Positions 1 through 64,000 of a DNA stretch of 64,000 bases are shown in pieces. The notes under the pieces were generated by a model. It made no database searches. It was not told the origin of the DNA and worked only from the letters and a program-made list of their open reading frames with translations. This stretch comes from Candidatus Binataceae bacterium (GTDB taxonomy: Bacteria; Desulfobacterota; Binatia; Binatales; Binataceae), in NCBI GenBank assembly GCA_036495685.1, contig DASXMJ010000011.1:1-64000 (forward strand), given 5' to 3'. A program made the translations under genes and the position numbers. Within the stretch, counting starts at the first letter, position 1, and each line of letters starts with the position of its first letter.

Positions 1-822
1 CTGCTCTCGATTACCATCCAATGCCTGTTCATGTACCTGATCGAGTACTTTGCCGCGAACTATTTCCTGAACAGCCTCTACAGTCTGGCCGATGCGAAGG
101 GGTCGGCGGCGCCCATCGGCGACATGATGGTCATCGTCGGCAACGTGATGCTGGGCGGGCACGGTCAGGCGTTCATGCTGGTCGAAGCCCTCACCGTGTT
201 CTTGGCGCTCATCGGTACGACTCTGAGCTGTATCAATACCGGTGCGCGCGTGACCTATGCGATGGGGCGAGATGAAGAGGTGCCGGAGCATTTTGGCTTT
301 CTGCATGGTGAAAATCTGACGCCTCATCGAGCGATCTGGACCCTTGCCACCATCTCGGCGGTCCTCGGCGCGTTTGCCGCACTCTTTTTCTTCGCTGGCA
401 GCGCCGCTCCGGACGACAAGACCATCGCGACTCTGCCGCACAGCATCTGGTACGCCCTCGGCATGAGCTCCAACGCATCGCTTGCCGCGCTGCCCAACGG
501 GTTGTCGCTGGTGACGCTGATCTCGAACTTCGGCACCTTTGCGGTGTATGGGTTGACGAACGTGATTTGCATCATTGCCTTCCGCGAACATCATATGTTC
601 CACGGGCTCAAACACGTGGTGATTCCGGTGTTCGGCGCGCTGGCCAACTTTGCCTGCATGGCCTTCTACATCATCGGCCCGATCGAAGGTCTCGGCAGTG
701 TAAAAGAACCCCTGATCGCGGTCGCCGTCTCGGTGGTTTGGGGCATCTACGGAGCAATTTACTTCTCGCGCAATTCGAAGAAGCGCGGAAAGGATACTAT
801 CCTCGCGGCCAAGCCGGCCTAA
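1..822 (+). CDS. APC-family amino acid permease, C-terminal part
   Basis: The frame is open from the first base, so the start lies before the window; about 274 residues are visible. The protein alternates long hydrophobic helices with short polar loops. It carries the loop NTGARVTYAMGRDEEVPEHF, typical of APC-superfamily amino acid/polyamine permeases, where a conserved R-x-x-YAMGRD segment follows a transmembrane helix. It ends in a short basic cytoplasmic tail (SRNSKKRGKD). The role inferred is inner-membrane uptake or exchange of an amino acid or amine; the substrate cannot be read. It runs in the same direction as the phosphatase genes that follow, separated by a 101-nt leader containing a strong hairpin. 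Confidence 0.82.
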   Translation: MLSITIQCLFMYLIEYFAANYFLNSLYSLADAKGSAAPIGDMMVIVGNVMLGGHGQAFMLVEALTVFLALIGTTLSCINTGARVTYAMGRDEEVPEHFGFLHGENLTPHRAIWTLATISAVLGAFAALFFFAGSAAPDDKTIATLPHSIWYALGMSSNASLAALPNGLSLVTLISNFGTFAVYGLTNVICIIAFREHHMFHGLKHVVIPVFGALANFACMAFYIIGPIEGLGSVKEPLIAVAVSVVWGIYGAIYFSRNSKKRGKDTILAAKPA

Positions 823-830
823 GCAAACCT

Positions 831-887
831 GGCCGGCGAAAATAACCCCTTGGGGGCGGGCGGCGTAGCAACACGCCGTTCGCTCCC
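831..887 (+). repeat. Leader repeat copy 1 with 15-bp hairpin, before first PP2C gene
   Basis: A GCCGG-C-GAAAATA-ACCCC-TTGGGGG block runs directly into a stem. Arms 852-866 and 873-887 pair over 15 positions (12 Watson-Crick and 3 G-T/U) around a 6-nt loop. A second copy with a different stem sequence lies at 2032-2102, before the next phosphatase. Copy 1 has no T tract after the stem, so it is not a standard intrinsic terminator. It may be a regulatory RNA structure, or a 3' end for the permease transcript. Confidence 0.6.
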
Positions 888-923
888 GTCAGTTTCTGAT
901 ATCCTGCCAACCCGCGACCAGCC

Positions 924-1766
924 GTGAGCGCTACCAAACCTGGCCGAAGTTCGTTCGCAACCGCCGAGCCAGCCTTCGACCTGGCGGCATTGTCTGACGT
1001 CGGTACCAAGCGCTCGCACAACGAGGATTCCTGCGGTCATCTGATCGAAAGCGCCCACAGTGCAGTGTTCGCCGTTGCCGATGGCGTAGGCGGCTACGAA
1101 GGGGGGGAAGTCGCCAGCTCGATGGCGGTGGAGATAACCCTCCGGGCCTGGCGGGACAGTCCTCCGGGATGGGGGGCGGGCAAACGTCTGTTCCGCGCCG
1201 TCCAGCAGGCAAATATAGAGATCTACAACCGCGCCCTGGCCGTTCCCGAACTCCGCGGCATGTGTACTACCCTGACCGCGGTCGCGGTGGAACGCGGAGT
1301 GGTGTCTGCCGCCCATATCGGCGATTGCCGCCTCTATCTTCTGCGCAGTGGGAAGATGGTCCAACTCACCAAGGACCACACCGTGGTGGGCGAGCGGGTG
1401 AGGTTGGGTTTGCTAAGCGAGGAGGAAGCGCGAAATCATCCCCAGCGCTCTTCCCTGCAGCGCTCGCTCGGCCGTGAGCTCATTGCCTCCATCGATCGCA
1501 TTACCATGCCACTGGTTCGCGACGATCGACTGGTGCTCTGCAGCGATGGACTGCACGGCGTGCTGCGGGATCACGAAATCGCAAAGATCGTCAACGAGGA
1601 CGATGCAACATCCGGCTGCCGCCAGCTCATCGAAGTAGCCAACCAACGCGAGACTCGTGACAACCTGACCGCCGCGGTCCTCAGGATGATCGCTGAATCT
1701 GGCCAGACGCTGAGCGTCAACGGCTGGCGAAATCGAATCGGGCGGCTTTTCGGACGCGGCGCCTAA
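924..1766 (+). CDS. PP2C-family Ser/Thr protein phosphatase (copy 1)
   Basis: This 280-residue protein removes phosphate from Ser/Thr residues, presumably on targets of the kinase encoded at 3081. The PPM/PP2C motifs appear in order: SDVGTKRSHNEDS (metal Asp), VADGVGGYEGGE (DG metal motif), AAHIGDCRLYLL (GD), LCSDGLHGVL (SDG) and RDNLTAAVL (DN). It is a single catalytic domain with no transmembrane segment, so it should be cytosolic. The start is GTG at 924. A close paralogue follows at 2115, which indicates tandem duplication. Both probably oppose the same kinase. Confidence 0.9.
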   Translation: MSATKPGRSSFATAEPAFDLAALSDVGTKRSHNEDSCGHLIESAHSAVFAVADGVGGYEGGEVASSMAVEITLRAWRDSPPGWGAGKRLFRAVQQANIEIYNRALAVPELRGMCTTLTAVAVERGVVSAAHIGDCRLYLLRSGKMVQLTKDHTVVGERVRLGLLSEEEARNHPQRSSLQRSLGRELIASIDRITMPLVRDDRLVLCSDGLHGVLRDHEIAKIVNEDDATSGCRQLIEVANQRETRDNLTAAVLRMIAESGQTLSVNGWRNRIGRLFGRGA

Positions 1767-2031
1767 ACGGCCAATTCATCCTCCAACTTAAGTTGGACCT
1801 TTTGCGGGCTTTTCGAGCTGCCTCGAGGCCCGTAGTGTTGCCCTGTGTCGCGGCAGATGCTTCGCGCCTAGGCACCGTCGGCATCCGGCAGTTACGTCTA
1901 AGGTAGGATTTTCGGCGGCACCTTTCTTGCGGCTAAAGCCCGGAAACGCCGCACTGTGGAATCGCGCGGCGATGCGCGGCTCCGGAAAGTGCAGAAAGGA
2001 GACGTTTTAGTCGCCGCACCGGCGTAGCGAG
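1767..2031 (+). other. Intergenic region between PP2C genes with palindrome and hairpin
   Basis: No credible gene is seen here. At 1782-1797 there is a perfect 16-bp palindrome TCCAACTTAAGTTGGA followed by CCTTTT, which could form a small terminator stem or bind a dimeric regulator. Directly after it, 1806-1831 can fold into another hairpin (GGGC...GCCC with inner TCGAG/CTCGA). Together they plausibly end or attenuate the first phosphatase transcript. The remainder shows no recognisable riboswitch or promoter. Confidence 0.45.
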
Positions 2032-2102
2032 GCTTGCCGGTGAAAAATACCCCCTGGGGGGTGAGCGGTTTCGACGCACCGCTCGCCCCCTGCCCGTTTT
2101 TT
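2032..2102 (+). repeat. Leader repeat copy 2 with 13-bp hairpin, before second PP2C gene
   Basis: This repeats the block before the first phosphatase (GCCGG-T-GAAAAATACCCC-CTGGGGG). Its stem arms are 2057-2069 and 2078-2090: 13 bp including one G-T/U pair, with an 8-nt loop. The stem bases differ from copy 1 but pairing is kept, so the fold rather than the sequence is conserved. A T6 run at 2097-2102 follows after TGCCCG, giving this copy a terminator-like look immediately before the GTG start at 2115. Confidence 0.6.
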
Positions 2103-2114
2103 GCTAGGCAATCT

Positions 2115-2963
2115 GTGCTCGTGCTGCCCGAGAAAGAGTCTGAGACCATTTTGCCTGAGCACATCTCCGATGCGGCCTTCGACATTTTCGCTTTGTCCGA
2201 CGTGGGCACCAACCGCCCCGACAACGAAGACTCGTGTGGATTTTTTATCGAAGGTCCCGACCAGCTGATCTTCGCGGTTGCCGACGGAATGGGGGGTTAC
2301 GAGGGCGGCGAAGTCGCCAGCTCGATGGCAGTCGAGATCAGCTTGCGCGCCTGGCAGGAAAGCCCGCGCGAATGGGGAGCGGCGAAGCGGCTTTCCCGCG
2401 CCGTGCAGCAGGCAAATATCGAGATTCACAACCGCGCGCTCGCCGTTCCGGAATTACGCATGATGGGCACCACCCTGACCGCGGTGGTGGTCGATCACGG
2501 GTCACTAGCGGCCGCGCACGTCGGTGACTGCCGGCTATACCTGATTCGGCACCAGCGGATCACGCAGTTGAGCAAAGATCACACGGTCACCGGCGAGCGG
2601 GTAAGGATGGGCCTGCTCAGCGATGACGCGGCGCGCTTTCATCCGGAGCGCTCGATGCTCACGCGCAACGTGGGACACGAGTTGATCGCCTCGGTTGACA
2701 GAATTTCCATGCCGCTAATTCGGGGCGATCGCTTGCTGCTGTGTAGCGACGGCCTTTACAACGTGCTTCGTGACCCGGAAATCGAACTCATTGCGCGCGA
2801 CCAGTGCTGCAGTGATGCCGCCAGGCTCCTTATCGACTCGGCGAATAAACGGGGAACCGCCGATAACCTCACCGTCGCGGTCTTTACCATGATCGCGGAA
2901 ACCGGGCTGACACCTACGCCGACTGGGTGGCGTGAAAGGTTTCGCCGCTTCCTTGGGCGCTGA
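2115..2963 (+). CDS. PP2C-family Ser/Thr protein phosphatase (copy 2)
   Basis: This protein phosphatase is closely similar to the product of the gene at 924 across its whole length. It has all PP2C motifs: SDVGTNRPDNEDS, VADGMGGYEGGE, AAHVGDCRLYLI, LCSDGLYNVL and ADNLTVAVF. The frame is open from a TTG at 2034, but that would place the conserved hairpin inside the gene. GTG at 2115 (or 2121) gives an N-terminus matching copy 1, so I prefer it. It lies just upstream of the Ser/Thr kinase gene, forming a phosphatase-phosphatase-kinase set. Confidence 0.88.
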   Translation: MLVLPEKESETILPEHISDAAFDIFALSDVGTNRPDNEDSCGFFIEGPDQLIFAVADGMGGYEGGEVASSMAVEISLRAWQESPREWGAAKRLSRAVQQANIEIHNRALAVPELRMMGTTLTAVVVDHGSLAAAHVGDCRLYLIRHQRITQLSKDHTVTGERVRMGLLSDDAARFHPERSMLTRNVGHELIASVDRISMPLIRGDRLLLCSDGLYNVLRDPEIELIARDQCCSDAARLLIDSANKRGTADNLTVAVFTMIAETGLTPTPTGWRERFRRFLGR

Positions 2964-3002
2964 AGGATCGGAGTTGGGTTGTGAGAACCGCCGTTTCCCA
3001 AT

Positions 3003-3042
3003 CCCCGATTGCCTCGCATCGGGGGCGGATGTTAACGTCCGC
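3003..3042 (+). other. Two adjacent hairpins in the kinase 5' leader
   Basis: Within the 117-nt gap before the kinase, CCCCGAT (3003-3009) pairs with ATCGGGG (3018-3024). Immediately after, GCGGA (3025-3029) pairs with TCCGC (3038-3042) around a GTTAAC core. There is no T tract. A structured leader or processing site is possible; the function is unknown. Confidence 0.35.
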
Positions 3043-3080
3043 GGCCAGACCGTAGCTCCCCGAGCGCGGCCCATCCAACC

Positions 3081-4097
3081 ATGCCCGAGGTCAGCGTCGG
3101 CGAAACCCTCGATCAGTTCAAGCTTACCGAGGTGATCGCACGCAGCGGCATGGCTTCGATCTTCAAAGCAACCGATCTGATTTCCGGACAGACGGTCGCG
3201 ATCAAAATTCCCTACATGCAGTTCGAAAGCGACGTGATCTTCTATGGCCGCTTTCAGCGCGAGGAAGAGGTGCTGCGCCGGCTCGACCATCCCAACATCA
3301 TCAAGGTCGTAACGCCCCGCAAGAAGAGCCGGATGTACATCGCGATGGAATTCATCGACGGAGTTTCGTTGCGCGAGATTATTCGCACCGAGCAGCCGAT
3401 GAAGCCCGAGCGCGCCCTCGAACTGATGCGCCAGATCTGCGAAGCCCTGGTGTACATGCACGGTCAGGGCGTCGTGCATCGGGATCTCAAGCCGGAGAAT
3501 ATCCTGGTCACCGCGTCCGGCGTGGTGAAAATCATGGATTTCGGAATCGCTTTGGACGAGGAGGCGCGCCGCCTGACCTGGTCAGGCCTTTCCTCGACCA
3601 TCGGAACCCCGGACTACATGGCGCCCGAGCAGGTCAGCGGCCGACGCGGCGACGCGCGCACTGATATCTATTCGATGGGCGTGATGCTCTACGAGATGCT
3701 CACCGCGAGCCTCCCCTATGCGGCCAGTAACGTTTACAACATGATGCGCGCGAAGACCCATGAGGACCCGCAACCGCTCACCAGGCACCGACCCCATCTC
3801 GATCCCAAGCTCGAGGAGATCGTCCTGCACGCGATCGAGCGGCAGGCAAAGAATCGTTACGCCAGCGCGGCACAAATGCTGGAGGACTTGCACGATCCCT
3901 CGCGCGTGACAATGACCGGGCGTGCGCGCCACCTTCATCCGCGCAGCCTGCGCGTACAGAAAATCCGGCGCGCTGTAGGGATCGCGGCGTTTTTCGTGTC
4001 GCTGATAGGGTTTTTCGTTTTTCTTATCTGGCTGGCGAACCGCTATCCGGCGTCGCCCAGCCAGCCGCATCGGTCGTATCGAGGGGAAGTAAGATGA
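3081..4097 (+). CDS. Transmembrane Ser/Thr protein kinase (Hanks type)
   Basis: This 338-residue protein kinase has catalytic Lys42 (VAIKIP), the catalytic loop HRDLKPEN (HRD at 133-135), DFG at 153-155, and GTPDYMAPEQ in the activation segment. The glycine-rich loop is weak (ARSGMASIF), with fewer Gly than usual. A single membrane helix lies near residues 298-319, followed by only about 19 polar residues. There is therefore no PASTA or other extracellular sensor domain, and the kinase domain faces the cytosol. Its stop overlaps the ammonium transporter start by 4 nt (ATGA), indicating translational coupling. The two upstream PP2C phosphatases are its likely antagonists. Confidence 0.9.
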   Translation: MPEVSVGETLDQFKLTEVIARSGMASIFKATDLISGQTVAIKIPYMQFESDVIFYGRFQREEEVLRRLDHPNIIKVVTPRKKSRMYIAMEFIDGVSLREIIRTEQPMKPERALELMRQICEALVYMHGQGVVHRDLKPENILVTASGVVKIMDFGIALDEEARRLTWSGLSSTIGTPDYMAPEQVSGRRGDARTDIYSMGVMLYEMLTASLPYAASNVYNMMRAKTHEDPQPLTRHRPHLDPKLEEIVLHAIERQAKNRYASAAQMLEDLHDPSRVTMTGRARHLHPRSLRVQKIRRAVGIAAFFVSLIGFFVFLIWLANRYPASPSQPHRSYRGEVR

Positions 4098-5446
4098 TGC
4101 CTGCCAGCCCGGTTACCTTGGACCAGTCGCTCAATCTCGCATGGGTGCTGATCGCGGGTTTCCTGGTGATGTTCATGCAGGCCGGCTTCGCAATGCTGGA
4201 AACCGGATTCACCCGCGCGAAAAACGCGACCAATACCATGGCCATGAACCTGATCATCTACCCCATCGGTGTGATCGGGTTCTGGCTGACCGGATATGCC
4301 TTCATGATGGGCGGGGTACGGAACTGGCCATCGCTGGGCGTCGCCGAGATCGGCCACTATGAATTGACTGTGACGCTAGGGGGGCATTCCTTCGGCATCA
4401 TCGGGCTAAGCAAGTTTGCGCTGGCCAATGTTAGTCATGAGCCGGCGAGCCTTGCGATGTTCCTGTTCGCACTGGTGTTCATGGACACTGCGGCCACCAT
4501 CCCGACCGGAGCGATGGCCGAGCGCTGGAAATTCATCGCATTCTTTATCTACGGATTTTTCATGTCGATGTTCCTCTACCCGCTGTACGGCAACTGGGTG
4601 TGGGGCGGTGGCTGGCTTTCCCAGCTCGGCGTGAATCTCGGTGTTGGACACGGGCATGTCGACTTCGCCGGATCGTCGGTGGTGCACATGACTGGCGGAG
4701 TGACCGCACTGGCGGGCGTGATCGTGCTGGGTCCGCGGATCGGCAAGTTCCGCCGTGACGGCGCGATCGGTGCACTGCCTGGCCATAACCTGCCCATGGC
4801 AGTCGTGGGAACCTTGATCCTCGCGTTCGGCTGGTTCGGGTTCAATGCCGGTTCGTCGTTGGCGGCATCGGATTCGCGCATCGGGGTGATCGCGGCCAAC
4901 ACCATGCTGGCCTCATCCGCCGGGGCGCTGAGCTCGCTTTTGTACCTGTGGCATCGCTTCAAGAAGCCCGATATCGCGATGGCCTGCAACGGTCTGCTCG
5001 GCGGACTGGTTGCGATCACCGCGCCGTGTGCCTTCGTCGGACCGCAGGCCGCGGTTCTGATCGGAACTATTGCAGGATTGATAGTGGTGTGGACAGTCCT
5101 GATGCTCGAGCGGCGCTTTCGAATCGACGATCCGGTCGGCGCCATTCCCGTCCACGGCGCCTGCGGTGTGTGGGGTGCACTTGCAGTGGGGATCTTCGCG
5201 GACGGCAGCTACGGCGAAGGGTGGAATGGGGTGGCGGGCCCGGTGCGCGGGATCCTCTATGGCGACGCCGGGCAATTGCTGGCCCAGCTGATCGGTGTGG
5301 TCACCAACCTGCTCGTGGTCTTCGGACTCGGCTTCCTGTTCTTCATCATCGTCGAACGCCTCATTGGCAATCGTGTGCTCGCGGAGGTCGAGTGGTCGGG
5401 CCTCGATGCGCTCGAGATGGGCAGCGACGCCTATCCTCACGTGTGA
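4094..5446 (+). CDS. amt: Ammonium transporter
   Basis: This 450-residue inner-membrane protein of the Amt/Mep/Rh family conducts ammonium into the cell as a trimer. Family features are present: GFAMLETGFTRAKN near the N-terminus, the Asp site in HVDFAGSSVVH, and the twin pore histidines in SSVVHMTGG and IPVHGACGVWG. About eleven hydrophobic helices are visible. No glnK/PII gene lies beside it, which is unusual because amt is normally paired with one. Instead it is coupled to a Ser/Thr kinase by a 4-nt overlap. Downstream lie an Lrp regulator and gltBD, so imported ammonium would feed GOGAT-linked assimilation. Confidence 0.95.
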   Translation: MMPASPVTLDQSLNLAWVLIAGFLVMFMQAGFAMLETGFTRAKNATNTMAMNLIIYPIGVIGFWLTGYAFMMGGVRNWPSLGVAEIGHYELTVTLGGHSFGIIGLSKFALANVSHEPASLAMFLFALVFMDTAATIPTGAMAERWKFIAFFIYGFFMSMFLYPLYGNWVWGGGWLSQLGVNLGVGHGHVDFAGSSVVHMTGGVTALAGVIVLGPRIGKFRRDGAIGALPGHNLPMAVVGTLILAFGWFGFNAGSSLAASDSRIGVIAANTMLASSAGALSSLLYLWHRFKKPDIAMACNGLLGGLVAITAPCAFVGPQAAVLIGTIAGLIVVWTVLMLERRFRIDDPVGAIPVHGACGVWGALAVGIFADGSYGEGWNGVAGPVRGILYGDAGQLLAQLIGVVTNLLVVFGLGFLFFIIVERLIGNRVLAEVEWSGLDALEMGSDAYPHV

Positions 5447-5498
5447 TCACACTGGCGGCGGCGAATTATGGTCGGACGCCGCCGGGAGGCAAGCCGCG

Positions 5499-6400
5499 GT
5501 GATCCTTGCCCGCTCACGCGCCCTGGTACGCCTTCAGCTGGCAATGGGTCTGGCGTTGGCGATGTTTCCGGCCATCGCGTGGGCGCAGGTCGGTGAACGC
5601 AATTTCTATTCGGCCCTGGTCACGGAGGGTACCGATCCCTCCAACGACCTGACCTTGTCACCGGGATGGGTGACGGTCTCGGGCCGGACTCAAGCCGCGT
5701 ATAGCTTTACCCTTGAGAAACAAATCACCAACAACATCAGCGTCCTTCTCGGAAACGCACTTGGCGACGCGGCGCGCCGCCGCCTGCAGGCGAGTTCTGG
5801 CGCCGACGATATGGAAATCCTGGCGAAATGGGCATTTTATCTGAACGCCGAGCACGAGTTTCGAACCGCGATCGCGCTCGATGTTTTGGGCGCCGACGGA
5901 AGATATAAGAGGCGGGCGCCGGTGGCCACTGGCGGGGTGGACCCATGGCTCTCGCCGAGAAGGGCGCTGGCGATCTACCCGACCGCGGGGTTTTTCACTA
6001 CCTGCGCCCGTTCGGGGTGCAGATGGACGCGGAGTACCTGCCGCGCTGGACCGGTTCGCAACTGGACCTCGTCGCATTTGATTCCGCGCTCAGTTATCAG
6101 CTCGACTACTTGTCGGGACCGGGATCCGATTTCGGAGTCGATTGGCCGTTGAGGCCGCTGGTCTTCCTTAATGAATTCAACTACCAGCAGATGGCGTGGG
6201 GCTTCCGGGCCACCGGAACCACGCCGGCCGATTGGCGCGTAACCCCCGGTATCGCCTACGCGACTAGGGGCTATCAGCTCGCGGCCGGCACGCAACTGGG
6301 TCTGAGCAAACTCGGCAGTAGGGCGTGCCATTCGACCGGGCTTTTTCAGGTCGACATCTACTTCGACCAGATCTTTCCGCAACTTGGTTCAACGTTCTGA
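5499..6400 (+). pseudogene. Secreted/outer-membrane-like protein interrupted by a -1 frameshift
   Basis: GTG at 5499 has a GGAGG about 10 nt upstream. It opens a signal-peptide-like N-terminus ending at FPAIAWA, then an export-type sequence rich in aromatic and polar strands (SFTLEKQITNNISVLLGN). The first frame loses coherence near 5985-5995. A second frame, -1 relative to the first, continues with the same composition (FHYLRPFGVQMDAEYLP) to the stop at 6400. The shift sits at GGGGTTTTTC. The joined product would be about 300 residues, probably a beta-rich outer-membrane protein. The cause may be a sequencing error, a true pseudogene or, less likely, programmed slippage. No specific function is recognised. 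Confidence 0.6.
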
Positions 6401-6438
6401 TGGTCACAAGCTTTTCAAGCCCACCGAGACGCTCCGGG

Positions 6439-6481
6439 GAGCCCGGTGAGGGCTCACCTACCGTCCCTGGGAATGGACGGT
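6439..6481 (+). other. Hairpins downstream of the frameshifted gene
   Basis: GAGCCC (6439-6444) pairs with GGGCTC (6450-6455), and ACCGTCC (6460-6466) pairs perfectly with GGACGGT (6475-6481). No T run follows. They may form a structured 3' end for the amt transcript. The rest of 6401-6650 holds no gene or riboswitch that I recognise. Confidence 0.35.
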
Positions 6482-6650
6482 ATTAGCCATATTAATCGCG
6501 CCTTAAATAGTGTCAGTGCTGCAGCCAGGTCACGGGTGAGTCAGGTCTCCATGACATAGCCGCCCCAAGGAAACGACGGTGTCGCGACTCCGCAGGCTAA
6601 GAATTCGAGATTTGCGTACCCCGAACCGAATAAAATCTTGTTATGAGAAC

Positions 6651-6697
6651 TTGAGACCTCAATAATCCTTGACTGACAAAGGCTTTCTCATTATCTT
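6651..6697 (+). promoter_or_regulatory. Promoter and inverted repeat upstream of the Lrp gene
   Basis: TTGACT at 6669-6674 and TATCTT at 6692-6697 are separated by 17 nt, a good sigma-70-type promoter about 28 nt before the ATG at 6725. Just upstream of the -35 box is the inverted repeat TTGAG-AC-CTCAA (6651-6662), well placed for an operator, possibly for autoregulation by the Lrp-family product. This promoter would drive lrp-gltB-gltD. Confidence 0.55.
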
Positions 6698-6724
6698 CAG
6701 CTCTCCGAAACGAGGATTAACCTT

Positions 6725-7291
6725 ATGAAATTAGGCGGCGATTCTGCGGAACTCGACGCGATCGACCTGCAGATTTTGAGCATCCTGCAGGCCAACGGGC
6801 GAATTCCGCATACCAAGCTCGCCGAACAGGTCGGCTTGTCCGCACCGTCGGTGATCGATCGGGTCAAGAAACTCGAGGACGGTGGTCTGATCGCCGGATA
6901 CTACGCCGCGCTCGATGCTCGCCGTCTCGGCAAAGATGTCACCGCGTTCATCGGCGTTTCGATCAGCCATCCCAAGACGATCGGCCTGTTCGAACAAACC
7001 GTTGATCTGCTCGAGGACGTTCTCGAATGTCACCACGTCACCGGGCAGCACACGATTCTGCTGAAGGTGAAAACCGAAAACACCACTTCGCTCGAACGGC
7101 TCATCAGCACGGTCCGTTCGATCGAGGGAGTGTCGCGGACCGAGACGATGGTGGTGCTGTCAACCCATACCGAGCGCAACACGATTGCGGTGCACGCCAA
7201 CGGCGAGACGGCGATGGAACTTCCCAACGGCCACGGCCGACGCCACCGACACGCCGCGCGCGGCACGCTCATCGATTCGAGGCGAACGTAG
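6725..7291 (+). CDS. Lrp/AsnC-family transcriptional regulator
   Basis: This 188-residue regulator has an N-terminal winged HTH at about residues 10-60 ([29 protein letters not shown]), then the alpha/beta RAM (AsnC effector) domain to about residue 150. It also has an unusual 35-residue Arg/His-rich tail after the RAM domain. The stop is 4 nt before the gltB start, so it is almost certainly co-transcribed with gltBD. In E. coli, Lrp activates gltBD; here linkage suggests a dedicated local regulator of glutamate synthase. The effector amino acid cannot be read from sequence. Confidence 0.9.
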
Positions 7292-7295
7292 AGCC

Positions 7296-11852
<4,557 letters not shown>

Positions 11853-11876
11853 GCGAGGGGTGGAGAACTGAGTTAG

Positions 11877-13322
11877 ATGGGCAAGATTACGGGCTTCATG
11901 GAGATCAAGCGCGAGACGCCCGACCGGCGTCCCGTGGCGGAGCGCCTTAAGGATTGGCGTGAATTCGATCTCAAGCTGCCCGAAGAGCGCCTCAAAGCGC
12001 AGGGCGCCCGCTGCATGGATTGCGGCATTCCCTTCTGCCACAAGGGTTGCCCGCTCGGGAACATCATCCCCGACTGGAATGACCTGATTTACCGGGGGCG
12101 CTGGCGCGATGCGATCGATCGCCTGCACTCGACCAACAACTTTCCCGAGTTCACCGGGCGGGTGTGTCCGGCACCGTGCGAGGAAGCCTGTGTTCTCAAC
12201 ATCAACAACGACCCCGTCACCATCAAGCTGATCGAGAAGAACATCATCGACCACGCGTGGGGCGAGGGCTGGGTCGCACCGCAGCCGCCCGCGCAGAGCA
12301 CCGGGAAGCGGGTGGCGGTGGTCGGTTCGGGCCCGGCGGGCCTCGCCTGCGCGCAGCAGCTGGCGCGCGCCGGTCACGCGGTTACGCTCTACGAGCGCTC
12401 CGACCGCGTCGGCGGACTGCTGATGTACGGGATCCCCGACTTCAAGCTCGAGAAGCATTACGTCGAGCGCCGCGTCGAGCAGATGAAGGCCGAGGGCGTC
12501 CAAGTCGTGAGCAACTGCCACGTCGGGTTCGATATCCACGCCGACGAAATGCGCACGAAGTTCGACGCGATCTGCCTGACCATGGGTGCCACCAAGCCGC
12601 GCGACCTGCCCATCCCCGGACGCGAGCTCCGCGGCATCCACTACGCGATGGAATTTCTGCCCCAGCAGAACAAGCGTAACTTCGGCGACTCAATCGATCC
12701 GGCGATTGCGATCACCGCTGCGGGCAAGAAGGTCGTCATCCTCGGCGGTGGCGACACCGGCTCCGACTGCCTTGGCACCTCCAACCGCCAGGGTGCCGCG
12801 AGCGTCCATCAGTTCGAACTGCTGCCCCTTCCGCCCGAAAGCCGGACGGCGGAAATGCCGTGGCCCGACTGGCCGATGATTCTGCGCTCTTCGAGCTCAC
12901 ACGAGGAGGGCGTCATCCGCGACTGGAGCATCAACACCAAACGCTTCCTCGGCAACAACGGTACGGTCCAAAAGCTTCACGGCGTGCGGCTCAACTGGAA
13001 GCGTGAAGGAGCCCGCATGGTGATGGAGGAGATTGCGGGTAGCGACTTCGAGCTGGAGTGCGACCTGGTGCTGCTCGCGCTTGGATTTCTTGGGCCGGAA
13101 CCGGACGGGATAATCAGTGAGCTCGGGCTCAAGCTCGATGCGCGCAGCAATATCGCGACCAACAACTACCACTCGAGCCTGCCGGGAGTGTTTGCCGCGG
13201 GCGATGCGCGGCGCGGGCAATCGCTGGTGGTATGGGCAATCTGGGAAGGGCGCGAATGTGCGCGCGCGTGCGACGCATACCTGATGGGTGAGACGTTCCT
13301 CCCCGCCAGCCCCGAGTTATAG
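11877..13322 (+). CDS. gltD: Glutamate synthase small subunit (GOGAT beta)
   Basis: This 481-residue flavoprotein passes electrons from NADPH to GltB. N-terminal cysteine clusters ([17 protein letters not shown] and [10 protein letters not shown]) bind Fe-S centres. A first dinucleotide fold, [15 protein letters not shown], binds FAD and a second, [13 protein letters not shown], binds NADPH; the FAD-closing [19 protein letters not shown] is near the end. The length is normal for the family. It directly follows gltB and completes the heterodimer. Confidence 0.97.
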
Positions 13323-13434
13323 CTGCTGTTCTTGCGCATTAAGCGCAGGAGGTGGCCGCCGCCCGTCCCCCCCGAATTCGCCGGGGAGCAGGTCGAGCAA
13401 GCGAGGCAGGAGACGGCGCCGCGCGAAGAAGCAG

Positions 13435-14142
13435 ATGTATACCAAGTCCGCGGCATTCTACGACGCGATCTACAGTTTCAAGAACTACCCCGCCGAAGCC
13501 GCGCAGCTTCACGCCCTGATCCAGCAACACAAGCGGTCACCCGGAAATCGGTTGCTCGACGTCGCCTGCGGTACCGGCCGGCATGTGCATGCGCTCAAGG
13601 CGCACGGCTACCAGGTGGCAGGACTGGAACTGGACCAGAACCTGCTGGCGATTGCCCGCGAGCGAAACCCCGAGGCGCGGTTTCACCGCGCCGACATGGT
13701 TGATTTCGATCTCGGCGAGGCCTTCGATATCGTCACCTGCCTTTTCAGCTCGATCGGGTACGTAAAAACCACCGAACGCCTCCGCCACGCGATTGCCACC
13801 ATGGCGCGCCATCTGGTGCCCGGCGGAGTCTTGGTCGTCGAGCCGTGGTTTTGGCCGGGCTTTCCGCTCGACCGGATCGGCCAGATTTCGGTCGACCTTC
13901 CGGAACTCAAGCTGGCGCGCATCGTCAACACCCAGATCGTCGGCGACACCTACGTGGCGCATTTTCACTATCTGATCGGCAAACCCGACGGAGTGGACTA
14001 CCTGGTGGAGCGGCACGAGCTGGGACTGTTCTCCCACGGTGAGCATCGTACCGCGTTCCAGAGTGCGGGCCTGCAAACCATCCACGATCCCAAAGGACTA
14101 ATTGGCCGCGGCCTATGGATTGGCAGCAAGCCGATCGAGTGA
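13435..14142 (+). CDS. Class I SAM-dependent methyltransferase
   Basis: This 235-residue soluble enzyme has SAM motif I at LLDVACGTGRHVHAL, an acidic motif II (GLELDQNLL) and a post-I segment (DIVTCLFSSIGYV). The layout YDxIYxxKNY...LLDVACGTG and the SSIGYV segment resemble the TylM1/DesVI-like branch that methylates sugar or small-molecule amines, but the substrate is unknown. ATG at 13435 was chosen because upstream in-frame sequence (from 13288) is Arg-rich and overlaps gltD. The GST-like gene begins 6 nt after the stop, suggesting co-transcription. Confidence 0.85.
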   Translation: MYTKSAAFYDAIYSFKNYPAEAAQLHALIQQHKRSPGNRLLDVACGTGRHVHALKAHGYQVAGLELDQNLLAIARERNPEARFHRADMVDFDLGEAFDIVTCLFSSIGYVKTTERLRHAIATMARHLVPGGVLVVEPWFWPGFPLDRIGQISVDLPELKLARIVNTQIVGDTYVAHFHYLIGKPDGVDYLVERHELGLFSHGEHRTAFQSAGLQTIHDPKGLIGRGLWIGSKPIE

Positions 14143-14148
14143 ACAGAG

Positions 14149-14775
14149 ATGATTCGTTTGTACGACTATCTGCCGTCCGGCAATGGCTACAAGGTTCGCC
14201 TGCTCCTGAGCCAGCTTCAGATTCCCTTTGAGCGAATCGAGCTGGATATCATCAAGGGTAACACCCGCACCCCCGGGTTTCTGCGCAAATTTCCCAACGG
14301 TCGGATTCCGGCCGTCGAATTTGACGACGGCCGCCGCCTGTTTGAGTCGAACGCCATCATCTGGCATTTCGCCGAAACCACTTCTCTCGTACCACAGAAC
14401 CCATTTGAACGCGCCCGTGTTCTGCAGTGGATGTTCTTCGAGCAGTACAGCCACGAACCGTATATCGCCGTGGCGCGCTTCTTCGCCATGCATCTGGATC
14501 ACCCCGACGAGCGCCGCGGCGGTTTGCCGCGAATCATCCGGGGCGGATATGACGCGCTGGGAGTGATGGAGTCGCATCTCGGTGGCAGCGGCGAAGGCGA
14601 TCACCGGCGCGAGTTCTTGGTCGCGAGCCAATACACCATCGCGGACATCGCGCTGTACGCCTATACGCACGTGGCGCACGAAGGTGGCTTCGACTTGGGA
14701 AACTACCCGGCGATTCGGGAATGGCTCGCGCGCGTGAAATCTCAGCCGCGCCACATTCCAATTACCCAGGGATAG
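14149..14775 (+). CDS. Glutathione S-transferase family protein
   Basis: This 208-residue protein has the two-domain GST fold. The thioredoxin-like N-terminus is MIRLYDYLPSGNGYKVRLLLSQL, then the cis-Pro segment NGRIPAVEFDDG and the glutathione-binding LFESNAIIWHFAE. The C-terminal half is all-helical, including YTIADIALYAYTHVAHEGG. It probably conjugates or reduces an electrophile with glutathione or another thiol. It lies 6 nt after the methyltransferase and faces the HCCA-isomerase-like gene. Confidence 0.88.
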   Translation: MIRLYDYLPSGNGYKVRLLLSQLQIPFERIELDIIKGNTRTPGFLRKFPNGRIPAVEFDDGRRLFESNAIIWHFAETTSLVPQNPFERARVLQWMFFEQYSHEPYIAVARFFAMHLDHPDERRGGLPRIIRGGYDALGVMESHLGGSGEGDHRREFLVASQYTIADIALYAYTHVAHEGGFDLGNYPAIREWLARVKSQPRHIPITQG

Positions 14776-14885
14776 TCGCCGCCTCGGGGCGAACTCCTTG
14801 GAATGCGAGCTCGGTAGCGACAGACAAAGGTGACGCGCTGCGCGGCAGATGAGAGCTCCACTGCGGTCCGCGCCGCCAGGAGTCC

Positions 14886-15494
14886 TCAGCCATCCCGCCG
14901 CAGGCCCAGTGCTGCGAGTTTACGCACCACCCACTCGATGCGATCCTCGCCCCAGAAGGGCTCGCCATCGACCACGAAAGTCGGCACGCCAAAGATTTGG
15001 TCGCCGTCGGCCTCGGCGAAGCATTGGTCAAGCTCCATGCGCGCGTCGCTATCGACATATCGGGCAAAATCCGCCGGTTTGCACCCGGTTTCGGAAAGCA
15101 CCGCTTCGATCGCGCCACCCTCTTCCACGTCGAGTTCATGCTTCCAGAAGCGCTCGAACACCCTCTGGGAGTACGGGTGGAAGCGCCCACATTGCGCGGC
15201 GAACAAACCGCCGTAAAAGGCGAGTCGGCAGCTAAAAATTTTCTTGGGTGGATAGATAGTCAGGCCGCGCTCCCGTGCTATGCGACGCGCGTCCAGGTAC
15301 AGATAGCGTACCTTGCGGCGATCCGCGTCGGGATTGTCGAGCGGACCGTAGACTCGGCGGATATTCACCCCGTAGGGAATGAAGCGAACGCGCACCCGGT
15401 GCGACTTCTCCAGCTCACGTGCCGGGCCATAAGCCAGGTACGAGAAGGGGCTGGTATATGCGAAGTACAATTTTACTTCGAATTCGTCAGCCAT
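14886..15494 (-). CDS. 2-hydroxychromene-2-carboxylate isomerase-like (DsbA/kappa-GST fold) protein
   Basis: This 202-residue protein of the DsbA-like superfamily has the N-terminal motif FAYTSPFSYLAYGPA in place of a CxxC. Ser at this place is typical of HCCA isomerases and kappa-class GSTs, so disulfide chemistry is unlikely. The cis-Pro region FGVPTFVVDGEPFWGEDRIEWV is clear. HCCA isomerases act in naphthalene-type aromatic degradation, but no such genes are nearby, so substrate assignment is open. Its start overlaps the 3' end of glcF by 8 nt, making it the last gene of the glc operon. Confidence 0.8.
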   Translation of the reverse strand: MADEFEVKLYFAYTSPFSYLAYGPARELEKSHRVRVRFIPYGVNIRRVYGPLDNPDADRRKVRYLYLDARRIARERGLTIYPPKKIFSCRLAFYGGLFAAQCGRFHPYSQRVFERFWKHELDVEEGGAIEAVLSETGCKPADFARYVDSDARMELDQCFAEADGDQIFGVPTFVVDGEPFWGEDRIEWVVRKLAALGLRRDG

Positions 15495-16758
15495 TCGTCA
15501 ACGCCTGCGCGATGAATTCGGAGAGGTGCACGACCTTGATTTTTGACCCGCGTCGCCGCAGTTCGGCCGCGATTTGGAATTCGCACCCCGGATTCGACAG
15601 CACCACGTAGTCGGCGCCGGTCGCCAGGATGTTGTCCGCCTTGCGACTGGCCAAGGCGCGCGCCATTTCGGGCTCGGTCAGGTTGTAACTTCCCGCAGAG
15701 CCGCAACACAGGTCCGACTCCCCCAACTCGATCAGGCTCACGCCTGGCATTGCCGCGAGCACCCGGCGCGGGCCTTCGCGCACTCCAAGACCGTGCACCA
15801 GGTGGCATGCATCGTGAAAGGTTACCGTGCACTCGATTTTACGCAGGGGCGGCAGCCCTCGTTCCAGCAACAGTGCGCTCAGGTCTCGCACCTTGGCCGC
15901 TACTTGTCGGGCCGAATCGGCCAACTCGGGATCGTCGCGCAGCAGTAAGCCGTACTCCGCTACCGCCGCCGAGCAACCGGATGCGGCCGAAAGAATCGCC
16001 TCGGCGCCGGAACGCGCCAGGGCGCGCACGTTGTGCCGCACGAAATCGAGCGCGCGGCCGCGATTGCCCGAATGAAGATCGAGTGCGCCACAGCAGCGGG
16101 TGTGGGCCAGCCGTACCACCCGATAGCCGGCTGCCGCCAACACTCGCTCCGTCGCGAGGTTCTCCGAATTGGCGAGTACCTGCGCGACGCACCCGTGATG
16201 GACGACCACGGCGGGAGCACCCGGGACGCCCGCGGGTAGCGCGCCAGCGCGCGCTTCGCTTGACTGATGCAGCGGCGGCAACAGCTCGAGCCACTCGCGC
16301 ACCGCGCCTGGCAGCAACGCGCCCAGGAGCGGCCGCAATCCGATGCGTTCGGCAATCTTAAGCGGTGCGAGCAGTGCGCGGAGGCGGGCGGGGTAGGGGA
16401 AGATGGCGTTTACCAGAGTTCGGCGCGCGCGTTGGGGAAGCGACCGAGAGTAGTTGTCCTCGACGAACGCCCGCGCCCGCTCGATGAGTTGGCCATACTG
16501 GACTCCCGAGGGGCACGCCGTCTCGCACCCGCGGCATCCGAGGCACAAATCCAGGTGGCGGGCGGCATCGTCCTCGAGCGGCAGACGTCCCTCGGCCAGC
16601 GCCTTCATCAAGTAGATACGCCCGCGCGGCGAATCCATTTCTGCCCTGGTCAGCACGTAGGTCGGGCACGCTTCCAGGCACAGCCCACAGTGAACGCAGT
16701 CGAACAGCAGCTCATAGTCGACGACCGCACGGACCGAAGTCGCGGAAGGCGCGGCCAT
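15487..16758 (-). CDS. glcF: Glycolate oxidase iron-sulfur subunit
   Basis: This 423-residue subunit passes electrons from glycolate oxidation to the respiratory chain. Two ferredoxin-type clusters are at the N-terminus (CVHCGLCLEACP and CLGCRGCETACPSG). Two CCG domains follow (HHGCVAQ...TRCCGALDLHSG and FHDACHLVHGLG...LCCGSAGSYNL). The start at 16758 is set by the TGATG overlap with glcE and a GGGAGGA ribosome site; a slightly upstream ATG would lie inside glcE. It belongs to the operon glcD-glcE-glcF. Confidence 0.93.
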   Translation of the reverse strand: MAAPSATSVRAVVDYELLFDCVHCGLCLEACPTYVLTRAEMDSPRGRIYLMKALAEGRLPLEDDAARHLDLCLGCRGCETACPSGVQYGQLIERARAFVEDNYSRSLPQRARRTLVNAIFPYPARLRALLAPLKIAERIGLRPLLGALLPGAVREWLELLPPLHQSSEARAGALPAGVPGAPAVVVHHGCVAQVLANSENLATERVLAAAGYRVVRLAHTRCCGALDLHSGNRGRALDFVRHNVRALARSGAEAILSAASGCSAAVAEYGLLLRDDPELADSARQVAAKVRDLSALLLERGLPPLRKIECTVTFHDACHLVHGLGVREGPRRVLAAMPGVSLIELGESDLCCGSAGSYNLTEPEMARALASRKADNILATGADYVVLSNPGCEFQIAAELRRRGSKIKVVHLSEFIAQALTNG

Positions 16759-18074
16759 CAAATTCCTCCCACGAAGCATCCGGGGTTGAACACACCTGCA
16801 GGATCGAATGCAGCCTTGAGCCGGCGCATCAGCTTGAGCGCCCCGTCATTCGGCATGTCAAAGAACTCCACCGACCCGCGGAACGATCGGTGGGCGTGCA
16901 AGATGCGCAGATAGCCGCCCGCGCGCCGCGCCGCCTGGCGCCAACCGTCGATCGTGATGCGACCGTCAGCGGGAGGTTCGGGCAAAAACAGGGTCGCCAC
17001 CCCGCATCCCATGTGAGCAAGATATTGAGCATCGGTGGCAGCGAGGATCGAGGAGAGCTGTGCCGGCGCTACGGCTATCTGGGCGGTGAGCGCCCATGCG
17101 CTCGCATCGAAGTCACGCAAGCGTGCGTACGCATGCAGAGCGTCGCCCCTTTCTACAAAAACCGCGCCCGGAGCGGCCCGCGCAGTCGCGTCGCGCAGCG
17201 AAGCAACTTCGGAGGAACTCCCCGAGATGCCCGCTACCAGCAGAAACCTGGCGGGAGAGCCACAGGCGTAAGCGGCCGCCGAACTCAGGCCCTCGAGATG
17301 AGCGAGTGGAAGTGAGTCGTGCAATTCGCGCGCCGCAGCGAAAAGCTTCTCCGCTCGATCGAAGCTCAGCCTCGTCATCGCATATTGTTCCGGAAGGGGC
17401 CGGACTTTGAAGGTTGCTTCGGTAATGATACCGAGGGTGCCGAACGACCCACCCAGCACCTTCATCAGATCGTAGCCCGCCACATTCTTTACCACCCGTC
17501 CGCCGCCGTGCACGCTGTGTCCCTGATGACCGACATAACGGATCCCGATCAGCAAATCACGCGTCGTTCCCTCCGAGAGCCGCAGCGGCCCCGCGTGGGA
17601 GGCGGCGATCAGCGCGCCCACCGTGGTCGCGTCGGGATCACACGGATCAACCGGCAGGCGTTGTCGTGCGGGCGCCAGCGCCCGGTTCAGCTCACCCACG
17701 CTCAGGCCGGCTTCCACGGTGATCGTCAAATCTTTCGGTTCGTACGCCACTACCCGCGCAAGCCTGCCCAAGGACACTCCGAGCGCCACCGGCAGCGAGC
17801 GGATCTGGGAGAGGGTTCGGGCCGCTCCCAGCGGCGCGAGCGCGATGCGATCGGTCTCGCACGCCCGCACCACCTCAGCCAGTTCTGCTGCGTCGCCGGG
17901 CTTTGACAAAATCTTCACGGCGTCGGCCGCCCGGCCCGTGGGTGCACCAACCTGCCCGGCGCCGACTATCAAGCTAACGCGCTGGACGATTTCGTCCGTC
18001 GACAAGTTGTTTACCGAAGGTGAAGACGCGGTCAAATCGGTACTTGGCGGTGCGGCGCGGCGACTTCCACGCAC
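16758..18074 (-). CDS. glcE: Glycolate oxidase FAD-binding subunit
   Basis: This protein of up to 438 residues is the second flavin-type subunit of glycolate dehydrogenase. It shows the FAD_binding_4 (VAO/PCMH) fold: PGDAAELAEVVRAC, the pyrophosphate-binding stretch TVGALIAASHAGPLR, and HGGGRVVKNVAGYDLMKVLGGSFGTLGIITEATFKV. The GTG at 18074 overlaps glcD by 43 nt. A TTG about 24 codons downstream (NNL-STDEIVQRV) would remove most of the overlap, so the true start is uncertain. It is coupled to glcF. Confidence 0.9.
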   Translation of the reverse strand: MRGSRRAAPPSTDLTASSPSVNNLSTDEIVQRVSLIVGAGQVGAPTGRAADAVKILSKPGDAAELAEVVRACETDRIALAPLGAARTLSQIRSLPVALGVSLGRLARVVAYEPKDLTITVEAGLSVGELNRALAPARQRLPVDPCDPDATTVGALIAASHAGPLRLSEGTTRDLLIGIRYVGHQGHSVHGGGRVVKNVAGYDLMKVLGGSFGTLGIITEATFKVRPLPEQYAMTRLSFDRAEKLFAAARELHDSLPLAHLEGLSSAAAYACGSPARFLLVAGISGSSSEVASLRDATARAAPGAVFVERGDALHAYARLRDFDASAWALTAQIAVAPAQLSSILAATDAQYLAHMGCGVATLFLPEPPADGRITIDGWRQAARRAGGYLRILHAHRSFRGSVEFFDMPNDGALKLMRRLKAAFDPAGVFNPGCFVGGI

Positions 18075-19483
18075 GAGCCCGGCCGCGGAATGACTTTGTT
18101 GGGATTGGAGCGTTCCAGCGGGTCGAAGACGTGGCGCAGCTCGCTCATCGCGATCAGGTCCTCGGGTGAAAACAGCAACGGCATCTCGCCCTGCTTTTCA
18201 ACCCCGATGCCGTGCTCACCGGTCAGGCTGCCGCCCATCTCGACACAAGCGATCAGAATCTCGCGGCCCGCTGCAATCGCCTTGCGGACCTCTTCGGGTT
18301 TGCGCTCGTCGTACAGGACGATCGGGTGAATGTTGCCGTCACCGGCGTGAAAGACGTTGCCGATGGCGAGCCCGTATTTTCGACTGATCACCTGAATCGT
18401 ACGCAGAATATCCGGCAGGCGCGTGCGTGGCACCACGCCATCCTGGGTGGCGTAGTTGGGCGCGAGCCTGCCCACCGCGCCAAACGCTCGCTTACGTGCT
18501 TTCCACAATCCTGCGCGTTCGGTTTCGTCGCGCGCCAGTCTCACCCCGGACGCGCCATTGTGGCACGCGATCTCGGTCACACGCGCGGCATGCTCATCGA
18601 GGCCCGCCACAAGCCCGTCGAGCTCGATGATCAGCACAGCACCCGCCTCGGCGGGCAGGCCGACGTGAAAGGCGTCCTCGACGGCGCGGATGATCAGCTG
18701 GTCCATCATCTCGATCGCGCTCGGAACAATTCCCGACGCCATGATCGCGGACACCGCATGCGTGGCCGCCTCGACGTCGGCGAAGGTTGCCAACAGGGTT
18801 CGATGCCCCTCCGGCTCGCGGATGATTTTGAGGACGGCGCGGGTGACGATTCCCGCAGTTCCTTCCGCCCCAACCACCGCCCCCAGCAGGTCGTAGCCGC
18901 AGCGTTCTTCAGCCGGTCCACCCAGTTCGACGATTTCTCCATCGGCGAGCACCAGGGTAACGCCGAGAACATGGTTGGTGGTGACCCCGTACTTGAGCGT
19001 ATGTGGACCGCCGGAATTTTCCGCGATATTACCGCCGATGGTGCAGGCCTGCTGCGACGATGGATCCGGCGCGTAGAGGAAGCGGTCGCGTTTCACCGCA
19101 TTGGTGACGTGCAGATTGACCACCCCGCTCTGGACTTCCACTCGCCGATTCGCCAGATCGATGCTGAGGATCCGGTTCATCTTTGAGGTACAAATCATCA
19201 CCGGTGCGTTGACCGGAAGTGCTCCACCGGACAGCCCGGTGCCGGCCCCGCGCGGCACGAAGGCAACTTCGCGCCGCCACAGCGCTTTAAGAACCGCGCT
19301 TACCTGCTCGGTCGTACGCGGCATCACTAGGAGGTCGGGGCTGCACTTCTCGATCGTCCACCCGTCGCACTCGTAGACTTTCAGCTCCGCGGACCGCGAA
19401 ACTATCCCGTCGCTGCCGGCGATGGCCGCCAGTTCCGCGACCAGCGTCGGGTCGAGGCCGGTGGCCTGGGCGTTGTGGCTCAC
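18032..19483 (-). CDS. glcD: Glycolate oxidase catalytic flavoprotein subunit
   Basis: This 483-residue FAD enzyme oxidises glycolate (possibly also D-lactate or another 2-hydroxy acid) to glyoxylate. The PCMH-type FAD domain includes AFVPRGAGTGLSGGALP, IGGNIAENSGGPHTLKYGVT and GAEGTAGIVTRAVLKI. The C-terminal FAD-oxidase domain ends with GNVFHAGDGNIHP and GGSLTGEHGIGVEKQ, both catalytic-core signatures. It is the first gene of glcDEF, and an aminotransferase able to use glyoxylate diverges from it. Confidence 0.93.
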   Translation of the reverse strand: MSHNAQATGLDPTLVAELAAIAGSDGIVSRSAELKVYECDGWTIEKCSPDLLVMPRTTEQVSAVLKALWRREVAFVPRGAGTGLSGGALPVNAPVMICTSKMNRILSIDLANRRVEVQSGVVNLHVTNAVKRDRFLYAPDPSSQQACTIGGNIAENSGGPHTLKYGVTTNHVLGVTLVLADGEIVELGGPAEERCGYDLLGAVVGAEGTAGIVTRAVLKIIREPEGHRTLLATFADVEAATHAVSAIMASGIVPSAIEMMDQLIIRAVEDAFHVGLPAEAGAVLIIELDGLVAGLDEHAARVTEIACHNGASGVRLARDETERAGLWKARKRAFGAVGRLAPNYATQDGVVPRTRLPDILRTIQVISRKYGLAIGNVFHAGDGNIHPIVLYDERKPEEVRKAIAAGREILIACVEMGGSLTGEHGIGVEKQGEMPLLFSPEDLIAMSELRHVFDPLERSNPNKVIPRPGSCVEVAAPHRQVPI

Positions 19484-19567
19484 GCCGTGAACAATAGCAC
19501 AGCGCTTGCGCCCGCGGCATTTTCCGCCAACCCGCGACGGGCAATAATAGATGAATTCCGGCGCCTG

Positions 19568-19587
19568 CCGAATCGAGCGCGATTCGG
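19568..19587. promoter_or_regulatory. Perfect inverted repeat in the glcD/aminotransferase divergent region
   Basis: CCGAATCG-AGCG-CGATTCGG is a perfect 8+8 bp inverted repeat with a 4-nt spacer, lying 24 nt before the TTG start of the aminotransferase in the only control region shared with glcDEF. It could be the operator of a dimeric regulator of both transcription units, or a hairpin in the aminotransferase leader. No convincing -35/-10 pair was seen here. Confidence 0.4.
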
Positions 19588-19611
19588 GAACGCGTCATAA
19601 GGGGAAGGATA

Positions 19612-20796
19612 TTGACGGAACAATTTGCAGAGCTCAGACCGACCGCGCGCATCCTGCTGGGCCCGGGGCCCTCGAACGTTCATCCGCGCGTGATGAAGGC
19701 GATGATGTCGCCCGTGATCGGACACCTCGATCCCGATTTCGTGAAAGTGATGGAGGACCTCAAGCGTCTGCAGCGCGTCGTTTTCCGAACCCAGAACGAA
19801 ATGACGTTTCCGGCTTCAGGCACCGGCTCCTCCGGAATGGAGATGATCGCGGCCAACCTGATCGAAGATGGCGACCAGGTCATCGTCGGCGTGAACGGCG
19901 CGTTTGGTGCACGCTTCGCCGACTGCGCCGAGCGACAGGGTGCCAGGGTTCACAAGGTGGAAGCGGAATGGGGGCGAATAATCGAACCCGACGCGGTCAA
20001 GCAGGCGCTCGCGAAGGTTTCCAATCCGAAGCTTGTCGTCATGGTGCACGCGGAGACCTCGACGGGCGTTCATCAACCAATTGAAGAGATCTCCGCCCTG
20101 ACGAGCACCCACGGCGCGTTGCTGGTCGTTGACGCGGTAACCTCGCTTGCGTGTGTCCCCCTGGAAATCGACAAGTGGGGAATCGATGCCTGCTTCAGTT
20201 GCACGCAGAAGGGGCTGAGCGCGCCCCCGGGCCTGGCGCCGGTAACCTTCAGCGCCCGCGCGATGGAGGTGATACGGCGGCGCAAGTCCAAGTGCCGCTC
20301 CTGGTACCTGGATGTCGCCGCGATTGGCAGCTACTGGGGCTCGGAGCGCGTGTACCATCACACCGCCCCGATCACGATGATCTACGCGCTCTACGAAGCC
20401 CTGCGGGTGGTGATGGAAGAAGGCCTGGAGCAGCGATGGCTGCGCCATCGCAGCAACGCCGCCGCGTTGCACGCCGGTCTGGGGGCGCTCGGGCTTAAGC
20501 TTGCCGCACAGGAGGGCCGCCGCCTCCCGCAGCTCACCACGGTCGCGGTGCCGGCGGGAGTGGATGAGGCAAGGGTGCGTGCGGAATTGCTGCAGCAGTT
20601 CAACATCGAGATTGCCGCGGGCCTGGGACCGCTGCGAGGCAAAGTCTGGCGGATCGGCCTCATGGGTGAGAGCTCGCGGCGCGAGAACGTGACGCTGGTA
20701 CTGGGCGCGCTCGAGCAAATTCTGGCGGGAGCAGGATTCGAGCTTTCCCGGGGCAAGGCGCTGGCAGCGGCACAAGCTGCCTGGGCCAGCCTATGA
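19612..20796 (+). CDS. Alanine-glyoxylate / serine-glyoxylate-type aminotransferase (class V)
   Basis: This 394-residue PLP enzyme of the AGXT/SGAT family begins at TTG 19612, with AAGGGGAAGG just upstream. The N-terminal LLGPGPSNVHPRVMKAM and ASGTGSSGMEM are typical. HAETSTGVHQPI and LLVVDAVTSLACVPLEID form the cofactor pocket, and the Schiff-base Lys is in CFSCTQKGLSAPPG. Such enzymes transfer an amino group from alanine or serine to glyoxylate, making glycine. Divergent placement from glcDEF supports a glycolate-to-glyoxylate-to-glycine route. Which amino donor is used is not visible. Confidence 0.88.
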   Translation: MTEQFAELRPTARILLGPGPSNVHPRVMKAMMSPVIGHLDPDFVKVMEDLKRLQRVVFRTQNEMTFPASGTGSSGMEMIAANLIEDGDQVIVGVNGAFGARFADCAERQGARVHKVEAEWGRIIEPDAVKQALAKVSNPKLVVMVHAETSTGVHQPIEEISALTSTHGALLVVDAVTSLACVPLEIDKWGIDACFSCTQKGLSAPPGLAPVTFSARAMEVIRRRKSKCRSWYLDVAAIGSYWGSERVYHHTAPITMIYALYEALRVVMEEGLEQRWLRHRSNAAALHAGLGALGLKLAAQEGRRLPQLTTVAVPAGVDEARVRAELLQQFNIEIAAGLGPLRGKVWRIGLMGESSRRENVTLVLGALEQILAGAGFELSRGKALAAAQAAWASL

Positions 20797-20805
20797 GGCA
20801 GAGGA

Positions 20806-23331
20806 TTATTCCTCTTCGCTGACCGCCCCGTTGCCGTTGGATTCGTCGTCGTCCTTCTCGGCGAGACCCGCTAGTGCACGCACGTGCTCGTTCTGATCAA
20901 GCCGCACCAGATGGACCCCTTGCGCGTTGCGCCCGGTGATCCGGACGTCTTTGACGTTGAGCCGAATCACTTTGCCGCCATCGGTTATCAGCATCACCTG
21001 TTCGTCAGTGCCGACCTGGCGTACCGCGACCACTTTGCCGGTTTTTTCCGTGACGTTCATGGTGATGACGCCCTTGCCGCCGCGATGTGTCAGCCGATAC
21101 TCCTCGGCGGGCGTGCGCTTGCCGAGCCCCAGTTCCGAAACGGTAAGCAGGGTTTCGTCGTCGCGGACGGTCGACAGCGAAACCACCTCGTCCTCGACCA
21201 GGGTAACGGTCTTGCCTTCTTTGATGGTGTGGGATTCCAGCTCCATGCCGGCGACGCCGCCAGTCGCACGGCCCATCGGGCGCGCCTCCGCTTCTTTGAA
21301 CCGGATCGCCTGTCCTTCGCGCGTCGAGAGCACGATTTGCTGATTGCCATCGGTGATGCGCACGTCGACCAGTGAGTCGCCATCTTCGAGATTGATCGCG
21401 ATGATCCCGTTTGACCGGATGTTGGCGTACTCTTCGAGTTCGGTTTTTTTCACGCGGCCGCGCTTGGTCGCAAAGAACACGAACTTGCCCGCGACCTCGC
21501 GTGGGACCGGCATGAATGCCTGCAAGGTCTCCTCGTCGCCCAGGTTCAGAAGATTGGCGATCGAACGACCTTTCGCGGCGCGGCCGCCCTCGGGCAGTTC
21601 GTAAGCCTTCAACTGATACACCTTGCCCGCGCTGGTGAAGAACATCAGCGGGTCGTGGGTCGAGACCCGCTCGAGCCGCTCGACGAAGTCTTCCTCGCTG
21701 GTGGTCGCACCGATCTTACCGCGTCCGCCCCGCCGCTGCGTGCGGTACAGTGACAGCGGAGTGCGTTTGATGTAGCCGCCGTGGGTCACGGTCACGAGCA
21801 CGTCTTCTTCGACAATCAGGTCCTCAACCGAGAACTCGCCTTCTGCCTCGATTATCTGGGTGCGGCGCGCATCGCCGAATTCCTTTTTGATCTCTGCCAC
21901 ATCGCCGGCGATCAATTTCATTAGCTCGCGTTCGTCGGCCAGGATCCGCTTGAGCTCCTTGATGGTCCCGCTGGTTTCCTTGTGCTCGGTTTCGATCTTT
22001 TCGCGCTCCAGCCCAGTGAGGCGGCGCAGCGTCAAGTCCAGAATCGCCTGGGCCTGGAGCTGGCTTAGGCTGAATTGCTTCATCAGGCCGGAGCGCGCCG
22101 TTTCCGCATCCTTGGAAGCGCGGATCAGTTTGATCACCGCGTCGAGGTTTTTGAGCGCGATGAGTAAACCTTCCAGGATGTGCAGCCGTGCTTCAGCCTC
22201 GCGCAGTTCGAACTGGGTGCGGCGGGTCAGAACGACCTTACGATGATCGATGAATGCGAGCAGGATGTCGCGCAGGCCCATCTCGCGCGGCCGCCCTTCA
22301 TGGATGCCGAGCATGATGAGCCCGTAGCCCTGCTGCATCTGGGTGAGCTTGTACAGCTGGTTCAACACCACGCGCGGATCGGTGTCGCGCTTGAGCTCGA
22401 TCACGATCCGCATACCGTCGCGATCGGATTCGTCGCGCAGATCGCTGATACCGTCGAGACGCTTCTCGTTGACCAGCTCCGCCATTCGCTCGATCAGACG
22501 CGACTTGTTCACCTGGTAGGGAATCTCGCGCACGATGATGGATGCGCGGCCCGACCGTTTGTCGGTCTCGATGGCGGCCAGCGCGCGCATCATCAGCGTG
22601 CCGCGTCCGGTCAGATATGCCTGGCGAATCGTCTGCCGGCCGAGTAGTTGGCCGCCGGTCGGGAAATCGGGGCCTGGAATGATATCCAGAATTTTCTCCA
22701 GCGGCAGGTCCGGCTTGTCGATCAGCGCAAGCAGCGCGTCGGAAACCTCGGTGAGATTGTGCGGCGGAATGTTGGTGGCCATCCCGACGGCGATCCCGTC
22801 CGACCCGTTGATGAGCAGGTTCGGAATCTGCGCGGGGAGGATTTCCGGCTCTTCCTGGGAGCCGTCAAAGTTGGGAATAAAATCGACCGTGTCCTTGTCG
22901 ATGTCCGCGAGCAGCCGTTCGGCCAACCGGGTCAATTTGCATTCGGTGTAGCGATAGGCCGCCGGCGGGTCGCCATCGACCGAGCCAAAGTTGCCTTGTC
23001 CGTCGATCAGCGGGTAGCGCATGCTGAAGGGCTGCGCCATCCGCGCCAGCGCGTCGTAAACCGCCATGTCGCCGTGCGGGTGATACTTGGCCAGCACCTC
23101 GCCGACCACCCCGGCACATTTCGTATAGCGGCGGTTGGCGAGCAGACCCATCCGGAACATCGCATAGAGAATCCGGCGATGGACCGGCTTCAGGCCGTCA
23201 CGTACCTCCGGCAGCGCGCGCCCGATATTCACCGACATGGCGTAGTCCAGGTAGGACTGCCGCATGTCGTCTTCAATGTTCAGCAGCGCGGGTTCGTTAC
23301 GGATTGGTTCGTTGCCGTTGGTCTCAGCCAT
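20806..23331 (-). CDS. gyrA: DNA gyrase subunit A
   Basis: This 841-residue subunit cleaves and rejoins DNA. The catalytic Tyr is in [10 protein letters not shown]. The GyrA-box [10 protein letters not shown] distinguishes it from ParC, and the six-bladed C-terminal wrapping domain is followed by an acidic tail ([10 protein letters not shown]). In the quinolone region [19 protein letters not shown], Met89 (codon 23065-23067) occupies the E. coli Ser83 position, while Asp93 matches Asp87. gyrB lies upstream on the same strand, 355 nt away. It converges with the aminotransferase gene, leaving 9 nt between them. Confidence 0.97.
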
Positions 23332-23373
23332 CTAACCTGGCACTCCCGCTTTTCGGGGCCGTTGTTGGTGCAA

Positions 23374-23616
23374 TCAGCCGCCCGCCCCGTGCGTGCTTGC
23401 TATCCACTCCTCGATTCGCCCAAGCAGCTTATCGCGATGCCGTTCGCGGCGATGCCAGAGCAGGTCGGTGTCGAAAGCATCTTCGGGATGAGCGATGTCT
23501 CCGAGGTCCAAGTCGACGCCGCGCTGCTGCTGTGCGTCACGCGCATCGCGTTCGCATACCGCGCACTCGGTCACCATCGCGCGAATTTCCTGCTTGAGCC
23601 GCTCCCGGGGTTCCAT
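23374..23616 (-). CDS. Small hypothetical protein between gyrB and gyrA
   Basis: This possible 80-residue charged protein (RERLKQEIRAMVTECAVCERDARD) lies in the 355-nt gap between gyrB and gyrA on the same strand. Composition is plausible for a soluble helical protein with a single CxxC-like pair (ECAVCE), but no family is recognised and no good ribosome site precedes the ATG. It may be a real small gene of the gyrBA operon or chance coding. Confidence 0.35.
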   Translation of the reverse strand: MEPRERLKQEIRAMVTECAVCERDARDAQQQRGVDLDLGDIAHPEDAFDTDLLWHRRERHRDKLLGRIEEWIASTHGAGG

Positions 23617-23686
23617 TGAAGCAAGGTCGAATCACCGAACTACGCGTTCCTGGTGCGGAAGGGACGCCCACGCAGAAGGCTGCCGA

Positions 23687-26418
<2,732 letters not shown>

Positions 26419-27111
26419 TTATCCGCACACGCGCTCGATACCGTCGAAGAACTGCCACCATAAATCGAGCGAACGATTTACTGCGTCGCGTATCTTTTCA
26501 CGCTCCAAATCACCGAGCGTCAGATGGCTTAAGATATTCTCTCCTACGTCGCTGTGATCGCGATCGGCCAGTTCGTGCACGTCGAAGAACGCGACTTGAT
26601 CGCGGTTGAGGCCGTAATGTTTTTCCAACGCCCGGGCAAAAGGACCGAAATTGGTAACCACCTGCCCCTCCGCGGCGACGTTGATTGCGCCGACACCCTC
26701 GGCGAAGGAGCGGTCCTTGGTCGAAAGTTCGAACCAGTCGATCAGCGAAGCAGTCGAGGGCAGCGGAGTCGCTTCGGTTAACTCCTCCCGTTTCATCCCC
26801 AGTCCGGTCCCCAAGCGGATGAACAACTCCGGATGCGGCGCGCTGCCGGAAATCTTGCCGGTCTCCTCTTCGTAAAGGCTCTCGGCGAGCTTGAGACGTT
26901 CGGCCGCGTCGTAGCAGCGCGAATGCAGCGCGCTTACCGCTCGCGGAAATTCGCGCACCTGCAGGAAGAACTGCGCTGCAAAAGTCTTCATCCCATCGCG
27001 CCCGACCTTACCTTCGCCGATCCTGCGCCACAGCGGATGCCGTCCAAACGAGCGGCGTTCCTTGACCATCGCAAACAAGTCTTTGACGAAACTCTCGCTG
27101 GCTCCTGCCAT
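26419..27111 (-). CDS. Haem-oxygenase-like diiron protein (TenA/PqqC/CADD-like)
   Basis: This 230-residue all-helical protein of the TenA/PqqC/CADD superfamily reads FPRAVSALHSRC then LYEEETG...HPELF, giving Glu and His. A further Glu is in NVAAEGQV, and the H-x3-D-x2-H motif is in DVHELADRDH. Together these are the six ligands expected for a haem-oxygenase-like diiron oxygenase rather than cofactor-free PqqC or thiaminase TenA. The sequence looks closest to CADD, yet Phe occupies the place ten residues after the third ligand where CADD has its sacrificial Lys. Substrate unknown. Confidence 0.72.
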   Translation of the reverse strand: MAGASESFVKDLFAMVKERRSFGRHPLWRRIGEGKVGRDGMKTFAAQFFLQVREFPRAVSALHSRCYDAAERLKLAESLYEEETGKISGSAPHPELFIRLGTGLGMKREELTEATPLPSTASLIDWFELSTKDRSFAEGVGAINVAAEGQVVTNFGPFARALEKHYGLNRDQVAFFDVHELADRDHSDVGENILSHLTLGDLEREKIRDAVNRSLDLWWQFFDGIERVCG

Positions 27112-27226
27112 GACGACCTCGCTCAGATGAACCCTACCAAGGGTGGCGGAAAAAACGAATCCGCAGCCCGAGCCGATATGCCCGGATTGGGTTCTGCGCT
27201 ATCGCCGGGAGCGATTCCTTTTCTGA

Positions 27227-28114
27227 TCAGTTCCTGCGGTCGAATTCGCTCTTGCACAGCGCTTCGTAGTCGCGCCTACTCCGCTCGACAATTTCTTCGC
27301 GGTCGGCCGCTTTGAGACCCTCCAGCAGCGCCATCGGCTGGTAGGAATTCGGGACGTAACTCAGATGGGAAACCAGCCCATAGCCCGGGTCCCACACGTG
27401 AAGCTGTATGGCGCGCGGCTCCATGATGAACTCGAAGCCATCGCCATTCAGCTCCAGCGCCACTTGGTGGCAGGTACTCGGCGCCGTCGACGCGATCGTT
27501 CCCGCCCACGCGACGTGAATCGGCCGATGGATATGGCCACAGGCTACCCGGACGACTTGGGGATGCCGGGAGACCAACAGTTCCAGCTGGCGGCCCCCGT
27601 GCAGTCCGGACGAGTCCATCCAGCGGATGCCGGTGCGGAAGGGCGGGTGATGCATGAAAATCACGGTTGGGGCATCAGGGCGGGCCCGCAGGTTCGCCTC
27701 CAGCCAGCGCAACCGCTCCGCGCACAACTCGCCGTGATGGTGACCGGGCACGCTGGTATCGAGTCCGATGAGCCGAATTGGGTAGTTATCGATCACATAG
27801 TTTACGAACGGCGATCCGGAGGGTGGCATGTAATCCTGGTCGGCGAAAACCTGAAGCACTTCGCGGTTGTCGTGATTGCCCGGAATCACAAACACCGGAA
27901 CCTTAAGTGGCGACAGAAGTTCTCTCAGGACCGAATATTCTTCTTCGCGGCCGTGATCGGTCAGGTCGCCGGATGCGATGACGGCATCCGGCCACGGGTT
28001 AAGACTGTTGACGTGAGCGACCGCCTGGCGAAGTTGATCGTTGGTTGGCACCTGGCGGTAGCACAATCGATCCCTGGCAACGACGTGGAGATCGGTAATC
28101 TGCGCGATACGCAT
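27227..28114 (-). CDS. CpdA-like metallophosphoesterase
   Basis: This 295-residue calcineurin-type phosphoesterase is similar to class III 3',5'-cyclic-AMP phosphodiesterases. Metal motifs occur in order: QITDLHV (D-x-H), ASGDLTDHG (GD), PGNHDNRE (GNHD), FMHHPP (H) and ACGHIHRP (GHxH). ATG at 28114 has a GGAGGTGG site upstream and starts directly at the first motif; an open frame extends 19 codons further but lacks such a site. The physiological substrate is uncertain. It lies 62 nt after dsbD on the same strand. Confidence 0.85.
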   Translation of the reverse strand: MRIAQITDLHVVARDRLCYRQVPTNDQLRQAVAHVNSLNPWPDAVIASGDLTDHGREEEYSVLRELLSPLKVPVFVIPGNHDNREVLQVFADQDYMPPSGSPFVNYVIDNYPIRLIGLDTSVPGHHHGELCAERLRWLEANLRARPDAPTVIFMHHPPFRTGIRWMDSSGLHGGRQLELLVSRHPQVVRVACGHIHRPIHVAWAGTIASTAPSTCHQVALELNGDGFEFIMEPRAIQLHVWDPGYGLVSHLSYVPNSYQPMALLEGLKAADREEIVERSRRDYEALCKSEFDRRN

Positions 28115-28176
28115 CAACGTCCACCTCCGCGAGGATTGTCGATCCCAGTGCGAATGGGCGCAATCGGGCAATTGCT

Positions 28177-30105
28177 TCAGTCGATGCGGCGGAGGTCGGC
28201 CAGGAATTCATCCGACCCGATATAACCCACTTTTTGGACCTGCACCCGGCCCGAGGAATCAATCATGACGGTGGTCGGCACGCCCTGAATCTGGAACTTG
28301 CTCATCAGGTCCTGGTTGGTCTTGTCCTGATGGGTCAAATCGGCCCGCAACCTGACAAACCGCGACGCTTCTTTGACCACCGATGGGTTCAGGAACGTGG
28401 AGTGCTCCATCTCGCGGCACGGAATACACCAGTCGGCCGAGAAATCGATCAACACCGGTTTGCGGGTCTCGCCCGCCGACGCGAGCAGCGAGGAATCAAA
28501 TGGCTCGAAAGTAAGAGATTTTGGCGTGGCACGCGGAATCGCGACGTAGATCAGCGCCGCCACCGCCGCGGCGCCCACCACCGAGCGAAAGACCAGGAAC
28601 GGGCGCCACCCGCGCCCGGCGCGGGTACCAAAGCCCAGCCAGATTCCCGCGGCGGCCGCGTAGAAGGGCAGGATACGGGTCATGACATGCCCGGGCATGA
28701 CCGGATCGAGAAAATAGATAGCAAGGCCTATCAGGATGAACCCGAACAGTTGCTCGACCCATGCGAGCCATTCACCGGAACGCGGCAGCTGCCGGATACT
28801 GCCCGCCGCCAGTGCGAGCGCGACGTACGGCAGACCCAGACCGACCGCGAGCGTAAAGAACAGGGCGAACCCGAAAAACGGATTTTCGCTTCGCTCGACC
28901 ATCAGCAGCAGCCCCAACACGATGGGCCCGATGCATGGCGCCGCGACCACGCCCATGCCCAGCCCCATCAGCAGCGCGCCCGCATAACCGGGGCGCGCGA
29001 CTCCCGCGCGATTCATCAACCATTGCGGCGGCTGCAGCGCAAACACGCCAAAACTTGAAAGCGCCAGCCCGACGAGCATGGCGGCAATGACCGACAGCAC
29101 TACGGGATTCTGCATCGCGGCCCCGAACAACCCCCCGGAGAGTGCGACCGCAACCCCGACCGCCGAGAACATCAGTGCGATTCCCAGTACGTACACGACT
29201 GCCAGCGCGAAGACTCGTCGCGGCCCACCGCCCTGGTTGCCGAAGTACGCGATGGTGACCCCGATTAGCGGGTAGACGCACGGCGTCAGGTTTAGAGCCA
29301 GTCCTCCAACCAAAACCGCAAGAAAACCGAGCACCCAGCCATGATGGGCAAAGACGTCCTCGAGTACGCCCGTCCGCGTGCCCCCTGCAGTCATGGCCCC
29401 GATTGGCCCACCACCGGTGATCGTTCCGCCCACGGCTTCCTGCAATGAGGCGAGTGCGATAGTGGAGCTGACCGAGGTGGGCCTCAGGCATTGCAGATTG
29501 TCACACGCCTGGTAGTCGATAGTTACCGTCAAGTCACCCGCGGCGGTGAAATTCATCGCTGCAGTGAGCGGGACCGAGAGCATCAAGATGTCCGAAAAGA
29601 CCGAAAGCTTGTCGCCGCCGGAGAACTCGAGTGCTACCTCCTCGGCCTTCGGGTATTGCACCGGGCCTGCGCTCACCGAAGCCGGCCCCGCGATTCGTAC
29701 CACCGTCGGGATGTACTCGTCGCTGAGCGGATGATTCGAGTTGATATGCCACCCTGCCATGACGCTGGCATCGATGAGCAAGTTGCTAGTCCTGCCAGGC
29801 GCCAGTGGATGGTCCACTTTCAGCGCTGAGATCTGCACAACTTCGTTGGCCTTGGGCAGCGCAAACGCGGGTGCAGCGCTCGCAAAAACTGCCCACAGCG
29901 CGCAAATCAACCCGACCAAGCTCCTCGCCTTGTTCCCATTAAAGACCGGCGCGGGTAGCCGCGGCGGCAGCTTCAAGGTCCAGTCGGTCGCGAGCCCCGG
30001 GGCCGGGGTCGCGCCGGTTGCCGATCCCCGCTTTGGACGGACCGAGGAGGCCCTCCCACCGATCCGATTTGCGCGATACATGATCTGGTACAACGCTTCC
30101 CGCAA
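28177..30105 (-). CDS. dsbD: Thiol:disulfide interchange protein (DsbD type)
   Basis: This inner-membrane electron shuttle carries reducing power from cytosolic thioredoxin to periplasmic thiols. Three modules are seen. The N-terminal periplasmic domain has the Cys pair in YQACDNLQCLRP. The central 8-helix domain has its membrane Cys residues in LNLTPCVYPLIG and VVAAPCIGPIVLG. The C-terminal thioredoxin domain has DWCIPCREME. The start is uncertain: TTG 30105, ATG 30081 or TTG 29976 all precede the signal peptide (SLVGLICALWAVFASAAPAFA), and the first 43 residues look poorly coding. It follows the ribBA-like gene after 18 nt. Confidence 0.92.
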   Translation of the reverse strand: MREALYQIMYRANRIGGRASSVRPKRGSATGATPAPGLATDWTLKLPPRLPAPVFNGNKARSLVGLICALWAVFASAAPAFALPKANEVVQISALKVDHPLAPGRTSNLLIDASVMAGWHINSNHPLSDEYIPTVVRIAGPASVSAGPVQYPKAEEVALEFSGGDKLSVFSDILMLSVPLTAAMNFTAAGDLTVTIDYQACDNLQCLRPTSVSSTIALASLQEAVGGTITGGGPIGAMTAGGTRTGVLEDVFAHHGWVLGFLAVLVGGLALNLTPCVYPLIGVTIAYFGNQGGGPRRVFALAVVYVLGIALMFSAVGVAVALSGGLFGAAMQNPVVLSVIAAMLVGLALSSFGVFALQPPQWLMNRAGVARPGYAGALLMGLGMGVVAAPCIGPIVLGLLLMVERSENPFFGFALFFTLAVGLGLPYVALALAAGSIRQLPRSGEWLAWVEQLFGFILIGLAIYFLDPVMPGHVMTRILPFYAAAAGIWLGFGTRAGRGWRPFLVFRSVVGAAAVAALIYVAIPRATPKSLTFEPFDSSLLASAGETRKPVLIDFSADWCIPCREMEHSTFLNPSVVKEASRFVRLRADLTHQDKTNQDLMSKFQIQGVPTTVMIDSSGRVQVQKVGYIGSDEFLADLRRID

Positions 30106-30123
30106 CTTTGGGGTTCCGCGACC

Positions 30124-31305
30124 CTAGTTGCTGGAAGTGACGATCGGCTTGCCGTTGGGCACGGTAAGCGGCACCGAACCCACGATCTCAAGTCCATATC
30201 CGGGCAGGTTGGCAAGGCGGGGAGTAGCATCGGACATGACGATCATCTTGCGCACGCCGACGTCGCGTACGATCTGCGCGCCAATGCCGTAGTCGCGGAA
30301 GTCCGCCTCGGTGGTCCCATAGCGGGTGCTGGGCCGATGTCCGCCGCGCTCGTTCGATCCCAGCTCCGCGGCGATCGCGTTGGATTCGCGTTTCAGGTAG
30401 AGCAGCACGCCTTCGCCTTTTTCCGCGATGCGTTCCATCGCCGCGCGCAGCAGATTGCGGGTGGGGCGCGCTGCGTATCCGAAGACGTCACCGGGAAGAT
30501 ATTCGCGATGCACTCTCACGAGAATCGGTTTCTGCGGATCGACGCTGCCCATCACGAGCACCAGGTGCTCGGTGTAATCGACCTGGTTGCGATAAACGAT
30601 CGCTTTGAAATCGCCATACTGCGTTGGCAGTTGTGCCTCCGCGATGCGATGTACCATCGTTTCGTGCCGCAACCGGTACTCGATCAGATCGGCGACCGTT
30701 ACGATTCTGAGGTTATGGGTGCGCGCGAACTCGACCAAGTCGTCGCGGCGCGCCATCGTGCCGTCGTCTTTCAGAATCTCGCAAATGACCCCCGCGGGTT
30801 TGAGACCCGCCAGGCGCGCCAGGTCAACCGCGCCTTCGGTCTGTCCGGTGCGCACCAGCACGCCGCCATCGCGCGCGCGGAGCGGATAGACATAGCCGGG
30901 TGAGATAAATTCCGAACCGCTCGCGTCTTCTCGAGTCGCCTGTAGGATGGTAATGGAACGGTCCTGCGCCGATTGCCCTGAGCCAGCGCACCGCTTCGCG
31001 GTGATCGATGCGGTGAACGCAGTGCCGAGCGGCGCCTGGTTGTCACCGACCATCATTGCGAGACCGAGCTGATCGATGCGCTCGGCGGACATCGGCAGGC
31101 AGATCAGGCCGCGGCCAAACTTGGCCATGAAGTTGATCGCCTCCGCGGTGACCTTTTCCGCGGCCATGCACAGGTCACCTTCGTTCTCACGCTGCTCATC
31201 GTCCATCATGATGATCATGTGGCCGCGGCGCGTTTCCTCGATAGCTTCTTCTACCGAGATAAAGGGGGCCTTGGCTTTGGCACGCGGGTTTATCTCACCG
31301 AACAT
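30124..31305 (-). CDS. RibBA-like protein with degenerate RibB and RibA active sites
   Basis: This 393-residue protein is full-length and collinear with RibBA (DHBP synthase plus GTP cyclohydrolase II). The RibB half keeps [10 protein letters not shown] (residues 35-44). However, the two histidines required in DHBP synthase are replaced: PGHVFPL is PGYVYPL (Tyr138) and GGHTEA is TGQTEG (Gln155). In the RibA half the zinc cysteines of SECLTGD...RCDCG are Tyr269, Arg280 and Thr282, and the RQEGRGIG loop is lost. A degenerate RibA half resembles the described RibBX proteins; loss in both halves suggests a pseudoenzyme or new function. It diverges from the nucleotidyltransferase gene. Confidence 0.85.
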
Positions 31306-31384
31306 GCGGGCAGCTCTCTCTTACCAGCGTCTACGCTTATCCTAAGAAATTCCCGCACGCCAGCAAAGCGTTCGTGGCGCTGCT

Positions 31385-32146
31385 ATGCTTCGGGACATGG
31401 TGCCTGGCAAAGCGGTGCTGCTGGCGGCGGGGCGAGGTACCAGGCTGGCGTCGCTGACGGCAGACCGGCCCAAACCCCTGCTCGAGGTTGCCGGGAAGCC
31501 CCTAATTGCCCGCATCGTCGGGGGCATGATCAAATCCGGTCTGCGCGAATTTGTCGTAGTGGCGGGCCATCTCGCCGAACAGATCGAGCACTGGTGCACC
31601 ACCTTCGCGATACAAAACCCGGGGATAACGATCCAAACGATTCGCCAGCAGCATCTCAATGGAACCGCCGGCGCGATGCTGGCCGCACGCAGTCTGCTCG
31701 CCAGCGAGGATCGCTTCATGTTCGGCTGGGGCGACATCCTGATGGATGGCGCCAACTATCCGCGGTTTGCGGCCGCGTCGCAGCGCGCCGATTGCGACCT
31801 GTTGCTGGCAGTCAATGATGTCGACGATCCGTGGCGGGGCGCGGCGGCGTACGTCGACTCCGCAATGCGTGTTACGCGCCTGGTCGAAAAGCCGCCACGC
31901 GGGACGTCGTCCACCCGATGGAACTGTGCCGGTCTGTTCAGCGCGTCGCGAACGGTTTTCGACTACCTCGATCGCCTTGCGCCGTCGTCTCGGGGCGAAC
32001 TGGAGCTTCCACAGGCCATTGCCGCAATGATCGCGGCCGGACGCATGGTGCGAGCTTTTGAAGTGCAGGGGTTCTGGAGCGACGTCGGCACCCCCGATGA
32101 TCTCGCCACGGCGCGCGCACACTTCGATTCGGGAGCGGGCTCTTGA
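31385..32146 (+). CDS. Sugar-1-phosphate nucleotidyltransferase
   Basis: This 253-residue nucleotidyltransferase (GT-A-like fold) joins NTP and a sugar-1-phosphate to make an NDP-sugar. The nucleotide loop VLLAAGRGTRLASLTADRPKPLLEV is intact; metal Asp is in FGWGDILMD and the second-site EKP in RLVEKPPRG. It ends with FWSDVGTPDDL, the usual closing motif of this family. ATG 31397 is an alternative start. The last 3 nt overlap the TTG start of the galactokinase gene, so the two are coupled. It may activate the sugar phosphate made by that kinase. Confidence 0.85.
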   Translation: MLRDMVPGKAVLLAAGRGTRLASLTADRPKPLLEVAGKPLIARIVGGMIKSGLREFVVVAGHLAEQIEHWCTTFAIQNPGITIQTIRQQHLNGTAGAMLAARSLLASEDRFMFGWGDILMDGANYPRFAAASQRADCDLLLAVNDVDDPWRGAAAYVDSAMRVTRLVEKPPRGTSSTRWNCAGLFSASRTVFDYLDRLAPSSRGELELPQAIAAMIAAGRMVRAFEVQGFWSDVGTPDDLATARAHFDSGAGS

Positions 32147-33531
32147 CCGATCCGGGGTGGGACAGTTCGGAGCTGGATCGCGCGGCGTCCATGGCGCGAG
32201 GACTCAGGACCGTCGCGGGTCCTGATGCGCGACTATTTGCGGTGCGCGCACCGGGCAGAGTCAATTTGATCGGCGAGCATACGGATTACAGCGGTCTTCC
32301 GGTGCTGCCCGTCGCGATCGATCGATCGACCATCATCGTCGCCGTGGCTACTCCGTCAGACGAAGTCTCTCTGCGTAACGAGAATCGTTCGTATCCCAAT
32401 CGAGACTTCAGGCTCGCGCGCAATATTCCACCTTACCCGACCGGCGATTGGGCCAACTACGTAAAAGCGGCCGTGCAGGGGGTCATCGATCACTTCGCAA
32501 ACCGCGGAACCGAAGTCACCCGGCTTCGGGGCGCGAGGCTGGTAATCGACGGGCGCGTGCCGACCCGCGCCGGTTTGTCATCGTCGGCCGCACTTACCGT
32601 GTCGTCGGCGCTTGCCTTCATGGCGACCAACGGGCTCACACTGCCGTCCATCGAAACGGCTGCGCTGGTCGCGCGAAGCGAGTGGTATGTCGGGACGATG
32701 GCGGGCGGGATGGATCAGGCTGCTTCATTGCTTGGACAACGCAACCACGCGCTGTTCATTGAGTTCAATCCGCTCCGGGCGCGAGCGGTCAAAATGCCGC
32801 CGGAGGCCGCCCTGGTCGTCGCCGACAGCCGCGAGGAGGCCGACAAGTCAGGAGACGTTCGCGCTGAATACAATCGCCGAGTTGTGGAGTGCGGGCTCGC
32901 GGCGCGCTTTCTGGCGCGCGCACTCAGGCTGAATGGAGTTCGCGGACTCGGCGACGTCGTCAACGGTGTGAAAGATTGGAACGCAGCCGACTTGATCGCG
33001 GCACTTGCGAACACAGCGCCCGAGCGGGTGAATTCTGACCTCGGGGGAGCAGCCTCGCGGTTGGGTCTTTCTTCAGAAACGCTCGCGCGCGAGATGCTGG
33101 GCGACGGCGACTCGCGCCTTACCCTGGACGGACATCGTCCGCTCGAGATTCTCAAACGAGCACGTCACGTATTCAGCGAGACCGAACGGGTGCTGCGGGC
33201 GGTGCGCGCGTTGGAAGCGGGGCGGCTTGCCGAGATGGGCGCGCTCATGAACGCGTCGCACCGGAGCCTTGCCGAAGATTTCGACTGCAGCACTTCGCGT
33301 CTGGACCGGATGGTAAGCTGTGCACGCCGCGCCGGCGCGTTAGGCGCGCGTCTCACCGGCGCAGGGTTCGGCGGCTCAATCGTTGCGCTCTGTCATGCGG
33401 ATGACGCACAACGCGTGATCGCGGCGCTGGATCGCGAGTATTATTCCCCGCTGCAGATCTCACCACAGTCGGCGCGCGCCGTGCTACACGCCGGCGCGGG
33501 CGCGAGCCTCCTCGAACTGGCCACTGCCTGA
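32143..33531 (+). CDS. galK: Galactokinase (GHMP kinase family)
   Basis: This 462-residue kinase phosphorylates galactose, or a related sugar, at C1. The galactokinase signature APGRVNLIGEHTDYSG is near the N-terminus. The GHMP ATP loop is VPTRAGLSSSAALTVS, catalytic Asp lies in AGGMDQAAS, EYNRRVVEC is typical of GalK, and the C-terminal LTGAGFGGSIVAL completes the fold. The TTG start overlaps the nucleotidyltransferase stop. With the GH36 alpha-galactosidase downstream it forms a galactoside-use group that lacks galT and galE here. Confidence 0.88.
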   Translation: MTDPGWDSSELDRAASMARGLRTVAGPDARLFAVRAPGRVNLIGEHTDYSGLPVLPVAIDRSTIIVAVATPSDEVSLRNENRSYPNRDFRLARNIPPYPTGDWANYVKAAVQGVIDHFANRGTEVTRLRGARLVIDGRVPTRAGLSSSAALTVSSALAFMATNGLTLPSIETAALVARSEWYVGTMAGGMDQAASLLGQRNHALFIEFNPLRARAVKMPPEAALVVADSREEADKSGDVRAEYNRRVVECGLAARFLARALRLNGVRGLGDVVNGVKDWNAADLIAALANTAPERVNSDLGGAASRLGLSSETLAREMLGDGDSRLTLDGHRPLEILKRARHVFSETERVLRAVRALEAGRLAEMGALMNASHRSLAEDFDCSTSRLDRMVSCARRAGALGARLTGAGFGGSIVALCHADDAQRVIAALDREYYSPLQISPQSARAVLHAGAGASLLELATA

Positions 33532-33635
33532 AACACGGAGCTTGGCGACCTCGCGCCGGACACGAGGAATGCGTCCTCTTGCCAGCGAGCGGCAACAATC
33601 ACGGAGAATTTGGGAATTGCCGCGCGGTGACGGCC

Positions 33636-35516
33636 CTAGCGCCGATTCACCCGCACCAGGCGCGCTGAATGCGGCGCAAGGTCGATGATGCCGGTGTGGG
33701 ATTCCTCCTTTCCACCCAAGGTGCGGACTTGGTACGAGCCGCGCCCGAGCGTCGCGAGCGGAAATCGCGCGTGGTTGTCACCACGATTCACCACCACCGC
33801 CGCCACCCCTTCATCGCTCTGCTTCATCAAGCCCCGCACTCCGCCGGCGTCGAGCAGATCGAGTGCCACGATGGGCTTGCGCTCCGCGCCGTCATCCATC
33901 TGGACCGCCAAGGCCGCGGCGTCGCGAAACAGCTGGCCTTCGTCCTCGCCCAGCAGCGACATGTCGTCAGAAATCAGCAGCATTCCGCCCGAACCCGCGA
34001 TCACGCTGGCCAGTGCGAGCCGCTCGTCGGCACTCAGCTGCGTCTCCTTGGCACGCAGCATCAGGCAATCCGGATCGTTAAGCCACAGCCGTCGATGCAT
34101 GAAGCTGCGCGCGATGATCGCATCGAGGGCGTGCACGGTAGACGGATCGCCTGCGCCGCCGCTGCCCCAATAGGGCGAAACATCGGGGCCGATTCGCATT
34201 CCGTCGACCATTCCCACCGCCGCGCCGAGCGGGCACCCGCAGCCGAGAATAAAGGCATCGTCGCCCGCGCCCCCACGAATTGCTGCGAGTCCATGGCGCA
34301 GGGTTTCGGCACGTGTCCAATTGCGGTTGTGGCGGAGGCCTTGTGCAGCTGCTGCGTACAGAAAGTCGAGCTTTAGGTAGGAATAGCCGAACTGGTGCAC
34401 GAGTTTGCGAAACAACCTCTCCAGATGATCGCGCAGCGCCGGATGGCTCGGGTCGAGTGCGTACGCAGTCTTGTCGTCGTGGCGGGTCCAGTTGGGATTG
34501 TAGCCGGCAGGCAATGGGGCGCCGCCTTCATCCTGAATAAACCAGTCCGGATGATCGCGCATGAGGTGCGAGTCCCGCGCCGCCAGAAATGGCGCGGTCC
34601 AAATTCCGGCCTCGAAACCGGCCGCGCGGATTTCGGCGCCAATTTTTGCAAGTCCGCTGGGGAACTTCCGGTTGGTTTCATCCCAGTCGCCTAACGCCGA
34701 CTGAAAACCGTCATCGAGCTGCACCACCTCGATCGGGAAGCTGGATCGGAGCGCGGCAAGCGCTTGCAAGTTGTCTCGCAAGGCATCTTCCGTGATGGCG
34801 TGAAAATAGTGGTACCAAGAGCACCAGCCGCGCCGAAAAGGAGCGCGGGTGCGCGCGCCCATCGCTTCACCCAATTTCGCGGCCCAGCGCCCGGCCAGCA
34901 CCGCGGCCGGCTCGCGCGAGCACTCGAAGTACAGCGGCGCGATGGCGCGCGTCGCCCCGTGCGCCAGCTCGATGCCGTCAAGCAACGCTCGTGCGGCGAT
35001 GGCGTCGGGCGTCCGAACCGTGAGCGTGGTGAGACTCGTAGCGCCGTCGAGAAATCCCGCCAGCAGCCTCTCGCCGTCGCTCCGTTCCAGGATCGTGAAT
35101 AGTTCGGAGGTGGCGGCTTCGGGCACCTCCGGCGGGCGTACTACCTCGCTTTGATGATTGACTCGGGTGAGCCGCGCTCTCTTCTCATAGCGTTCGTCGG
35201 AAAGGTCTCCCACCCGTAGCGCAAACGAGCCGCTCCACGACTGGTAGCCGTGCTTGAAAAATCGCGCTTGCGCGGTGCGATCGAACCCGCTCGCGATGAA
35301 CATGCACGCTGCGTCGAGCTCGACCGGAGACTCTGCGTGGTTTTGCACGCTCGCGCGGGCAATCACGCCTCGCTCGGAATATTCGCACCTGATCGTGACG
35401 CTGATATGGGCGTCGCGGCCGGTACTTAGCAGCGCACCGGGCGGATGCGCAATCGCCAGCGACTGGTCGGCGCCAGTTGCAAGGCGGTAGCGAATCTCGA
35501 TTCCCGACAGATTCAC
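33636..35516 (-). CDS. Alpha-galactosidase (GH36)
   Basis: This 626-residue GH36 enzyme hydrolyses alpha-galactosides such as melibiose or raffinose-type sugars. The TIM barrel carries RRGWCSWYHYFHAI, QLDDGFQSALGDW, nucleophile Asp in YLKLDFLYA, and the acid/base Asp in RIGPDVSPYW. No signal peptide is seen, so it should act in the cytoplasm after uptake. The start is GTG 35516. It converges with galK, and released galactose would be its substrate. The MFS gene diverges from it and may overlap its 5' end depending on the start used. Confidence 0.88.
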   Translation of the reverse strand: MNLSGIEIRYRLATGADQSLAIAHPPGALLSTGRDAHISVTIRCEYSERGVIARASVQNHAESPVELDAACMFIASGFDRTAQARFFKHGYQSWSGSFALRVGDLSDERYEKRARLTRVNHQSEVVRPPEVPEAATSELFTILERSDGERLLAGFLDGATSLTTLTVRTPDAIAARALLDGIELAHGATRAIAPLYFECSREPAAVLAGRWAAKLGEAMGARTRAPFRRGWCSWYHYFHAITEDALRDNLQALAALRSSFPIEVVQLDDGFQSALGDWDETNRKFPSGLAKIGAEIRAAGFEAGIWTAPFLAARDSHLMRDHPDWFIQDEGGAPLPAGYNPNWTRHDDKTAYALDPSHPALRDHLERLFRKLVHQFGYSYLKLDFLYAAAAQGLRHNRNWTRAETLRHGLAAIRGGAGDDAFILGCGCPLGAAVGMVDGMRIGPDVSPYWGSGGAGDPSTVHALDAIIARSFMHRRLWLNDPDCLMLRAKETQLSADERLALASVIAGSGGMLLISDDMSLLGEDEGQLFRDAAALAVQMDDGAERKPIVALDLLDAGGVRGLMKQSDEGVAAVVVNRGDNHARFPLATLGRGSYQVRTLGGKEESHTGIIDLAPHSARLVRVNRR

Positions 35517-35542
35517 GTCCTAGAAACTTGCAAACCATATGC

Positions 35543-36943
35543 GTGCCGACAAGCAGGTCGCTTGGCTGCGCGGGCTCTGGCAAAATCACTGGGGTCCCTG
35601 ACATCGATTCCGAGGTTGGTATCATCGACACTGCGCCAGAGATAGAAGCCCTGGAGGCCGAAGAGCCCGGGGAGCTTCCTGAAAGCACCACCTGGGAAAC
35701 GCGTCTCTCGGCGTTCCGCGCGCTGCGCCATCGAAACTTCCGCCTGTTCTTTGCCGGTCAGCTGGTTTCACTTATCGGCACCTGGATGCAATTGGTCGCA
35801 CAGGCGTGGCTGGTGCTGAAGCTCAGCAATTCCTCGATGATGCTCGGAGTGGTCGCCTTCGCGAGCTTTATGCCCGTGGTCCTGGTTGGCCTTTTCGCGG
35901 GCGTGATTGTCGATCGCGTCGATCGGCGCCGCTTGATACTCGCTGCGCAGACCCTCCTGATGTTGAGCGCGTTCGTGCTTACCGCGCTCACCTGGACCGG
36001 CACGGTGCGGGTCGAGCACGTCATCATTCTTGCCGCGCTCAATGGACTGGTGAGCTCATTCGATATGCCGGGCCGGCAGGCATTCGTAGTCGAGATGGTG
36101 GGCAAGGAAGATCTGTCAAACGCGATCGCGATGAATTCGATGATCTTCAACGGCGCACGCATGGTAGGCCCCGCGGTTGCCGGCCTTTTGATAGCTCTTA
36201 TCGGCGTGACCGGCTGTTTCTTCCTCAATGGGCTTAGTTTTCTGGCGGTCATCTGGGGACTGCTGGAAATGGATGTGCCACGGCGGCAGCGCCGCGACTT
36301 CGGCGCCGCGATGATGCGTCAGGTGCGCCAGGGCCTCGCCTATGTCTGGCGTCACCGGCCCAGCTTCTATCTCCTGGTGACGGTCGCGATCAGCAGCGGC
36401 TTTGCGGTGCAATACTCGGTTCTGGTGCCCGTGTTCGCACGCGACCTTTTGCACAGCGGGGCGCGTGGCTATGGCTTCCTGATGGCGGCTCAGGGCTTCG
36501 GCGCCGTGATTAGCGCGATCGTGATGAATTCTCGCTCCAGCGAGGCGCGGGTGCTGCGGCAAAATCTGGTCATCGGCTTGTTCCTGCTGGCTGGCGCCAT
36601 CTTTATTTTCGGGGTGTCGAGGTGGATAGGGCTTTCCCTCCTCGCGCAGGCGCTGATTGGTGCAGGCCTCATGAACCACATGGTAACCACCAACACCATG
36701 CTGCAGATGTTCGTCGCCGATGAGTTGCGCGGCCGCGTCATGAGCATCTACACGCTTTCGTTTATCGGCACCGCGCCGTTAGGGAGCCTGGGGGTCGGTT
36801 TCGTCGGAGAGCACCTAAGTCCCCGCATCGCGGTCATATGCTGTTCGGTCTTTGCCCTGGGCTGTGCGTTCTTCCTGATAAGCAAACTCAAACTGATCGC
36901 CGAGGCCCAGGCCGGTCTCGAAACGCCGTCGCCTGCATCGTAG
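35543..36943 (+). CDS. MFS exporter (DHA3/EntS-like)
   Basis: This major-facilitator protein has 12 predicted membrane helices and opens the conserved region with ALRHRNFRLFFAGQLVSLIGTWMQ. GVIVDRVDRRRLIL, the MFS loop 2-3 motif, and FVADELRGRVMSIY mark it as a DHA3-like exporter related to EntS. The first ATG lies too deep in the protein; I chose GTG 35543, but TTG 35528, TTG 35477 or a later non-standard start are possible because no clear ribosome site is seen. The transported compound is unknown. Confidence 0.82.
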   Translation: MPTSRSLGCAGSGKITGVPDIDSEVGIIDTAPEIEALEAEEPGELPESTTWETRLSAFRALRHRNFRLFFAGQLVSLIGTWMQLVAQAWLVLKLSNSSMMLGVVAFASFMPVVLVGLFAGVIVDRVDRRRLILAAQTLLMLSAFVLTALTWTGTVRVEHVIILAALNGLVSSFDMPGRQAFVVEMVGKEDLSNAIAMNSMIFNGARMVGPAVAGLLIALIGVTGCFFLNGLSFLAVIWGLLEMDVPRRQRRDFGAAMMRQVRQGLAYVWRHRPSFYLLVTVAISSGFAVQYSVLVPVFARDLLHSGARGYGFLMAAQGFGAVISAIVMNSRSSEARVLRQNLVIGLFLLAGAIFIFGVSRWIGLSLLAQALIGAGLMNHMVTTNTMLQMFVADELRGRVMSIYTLSFIGTAPLGSLGVGFVGEHLSPRIAVICCSVFALGCAFFLISKLKLIAEAQAGLETPSPAS

Positions 36944-36989
36944 TCCGGGGCCTTGCCTGCGCGCCGGGCGCTCTTCGATAATCCAGCCC

Positions 36990-38414
36990 GTGACCCGCCA
37001 GCGCCCGTCTTCGACGCAATCCACCGCCCAGGAGATTCGCGCGTCGCTGTTGCGCGCGGTGCCGCCGGTCGACGAGTGCCTGCGCGCGCTCGCGGGCAGC
37101 CCGCACGCCCGGGGGGTCAGCGGCGCCTACCTCAAGAAAGTCGTGCAACAAGCCGCCGACGACTTGCGCGCAGAGATCGACGCGGGGCGAGCCCGCAACG
37201 ATGGCGATCGGCGCGCAATGCTCGCGCAGATTGTGCGCCGCGTCGAGAACGCGCTTATCGCCGACGAGCCCGCCATGAAACCGCTGGTCAATGCAACTGG
37301 GGTGGTGCTGCATACCAATCTCGGTCGCGCGATCCTCGCCGAACCCGCCATCGAGGCGGTGGAACAGGCCGCGCGGGCGGCGGTGAATCTCGAGTTCGAT
37401 CTACAGACCGGCGAACGTGGCGATCGCGATGCGATCGTCGAAACCGAGCTATGTGCCCTTACCGGCGCCGAAGCGGCGACCGTGGTCAACAACAACGCCG
37501 CAGCGGTCCTGCTGGTTCTCAATACCTTGGCGCTCGGGCGCGAGGTGGTGGTTTCGCGCGGCGAACTGATAGAGATCGGCGGTTCGTTCCGGATTCCCGA
37601 CGTTATGCTGCGCAGCGGCGCGCGCCTACACGAGGTCGGTACTACCAATCGGACCCATCGCGCAGACTACCGCAACGCAATCGGACCCGACACCGCGCTG
37701 CTCATGAAGGTACATCCGTCCAACTACCAGGTAATCGGATTCACCAGTGAGGTGGCGCTCCAGGACCTGGCCGCGCTCGGCCGCGAATACGGCGTGGACG
37801 TGGTCGAAGACCTGGGTTCCGGTGCCCTCATCGACCTGACGCAGTTCGGGCTGCCGCGTGAGCCGGTTGTCGCCGAGCGAATCGCGGCCGGCGCGGCGAT
37901 CGTGACTTTTTCCGGCGACAAGCTGTTGGGTGGCCCGCAGGCCGGACTGATCGTCGGACGCCGCGAGCTGATCGCAAAGCTGAAAGCCAATCCGCTCAAG
38001 CGGGCGCTGCGCTGCGACAAGCTCACGCTCGCCGCGCTGGCAGCGACGCTCAGAATCTACCTGCGCTCCGACGAAATCAGGGATACGGTTCCCACCTTGC
38101 GCCTGATGAGCCGCAAGCCCGCGGAATTGCGCACGGTCGCGGCCCAGGCTGCTCGAATTATTGCCGAGCGCCTGGAGACGGGCTTCAAGGTGGAAGTCAC
38201 TGAAGCGACATCCCAGGTCGGATCAGGGTCGCTTCCCGCTGAAAGCTTGCCGTCGGTCGCGGTCACGATTACCCATCCCGATATGTCCGCGAACGCGATC
38301 GCCGCGCGGTTTCGTCGCGCGCGAATCATCGGACGAGTCAGCGGCGATGCTTTTCACCTCGACATGCGAACCATCGAAGACCCTGCGGTCTTTGCAGTCG
38401 ATTTCAAAAGCTGA
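36990..38414 (+). CDS. selA: L-seryl-tRNA(Sec) selenium transferase
   Basis: This 474-residue PLP enzyme converts seryl-tRNA(Sec) to selenocysteinyl-tRNA(Sec) using selenophosphate. SelA features include LVNATGVVLHTNLGRA, VNNNAAAVLLVLN, SRGELIEIGGSFRIP, EVGTTNRTH, KVHPSNYQVIGFT, and Schiff-base Lys311 in FSGDKLLGGPQAGL. The start is GTG 36990. Its presence shows the organism makes selenoproteins. selB, selD and the tRNA(Sec) gene are not in the window, and I saw no in-frame TGA selenoprotein gene. Confidence 0.95.
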   Translation: MTRQRPSSTQSTAQEIRASLLRAVPPVDECLRALAGSPHARGVSGAYLKKVVQQAADDLRAEIDAGRARNDGDRRAMLAQIVRRVENALIADEPAMKPLVNATGVVLHTNLGRAILAEPAIEAVEQAARAAVNLEFDLQTGERGDRDAIVETELCALTGAEAATVVNNNAAAVLLVLNTLALGREVVVSRGELIEIGGSFRIPDVMLRSGARLHEVGTTNRTHRADYRNAIGPDTALLMKVHPSNYQVIGFTSEVALQDLAALGREYGVDVVEDLGSGALIDLTQFGLPREPVVAERIAAGAAIVTFSGDKLLGGPQAGLIVGRRELIAKLKANPLKRALRCDKLTLAALAATLRIYLRSDEIRDTVPTLRLMSRKPAELRTVAAQAARIIAERLETGFKVEVTEATSQVGSGSLPAESLPSVAVTITHPDMSANAIAARFRRARIIGRVSGDAFHLDMRTIEDPAVFAVDFKS

Positions 38415-38482
38415 AACGAACGTGCCGGCTAGGCACGCCGCAACCCGATAGCGCAGCCCCAATACTGCGCGAGGAGCCAGCT

Positions 38483-38701
38483 ATGCCAGACAAGACTTAC
38501 AAGATCATCGAAGTGGTGGGTGTCTCGGAGGACAGCATTGACCAGGCCGTCCGCAACGCGCTCACCAAGGCGACTCGGACACTTCGCAACATCGACTGGT
38601 TCGAGGTTAAAGACATTCGCGGCGCGGTGGCCAAGAAAGGCGAACCAGTGTTTCAGGTCGAGGTCCGCATCGGATTTCGGCTGGAAGGCGACCCGGTTTA
38701 G
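38483..38701 (+). CDS. Dodecin family flavin-binding protein
   Basis: This 72-residue protein has the dodecin fold signature: YKIIEVVGVSEDSIDQAVRNA, RTLRNIDWFEVKDIRG with the flavin-stacking Trp, and FQVEVRIGFRLE. Dodecins form hollow dodecamers that store or buffer flavins (or CoA). AGGAG lies 7 nt before the ATG. A terminator-like hairpin follows at 38760-38786. Confidence 0.92.
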   Translation: MPDKTYKIIEVVGVSEDSIDQAVRNALTKATRTLRNIDWFEVKDIRGAVAKKGEPVFQVEVRIGFRLEGDPV

Positions 38702-38759
38702 GAGAGTTTCACAGCTTGAAGAGCACGGGCCGTTGTACACGCAAACCGTCGATGGCCGG

Positions 38760-38786
38760 CTCCCCTCCTCAGCTTCTTGGGGGGAG
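38760..38786 (+). terminator. Terminator-like hairpin after the dodecin gene
   Basis: CTCCCC-T-CC (38760-38768) pairs with GG-GGGGAG (38779-38786), an 8-bp GC-rich stem with one bulged T and a 10-nt loop. Only TTCC follows, not a real T run, so termination would be weak or factor-assisted. It lies 38 nt before the LLM oxidoreductase start. Confidence 0.4.
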
Positions 38787-38824
38787 TTCCGATCTACGGA
38801 CCGAACTGGCCCAGGGAGAATCTC

Positions 38825-39679
38825 ATGAAATTCGCGACCTTCTTAAGACAGACCCAGCCGTCGGGCTTGGCCGCGATCGCGCGCAAGGCCGAAGAGTTGG
38901 GCTTCGAGTCACTGTGGGTTCCCGAGCACATCATCCTGCCGGTTGAGTACCGCTCGCTCTATCCGTACTCATCCAGCGGCCGACTGCCCGCGCCGTCTGA
39001 CGCTCCCATGCACGACCCGATGCTCGTACTCGCGTACGTCGCGGCGGTTACCAGCACGATCAAGCTGGCCACTGGGGTTTTCGTGCTGCCGCTCAGAAAT
39101 CCGTTCGCAACCGCGAAGGCGGTGGCAAGCCTCGACGTGCTGTCCGGCGGCCGGTTCATTTTTGGCGTAGGCATTGGATGGCTGGAAGAGGAATTCACCG
39201 CGGTCGGGATGAACTTCAAAGATCGCGCGGTGCGCACGCGGGAGTACCTCGGGCTGATGAAAGAGCTGTGGACCAGCGCCGATCCGGTCTATGGCGGGCG
39301 CACCGTCAGCATCGCCGGGTTCAAGTTCATGCCCAAGCCGGCGCAGCGGCCACACCCACCAATCGTGTTCGGCGGCCACACCGGCCCGTCGTTGAAGCGG
39401 GCGGCGCGGCTGGGCGACGGATGGTATGGAATTGCCGAAAGCCTTGACGGGATCCGCACCAGCATCGCACAGTTGCGAGCCCAGGAACGTGAACTCGCGC
39501 GTGCCACACCCCTGGAGATAACCATAAGTCCGCGCCTCGCGGAGCCGTTGACGCCTGCGCTCGTGAACCAATTCGTCGAGATGGGTGTGGCGCGGATCAT
39601 CTTTGCCGCAGGCCCTTCCGCCAAAGAGCAGATCGGTGGGATGGAACGCTTCCGCGACGAGGTAATGAGCCGATGTTAG
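38825..39679 (+). CDS. LLM-class F420-dependent oxidoreductase
   Basis: This 284-residue luciferase-like TIM-barrel enzyme reads FATFLRQTQPSGLAAIARKAEELGFESLWVPEHI at the start, LATGVFVLPLRNPFATAKAVASLDVLSGGRFIFGVGIGWL in the middle (a family hallmark), and HPPIVFGGHTGPSLKRAARLGDGWYG later. It looks like the TIGR03619 group, which uses deazaflavin F420, though FMN use cannot be excluded. ATG 38825 has GGGAG upstream. The substrate is unknown. Confidence 0.88.
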   Translation: MKFATFLRQTQPSGLAAIARKAEELGFESLWVPEHIILPVEYRSLYPYSSSGRLPAPSDAPMHDPMLVLAYVAAVTSTIKLATGVFVLPLRNPFATAKAVASLDVLSGGRFIFGVGIGWLEEEFTAVGMNFKDRAVRTREYLGLMKELWTSADPVYGGRTVSIAGFKFMPKPAQRPHPPIVFGGHTGPSLKRAARLGDGWYGIAESLDGIRTSIAQLRAQERELARATPLEITISPRLAEPLTPALVNQFVEMGVARIIFAAGPSAKEQIGGMERFRDEVMSRC

Positions 39680-39773
39680 TGGCCGGCCGCATTGCCCGCT
39701 TGGCGTCTTCACCCGGGCGCAGATATCATCAAACCCTACACGCTTGGAGCGGGGGCCGAAGGCGGCACTCCAA

Positions 39774-41288
39774 ATGAAAAAGTGTCCGAGCTGCAACAGG
39801 ACCTATCCAGACAACGAAACCTTTTGCGAAGCTGATGGTGTCGCGCTGGTAAAAGCGGGCCCGGCTTTCGTGGAAAGCGGCACCCCCACCGTCGGCGAGG
39901 TAATCGAATGTCCGGTGTGCGGGGGTCGGGCTGAGCCCGGCGAAGTTATCTGTAACTTCTGCGGCGCTCGGCTTACCGACGACCCGGGGACTGCGGCCAG
40001 CCCCACGCCGCAACCGTCTGCCACCCAGCGCCCCGGTCAGTCACGCACGGTCGTGGCCAGCGCTCCAGGCGATCGATTTTCCGGACGCCTGACTGGTCAG
40101 ATGCCGGAATCCGGACCGGACGGCGAAGGGCGCGGATCGTTTACCGTACTCGGCTACGTTGCGGCTGCGCTGGTGGCGCTGGTTGGGGGAGCGTGGCTCG
40201 CGCTGCATTTGAGTTCTCGCGGTCCGGTCCAGGAAGCGGCGACCGCTTCCCCGGCGGCCGCCGTGACTCCCGCACCGGCGAGCACCGCTGGGCCATTGGT
40301 CGCACTTGCCAACACCGTGGCGGTGCAGGTTACCGGCGAATCGTCGTCGGCCGTCGAGAGAAGCCCGGATGCGATGCGGAAGGTTTTTGACGATGGCAAG
40401 AGCGCGCTGCTCGATGCCTACAAGGGCGCGCTCGGCGGGGATGCGACTACCAACGACGGAATGATCGTGCGGGTTAGAATCATGCCCGACGGCTCGGTTG
40501 CAGGAGCTGCGGTACGTACTTCTACCGCCCCCAACCCAAGTCTCGACGCCGACGTGATCAAGAACGTTTCCGGATGGTCATATGTGCCATTTACCGGCGG
40601 CCAGGTTGAAGCGGACTATCCTATCATCTTTGCGCACGACGCGAGCGAACAGGCGAGCATCGAATCCGCACTGGCCACGCGCGTGGCGAGCCTCGGCACC
40701 AACGAGGCGCCGGAGTATGGAAGTTCGGTCGCGGCAAGCCCGGCGGCATTGTCGAGCCCCGCCGCAGCCGCGGTTCCTACCCAATCGGTCGCGCCAGCGG
40801 AAGCTGCGGCGCCCCCCGCACGCGCCCACCCACGGCGTCTCGCCCGCGTGCCGCGGCCCGCGCCGACACCGTCCTTGCGCGATCGTGTAAGCGAAGCGCT
40901 GCGCTCCAACCGCAACCTGGGGCGGGTGCAGCTTTACACCAATCCGGGCGGAAGCGTGGTCCTGTTTGGCAAGGTATTCGACGACAAGGCCAAAGGCCTT
41001 GCCGAGCAGGTGGTGCGCGGCGTGCCAGGCGTAACCTCGGTGGTGGTCAATCTCACAACCGATACTGACAGCTGGCGCCAGCAGCAAGCCCAGGTTCAAT
41101 CGCAGCTTGCCAACGCAGGATTGGAGAACGTTACCGTGAAAATCATCGGCCGCGATGCGTTCCTGAGTGGCGAGGTGGCGACCGATGCGGAGAAGGACCG
41201 CGCGGTCACGATAACCGAGGGCGTTGCCCCGGTGATCGTGCGTACCAATTTGATCACGGTCAAGCCTGGCTCGGTGTTCGGGTTCTAG
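39774..41288 (+). CDS. Zinc-ribbon / membrane / TonB-C-like / BON-domain protein
   Basis: This protein of 504 residues has an unusual domain order. Two cytosolic Cys4 zinc ribbons (CPSC...FC; CPVCGG...CNFCG) come first, then a linker and a single membrane helix near residues 135-155 (VLGYVAAALVALVGGAWLALHL). The periplasmic part has a TonB-C/AgmX-like unit (VRVRIMPDGSVAGAAV...VSGWSYVPF), a Pro/Ala-rich linker, and two BON-like units (SVVLFGKVFDDKAKG...GVTSVVVNL and VTVKIIGRDAFLSGEV). BON domains often bind membranes or phospholipid. ATG 39774 begins exactly at the first zinc ribbon (MKKCPSC). Function unknown; envelope-linked sensing or tethering is an inference. Confidence 0.78.
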   Translation: MKKCPSCNRTYPDNETFCEADGVALVKAGPAFVESGTPTVGEVIECPVCGGRAEPGEVICNFCGARLTDDPGTAASPTPQPSATQRPGQSRTVVASAPGDRFSGRLTGQMPESGPDGEGRGSFTVLGYVAAALVALVGGAWLALHLSSRGPVQEAATASPAAAVTPAPASTAGPLVALANTVAVQVTGESSSAVERSPDAMRKVFDDGKSALLDAYKGALGGDATTNDGMIVRVRIMPDGSVAGAAVRTSTAPNPSLDADVIKNVSGWSYVPFTGGQVEADYPIIFAHDASEQASIESALATRVASLGTNEAPEYGSSVAASPAALSSPAAAAVPTQSVAPAEAAAPPARAHPRRLARVPRPAPTPSLRDRVSEALRSNRNLGRVQLYTNPGGSVVLFGKVFDDKAKGLAEQVVRGVPGVTSVVVNLTTDTDSWRQQQAQVQSQLANAGLENVTVKIIGRDAFLSGEVATDAEKDRAVTITEGVAPVIVRTNLITVKPGSVFGF

Positions 41289-41319
41289 CACCGCGTAGTA
41301 ACGGGTCGAATTGCGCATC

Positions 41320-41339
41320 TCCCTAAGGGCTGTTAGGGA
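41320..41339 (+). terminator. Hairpin downstream of the zinc-ribbon/BON gene
   Basis: TCCCTAA (41320-41326) pairs with TTAGGGA (41333-41339), a perfect 7-bp stem with a 6-nt loop, 31 nt after the stop. No T tract follows, so it is a weak terminator candidate. Confidence 0.4.
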
Positions 41340-41361
41340 CGGAAATCGTCCTCATAAACTA

Positions 41362-41390
41362 TTGACAAGGTTTGGCGCGAACGGTTAGAT
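41362..41390 (+). promoter_or_regulatory. Promoter of the SCP2-domain gene
   Basis: A consensus TTGACA (41362-41367) and TTAGAT (41385-41390) are spaced by 17 nt. They lie 53 nt upstream of the ATG at 41444, which has a strong AGGAGG ribosome site. Confidence 0.6.
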
Positions 41391-41443
41391 GGCTGCAAGA
41401 GCGCGGCGACTGCCGCTCCCACCTCAGGAGGTTTCCCAGTCTC

Positions 41444-41773
41444 ATGGCTGATGCACCCACTTCGTGTAAGCAAGCGTTTGACGTGATGCCGACCCGCTTC
41501 AACAAGGAAGCGGCCAAAGGGCTCAACGCGATCTATCAGTTTGACCTTTCTGGCGATGGCGGCGGCAAATGGCACGTGATCATCAACAACGACAGCTGCG
41601 AGGTAAAAGAGGGTCCTGCCGCGTCACCGAGCATCACTATCTCGATGACTGCGCAAGACTACCTCGACATGCTGAGCGGCAAGCTGAACGGCCAGATGGC
41701 GTTCATGACCGGCAAGCTGCGCATCGCGGGTGACATGGGTCTGGCTTTGCGCATGCAGAGCCTGTTCCAATAG
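41444..41773 (+). CDS. SCP2 sterol-binding domain protein
   Basis: This 109-residue single SCP2 domain has FDLSGDGGGKWHVIINNDSCEVKEG, then the strand-helix unit ITISMTAQDYLDMLSGKLNGQMAFMTGKLRIAGDMGLALRMQSLF, the family hallmark. Stand-alone SCP2 proteins bind lipids or acyl-CoA in a hydrophobic tunnel. The AGGAGG site and upstream promoter fix the ATG at 41444; an open frame extends upstream but lacks these. The ligand is unknown. Confidence 0.9.
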   Translation: MADAPTSCKQAFDVMPTRFNKEAAKGLNAIYQFDLSGDGGGKWHVIINNDSCEVKEGPAASPSITISMTAQDYLDMLSGKLNGQMAFMTGKLRIAGDMGLALRMQSLFQ

Positions 41774-41778
41774 ACTAG

Positions 41779-41798
41779 AGTCAGGGTAAAGCCTGACT
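41779..41798 (+). terminator. Hairpin after the SCP2 gene
   Basis: AGTCAGG (41779-41785) pairs perfectly with CCTGACT (41792-41798) around GTAAAG, 6 nt past the stop. There is no T run. It is a plausible transcript end. The following stretch to 42066 has no gene that I can support; a short GCCA-GCT-TGGC hairpin followed by five T lies near 42005-42020. Confidence 0.45.
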
Positions 41799-42066
41799 GA
41801 AGGTTCGAAAGGCGCCGGGCTCGAGAGCCGGGTCTGGCGTCGATACTGCTACGCAGCAATTTTCCAATAAAACTATTCCAGGCATATAAATCCGGTTGCG
41901 GGTATTAAATTCTCGCGCGCGACGCACAGGAACGACTGAACCGAACAACAAGTAAAGCACTCGACGGCCGATGCCCGGCGTCATCCAGACCCAGCAGAAT
42001 TTTGCCAGCTTGGCTTTTTGACATCACCGAAAAGGAGATCGGGACTTTCATAGGAAGAAAGACAGG

Positions 42067-42339
42067 ATGAGCGAGATGAGCGACGAAGAAGAGAAGGCTA
42101 ACGGAAACGGTGCCGAGGGAGCGCGCGATCATCAGTCGCTGGCCAAGCTCTCCAAGGAGCTGAACAACTGGCGACAGCGCAGAACCTCGTCGCGGCCGAC
42201 CCGCGCTGATGGTCCGGCCCAGAACCATTCCGAGCCTGCTCGCACGATCAAGGTCCGTGGCCACGAGACCCTTGTGGTGCGCAAAGCCAAGATCGCAGCG
42301 CCCAAGACCCCTTCGAATCCAACCCCATCCGCGCACTAG
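42067..42339 (+). CDS. Small hypothetical charged protein
   Basis: This possible 90-residue protein is hydrophilic and low-complexity, with an acidic N-terminus (SDEEEKANGNG), a central helix-forming stretch (HQSLAKLSKELNNWRQRR) and a basic C-terminus (IKVRGHETLVVRKAKIAAPK). A purine-rich AGGAAGAAAGACAGG precedes the ATG. No family is recognised. It converges with the lolC/E-like gene. Confidence 0.5.
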   Translation: MSEMSDEEEKANGNGAEGARDHQSLAKLSKELNNWRQRRTSSRPTRADGPAQNHSEPARTIKVRGHETLVVRKAKIAAPKTPSNPTPSAH

Positions 42340-42398
42340 CCGGCTTGCAAGGTTCGCCGTCACCGGCGAATCGGGCTTGAGTGGTGGTGCGGATGGGG

Positions 42399-43646
42399 CT
42401 AGGAGCGGAAGACCTCGATTGGCATTGCGCGCGCGGCCTGGCGCGCCGGGTATAGAGTTGCGACCAGGCACAGCGCCAGGGAACCAAGCGCGACCAGCGC
42501 GAAATCGAGTGGACGGGCCGACACCGGCGGGGTCGACATTTCGTACACTTCCTTGGGGATGTGGATGATCTGATAGTTCGCGAGCAGATAGCATCCGATC
42601 GCGCCAACTATTTCTCCGGCCAGCGTCCCTGCAGCCCCCACGGTCAGTCCCTTGAATACGAAGATGCGGCCGACCTCGCGCCGGGTCGCACCCATGGCTA
42701 TCAGCACCGCGATGTCCTTGCGCTTCTCCATCACGACCATGATTAGGGTGGCGACCAGATTGAAGGCCGCCACCCCGATGAGCAGGAAGAGCACCAGGGA
42801 ATAGACCCGTTTCAGCATCTCAAAGCCCGCGGATGCTGACTGGTTAAGTTCCATCCAGTTGCGCACGAAATAAGCGCGCCCCAGCAGCTGCCGCAGCTCC
42901 GCACTCACCGCCAGCGTCCGGTTCAGATCGATCAGGTGCACCTCGATGCCATCGACCCGATCGCCGCGCCCGAAGAAGCTCTGCGCCTGCTGCAGCGCCA
43001 TCAACACCATCTTGGAGTCGGTGGTATCCATGCCGGACTGAAAGATTGCGCCGATCACGAAATCGCCGGTGCGGGTCGAAAGACTGCCGTCCGCGGAAAT
43101 CAGCGGTGCTACCATCCGGACCGGATTGCCCAGTTTGACCTTCAATTTTTCGGCGAGGGTCGTGCCGATCGCGATTGCACTGACGCCCGCCTCGGCATCG
43201 CCGCTGGGGGGACGAGGTTGCGCGGTCAGCAACCGGCTCAAGTTGCCCGCGGTCAGGTACGCGCCCCATTTTTTCTCGATCAGCGGATTGTCGGGTTCGA
43301 TGCCGAATGCGATCACGCCGCTGATCCCACGCCCCGAACTCAGCATTCCTTCGCCGTAAATGAAGGGGTCGGTCCCATTCACGCCGGCGACAGTCCTCAC
43401 CCGCGCTTCCACTTCCGAATACTTCGCGATGGATCCCTCGTCACTGTGGATCTGCACCTGCGGACTCATGTTCAGGAGGCGCTCCTTGATGCTCTGCTGA
43501 AAGCCGCTCATGACCGCAAGCGTGATGGTCAACGCCGCGACCCCGATCATCACGCCAAACGCCGTGAACAGGGTGGTAACCGAAATGAAGGCTTCCTTGC
43601 GGCGAGCCCGCAGGTAGCGAAGAGCGATCTTGAGTTCGTAACGCAC
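42399..43646 (-). CDS. Lipoprotein-releasing ABC transporter permease (LolC/LolE)
   Basis: This 415-residue inner-membrane permease releases lipoproteins for transport to the outer membrane. Four membrane helices (one N-terminal, three C-terminal) flank a large periplasmic MacB-like domain. LKIALRYLRARRKEAFISVTTLFTAFGVMIGVAALTITLAVMSGFQ and KRKDIAVLIAMGATRREVGRIF are LolC/E hallmarks. The start is GTG 43646. The lolD ATPase is not adjacent. It implies a diderm organism. It lies 31 nt after the downstream CaiB-type gene and may be part of that unit. Confidence 0.92.
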   Translation of the reverse strand: MRYELKIALRYLRARRKEAFISVTTLFTAFGVMIGVAALTITLAVMSGFQQSIKERLLNMSPQVQIHSDEGSIAKYSEVEARVRTVAGVNGTDPFIYGEGMLSSGRGISGVIAFGIEPDNPLIEKKWGAYLTAGNLSRLLTAQPRPPSGDAEAGVSAIAIGTTLAEKLKVKLGNPVRMVAPLISADGSLSTRTGDFVIGAIFQSGMDTTDSKMVLMALQQAQSFFGRGDRVDGIEVHLIDLNRTLAVSAELRQLLGRAYFVRNWMELNQSASAGFEMLKRVYSLVLFLLIGVAAFNLVATLIMVVMEKRKDIAVLIAMGATRREVGRIFVFKGLTVGAAGTLAGEIVGAIGCYLLANYQIIHIPKEVYEMSTPPVSARPLDFALVALGSLALCLVATLYPARQAARAMPIEVFRS

Positions 43647-43677
43647 GAGTCAGAAAACGCGGTCGCCGTCGGCAGGC

Positions 43678-44895
43678 TCAGAATATCACGTTTTCCTTCT
43701 TGAGCTGTTCGACCTCGGTAGCCGAGAGGCCGAGCATGCCTGAGAAGACCTCGTCGTTGTTTTGGCCCAGGACCGGAGCCGCACAGCGAAGCGCTCCTGG
43801 CGTTCGGCTCAGCCGATGCTGCAGTCCCTCATACGGAGAAGGCCCCATCGCCTGGTGATCGAGCCAGTGCCAGAAATCGAAGGCTTCGAGATTCTCGTCC
43901 TGATGCAGGTCCATGCAATTCTGCACCGGATAAGCAGCCACGCCCGCGGCCTGAAGCTGGTCCGTCAGCTCCTTCGCGTCCCGGGTCCGCGTGAGCGTGG
44001 TTACGAATTCATCCACCGCATTCGCGTTCGCGATCCGGCTCTGTCTGGTCTGAAAGCGCGAATCACTGCCATCCCCGTGCAGCACGGTCAACAGCGACGA
44101 CCACCCGGCATCGTCGACCACCGCGATCGCGACCCAGCGCTCGTTGCCATCTTCATCGGCACAGCGGTATGCACCATGCGGCGCGTAACGTTCCGAAGCA
44201 TTCCCGCGCGCACCGATCACGCGCCCGGTCGCGAAGTAGTCGATTAACGCGGGGGCAAGATTGTGCAGCGCCGCCTCGTACTGCGACATGTCGATGTATT
44301 GACCTTTGCCGGTGCGCCGGCGGTAGTCGAGCGCTGCCAGCAGAGCCGTCGCCGAAAAGCGTGGCGCGATGAAGTCGCTGTACGCGCCGTACGGTGGGCA
44401 CGGCGAATCTTGGTCGTAGCCGGAGATATAGTAGAAGCCGGAGAGCGCGGCCATCAGCTGCCCAAACCCCGGATACATCGCGTTCGGACCCGTCTGTCCC
44501 TGCATGCAGGTCGAAAGCATGATTAGTTGCGGATTGATCTGCCGCAGGTGATCGTAGTCGAGTTCCCACTTGCGCATCGCTTTGGGCGTGAAGCTTTCGG
44601 CGACGATATCGGCCCACGGGACCAGCTTCTTCACCAGCTCGCGCGCGCGCGGTTTGCTCAAATCGAGAGTGATGCCTTTCTTGGAGGTGTTGTAGCTGGC
44701 GAAGAATTGGCTTCCGTTCGGATCGGGGCGGGCATCCTTCCACGGGGGAGCGAGTCGCAGCACGTCGAGCCGCGCGGCCGATTCGATGCGAATCACCTCG
44801 GCGCCGTTGTCGGCCAAGTACTTGGTCGTGATGGGCGCGACCCCGACCCATGAAAAGTCGAGAACCTTTACCCCTTCAAGTGCGAAGCGGCCCAT
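43678..44895 (-). CDS. CaiB/BaiF-family CoA-transferase (subunit A)
   Basis: This 405-residue class III CoA-transferase moves CoA between carboxylic acids. The N-terminal LEGVKVLDFSWVGVAPITTKYLADNGAEVIRIES is typical, as are NTSKKGITLDLSKPRARELVKKLV and ADIVAESFTPKAM. It begins 1 nt after the next gene's stop, so the two CaiB genes are tightly paired and probably form a heteromer, as in BbsEF-type enzymes. The acyl substrate is not determined. Confidence 0.88.
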   Translation of the reverse strand: MGRFALEGVKVLDFSWVGVAPITTKYLADNGAEVIRIESAARLDVLRLAPPWKDARPDPNGSQFFASYNTSKKGITLDLSKPRARELVKKLVPWADIVAESFTPKAMRKWELDYDHLRQINPQLIMLSTCMQGQTGPNAMYPGFGQLMAALSGFYYISGYDQDSPCPPYGAYSDFIAPRFSATALLAALDYRRRTGKGQYIDMSQYEAALHNLAPALIDYFATGRVIGARGNASERYAPHGAYRCADEDGNERWVAIAVVDDAGWSSLLTVLHGDGSDSRFQTRQSRIANANAVDEFVTTLTRTRDAKELTDQLQAAGVAAYPVQNCMDLHQDENLEAFDFWHWLDHQAMGPSPYEGLQHRLSRTPGALRCAAPVLGQNNDEVFSGMLGLSATEVEQLKKENVIF

Positions 44896-44896
44896 C

Positions 44897-46156
44897 TCAG
44901 ATGCCTCCCGCGCTGCGCAGGCTTTGCAGGCGAGTTTCGCTCAAGCCCAGCAGACCACCGTAGATCTCTGGGTTGTGCTCGCCGATCCGGGGCGCGCGCT
45001 GATGCGGTCCCACCGGAGTGACACTGAACTTAGCGAAGGCTCCGGGCATGGTGAGCTTGCGGCCCAGCGTGTCATCGTCGATCTCGACGAAATATTCGCG
45101 CGCCTTGAGTTGCTCGTCATGCGCAATGTCCGAAACGTCCGAGCACGGCGCGAGAAGCATGCGCCGCTTCAAGGTGCCCTCGTAAATCTCCCGTTTGGTC
45201 ATGGTCAGGAAAAAGCGCTGGACTCGCTCTTCGAGGTCGTTGATCTCGAAATGATCCTGCTCGGTCATTTTCATGAACATGCCGGGTACCCAGGTCGTCC
45301 AGTCTTTCTTGAGCATCCACTCGGCAGCAAAGCCCTCTTCACCCATCCACTGCACCAGCGCCTTGGTCGATGCGCCGCCCACGGTGCCACCCGCGATCAG
45401 CGTCGACATGTGTCCGTCCTTGCACTTATAGATCATCTTGCGAAGCGTCCCGGCGGAACCGGTATAGACCCCGGTGCGACGGATATGGTCGCCGTGCAGA
45501 ATCGGCATCGCCTGTTCATTCATCAGCGTCCACACGATGCAGGCCTGCATGTCGACGACGATCTTCTGCCCAACGCCGTCCACCTGGCGCGGGTAGTGGG
45601 CGATCATCGATGCTACTGCTGCCTCTCCGCCGGCGTGCAGTCCCGCCTGCGGCAGGCTCATCTGCACCGGGGGCTTTCCTTCCTCGCCCATCATGTACAT
45701 CATGCCGCCGGCCGCCCAGGTGATGATGTCCGCCCACTGGTAGTCACGCGCGGGAGCGCCATCGCCGAAGGGTGTTATCGAGGTGTAGATGAGACGCCGA
45801 GAGCGGCGCGACAACTGCTCGTAGCCGAGACCAATGGAATCGAGGTATCCGACCGGATAGGACTCGACGATAAAGTCGGCCTGTGCCGCGAGGTCGGCCA
45901 CCAGGCCGCGGCCAGCGGCTGACTCCAGATTGGCGGTGACCGATTTCTTTCCCGCGTGGTACGCGATCGCATACAAGCTGCGATCCGGACCGGGACGGTC
46001 CTCCAGGAACGGCGGAATGCTCCGACTCGTGCACCCTCCGGGCGGCTCGACCTTGATGACCTCGGCGCCCATGTCGGCAAAGATCTTGCCGCACAGCGCG
46101 CCCTTCTCGTCGGTCAGATCAAGCATCCGGAACCCTTTAAGCAACTCTGACACCAT
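44897..46156 (-). CDS. CaiB/BaiF-family CoA-transferase (subunit B)
   Basis: This protein of about 419 residues is the second class III CoA-transferase of the pair. It has LLKGFRMLDLTDEKGALCGKIFADMGAEVIKVEPPGG, AYHAGKKSVTANLES and QADFIVESYPVGYLDSIGLGYEQL. ATG 46156 is chosen because the family start motif follows at once; an open frame continues 20 codons upstream. Sequence divergence from its partner suggests different subunit roles. It lies downstream of a CoA-biosynthesis kinase. Confidence 0.87.
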   Translation of the reverse strand: MVSELLKGFRMLDLTDEKGALCGKIFADMGAEVIKVEPPGGCTSRSIPPFLEDRPGPDRSLYAIAYHAGKKSVTANLESAAGRGLVADLAAQADFIVESYPVGYLDSIGLGYEQLSRRSRRLIYTSITPFGDGAPARDYQWADIITWAAGGMMYMMGEEGKPPVQMSLPQAGLHAGGEAAVASMIAHYPRQVDGVGQKIVVDMQACIVWTLMNEQAMPILHGDHIRRTGVYTGSAGTLRKMIYKCKDGHMSTLIAGGTVGGASTKALVQWMGEEGFAAEWMLKKDWTTWVPGMFMKMTEQDHFEINDLEERVQRFFLTMTKREIYEGTLKRRMLLAPCSDVSDIAHDEQLKAREYFVEIDDDTLGRKLTMPGAFAKFSVTPVGPHQRAPRIGEHNPEIYGGLLGLSETRLQSLRSAGGI

Positions 46157-46272
46157 TACAGCTATATCCAATAAACGGCGGTGTGACGGCAACAATTCGG
46201 AGGATCGCGGAGTCACCCGAAGCGGCAGAGATTAGTATGGACTAGAGCGGCGGCGGGATCCGCGGATTGCGG

Positions 46273-47085
46273 CTAACACTTTTGAGCAGCTCGCGCCGCG
46301 CCGATGGCGGTGGCGTAATCGGCGTGCTCGGGGATCAGAAAACGGCGGCCAAAAGGATAGGCCAGCCGCTTGGCTTCCTGCACAAACGTGAACAACCGCG
46401 ATAGCTTGCCGGTCAGAACGATATTTTCCTGGCTGCACGCGCGCGCGCTGGCCATGGCCAAAACTCCGATCGATTCCACGATCATATTCATGATTGCCAG
46501 CGCCTTGTCCTCGGGCGTCGCATCGGCGCCGACCTTGCCGAAATTCGCGGCGGTAGTGCTCGGGTCCAGATCGCCGATCGGTCCACCGGCGATATCGCGC
46601 ACCGTCAGATCGACCCGGCGCAAATCGCCCTTCCTCGCCATCTCCTCCAGGCGTTCGATGGTCACGACTCCGAGCATATGCTTGGCCAAGCCGAGGAGGG
46701 TGCCACCGCCTACTCCCGTGCCGCTGACATGCACTATCTTGTCTGGAGTGACGGACACCATCGCGGTGCCGGTCCCCAGCGAGATCACCAGCGCATGGTC
46801 CTTATCGGCCAGCCAGGTTCCGCCGATACCGATGGCGGTGAACTCGCTGACCTTCAGAACCGGCCGGCCAAAGAGGGTATCTCCCAGGGCCCGTGCCCCC
46901 GCGCCGGTGGCCGCGACGCGCTCGATTTGATCGAGCTGTAACCCGAAGTCAGATGCGAGTTTGCCGAGCGCTCCTGCCGCTGCCGCGATCGGGTCGTTCG
47001 CTTCGATTGTTACAACGTGGATGCTACCGTTTTCCAGAATGACGGCGTCCGTGGTGGAACCGCCAATATCGATCCCGACGATCAT
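46273..47085 (-). CDS. Type II pantothenate kinase (Fumble/CoaW-like)
   Basis: This 270-residue ASKHA-fold kinase begins MIVGIDIGGSTTDAVI (phosphate 1). Also seen are SLGTGTAMVSV (phosphate 2), the family-typical GTGVGGGTLLGLAKHML, and ENIVLTGKLSRLF. Type II pantothenate kinases perform the first step of CoA synthesis; a BadF-type activator is an alternative but lacks its Fe-S cysteines here. Same strand as the two CoA-transferases, with a 116-nt gap. Confidence 0.8.
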   Translation of the reverse strand: MIVGIDIGGSTTDAVILENGSIHVVTIEANDPIAAAAGALGKLASDFGLQLDQIERVAATGAGARALGDTLFGRPVLKVSEFTAIGIGGTWLADKDHALVISLGTGTAMVSVTPDKIVHVSGTGVGGGTLLGLAKHMLGVVTIERLEEMARKGDLRRVDLTVRDIAGGPIGDLDPSTTAANFGKVGADATPEDKALAIMNMIVESIGVLAMASARACSQENIVLTGKLSRLFTFVQEAKRLAYPFGRRFLIPEHADYATAIGAARAAQKC

Positions 47086-47195
47086 AAGTGGTGCCGGCTC
47101 CTGTCCAGCCCGCCCTGAGGCTAGATCAGGACCTTACGCTGCGCAACGGAGCACCCTCGAGCCGTCCCGGGGAAGGGCGCTATGCTAGGGCTTCA

Positions 47196-48581
47196 ATGGC
47201 ACGCCGGAGACCATCTGCCAGCGGAGAGTTGTTCCAACCCCGAACCGCGCTGAACCAGCCGCTGGCCGACCGGATGAGGCCCGCGCGGTTGGAAGAAATA
47301 GTCGGCCAGGAGCACCTGCTTGGTCCGGGAAAGCTCCTGAGCCAGATGGTCGCGGCGCACCGCTTGCATTCGATGATCTTGTGGGGTCCGCCCGGAGCGG
47401 GCAAGACCACCCTGGCAATTGTGCTGGCAGCGCAATCCGGAGCGGTCTTCCGCCGAATGTCGGCGGTGACCGCCGGCATCGCCGACCTGCGCGCGGCAGT
47501 CGAGCAAGCGCGCCTCGATCTGGAGGCGGGCAAGCCGACCGTCCTCTTCATCGATGAGATCCATCGCTGGAACCGCGCTCAGCAGGACGCCTTCCTGCCC
47601 CACGTCGAGAGCGGTCTCATCACCTTGATCGGCGCAACCACCGAAAATCCGTCGTTTGAAGTCATTGCGCCACTGCTCTCGCGCGCCCGCGTTCTGGTAC
47701 TCGATCCGCTCTCCGAAGATGCGATCCGCAGGATTATCCTGCGCGCGCTCAAGGACCCGGATCGCGGCCTGGGCATGACCGGATTCGAACTGGACCCCAG
47801 GGCGATGGATGAATTGTTGCGCTTTGCCGCGGGCGATGCGCGGCGCGCACTGAACACCCTGGAAATCGCGGCGGAACTGACGCACGAGGCCGGAGCGAAA
47901 ATCATCGGCGCGGAGAATGTGCGCGAGGCTGCGCAGCGCAAGGCATTACTCTATGACCGCGCCGGCGACGAGCATTACAACGTAATCTCCGCGTTCATCA
48001 AGAGCATGCGCGGCAGCGACCCGGACGCTGCCCTCTACTGGATGATGCGGATGGTGGAGGCGGGCGAGGACCCACTTTTCATCGCCCGACGCATGGTGAT
48101 CTTCGCGTCCGAGGACGTCGGCAATGCTGACCCGCGCGCGCTCCAAGTTGCGATTTCGGTAAAGGATGCGGTGGACTTTGTTGGCTTGCCCGAGGGAGTG
48201 ATTCCACTCGCACAGGGCGTGACCTATCTGGCAAGTGCCCCCAAATCGAACGCCGCATACGTCGCGATGAACAGGGCGCGCGAAGATGCGGTCGCCGAGC
48301 CGCTGCCGGTGCCGCTGCATTTGCGCAATGCGCCCACCGGACTGATGAAGAAACTCGGCTACGGCCACCAATATCGCTACCCGCATGACGACGAGGGTGC
48401 CATCAACGAGCAGATCTACCTGCCCGAAAAGCTCGCAGACCGCATCTACTATCAGCCATCCGAGCGCGGCTATGAGATCCGAATCCGCGAATGGGTCGCC
48501 CGTGCCCGCCAGGCGCGCGCCAAACTCCGACCAACTCAGCCGCCGAAAACCACCAAGCTCCCGAGATCCCCGCAGGACTGA
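47196..48581 (+). CDS. rarA: Replication-associated recombination protein A (AAA+ ATPase)
   Basis: This 461-residue AAA+ protein of the RarA/MgsA/WRNIP1 family acts at stalled replication forks. Walker A is [13 protein letters not shown], Walker [16 protein letters not shown], sensor 1 [12 protein letters not shown], and arginine-finger region [11 protein letters not shown]. The C-terminal MgsA domain reads [37 protein letters not shown] 47196 begins the family sequence. It diverges from the pantothenate kinase gene. Confidence 0.93.
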
Positions 48582-48711
48582 TCCGCCAGCCGCCCGCGTG
48601 AGGGCGACGATGAGCGCACAAAACTACAAGCCGCACGAGGGAAGCGGAACTTCACCGGTGCGGCTTGGCGGCCGATCCGCGCAGATTCTTAGAGCGGACC
48701 GAACTCAAAAA

Positions 48712-49002
48712 TTATTTCTTCCTGGCACCCAGGACCGAGTCTTTGAGCGCCTTTGCGGCCGTAAACCGCAATCTCGTACGCGCGGGAATCTTGATGGCCT
48801 CACCCGTGGCCGGGTTACGGCCCATGCGTGCCTTGGATTGGCGTTTGCGAAAGATTCCGAGTCCCGCCAGACGCAGGGACCCTTCTTTCTTGAGCTCTCG
48901 CACCACGAGGCTGGTCAGCTCCTCAAGCGCGCTCTTCGCCTGCTTCTTGGTCATACCGACCTTGTCGGCGAGATGGGCTGCTACCTGCGACTGCGTCATC
49001 AT
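48712..49002 (-). CDS. HU/IHF-family DNA-binding protein
   Basis: This 96-residue nucleoid protein has TQSQVAAHLADKVGMTKKQAKSALEELTSLVVRELKKEG followed by LAGLGIFRKRQSKARMGRNPATGEAIKIPARTRLRFTAAKALKD, the beta-arm DNA-binding region of HU. ATGATG at 49002 has AAGGAGGAGG directly upstream. A reading frame extends farther upstream but lacks family similarity. Confidence 0.93.
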   Translation of the reverse strand: MMTQSQVAAHLADKVGMTKKQAKSALEELTSLVVRELKKEGSLRLAGLGIFRKRQSKARMGRNPATGEAIKIPARTRLRFTAAKALKDSVLGARKK

Positions 49003-49253
49003 CCTCCTCCTTATAAGGCCCGGCTGCGCGGGCACGGTGTCAGCGTGACGAACTGATTGGGGTTTTTCAAGTGCGTCAAGCCCAAAGTAGTGCATATTTC
49101 TTAGGAATGGTGCGAGTTTTTGAACAGGCGTTCCTGTTTTCCACACGCGGGCGCGCAATTTTGCAACGCAGTCGCGCGAGAACCTTGCCAAATGCGCTTT
49201 TTTGAGACCGGAGTTGATGCGGGCGGGCTCTCTTCCGGTTGGGGAGCGCGGGT

Positions 49254-49985
49254 TCAGTAACGAACTTCCATCAGATAGAGCCCGCATGCGGGAGCAGGTG
49301 CGGGCGCCGCGGCGCGATCGCGCGAAGTGAGCAGCGCCGCGATGTCACCGCGCGCGATTTTCCCATGCCCCGCATCGACCATCGCCGCGACCATGGTACG
49401 CACCATGTGGCGCAGGAAACTGCTCGCCTCGACGCGATAGCAAAGAACTGCACCCGCGCAGCGCCAATCACTGGTGAGCACGCGCCGGCGGGTCGTCTTC
49501 TCCTCCGACCCCAGCGTGCGGAACGCCGCGAAGTCGTGCTCGCCCACAAACTCGCGCGCCACCGACCGCATCGCCTCAAGATCGAGCGGCCCGCGCACCA
49601 GCCAGGCGTAGTGAAATTCAAACGCGGAACGCGATTCGCGGTTGAGCACCCGATATTCGTAGATGCGCGAGCGGGCGTCACGCCGGGGATCAAAACCGTG
49701 CGGCGCGGCGTCGGCGGCAAGCACCGCGATGTCCGGGGGCAAGAGCGCGTTGAGCGCGCGCTTCAAGTCTGCGGGGTCGAATTCACGTGGCAGCAACGCC
49801 GAGGCGACCTGCCCACGGGCATGGACTCCGCTATCGGTCCGGCCCGCGCCGCTGACTCGAACCGCCACCCCAAAGATTTGCAGCAGGGCCGATTCGACGC
49901 GACCTTGAATCGAGTCCTGGTCTGCCTGCAGTTGCCAACCGGCGTACGCGCTGCCGTCGTACTCGAGCGTGAGCTTTACGCGCAT
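49254..49985 (-). CDS. truA: tRNA pseudouridine(38-40) synthase
   Basis: This 243-residue TruA starts at ATG 49985 within TGATG shared with the preceding gene. LTLEYDGSAYAGWQLQ is the opening strand, and catalytic Asp is in SGAGRTDSGVHARGQVAS. DPRRDARSRIYEYRVLN, FVGEHDFAAFR and FLRHMVRTMVAAM are further family motifs. It modifies the anticodon arm of tRNAs. It is the last gene of leuB-usg-truA. Confidence 0.95.
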   Translation of the reverse strand: MRVKLTLEYDGSAYAGWQLQADQDSIQGRVESALLQIFGVAVRVSGAGRTDSGVHARGQVASALLPREFDPADLKRALNALLPPDIAVLAADAAPHGFDPRRDARSRIYEYRVLNRESRSAFEFHYAWLVRGPLDLEAMRSVAREFVGEHDFAAFRTLGSEEKTTRRRVLTSDWRCAGAVLCYRVEASSFLRHMVRTMVAAMVDAGHGKIARGDIAALLTSRDRAAAPAPAPACGLYLMEVRY

Positions 49986-50959
49986 CAGTTCGCGACCGGA
50001 GTCCTGATCGCGAAGGTTTCCGCGATCCAAACTGCGGTCAGCGCCGCCAGCCGCGGATTGTCAAACGTGCACCAGAGGTCGACCCCTGCGCGGCTTTGCT
50101 CGGCACTGATCTGGATCGCCTCCTGCCCGAGTGCATCGATGATCGAAAGCGGCTGTCCCTCCGCGATTAGCAGTACGCCTGGCATCGCACGCAGCGTTTC
50201 GAGCCACTGCCCCCCGCTCGCTTCGAGCTTGGCCGAGACCGTCAATCCGGTTCCGTGCAGGACGGGGATGGAAACTAGTTGCACCGCCAGCGAAGACAGT
50301 GCCGCCGCCGTCAGCGCGGCCGCCTGCGTCGCGATGCGCTCGGCCAGCGCACGCTCGGTTTCACGGGAAAATGCATTGAAGGCGCGCTGCACCTCCTCTT
50401 CCTCAAGATCGAGGCGGGCCGAGAGCAGGTCGGTGGTCTGATCGACCAGCCGCGCGATCGCTCCCCGCCCGCCCGCCGATGCGCCGGTCAGCACGGACGC
50501 GCTTGCCATCGAGGGTTGCAGCGCATCCAGACACAAGGTCAGCACCTGGGCGGCGGGATGCGGGATGGTAAAATTTCTGGCGCTGCTCAGCTGTGCGATC
50601 TGCGCTCGCGTGGTTACTCCGGGCGCAACCATCGGCGCGCTGCTGGAGGGGTTGCGAGCCGCACCGCTCAGATCAATGAGGAGCGGTCCAGGCGCGGCGC
50701 GCGTAATATCGGCAGCCACACTTTCCGGGACTGCCAGGAAGGCGACGTCAAATGCGGCCAGGTCATCGGCATCGCGCAGCGCCTCGACCAGGTACTCGTC
50801 TTGCTCGGTCTCCAGGGTGCCGGCGGCACCGCTCTGGCTGGCAAACAGGGTCAGCCGTGAGTGCGGAAATCCGCGCGCCGCGATCAGCTCGACAATCTCA
50901 TTGCCCACCGCGCCGGTGGCACCCACCACAGCCACGCTCGGCTCGCTGGTCGTGGACAT
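49985..50959 (-). CDS. Aspartate-semialdehyde dehydrogenase paralogue lacking catalytic residues (Usg-1-like)
   Basis: This 324-residue protein keeps the Asd fold, beginning VAVVGATGAVGNEIVELI (NADP loop) with FLAVPESVA and LLIDLSGAARN. The active-site NPNCST motif is replaced by IPHPAAQV (Ala137 at the Cys position), and the catalytic GHS-type His region reads LHGTGLTVSA. It should therefore not reduce aspartyl phosphate. In Pseudomonas, leuB-asd-usg precede truA, and Usg-1 is a similar inactive Asd paralogue. The position here between leuB and truA fits that identity. TGATG overlaps on both sides show tight coupling. Confidence 0.82.
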   Translation of the reverse strand: MSTTSEPSVAVVGATGAVGNEIVELIAARGFPHSRLTLFASQSGAAGTLETEQDEYLVEALRDADDLAAFDVAFLAVPESVAADITRAAPGPLLIDLSGAARNPSSSAPMVAPGVTTRAQIAQLSSARNFTIPHPAAQVLTLCLDALQPSMASASVLTGASAGGRGAIARLVDQTTDLLSARLDLEEEEVQRAFNAFSRETERALAERIATQAAALTAAALSSLAVQLVSIPVLHGTGLTVSAKLEASGGQWLETLRAMPGVLLIAEGQPLSIIDALGQEAIQISAEQSRAGVDLWCTFDNPRLAALTAVWIAETFAIRTPVAN

Positions 50960-52062
50960 CAGCTCTCCGCGGGCTCGAGTTTTTCCCGCACCAGCCGGCC
51001 CATCGCCTTGCACCCGATGAACTTGGTGCCGGCCCCGCCGAGATCGCGAGTGCGATGTCCCTCCTTGAGGACGGCGTCGACAGCCTGCGTGATCAGTTCC
51101 GCTTCGGCGCGCAGACCCAGCGAATGCTCAAGCAACATCGCAGCGGAAAGAATCGCGGCCAGGGGGTTGGCTTCGTCGCGGCCCGCGATGTCCGGCGCGC
51201 TGCCGTGGATTGGCTCGAATAGTCCGACCCGGAAGCCGGCGCTGTTGAGTTCCTCGCCCAGCGATGCCGACGGCAGCAGGCCCATCGATCCTGCGAGGAC
51301 CGACGCTTCGTCGGTCAGGATGTCACCGAACATATTTTCGGTGACGATCACGTCGAAATCTCTTGGACGGCGAATCAGGTGCATCGCCATGGAATCGACC
51401 AGTTGGCTCTCAAACGCGACGTCCTTGTACTGGTTGCTCAATTCCAGTGCGACCTCGCGCCATAGGCGCGACGAAGACATCACGTTCGCCTTGTCAACCG
51501 AGGTCAGTTTCTTGCGACGCTCGCGCGCCAGCTCGAACCCGAAGCGTAGCACGCGTGCGATTTCATGCTCGTTGTAGAAGCAGGTGTCGACCGCTTCGCG
51601 CCCATCCTTGCCTCGGCGCTTTTCGCTCGGCTGTCCGTAGTAGATCCCGCCGGTCAGCTCGCGAATTACCACCAGGTCGACGCCGTTGATCAGCTCGGGC
51701 TTGAGCGGCGACGATCCCAGCAATTCCTTGACCGCGCGCACCGGACGCAGGTTCGCGAAGAGCCCCAGTGCCTTGCGCAATCCGAGCAGCGCTTGCTCGG
51801 GACGCTGGTTGGCGTTGGGGTTGTCCCATTTTGGACCCCCCACCGCGCCCAGCAAGATGGCATCGGCATCCTGCGCGTGCTTGAGCACCTCGTCGGGCAA
51901 AGGAGTCCCGTGAGCATCGATAGCGTGGCCGCCGATCACGCCATCTTTGAATTCCAGATCGATCGCCGCTTCGCGCGCCACGGTCTTTAGGACCTGCAGC
52001 GCCTCGCCGACGACCTCGGGGCCAATGCCGTCACCCTTCAGAACTAGAATTTTGTAGGCCAT
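50959..52062 (-). CDS. leuB: 3-isopropylmalate dehydrogenase
   Basis: This 367-residue enzyme performs oxidative decarboxylation of 3-isopropylmalate in leucine synthesis. ILVLKGDGIGPEV opens the protein. LLGAVGGPKWDN, ELTGGIYYGQP and the metal-site segment EVALELSNQYKDVAFESQLVDSMAMHLI are conserved, as is VTENMFGDILTDEASVLAGSMGLLPSASLG with the NAD-binding HGSAPDIAGRDEANPLA. It follows leuA after a 205-nt gap in which I see no supported gene. It is translationally coupled to the Usg-like gene. Confidence 0.97.
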   Translation of the reverse strand: MAYKILVLKGDGIGPEVVGEALQVLKTVAREAAIDLEFKDGVIGGHAIDAHGTPLPDEVLKHAQDADAILLGAVGGPKWDNPNANQRPEQALLGLRKALGLFANLRPVRAVKELLGSSPLKPELINGVDLVVIRELTGGIYYGQPSEKRRGKDGREAVDTCFYNEHEIARVLRFGFELARERRKKLTSVDKANVMSSSRLWREVALELSNQYKDVAFESQLVDSMAMHLIRRPRDFDVIVTENMFGDILTDEASVLAGSMGLLPSASLGEELNSAGFRVGLFEPIHGSAPDIAGRDEANPLAAILSAAMLLEHSLGLRAEAELITQAVDAVLKEGHRTRDLGGAGTKFIGCKAMGRLVREKLEPAES

Positions 52063-52267
52063 TTACGAGCCGCAGAGCGATTTTGAGACAGTTGCAGACC
52101 GGTGCTGGGGATAGGGTTGCCTGTGCAGTTTCTATTCGAATTCGCGGCGCACTCACGGCGTACGACGGGCACCAGCCGCCGTTGGAGCATGCGCCAGATC
52201 ATCCAACGTGCCTAGCACTTAGCCGAAGTCAGGTTGCGCGGCAAGTCCCCCGATTACCCACCGATGT

Positions 52268-53836
52268 TTAGCGCACGTCCATCGTTGGTTTGAGAGGCAT
52301 GGCGGTACGCCCCTTGAGCCGGTTGAGCGCGTTAACCAGGGCCAGCGCACTGGCCATCACGATGTCGCTGTGCGCTCCCGCGCCCGCGACGGTCATCCCG
52401 TTTTGGCGCAGCAGGCAGCTTACTTCCCCGAGCGCATCGGTCCCCCCGGTGATCGCTTTTACCGCGTAGCGTTCGAGCGCCGGCTGGAGGCCGACAATCT
52501 TGTAGATCGCCTTGTAGCAGGCATCCACCATCCCGTCTCCTACCGCCTCCCCGCGTTTCTCGTCCCCGTCGACCCGCAGCGCGACCTGTGCGTGAGGTAG
52601 CGACCCGGAGGCCGAGCTGACCTGGAGATCTACCAACTCGTAGTGATCGGTGGTTCGGCGCGCTTCCTCGGTAACCAGCGCCAGAATGTCGTCATCATAG
52701 ATGACCTTTTTTTTGTCGCAGAGCGCCTTGAACTCGACGAATGCTTTGTTGAGATCAATCGAATCGGTAGCGACCCCCAGATGCTTGAGCCGATCGGCAA
52801 AGGCGTGACGGCCTGAGTGCTTGCCGAGCACCAGTTTGTTGGACGGAATGCCGATGTCCTCCGGCTTCATGATCTCGTAGGTCAGCTTGTATTTGAGTAC
52901 CCCGTCCTGATGGATTCCCGCTTCGTGAGCGAATGCGTTGTCGCCCACGATCGGCTTGTTGGCGGGCACCGGCTGGCCAATCACCTGCGAGAGCAGGCGC
53001 GAGGCGGGAAAAATCTGGCGCGTGTCGATGCGCGATTGAACACCCATCAGGTCGTGCCGCGTCTTCATCGCCATCACGACTTCTTCCATCGAGCAGTTGC
53101 CCGCGCGCTCGCCGATGCCATTGATGGTGCATTCGATCTGACGGGCGCCGTTTTTGACCGCCGCCAACGAATTTGCCACCGCCAATCCAAGATCGTTGTG
53201 ACAATGCGCGCTCCAGATAACCTTGTCACTTCCCGGTACATGCTCGCGCAGATAGGAGAACATCCGACCGAATTCTTCGGGAAGTGCGTGGCCGGTCGTG
53301 TCGGGCAGATTAATCACCATGGCGCCCGCGCGTATCACCTCGGCGCAGACCTTGGCCATGAAGTCCCAGTCGGATCGCGATGCGTCCTCGCAGGAGAACT
53401 CGATGTAATCAAGGTTCTTCCTGGCGCGGGTGACCGCCCAGGTAGCCGCATCCAGCACGTCCTCGCGTGTCATGTTGAGCTTGTACTTCATGTGGATTTC
53501 GGAGGTGGCGAGGAAAATGTGGATGCCAGGATTATGGGCCTTGTCCACCGAGCGCAGCGCCTGGTCGACATCCTCTTCACGCGTGCGTGACAGGCTGAGA
53601 ACCCGCGGACCCTTGACCGAGTCGGCTACCCGCCGCACCGATTCGAAATCGCCCGGAGAGGAGGCGGCAAAACCCGCCTCGATAATGTCGACGTTGAGCC
53701 GGTCGAGCTGGCGAGCAATAGTAATCTTTTCCTCGACGTTCATGGTGCATCCCGGCGATTGCTCGCCATCGCGCAGCGTGGTGTCGAAGATCCGCACATA
53801 ATCGGTTTCGGCGGGTGTAGTATTGAAGTCGGCCAT
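52268..53836 (-). CDS. leuA: 2-isopropylmalate synthase
   Basis: This 522-residue enzyme condenses acetyl-CoA with 2-oxoisovalerate, the first committed step to leucine. The TIM barrel has RIFDTTLRDGEQSPGCTM, and the metal His-x-His in SAHCHNDLGLAVANSLAAV. GNCSMEEVVMAM and AFAHEAGIHQDGVLK follow. The C-terminal LeuA dimer domain (SGSLPHAQVALRVDG...YKAIYKIVG) is the leucine-feedback regulatory region. A GGAGATG site precedes the ATG. Upstream lies the attenuator at 53886-54041. Confidence 0.97.
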   Translation of the reverse strand: MADFNTTPAETDYVRIFDTTLRDGEQSPGCTMNVEEKITIARQLDRLNVDIIEAGFAASSPGDFESVRRVADSVKGPRVLSLSRTREEDVDQALRSVDKAHNPGIHIFLATSEIHMKYKLNMTREDVLDAATWAVTRARKNLDYIEFSCEDASRSDWDFMAKVCAEVIRAGAMVINLPDTTGHALPEEFGRMFSYLREHVPGSDKVIWSAHCHNDLGLAVANSLAAVKNGARQIECTINGIGERAGNCSMEEVVMAMKTRHDLMGVQSRIDTRQIFPASRLLSQVIGQPVPANKPIVGDNAFAHEAGIHQDGVLKYKLTYEIMKPEDIGIPSNKLVLGKHSGRHAFADRLKHLGVATDSIDLNKAFVEFKALCDKKKVIYDDDILALVTEEARRTTDHYELVDLQVSSASGSLPHAQVALRVDGDEKRGEAVGDGMVDACYKAIYKIVGLQPALERYAVKAITGGTDALGEVSCLLRQNGMTVAGAGAHSDIVMASALALVNALNRLKGRTAMPLKPTMDVR

Positions 53837-53885
53837 CGGTCATCTCCTCGTTTGCCCCTGGATAGTTCCGAAAAAGCCGCATCCT

Positions 53886-53993
53886 CAAAAAGGAAACGCC
53901 CCGGGCGGCTTCTTCGGCCCACCGCCCGGGGCGTTCGTCTCGGTTTTCAGGGGCCGGTCAGACCCGTTCCGCGACGCACCCGGCGTGGGCCCT
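53886..53993 (-). promoter_or_regulatory. leuA transcription attenuator (antiterminator and intrinsic terminator)
   Basis: Reading the minus strand, the terminator is a perfect 14-bp GC-rich stem (53935-53922 with 53908-53895, 13-nt loop) followed by TTTCCTTTTT, ending about 53886. An alternative 2:3 helix pairs 53992-53979, inside the leader peptide gene, with 53930-53916, which is the terminator 5' arm plus loop (13 bp with two single-G bulges). Segment 2 can instead pair with segment 1: GGCCCT (54003-53998) with AGGGCC (53993-53988), loop TACG. These three mutually exclusive helices match the classic amino-acid attenuator layout. Confidence 0.82.
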
Positions 53994-54041
53994 CGTAAGG
54001 GCCAGGCTAAGAAGTAGTCCGGGTAGCAGGGTGCGAAACAT
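53958..54041 (-). CDS. leuL: leuA leader peptide (Leu-rich, 27 aa)
   Basis: This short frame (ATG 54041, TGA ending 53958) encodes MFRTLLPGLLLSLALTRAHA followed by GCVAERV. Seven of codons 5-15 are leucine, and five of these are CTA or CTT, which should be scarce in so GC-rich a genome. The start lies 10 nt after a -10 box, so the mRNA is nearly leaderless. The leucine run sits just before attenuator segment 1. A ribosome stalled there for lack of Leu-tRNA would block the 1:2 hairpin and allow the antiterminator. Confidence 0.82.
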   Translation of the reverse strand: MFRTLLPGLLLSLALTRAHAGCVAERV

Positions 54042-54050
54042 AACGGGCCG

Positions 54051-54080
54051 ATTTTAGGCGGACCCCGAAACCCTAGTCAA
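54051..54080 (-). promoter_or_regulatory. Promoter of the leu leader and leuA
   Basis: On the minus strand TTGACT (54080-54075) and TAAAAT (54056-54051) are spaced by 18 nt. The leader-peptide ATG at 54041 begins 10 nt after the -10 box, so transcription should start within about 0-3 nt of the start codon. The divergent PyrE-like gene begins at 54138. Confidence 0.72.
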
Positions 54081-54137
54081 GGTCGGACCACAACGGCCGA
54101 GTTTTGTCGTAGCTGTTAAAGCCTTATTTCAGCTGCC

Positions 54138-54737
54138 ATGGACGATGAACTGCTTAAGTTGTTCGAAACGCGAAGGGGACATTTTCGTCTCGAATCGGGC
54201 CATCACGGCGACTTGTGGCTTGAGATTCCGCTCGCCTTTCTTCGGCCCGGTCGGCTGCGCCCGCATGCGCGGCGACTTGCGCGTATGCTCGTGGCGTATC
54301 GCATCGAAGCGATCTGCGGACCGCTGGTGGAGGGCGCATTTCTCGGGCAAATGGTGGCCGAAGAACTCGCCCTGGAATTCTTATTCGCCGAGCAGTTTCC
54401 GCAACCCAGCAAAGATGGTCTGTTCCCGGTCGGTTATCGCGTCCCCGCATCGCTGCGCTGTCGAATCAAGGGCAAACGGGTAGCGGTGGTCGATGACGCT
54501 ATCAATGCAGGTTCGGCGGTCCGCGGCGCCATCGAAGACTTGAAGACCTGTGGCGCGCAACTCGTGGCGATTGGCGCACTGCTGCGGCTTGGTGACCGCG
54601 CTGCGGTCCTGGCCCGCGCCGAGGCGGTGCCGCTGGTGACTTTGACTCGCCTCGAGGGCGGCACTTTGTGGAGTCCCTCCGAGTGCCCGCTGTGTAGAGC
54701 GGGCACCCCGCTCGATGATCAGAGGGGCATCCAGTAG
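54138..54737 (+). CDS. Orotate phosphoribosyltransferase-like PRTase
   Basis: This 199-residue type I phosphoribosyltransferase has FRLESGHHGDLWLEI and ICGPLVEGAFLGQMVAEEL, which resemble OPRTase substrate-binding parts, and the PRPP loop VAVVDDAINAGSAVRGA. It ends with LWSPSECPLCRAGTPL, a Cys pair common at the C-terminus of one group of PyrE-like proteins. It probably makes OMP from orotate, but a related base cannot be excluded without phylogeny. It diverges from the leu leader. Confidence 0.75.
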   Translation: MDDELLKLFETRRGHFRLESGHHGDLWLEIPLAFLRPGRLRPHARRLARMLVAYRIEAICGPLVEGAFLGQMVAEELALEFLFAEQFPQPSKDGLFPVGYRVPASLRCRIKGKRVAVVDDAINAGSAVRGAIEDLKTCGAQLVAIGALLRLGDRAAVLARAEAVPLVTLTRLEGGTLWSPSECPLCRAGTPLDDQRGIQ

Positions 54738-54783
54738 CGCCGCGGGCGGTTTCTTTCTAGCTGCGCGCCACGGGAATGACCAC

Positions 54784-55167
54784 TTACCCCGTGTAGGTCG
54801 CGATGTACCAGATGTTACCGAAGGTATCTTTCACGCCTGCACCGCGCTCCTGGTAGGGCTTGTCTTCCGGAGCCGCTAACGAAGTTGCCCCCGCATCCAG
54901 GGCACGTCGGTAGGCCCGGTCGACGTCGGCGACATACACATAGATGGAGGCCGGGGTCGGCTTGACATGGGCGGGAAAGTTTCCAACCTCGAGCACCACC
55001 ATCGAGTCCCCGATTCTGGCTTCGATATGAAACCCGCCAGGGGTCGGAAGGCGTTCCAACTCTTCGGCGTCAAACGCGCGCTTGATCAAGTCCGGCAGGT
55101 CAAGGTTGCCGTAGAGATATGGCCTCACCGAGCCCGCGCGGTGACGGATGTGTGTGTGCTGGGCCAT
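54784..55167 (-). CDS. VOC-family (glyoxalase/bleomycin-resistance fold) protein
   Basis: This 127-residue VOC protein opens with RAGSVRPYLYGNLDLPDLIKRAF, and carries SIYVYVADVDRAYRRALDAGATSLAAPEDKPYQERGAGVKDTFGNIWYIATY, the usual betaalphabetabetabeta half with DTFGN. The ATG at 55167 has GGGAGG upstream; the longer frame has none. Proteins of this PhnB/YycE-like kind often have unknown substrates. Confidence 0.85.
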   Translation of the reverse strand: MAQHTHIRHRAGSVRPYLYGNLDLPDLIKRAFDAEELERLPTPGGFHIEARIGDSMVVLEVGNFPAHVKPTPASIYVYVADVDRAYRRALDAGATSLAAPEDKPYQERGAGVKDTFGNIWYIATYTG

Positions 55168-55294
55168 TGAGAACCTCCCGAACGAAGTCCGGGGCTCACT
55201 TTGCAATATAGCTCCCGGTCAGGTCGTGTATCACCCAGTTCGGCTCGTAGCCACCCGGTTCAAGCCGGCTCTTCGACGGGAGCCACTACCGGAG

Positions 55295-57427
55295 TCATTG
55301 GGCCATCCCGAACGCCCGCAGGATGAAGGCGAACGCGTCCGCGGTCTCCTCGATGCTCTTGAGCAGCGGTTTGCCCATGCCGTGCCCAGCGCGTGTCTCG
55401 ATGCGAATCAGGATCGGATTTCCCTTGGGATCGGCGTGTTGCATCGCGGCTGCGAACTTGAAGCTATGCGCGGGAAAAACCCGATCGTCATGATCGCCGG
55501 TCATGACCAGAGTCGCGGGGTAATTCACCCCCGCCCGCACATTCTGCAGCGGCGAATACGCGAGCATCGCCCTGAATTCCTCGGGATTGTCGACCGTCCC
55601 GTACTCCGCTTCCCATGCCTGTCCCACCGTGAACTCACGAAAGCGCAGCACGTCCAGCACGCCCACGTGCGGCAGCGCCGCCGCGAACAGATCGGCCCGT
55701 TGTTCCTCGACTGCGCCCACCAGAAGGCCACCGTTCGAACCGCCCCAGATGGCGAGCCGTTTCGGGTTGGTCCAGTGCTGTGCGATTAGATATTCGGCCG
55801 CCGCGATGAAGTCATCGAACACCGTCTGCTTGTGCAATTTCATGCCGGCCTCATGCCATTCGCGCCCATACTCGCCGCCGCCGCGCAGGTTCGCAACCGC
55901 GACCACGCCGCCCAGTTCCATCCAGGTCGCCCAACTCGCCCCGAAAAACGGCACCAGCGGAATATTGAAGCCGCCGTAGGCAGTCAGGATCGTGGGATTG
56001 TCGCCATCGAGCACGAGCCCCTTGCGCGCGCTGATGAACATCGGGACACGAGTGCCGTCCTTGCTGGTGTAAAAAACCTGCCTGGTCTCGTATTGCGCCG
56101 GGTCATAGCCAGACAGGGTCGGAGAGTGCCAGATGGTACTGGTTCCATCAGCGACCTCGTAACGATAGACGGATGGCGGGGTGGTGAAGCTGCTGAAGTC
56201 GAAATAGGTGACGGCGTCATCGAGGTGTCCAGCAAAACCGGAAACTGCGCCAAGACCAGGCAGCTCCACGCTTCCCAGCAGCTTCCCATCCAATGAGTAG
56301 CGCCGCACCACGCTGTGCGCGTCGTGCATGTACGCGGCGATGAACTGGCCACCGATGAGGCTGGCGTCTTGCAGGAGGTCCGGCCCTTCCGGAACCACGG
56401 TGCGCCAGTCGTCGCGAGATGGCTTGGTGATATCGATCGCGATCAGACGGTAGCGGGGGGCCTGGTCGTCGCTGACGATGTATAAGGTTGTCCCAAGGTT
56501 ATCGCAAAATTCGAAGCTTGCGGTCGGCCTTTGCACAATGGGGATCAGAGGAGCATTCTCTACCGACAAGTCCTGCACCAGCAGGGCGTTCTTGACCTCG
56601 GTGCCTCGCGACACATTGAGAATCAGATAGCGGCCGTCGTACGAGACTTGCGGGCCGATGTACCAGTCAGGGGCGTCGGTCCGCGTGTAGACCAGCACGT
56701 CGGCCGATTGCGGCGTCCCAAGCTTGTGGAACATCAACTTCTCGTACTGATTCGCGGCCTTCAGGACTTCGCCAGGCTGCGGCGGAGCGAATGCCGTGTA
56801 GTAAAAGCCACTGCCATCTTTACGCCAGGTCGCGCCGCCGAATTTCGACCAGCGCAGCTGGTCTGGCAAATCCTTGCCGGTTGCCACTTCGCGAACGTGC
56901 CAAACCTGCCAGTCCGAGCCCCCGTCGGAGAGTGCGTAAGCGGCCAGCTTACCATCGTGTGAGACCGCCCAGCTCGTCACCGCGACCGTGCCATCTTTGG
57001 AGAGCAGATTTGGATCGATCAGCGCGCGCGCCGGTTGCTCCGGGTACTCAGTGACGAACAGTACCGATTGATTCTGCAACCCGCTGTTATGCCAGTAAAA
57101 CCAGTTTTTTCCGCGTCGCCACGGCGGACTCCATCGCTCGAAGTCAAGCAGTTTCTTGAGCCGCCGCGCGATATCGTCGCGCCCTGGTATTTCTCCGAGG
57201 TAACCCTGAGTCAGCCGGTCTTCAGCTTCGATCCAAGCACGCGTCTCCGGTGAATCGATGTGCTCCATCCACCGGTAGGGGTCGGCAACCGAGATGCCGT
57301 GATAGACGTCGACCTGATCGCCGCGCCGCGCCGGCGGATATACCAACGGCGCCGAGGCGGGATGGATGCTGGAGGATGCCATCAGTAACAGCGCGCCCGC
57401 ACCGAGCAGGCTAAGGGGTTTTCTCAA
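55295..57427 (-). CDS. Prolyl oligopeptidase (S9A family)
   Basis: This 710-residue serine peptidase cleaves short peptides after proline. An N-terminal signal-like segment (LSLLGAGALLLMASSSIHPASA) suggests export to the periplasm. A beta-propeller follows, starting with DPYRWMEHIDSPETRAWIEAE, then the alpha/beta-hydrolase domain with nucleophile Ser in IWGGSNGGLLVGA, Asp in GDHDDRVFPAHSFKF, and His in RAGHGMGKP. The stop overlaps nothing downstream; its start overlaps the methyltransferase stop by 4 nt. Confidence 0.93.
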   Translation of the reverse strand: MRKPLSLLGAGALLLMASSSIHPASAPLVYPPARRGDQVDVYHGISVADPYRWMEHIDSPETRAWIEAEDRLTQGYLGEIPGRDDIARRLKKLLDFERWSPPWRRGKNWFYWHNSGLQNQSVLFVTEYPEQPARALIDPNLLSKDGTVAVTSWAVSHDGKLAAYALSDGGSDWQVWHVREVATGKDLPDQLRWSKFGGATWRKDGSGFYYTAFAPPQPGEVLKAANQYEKLMFHKLGTPQSADVLVYTRTDAPDWYIGPQVSYDGRYLILNVSRGTEVKNALLVQDLSVENAPLIPIVQRPTASFEFCDNLGTTLYIVSDDQAPRYRLIAIDITKPSRDDWRTVVPEGPDLLQDASLIGGQFIAAYMHDAHSVVRRYSLDGKLLGSVELPGLGAVSGFAGHLDDAVTYFDFSSFTTPPSVYRYEVADGTSTIWHSPTLSGYDPAQYETRQVFYTSKDGTRVPMFISARKGLVLDGDNPTILTAYGGFNIPLVPFFGASWATWMELGGVVAVANLRGGGEYGREWHEAGMKLHKQTVFDDFIAAAEYLIAQHWTNPKRLAIWGGSNGGLLVGAVEEQRADLFAAALPHVGVLDVLRFREFTVGQAWEAEYGTVDNPEEFRAMLAYSPLQNVRAGVNYPATLVMTGDHDDRVFPAHSFKFAAAMQHADPKGNPILIRIETRAGHGMGKPLLKSIEETADAFAFILRAFGMAQ

Positions 57428-58068
57428 GAGTCAGCTAACTTTCGGTCGAGCCAGGCGACACTGGTCCACAGTGTTCCGTCCTCATCCTGCACATCCGCGA
57501 AGCCGTCGGCCACGAAACCGAGCTCGCACAACAACAGTGGCGCCGACGGCGCACCGCGGCGGTGTTGACCCGGCGCCGCAGCGGGCCTGTAACAACTGAC
57601 GATCAGCCTTCCGGCCGGCTTCAGAAACTGATCGCGCGCTCGAACCAGCATTGCGCCACGCAATTCAGTCGGAACGAATTCGGGCAGCAAGGTCACGTAG
57701 TCAAAACGCATCGGCGGCATCCAGGTCATCACGTTCCCCGACCAGATGCGTTCGGTCCATCGCGTAAGCCGCAGCCGAGCCCGTTGCGCAACTCGCTGGG
57801 AAAGTTCCAGTCCATACGGCTCGACCCGGACATTGCGGTCCGCGGCCCACCGGCACAGCGTCTCCATAAGAAGCCCATTGGCGCAGCCAACATCGAGCCA
57901 GGTCCCATCGTGGTCAAATGCCGCTGCGATAACCTTCCGCTTGCGCTGCCATCGCGCCAGGCCGCCTCCCGACCCGGAACCCCCAGCCAGGTCGCCCCGC
58001 TCATCTGCCGCGACATAGCTGTCCTCGAGCAGCTCGAGGGTGTGCTGGTAGTAGTCGGTTTCGCTCAT
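57424..58068 (-). CDS. Class I SAM-dependent methyltransferase
   Basis: This 214-residue soluble protein has SAM motif I in GTWLDVGCANGLLMETL, an acidic motif II region (YGLELSQRVAQRARLRL), and FDYVTLLPEFVP at motif IV. The N-terminus (YYQHTLELLEDSYV) and GSGSGGG linker are unremarkable. The target is unknown. It precedes and overlaps the prolyl oligopeptidase gene by 4 nt, suggesting one transcript. Confidence 0.78.
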   Translation of the reverse strand: MSETDYYQHTLELLEDSYVAADERGDLAGGSGSGGGLARWQRKRKVIAAAFDHDGTWLDVGCANGLLMETLCRWAADRNVRVEPYGLELSQRVAQRARLRLTRWTERIWSGNVMTWMPPMRFDYVTLLPEFVPTELRGAMLVRARDQFLKPAGRLIVSCYRPAAAPGQHRRGAPSAPLLLCELGFVADGFADVQDEDGTLWTSVAWLDRKLADS

Positions 58069-58151
58069 CGATCGACAGAAAGCTGCGCGACTCGCAGACT
58101 ACGATGATATAAAACCCGCGCTGAATCAGGTACGTGGGGATTTCGCGTCGC

Positions 58152-59036
58152 CTAGTCCGGCACTTCGAGCGTCCGATGTGAGTCCGAGTTCGCGGGAGCG
58201 GACTGGGGCTGTGCCTCCACCGGCAGCATCGCGACGCGGTTGGGCATTCGCTCGCCCCGCAGCAGTAAGTACGGACCTGAAAGGACAAACGCAGAAGCGA
58301 GCAGGAAGACCGTTACCTGGGGCATCGTGACCAGGAAGGCGGCACCAACCACCGCCGCGATCATCAGCTCGATCTGAGCACGCTTGTGAAGGTTGATGCC
58401 CTTGAAACTGGGGTAGGGCACCCGCGAGATCATCAGCCCTGCCAGCGCGAGCGTGATCGGTACCATCAGGCTACACAGCGTCTTCGGCGAGTTAAATTCG
58501 AAGTAACTGTAGGCGAGCGCAATCCCGGCGACCATCGCGGCGGCGCCCGGAACCGGCAGCCCAACGAAACGGCGCTTGTCAACCGAGGCGGTTTGCACGT
58601 TGAAGCGGGCTAGACGCAGTGCTGCGCACACCACGAACAAACCGGAGACGGCCACCCCGAGGCCGCCGATCGGATGCAGCGCCCAGGTAAACGCGAGAAT
58701 CGCCGGCGCCATCCCGAATGCGACCACGTCGGACAGGCTGTCGTACTCAATTCCAAACTGGCTCGAAGTCCGCGACAGGCGGGCGATCCTACCGTCCAGC
58801 CCGTCGCAGATGAACGCAACCATGATCATCACGGCCGCAAGTTCGAAGTGTCCGCCGATGGATGAAATCGCGGAGTAAAAACCCGACAACAGTCCGATCG
58901 AAGTGATGGTGGCGGGTGCGAGCAACACACCCCGCCGCAGCGGCGAAGCCACCTTGTCGCCCTGCTCGCGGATACGACCCGAAATGATTGGGACGTGCGG
59001 CCGGTTGCGCCGCGTAAGTCGATGCGTCGGTCTCAT
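58152..59036 (-). CDS. pssA: CDP-diacylglycerol-serine O-phosphatidyltransferase
   Basis: This 294-residue membrane enzyme makes phosphatidylserine from CDP-diacylglycerol and serine. The CDP-alcohol phosphotransferase motif is complete: ICDGLDGRIARLSRTSSQFG followed by IEYDSLSD. Several hydrophobic helices are present. A Pro/Ala-rich C-terminal tail (VEAQPQSAPANSDSHR) extends beyond the usual end. The ATG overlaps the psd stop by 4 nt, so product and next enzyme are co-made. Confidence 0.94.
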   Translation of the reverse strand: MRPTHRLTRRNRPHVPIISGRIREQGDKVASPLRRGVLLAPATITSIGLLSGFYSAISSIGGHFELAAVMIMVAFICDGLDGRIARLSRTSSQFGIEYDSLSDVVAFGMAPAILAFTWALHPIGGLGVAVSGLFVVCAALRLARFNVQTASVDKRRFVGLPVPGAAAMVAGIALAYSYFEFNSPKTLCSLMVPITLALAGLMISRVPYPSFKGINLHKRAQIELMIAAVVGAAFLVTMPQVTVFLLASAFVLSGPYLLLRGERMPNRVAMLPVEAQPQSAPANSDSHRTLEVPD

Positions 59037-59686
59037 TGATTCAGTTCGGCGAGGACGGATTGGCCCGCGCGGACTCGGTCTCCCAGTCCAACCGTGAGCC
59101 CAAATTCGTTCGGGATAAAATGATCCACTCGGCTGCCGAACATAATCAAGCCAATCCTTTGCCCACTTTCAATTCTATCATGGACGCGGAGATTGCATAC
59201 GATGCGGCGGGCCAGATAGCCAGCCACCTGCATTAAAGCGGTTGGGCGGTCGCCTAAGCCCCTGAAAACAATGAGATTTCTTTCGTTGTGCTGGCTGGCT
59301 TCGTCGCGGAACGCGGCGCGGAATTGACCCGGGGTATGTTCGACCCGGGTGACTTCGCCGGCCACCGGCGCGCGGTTGACGTGCACGTTGAGCGGCGACA
59401 TGAACACCGACACCCGATGGCATCTCACCCCCGCGCTGCCGGGCATCTCCACCTGCGAGATGTCCGTCACCTTGCCGTCGGCCCCCGAAATCACGACTCC
59501 CGCGGTCCTTGCCGGGAACCGCTCGGGGTCTCGGAAAAACAATCCCACCCCCAGCGCGCAGACCAGGACGATCCCGCCAATCTTGTGGAACCCGATCACG
59601 ATCAGAGCGACCGCCAGTCCGAAGACCGCCAGCGAGACGGCCAGTCCCTCTGCGGCGATTCCTATCGCACTAGCGATACCCGCCAT
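59033..59686 (-). CDS. psd: Phosphatidylserine decarboxylase (short, archaeal-type)
   Basis: This 217-residue proenzyme makes phosphatidylethanolamine from phosphatidylserine. Two hydrophobic helices are followed by FFRDPERFPARTAGVVISGADGKVTDI, HRVSVFMSPLNVHVNRAPVAGEV, and the autocleavage motif IMFGSRVDHFIP, where Gly-Ser yields the pyruvoyl group. The short length fits the TIGR00164-like type. It lies between ilvC and pssA. Confidence 0.94.
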   Translation of the reverse strand: MAGIASAIGIAAEGLAVSLAVFGLAVALIVIGFHKIGGIVLVCALGVGLFFRDPERFPARTAGVVISGADGKVTDISQVEMPGSAGVRCHRVSVFMSPLNVHVNRAPVAGEVTRVEHTPGQFRAAFRDEASQHNERNLIVFRGLGDRPTALMQVAGYLARRIVCNLRVHDRIESGQRIGLIMFGSRVDHFIPNEFGLTVGLGDRVRAGQSVLAELNQ

Positions 59687-59742
59687 CTCGCGTCCTCGCC
59701 ACGCTCGCCGACCGTGGTCGCAAGCTTGGAATGCTCTGCAGG

Positions 59743-60759
59743 TCAGTTCTTGGAACGATCCACCAGCCGTTCGCTGGCCAACCAGGGCATGAACGCGCGC
59801 AGCTCCCGGCCCACCGCTTCGATCTGATGCTGCTCGCCTTCCTTGCGCAGCTCACGAAAATGCGGGAGTCCGACCCGGTATTCCTCGATCCACTCTTTGG
59901 CGAATTTGCCCGACTGGATATCCGCGAGGGCGCTTTTCATCGCCTCGCGCACTTCTTTGCCGACGATCCGATGCCCGCGCGTCATGTCGCCGTATTCGGC
60001 GGTGTTGCTGATCGAATAGCGCATATTGGAAATGCCGCCCTCGTAGATCAGATCCACGATCAGCTTCACTTCGTGCACGCATTCGAAGTAGGCCATTTCC
60101 GGCGGATAACCGGCGTTGACCAGAGTCTCGTAGCCGGCGCGAATAAGTTCGGTCAGCCCCCCGCATAGCACCGACTGCTCGCCGAACAAATCCGTCTCGG
60201 TCTCGTCCTTGAAGGTCGTCTCGATAATCGCGGCTCGGCCGCCCCCAATAGCCGAAGCCCACGCGAGCCCCACCGGCCGCGTATCTCGCGACGGATCCTG
60301 CTGGACCGCGAGCAGGCACGGCACTCCCCGTCCTTTCGTATATTCCGATCGGACCAGGTGCCCGGGTCCCTTGGGAGCCACCATGAACACATTCACGTCC
60401 GGCGGGGGCTGGATGAATTTGAAGTGGATGTTAAAGCCGTGTCCGAACGCGAGGTACTTGCCCTTGCTCAAATGCGGCTCGATATGCTCGCGGTAGATGT
60501 CGGAGGCCGCCTCGTCCGGGACCAGCATCATGATAACCTCACCCTGCCGAGCCGCCTCCGCGGTGTCGAAAACCGGCAGCCCCTGCTTGGTTGCTTTCTC
60601 GCGCGACGCGCTCTTGGGGTCGAGACCGACCCGCACGTCCATTCCGCTGTCGCGCAGGTTCAACGCATGCGCGTGTCCCTGGCTACCAAAGCCGATGATG
60701 GCGATTTTCTTGCCGCGCAAGGCACTTAGGTCCGCATCGCGGTCGTAGTAGACCTTCAT
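59743..60759 (-). CDS. ilvC: Ketol-acid reductoisomerase
   Basis: This 338-residue class I enzyme performs isomerisation and NADPH reduction in valine, leucine and isoleucine synthesis. [22 protein letters not shown] is the nucleotide loop, and [32 protein letters not shown] is typical. Metal ligands lie in [13 protein letters not shown] and [20 protein letters not shown]. It follows ilvN after 27 nt. Confidence 0.97.
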
Positions 60760-60786
60760 CTAATTGCTTCTCCTGACGGTTGTGGA

Positions 60787-61302
60787 TTAGCGATGATGGC
60801 GATGGCCTTCGCCGTTGAGTTGCACCGAACGCGCCATCGCCACCTTGCCTGATCTTATTATTTCCTTGATGCCGAGCGGACGAACCAACGAGATAAATGC
60901 CTTGATCTTGTCGGAGTCGCCGGTGATTTCTACCGCGGTCGCGGTCGGCCCGATGTCCACGACGTGGGCGCGAAAGGCGTGAACGATGGAGTCGAGTTCC
61001 GAGCGCGTCCGCTCTTCCACTGCGATCTTGACGATGACCATCTCGCGGTCGACGATATCGACGCCCTGAAAGTCGGTGACCTTGATGACCGATACGAGCT
61101 TGTTCAGCTGCTTGTTGATTTGCTCGAGCACCTGCTCGTCACCGCTGGTCACGAGCACGATTCGCGAGACGGTGGGATCGAGCGGATCCTCGTTGACCGT
61201 CAGCGATTCGATGTTGTAGCCGCGGCTCGAAAAGAGGCCCGCGACGCGCGCGAGCACGCCGAATTCGTTCTCAACCAGGACAGATATGGTGTGACTTGGC
61301 AT
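60787..61302 (-). CDS. ilvN: Acetolactate synthase regulatory subunit
   Basis: This 171-residue small subunit has an N-terminal ACT domain, HTISVLVENEFGVLARVAGLFSSRGYNIESLTV, that binds the feedback amino acid (normally valine), and a C-terminal ALS_ss domain (KVAVEERTRSEL-like segment, EITGDSDKIKAFISLVRPLGIKEIIRSGKVAM). The catalytic ilvB gene is not upstream; a DUF465 gene is. ilvB must be elsewhere. Confidence 0.94.
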   Translation of the reverse strand: MPSHTISVLVENEFGVLARVAGLFSSRGYNIESLTVNEDPLDPTVSRIVLVTSGDEQVLEQINKQLNKLVSVIKVTDFQGVDIVDREMVIVKIAVEERTRSELDSIVHAFRAHVVDIGPTATAVEITGDSDKIKAFISLVRPLGIKEIIRSGKVAMARSVQLNGEGHRHHR

Positions 61303-61345
61303 CTGGAAGGCGCGCGCGTACCCATCGGCGGACTCTCACGCTCAA

Positions 61346-61591
61346 CTACTTGGCGGCACCCGCAAACGACCGGCCTTGATACCGTCCGAGTATGACCATC
61401 ATCCGGTCCTTCGAGGCCAGCTTCAGTTTGTGGATGCGCTTCTCCTCCATTTCCTCTTCGAGAGTCAGATAGTGCTTGCTGCGATATTCTAAAAGTTTGT
61501 TTTTGAGCTGCAGATGTTCCTCGTACACCGCCTTAAGCTCGTCGTCATGGTTCAGATGCTGCTGGATAAGTTCTTCCTCTCTGCGCTCCAT
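61346..61591 (-). CDS. DUF465 (YdcH-like) small coiled-coil protein
   Basis: This 81-residue protein has the DUF465 pattern: LNHDDELKAVYEEHLQLKNKLLEYRSKHYLTLEEEMEEKRIHKLKLASKDRMMVIL, where YLT.EEE and HKLKL.SKDRM are conserved. It should form a helical hairpin. The family has no fixed function. The start lies inside the tsaB 3' end (about 40-nt overlap), suggesting co-translation. Confidence 0.85.
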   Translation of the reverse strand: MERREEELIQQHLNHDDELKAVYEEHLQLKNKLLEYRSKHYLTLEEEMEEKRIHKLKLASKDRMMVILGRYQGRSFAGAAK

Positions 61592-62361
61592 ACGCCCTCC
61601 GATACCTTAGACTGACCGGACGCGGCGATGGCGTCCGGGGGTCGAATATAAAGCGGCTCCAGGGAGTCGATCGAATCGCTCCGCCCCGCAGCGATCTTCG
61701 CGGCACCCAACGCCGCAATGTAACGTCCGCGCAATTCCAAGGCCTCAGGCCCCAGAACCGTCACTTCGAGACCCTGTTTTTCCGCAAGGGCCGCCGCATC
61801 CTTTGCCGTATAGTCGCCGGCGAGAATCGCGTTCTGACGGAGAGGTGAGGTCACTCGCACCAGCGGCATAACCACATCCTGCGATATCTTCTCTAACCCA
61901 TCCGCCACAATTTCGTAAAGAGCCGCGTAAACCTCTCTCTTGCGGGCATCCAGCAGAGCGCAGACCTGCAACCCTGGACAGGCCGCGGGCGCGTCCAGCG
62001 CGCCGGCTGCCAGCGCGTCCAAGCTCGCGACCCCGATGATTTTGGCTCCTGATGCGAACGCCAGACCCTTGGCGTAGCTCAGACCGATTCTGAGCCCGGT
62101 AAACGAACCCGGGCCGATTCCGACCGCGATCCCGCTCAGGTCCGACGCACGCAGCTCAGCGTGGTCTAGCAATTGCGCCACGGCCTGAGGCAACGCGGCG
62201 CCGTGCGAGGTCACGGGCCGTGCGATTTCGCTGGCCAATCGGCCAGCCACCACCAGCGCGACGCTGGCGATGGGTGAGCCGGTATCGAGCCCCAAAACCG
62301 CGCCTGCGGCGCCGGCATGCGCGAGCAGAAAATCAGCCCTGCACAATGTGCGAGATGTCAT
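61552..62361 (-). CDS. tsaB: tRNA threonylcarbamoyladenosine synthesis protein TsaB
   Basis: This 269-residue ASKHA-fold protein partners TsaD in making t6A37 on tRNAs. VLGLDTGSPIASVALV and SHGAALPQAVAQLLDHAELRASDLSGIAVGIGPGSFTGLRIGLSYAKGLAFA, including the GPGSFTGLR hallmark, are clear. ALLDARKREVYAALYE follows. The ATG at 62361 lies inside the rseP 3' end; a TTG about 22 codons later (GLDTGS) is an alternative start. Confidence 0.93.
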   Translation of the reverse strand: MTSRTLCRADFLLAHAGAAGAVLGLDTGSPIASVALVVAGRLASEIARPVTSHGAALPQAVAQLLDHAELRASDLSGIAVGIGPGSFTGLRIGLSYAKGLAFASGAKIIGVASLDALAAGALDAPAACPGLQVCALLDARKREVYAALYEIVADGLEKISQDVVMPLVRVTSPLRQNAILAGDYTAKDAAALAEKQGLEVTVLGPEALELRGRYIAALGAAKIAAGRSDSIDSLEPLYIRPPDAIAASGQSKVSEGVWSAERKNLSSSI

Positions 62362-63745
62362 TGAAGATCAACAACGCGAACAGCGCCACGATTAGAAACA
62401 GCCCGACCTGAAGCGCGATTTCGCGATGCCGCATGGCCAGCGGTTTCCCGCGCACACCTTCAAAAGCGAAAAACGCCAGGTGACCGCCGTCCAGCAGTGG
62501 TACCGGCAGCAAATTGACCAATCCAAGCTGCAGGCTGAGCATTACCGTGAACATGGCGAAGCTGAACAGGCCGTGGCGGGCTTCCTGGCCAGCCAGCCGA
62601 ACGATAGCTATCGGTCCACCCACCGACTCACGGATGGGAACCGTGCCGCTCACGATCATCGCAATGCCGACCACCATCTGGCCGGTTAAAGAGACGCTGC
62701 TCAGGACCGCATGGTAGGCCGCCGCGAGGGGGTTGAGTCGGCGTGTAGCTTCACGCGGCGTCACTCCGATGATCCATTCGTTCACCGGTCCAAAGGGGGT
62801 CTTGACGTCTTGCCGCTTCGCCCTCACCGTCAGGTTCATGCGGCCCTGCGGCTGGCCCGCGGGACGCTCGATTTCGAGATTGAGGGGGGCGCCTTTACTT
62901 GCCTTGACGGCGTCGGAGAACTCTTCCCAGGAAGAGATCGCTTTGTTGTCAATCGCGATGATCTTGTCGCCCGACTGCAACCCGGCCTGGACCGCGGGCA
63001 TCCCGGGCGTCAGCTCATCGATGACCGGCAACGGAGTGGGTACGCCATACATGAAGATCAGAGTCAGCAGGACCGGCGCAAACAACATGTTTGCCGCAGG
63101 GCCGGCCAGCACGATCGCGAAACGCTTCCACAGCGGCTGACTCGGAAATGCGCGCGCACGAAACGCGGCGAGTAACTCCTCTGGCGGGTTCTGCTGGAGC
63201 GATACCCGTGCCTGGCGCGCGGAGTTCAGCATGCGAATGCGATTTAAGAGAATGAGCTCTTCTGATTTCAGCGGACGGGAAAACTGCGCCTCAAGCGGCA
63301 CCGGTCGCGAGGCGAGAGACTCCAGCAATCCGTCCAGACCGTGATCCGCGCCCCGATCGCCCTCGTCCACGGCGCGCGCTGGTTTGTCTATCGCGGCGGC
63401 GCCACCCTCTTGCGGTGCGCCTGGCGCGGTATCCGCCGTCAACGCGGTTTCGCGGGTCACCTGTGCAAGGTCGTGTCCGATTTCAACCAGGAAGGTGTGC
63501 AGCTCGTCTGACTTCGGTTCATCACCGATCTCTTCACCAAGCATCCTCACGTATCCGCCAGCCGGAGTCGCGCCGATCACGTATTCAGTCTCACCGCGGC
63601 GGAAGCCGGCAATTCGGGGCGGATAACCAATCGAGAACCGCAACACCCGAACTCCGAGTCGCTTTGCCACCAGGAAGTGGCCTGCTTCGTGGACGATGAT
63701 CAGCAAGCCCAGGATGACGATGGCGGAAATGATCGAAGTCAGCAT
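62333..63745 (-). CDS. rseP: RIP metalloprotease RseP (site-2 protease) with large insertion
   Basis: This 470-residue intramembrane zinc protease cleaves anti-sigma factors or signal peptides in the membrane. Zinc motif HEAGH is at residues 19-23. A PDZ domain reads ELTPGMPAVQAGLQSGDKIIAIDNKAI, and the second catalytic Asp is in LVNLLPVPLLDGGHL. ATG 63745 has GGGAG upstream. Between GGYVRMLGEEIGDEP and WKRFAIVLAGPAAN there is an insertion of roughly 110-120 residues, polar and Pro/Ala/Asp-rich, absent from normal one-PDZ homologues. Confidence 0.92.
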   Translation of the reverse strand: MLTSIISAIVILGLLIIVHEAGHFLVAKRLGVRVLRFSIGYPPRIAGFRRGETEYVIGATPAGGYVRMLGEEIGDEPKSDELHTFLVEIGHDLAQVTRETALTADTAPGAPQEGGAAAIDKPARAVDEGDRGADHGLDGLLESLASRPVPLEAQFSRPLKSEELILLNRIRMLNSARQARVSLQQNPPEELLAAFRARAFPSQPLWKRFAIVLAGPAANMLFAPVLLTLIFMYGVPTPLPVIDELTPGMPAVQAGLQSGDKIIAIDNKAISSWEEFSDAVKASKGAPLNLEIERPAGQPQGRMNLTVRAKRQDVKTPFGPVNEWIIGVTPREATRRLNPLAAAYHAVLSSVSLTGQMVVGIAMIVSGTVPIRESVGGPIAIVRLAGQEARHGLFSFAMFTVMLSLQLGLVNLLPVPLLDGGHLAFFAFEGVRGKPLAMRHREIALQVGLFLIVALFALLIFNDISHIVQG

Positions 63746-63797
63746 TAATTCTCCCGAAATGACTGGAAAGGGTGATGCGGCCCACAAATCAGCCGCA

Positions 63798-64000
63798 TCA
63801 CCTGAAACAATAATAGGAAAAGGCCGCTGCGAACACTAGGCTGCAAGTGCGGTCCAGTAATCCCCCATGGCCCGGAAAAATCCAGCCGGAATCTTTGACA
63901 CCGGCCACCCGCTTGAAGGCCGATCCGGCCAGATCGCCGACCTGCGCCAGCACCGCGATCATTCCGGACAGCGCCGCGGTCTCGGACAGCGACCAGTGCG
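63798..64000 (-). CDS. cdsA: Phosphatidate cytidylyltransferase, C-terminal end (partial)
   Basis: About 67 C-terminal residues are seen; the start is beyond the window edge. The CdsA signature region is present: GDLAGSAFKRVAGVKDSGWIF then PGHGGLLDRTCSLV. The family signature ends DR-x-D-S; here the Asp is Cys (TGC). The enzyme makes CDP-diacylglycerol from phosphatidic acid, the precursor used by PssA further along. It lies 52 nt upstream of rseP, a common order. Confidence 0.88.
   Translation of the reverse strand, partial: HWSLSETAALSGMIAVLAQVGDLAGSAFKRVAGVKDSGWIFPGHGGLLDRTCSLVFAAAFSYYCFR

Follow-up and report, generated by a model that had tools for sequence, protein, structure and literature searches.

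A probable leucine attenuator with a near-leaderless leader peptide before leuA in Candidatus Binataceae, predicted by sequence comparison

The Leu-run leader LeuL1 of Streptomyces lividans is leaderless and lies before leuA without a typical terminator, and leaderless ilvL and trpL with terminators are reported in the same paper (PMC8079986). For the LEU elements of Actinobacteria a pseudoknot mechanism has been proposed (PMC1262725). In Sinorhizobium meliloti, the trpL transcript starts at the leader ATG, and attenuation yields the short RNA rnTrpL (PMC7298713). Neither the attenuation mechanism nor the leaderless start is therefore new (PMC8079986, PMC7298713). We found no report of classical attenuation in Candidatus Binatota, the uncultured phylum whose class Binatia includes the family Binataceae, in the literature of the one library searched; such an absence is not proof, and a leucine attenuator in Binatota appears to be unreported in that literature.

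Here we analyzed a stretch of 64,000 nucleotides (the window), part of the 4.69-Mb draft genome of a Candidatus Binataceae bacterium. The LeuA encoded in it shares 72-89% identity with LeuA sequences from MAGs titled Candidatus Binataceae, Deltaproteobacteria or Proteobacteria, and the genome falls in the same family as these MAGs. The window had no match to the covariance models of Rfam 15 at the gathering cut-off, and permissive thresholds returned only sub-threshold chance matches. A sequence-only reading had proposed a complete leucine attenuator before leuA, and all of the items it listed were found where it placed them, with an antiterminator longer than it had stated. On the minus strand, the unit runs from the promoter through the leader ORF, the 1:2 hairpin, the terminator with its T-rich tail and GAGGAG to leuA, and its upstream neighbor is a divergent phosphoribosyltransferase gene (54138-54737, plus strand). 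The features are:

54075..54080, minus strand: -35 box TTGACT, assigned from sequence; TTGAC precedes the leader in 33/33 aligned relatives
54051..54056, minus strand: -10 box TAAAAT, separated from the -35 box by an 18-nt spacer
53958..54041, minus strand: ORF of the leader peptide MFRTLLPGLLLSLALTRAHAGCVAERV (27 codons), lacking a Shine-Dalgarno; 5' UTR predicted at 0-3 nt
53997..54017, minus strand: control codons 9-15 (CTA CTT CTT AGC CTG GCC CTT), from Leu conservation; stall window 9-13 in the fold model
53988..54003, minus strand: 1:2 (protector) hairpin GGCCCU/AGGGCC, 6 bp
53961..53991, minus strand: antiterminator 5' arm, leader codons 17-27, from pairing conservation and stalled folds
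53916..53955, minus strand: antiterminator 3' arm, which includes terminator arm 3, from pairing conservation and stalled folds
53896..53934, minus strand: terminator hairpin ACGCCCCGGGCGG/CCGCCCGGGGCGU
53886..53896, minus strand: T-rich tail of the terminator, TTTCCTTTTT, from sequence
53844..53849, minus strand: Shine-Dalgarno GAGGAG of leuA
52268..53836, minus strand: leuA, 2-isopropylmalate synthase (HMGL-like, LeuA_dimer)
50959..52062, minus strand: leuB, isopropylmalate dehydrogenase (Iso_dh), the next gene 3' of leuA

We consider it very probable, on comparison of related sequences, that this region controls leuA as a classical ribosome-mediated transcription attenuator that responds to the supply of leucyl-tRNA. 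In our working model, the ribosome would initiate on the leaderless or near-leaderless 5' end and trail RNA polymerase. When leucyl-tRNA is low, it would stall at Leu codons 9-13 and mask the 5' arm of the 1:2 hairpin. Leader codons 17-27 would then pair with the RNA that begins at the stop codon and extends to the terminator loop. The resulting 27-bp antiterminator would capture the 5' arm of the terminator, letting polymerase continue into leuA. When leucine is ample, the ribosome would reach the UGA, which is part of the apical loop of the antiterminator, and so hold the antiterminator open, the 1:2 hairpin would cap the base of the antiterminator, and the 3:4 terminator would end transcription. 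Both the stalling of the ribosome and the response to leucine are what we infer from the sequence. As expected of a leu-type attenuator, the genes that follow belong to the cognate pathway, leuA and then leuB, and the control probably reaches leuB and the semialdehyde-dehydrogenase gene behind leuA.

The promoter TTGACT-18-TAAAAT is present on the minus strand and is the one promoter-like site in positions 53800-54400, where shuffles expect 0.1. Nine nucleotides after its -10 box, at 54041, comes the ATG of the leader ORF, and the 27-codon frame with seven Leu among codons 5-15 is present as claimed. These Leu codons, at positions 5, 6, 9, 10, 11, 13 and 15, are CTG CTA CTA CTT CTT CTG CTT. 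That five of the seven are CTA or CTT is likewise true; among the long ORFs of the window, these two codons account for 12% of Leu codons (CTT alone 9.6%), so that the probability of five or more in seven is 4.5e-4.

We built a covariance model, R1, from 33 relatives. R1 matched 40 of the 41 Binataceae genomes (E values from 2e-5 to 4e-37) with one good match per genome, and the only genome without a match is 53% complete. The genome studied here likewise holds a single R1 match besides weak ones, and all R1 placements that we checked adjoin leuA, just upstream of it. Because the element is conserved to this extent, chance is ruled out as its origin. In Binataceae relatives, the Leu-rich ORF upstream of leuA closely follows a TTGAC-type promoter and is mostly 27 codons long (23-29 in the 33 aligned sequences). 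Conservation of the Leu codons, which the sequence-only reading had set as a test, is found: all 33 relatives have Leu at codons 11 and 15, 32/33 have it at codons 9 and 13, and 30/33 at codon 10. CTT is used at codon 11 in 26/33 relatives and at codon 15 in 30/33, as against the 9.6% background.

Diverged versions of the leader lie before leuA in other Binatia families (for example at loci L049, L051, L052, L111, L116, L121, L174 and L175), and several other Binatia families examined yielded no Leu-rich ORF upstream of leuA. At L049, L051-L053, L055 and L112, all from other Binatia, two tandem terminator-like hairpins stand between the Leu leader and leuA. Farther afield, a Gammaproteobacteria MAG (L083) and two Planctomycetota MAGs (L096, L103) carry, upstream of leuA, a Leu-rich short ORF and then T runs with hairpin-like sequence, and the leader of L083 appears near-leaderless too.

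How close to the ATG would the leader transcript begin? In all 33 aligned Binataceae sequences, the -10 box lies 6-11 nt before the ATG, while the intervening bases vary. Sigma-70 transcription starts about 7 nt downstream of the -10 box, and a 5' UTR of 0-5 nt is therefore expected in the family; for the locus studied here, the promoter predicts a start 0-3 nt before the ATG. Pairing energies between the upstream sequence and the 16S tail average -2.1 kcal/mol at the leaders and -9.1 kcal/mol at leuA of the same loci, and the Shine-Dalgarno level of -6 kcal/mol is reached by 3/43 leaders versus 42/43 leuA starts. A start site far upstream had been named as evidence that would count against the attenuator; with the -10 box this near and the Shine-Dalgarno lacking, the comparison favors a start at or next to the ATG. 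Such a start is, judged by promoter position, the rule in Binataceae and not universal, because in the divergent Binataceae loci L029, L048 and L127 the -10 box is more distant, with an apparent 5' UTR of roughly 20-30 nt. Genome-wide, we saw no excess of promoters 7-11 nt before an ATG (9 versus 8 in the reversed control), and leaderless genes are thus not shown to be common. Two adjacent genes of the same genome (L131 and L132, contig C9, 23843-24530), glutathione S-transferase-like by eye, each have TTGACC and, ending 8-9 nt upstream of the ATG, a -10-like box; they are likely leaderless ordinary genes.

We then turn to the RNA structures. The leader fold is more stable than dinucleotide shuffles of it (z = -3.2, 0/200 as good). 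The claimed terminator and T-rich tail were found, with 13 ungapped pairs (53934-53922/53908-53896) and 15 in the energy model in place of the 14 bp first counted. Across relatives, 96.6% of terminator cells are paired, and six pairs have changed on both sides. The stem conservation that had been set as a further test is seen in both of the competing structures, as covariation as high as that of the terminator occurred in 0/500 shuffles and that of the inner part of the antiterminator was matched by 1/500 within the family. This inner part, in which 90.5% of cells are paired and one position shows A-U replaced by U-A, G-C and G-U, also exceeds all slid controls.

The existence of the antiterminator, proposed as 53992-53979 with 53930-53916, therefore stands, and its extent does not: in the fold model, the actual pairing is about twice as long, with 27 pairs between 53991-53961 and 53955-53916, and the leader UGA sits in its apical loop. 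We compared own with swapped arms of the extended antiterminator in 21 leaders from across the class, most of them belonging to other families and genera. The energy was -39.8 kcal/mol for own arms and -32.6 kcal/mol for swapped ones (0/10,000 permutations), in a type of test that relatedness inflates inside a family and less so across families. At the corresponding place, L174 pairs CCCGCCCG with CGGGCGGG, and L051 pairs CCCGUCCG with CGGACGGG. A stem at the stop codon, which we had considered as a separate hairpin, gave a modest result in own versus swapped arms (16/5000) and was rejected, as the stalled fold places it at the antiterminator apex.

These structures bear on a different possibility, that the leader peptide controls leuA otherwise, in the manner proposed for the LEU element, through a pseudoknot or at the level of translation, with the Leu codons pairing with the leuA Shine-Dalgarno. 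Leaderless Leu-rich ORFs do precede leuA without a terminator in Streptomyces (PMC8079986), and mutations in S. coelicolor are at odds with classical attenuation (PMC1262725). Here, however, a strong, covarying terminator with a T tail lies between the leader and leuA, and a co-evolving antiterminator excludes it, and we regard this explanation as very improbable.

The 1:2 hairpin was found exactly as claimed, with arms 54003-53998 and 53993-53988. It formed in 32/33 folds, and own arms beat swapped ones (2/5000). Plain-column covariation is absent, because the pairing is displaced by one base in relatives with GGGCCU/AGGCCC, and it is on this register shift among relatives that the case for the putative hairpin rests.

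We next consider whether the predicted switch could respond to stalling. In a scan that placed a ribosome footprint of about 32 nt along the leader, an A site at codon 9, 10, 11 or 13 left 26-27 pairs of the antiterminator, of which 14-15 involve the terminator arm, and an A site at codons 15-28 left zero pairs with the terminator arm. Codons 9-13 should thus be the sensors, because a stall there leaves the antiterminator and a stall at codons 15-28 does not. In the fold model, codon 15 would be too near the antiterminator arm to serve as a stall codon; its conservation probably serves the 1:2 stem, and its CTT may be fixed by the 1:2 pairing too. When folded with a stalled ribosome, all 33 relatives formed 13-17 antiterminator pairs that involve the terminator arm. 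Once arm 4 has been made, the energy model favors, for most of these 33 sequences, the terminator despite the stalled ribosome, and the switch must therefore act kinetically; kinetic control is a general assumption for classical attenuators. The mechanism of leucine attenuation claimed for this leader is in this way supported by sequence comparison together with stalled-ribosome folding.

A real attenuator could have further roles, with the terminated RNA or the leader peptide also acting in trans, like rnTrpL and peTrpL of S. meliloti, a precedent that is documented (PMC7298713). The short leaderless RNA would finish in a stable terminator, and A18, A20, Q26 and A/V27, outside the Leu run, are fairly conserved among the 33 aligned relatives. 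Yet the conservation of these residues is explained by antiterminator pairing of the same nucleotides, and leader residues 1-8, variable across the alignment, are free to change, so that we consider a role in trans improbable.

Attenuator-like leaders also occur elsewhere in this genome. On contig C95 (L179), a leader, MIPAYDRSLRGTQLLGLILIVVVGLTEAIAP, and a terminator precede ilvB (5352-7001); the leader contains LLGLILIVVVGL and recurs in three relatives (L183-L185). No such leader was found at the second ilvB copy of the genome (L178). On contig C51 (L182), a leader, MKNCTNQKAWAWRWHVAAPACALVL, and a terminator lie upstream of trpE (18639-20021), and a Trp-rich leader followed by a terminator was read before trpE in 29/30 Binataceae loci (relatives L186-L214), the motif being WAWRW in this genome and WWRW or NWRW in relatives. 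At most trpE leaders, TTGAC is accompanied by a -10-like box no more than about 14 nt from the ATG; the trpE leaders are apparently mostly near-leaderless, and the ilvB leader promoters are weaker matches. His- or Phe-rich leaders before hisG and the prephenate dehydratase gene were not found in this genome. We raise as tentative, and slightly less probable than its converse, the idea that the classical leu, trp and ilv attenuators of Binatota are all leaderless, with the leucine stall on rare CTT and with sensing dependent on leaderless 70S initiation.

The parallel leaders also speak to a non-regulatory account, in which the ORF is the gene of a Leu-rich, signal-peptide-like short secreted or membrane peptide that has its own terminator. 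The leader does resemble the core of a signal peptide, but its location is always before leuA, its Leu codons are skewed to CTT, the distal half of the ORF co-evolves with the terminator arm, and the same genome has a Trp-rich leader at trpE and one rich in Ile, Val and Leu at ilvB. We give this account almost no weight and retain the leucine attenuator as the preferred reading.

Finally, how does this predicted attenuator compare with known systems? Relative to S. meliloti trpL, it reads Leu instead of Trp, and trans roles are known there for the RNA and the peptide. LeuL1 of S. lividans and the Actinobacteria LEU element share with it a Leu-run leader peptide before leuA, transcribed leaderless in those bacteria (PMC8079986, PMC1262725) and predicted to be near-leaderless here. 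They differ in that a pseudoknot is proposed for them, whereas the Binatota locus has a full terminator/antiterminator pair; the LEU element is terminator-free, and here a terminator is present. In folding, it resembles Escherichia coli leuL (NC_000913.3 83622-83708), which encodes a 28-codon leader before leuA whose Leu run occupies codons 10-13. Under the same folding treatment, its antiterminator starts in the ORF right after the Leu codons and reaches the terminator arm, with the stop codon in the apical loop. We had considered an ORF-internal antiterminator arm combined with an apical stop codon to be a new architecture, and dropped this idea because E. coli leuL folds alike. The antiterminator of E. 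coli leuL is weaker in the same model (-19.9 versus -43.6 kcal/mol in Binatota), and E. coli leuL has a 5' UTR with GGAG, whereas the Binatota start is predicted to be near-leaderless. The likeness to enteric leuL in all but the ribosome site, which the sequence-only reading had drawn, is thus seen in the shared geometry and in the GGAG before E. coli leuL. Together, the comparative evidence points to classical ribosome-mediated attenuation in Binatota, and the group, whose leaders for leu, trp and ilv all look near-leaderless, forms a natural set for studying how a ribosome that starts leaderless can follow RNA polymerase closely enough for attenuation to work. The E. coli and Binatota leaders have a common fold geometry despite different start signals.
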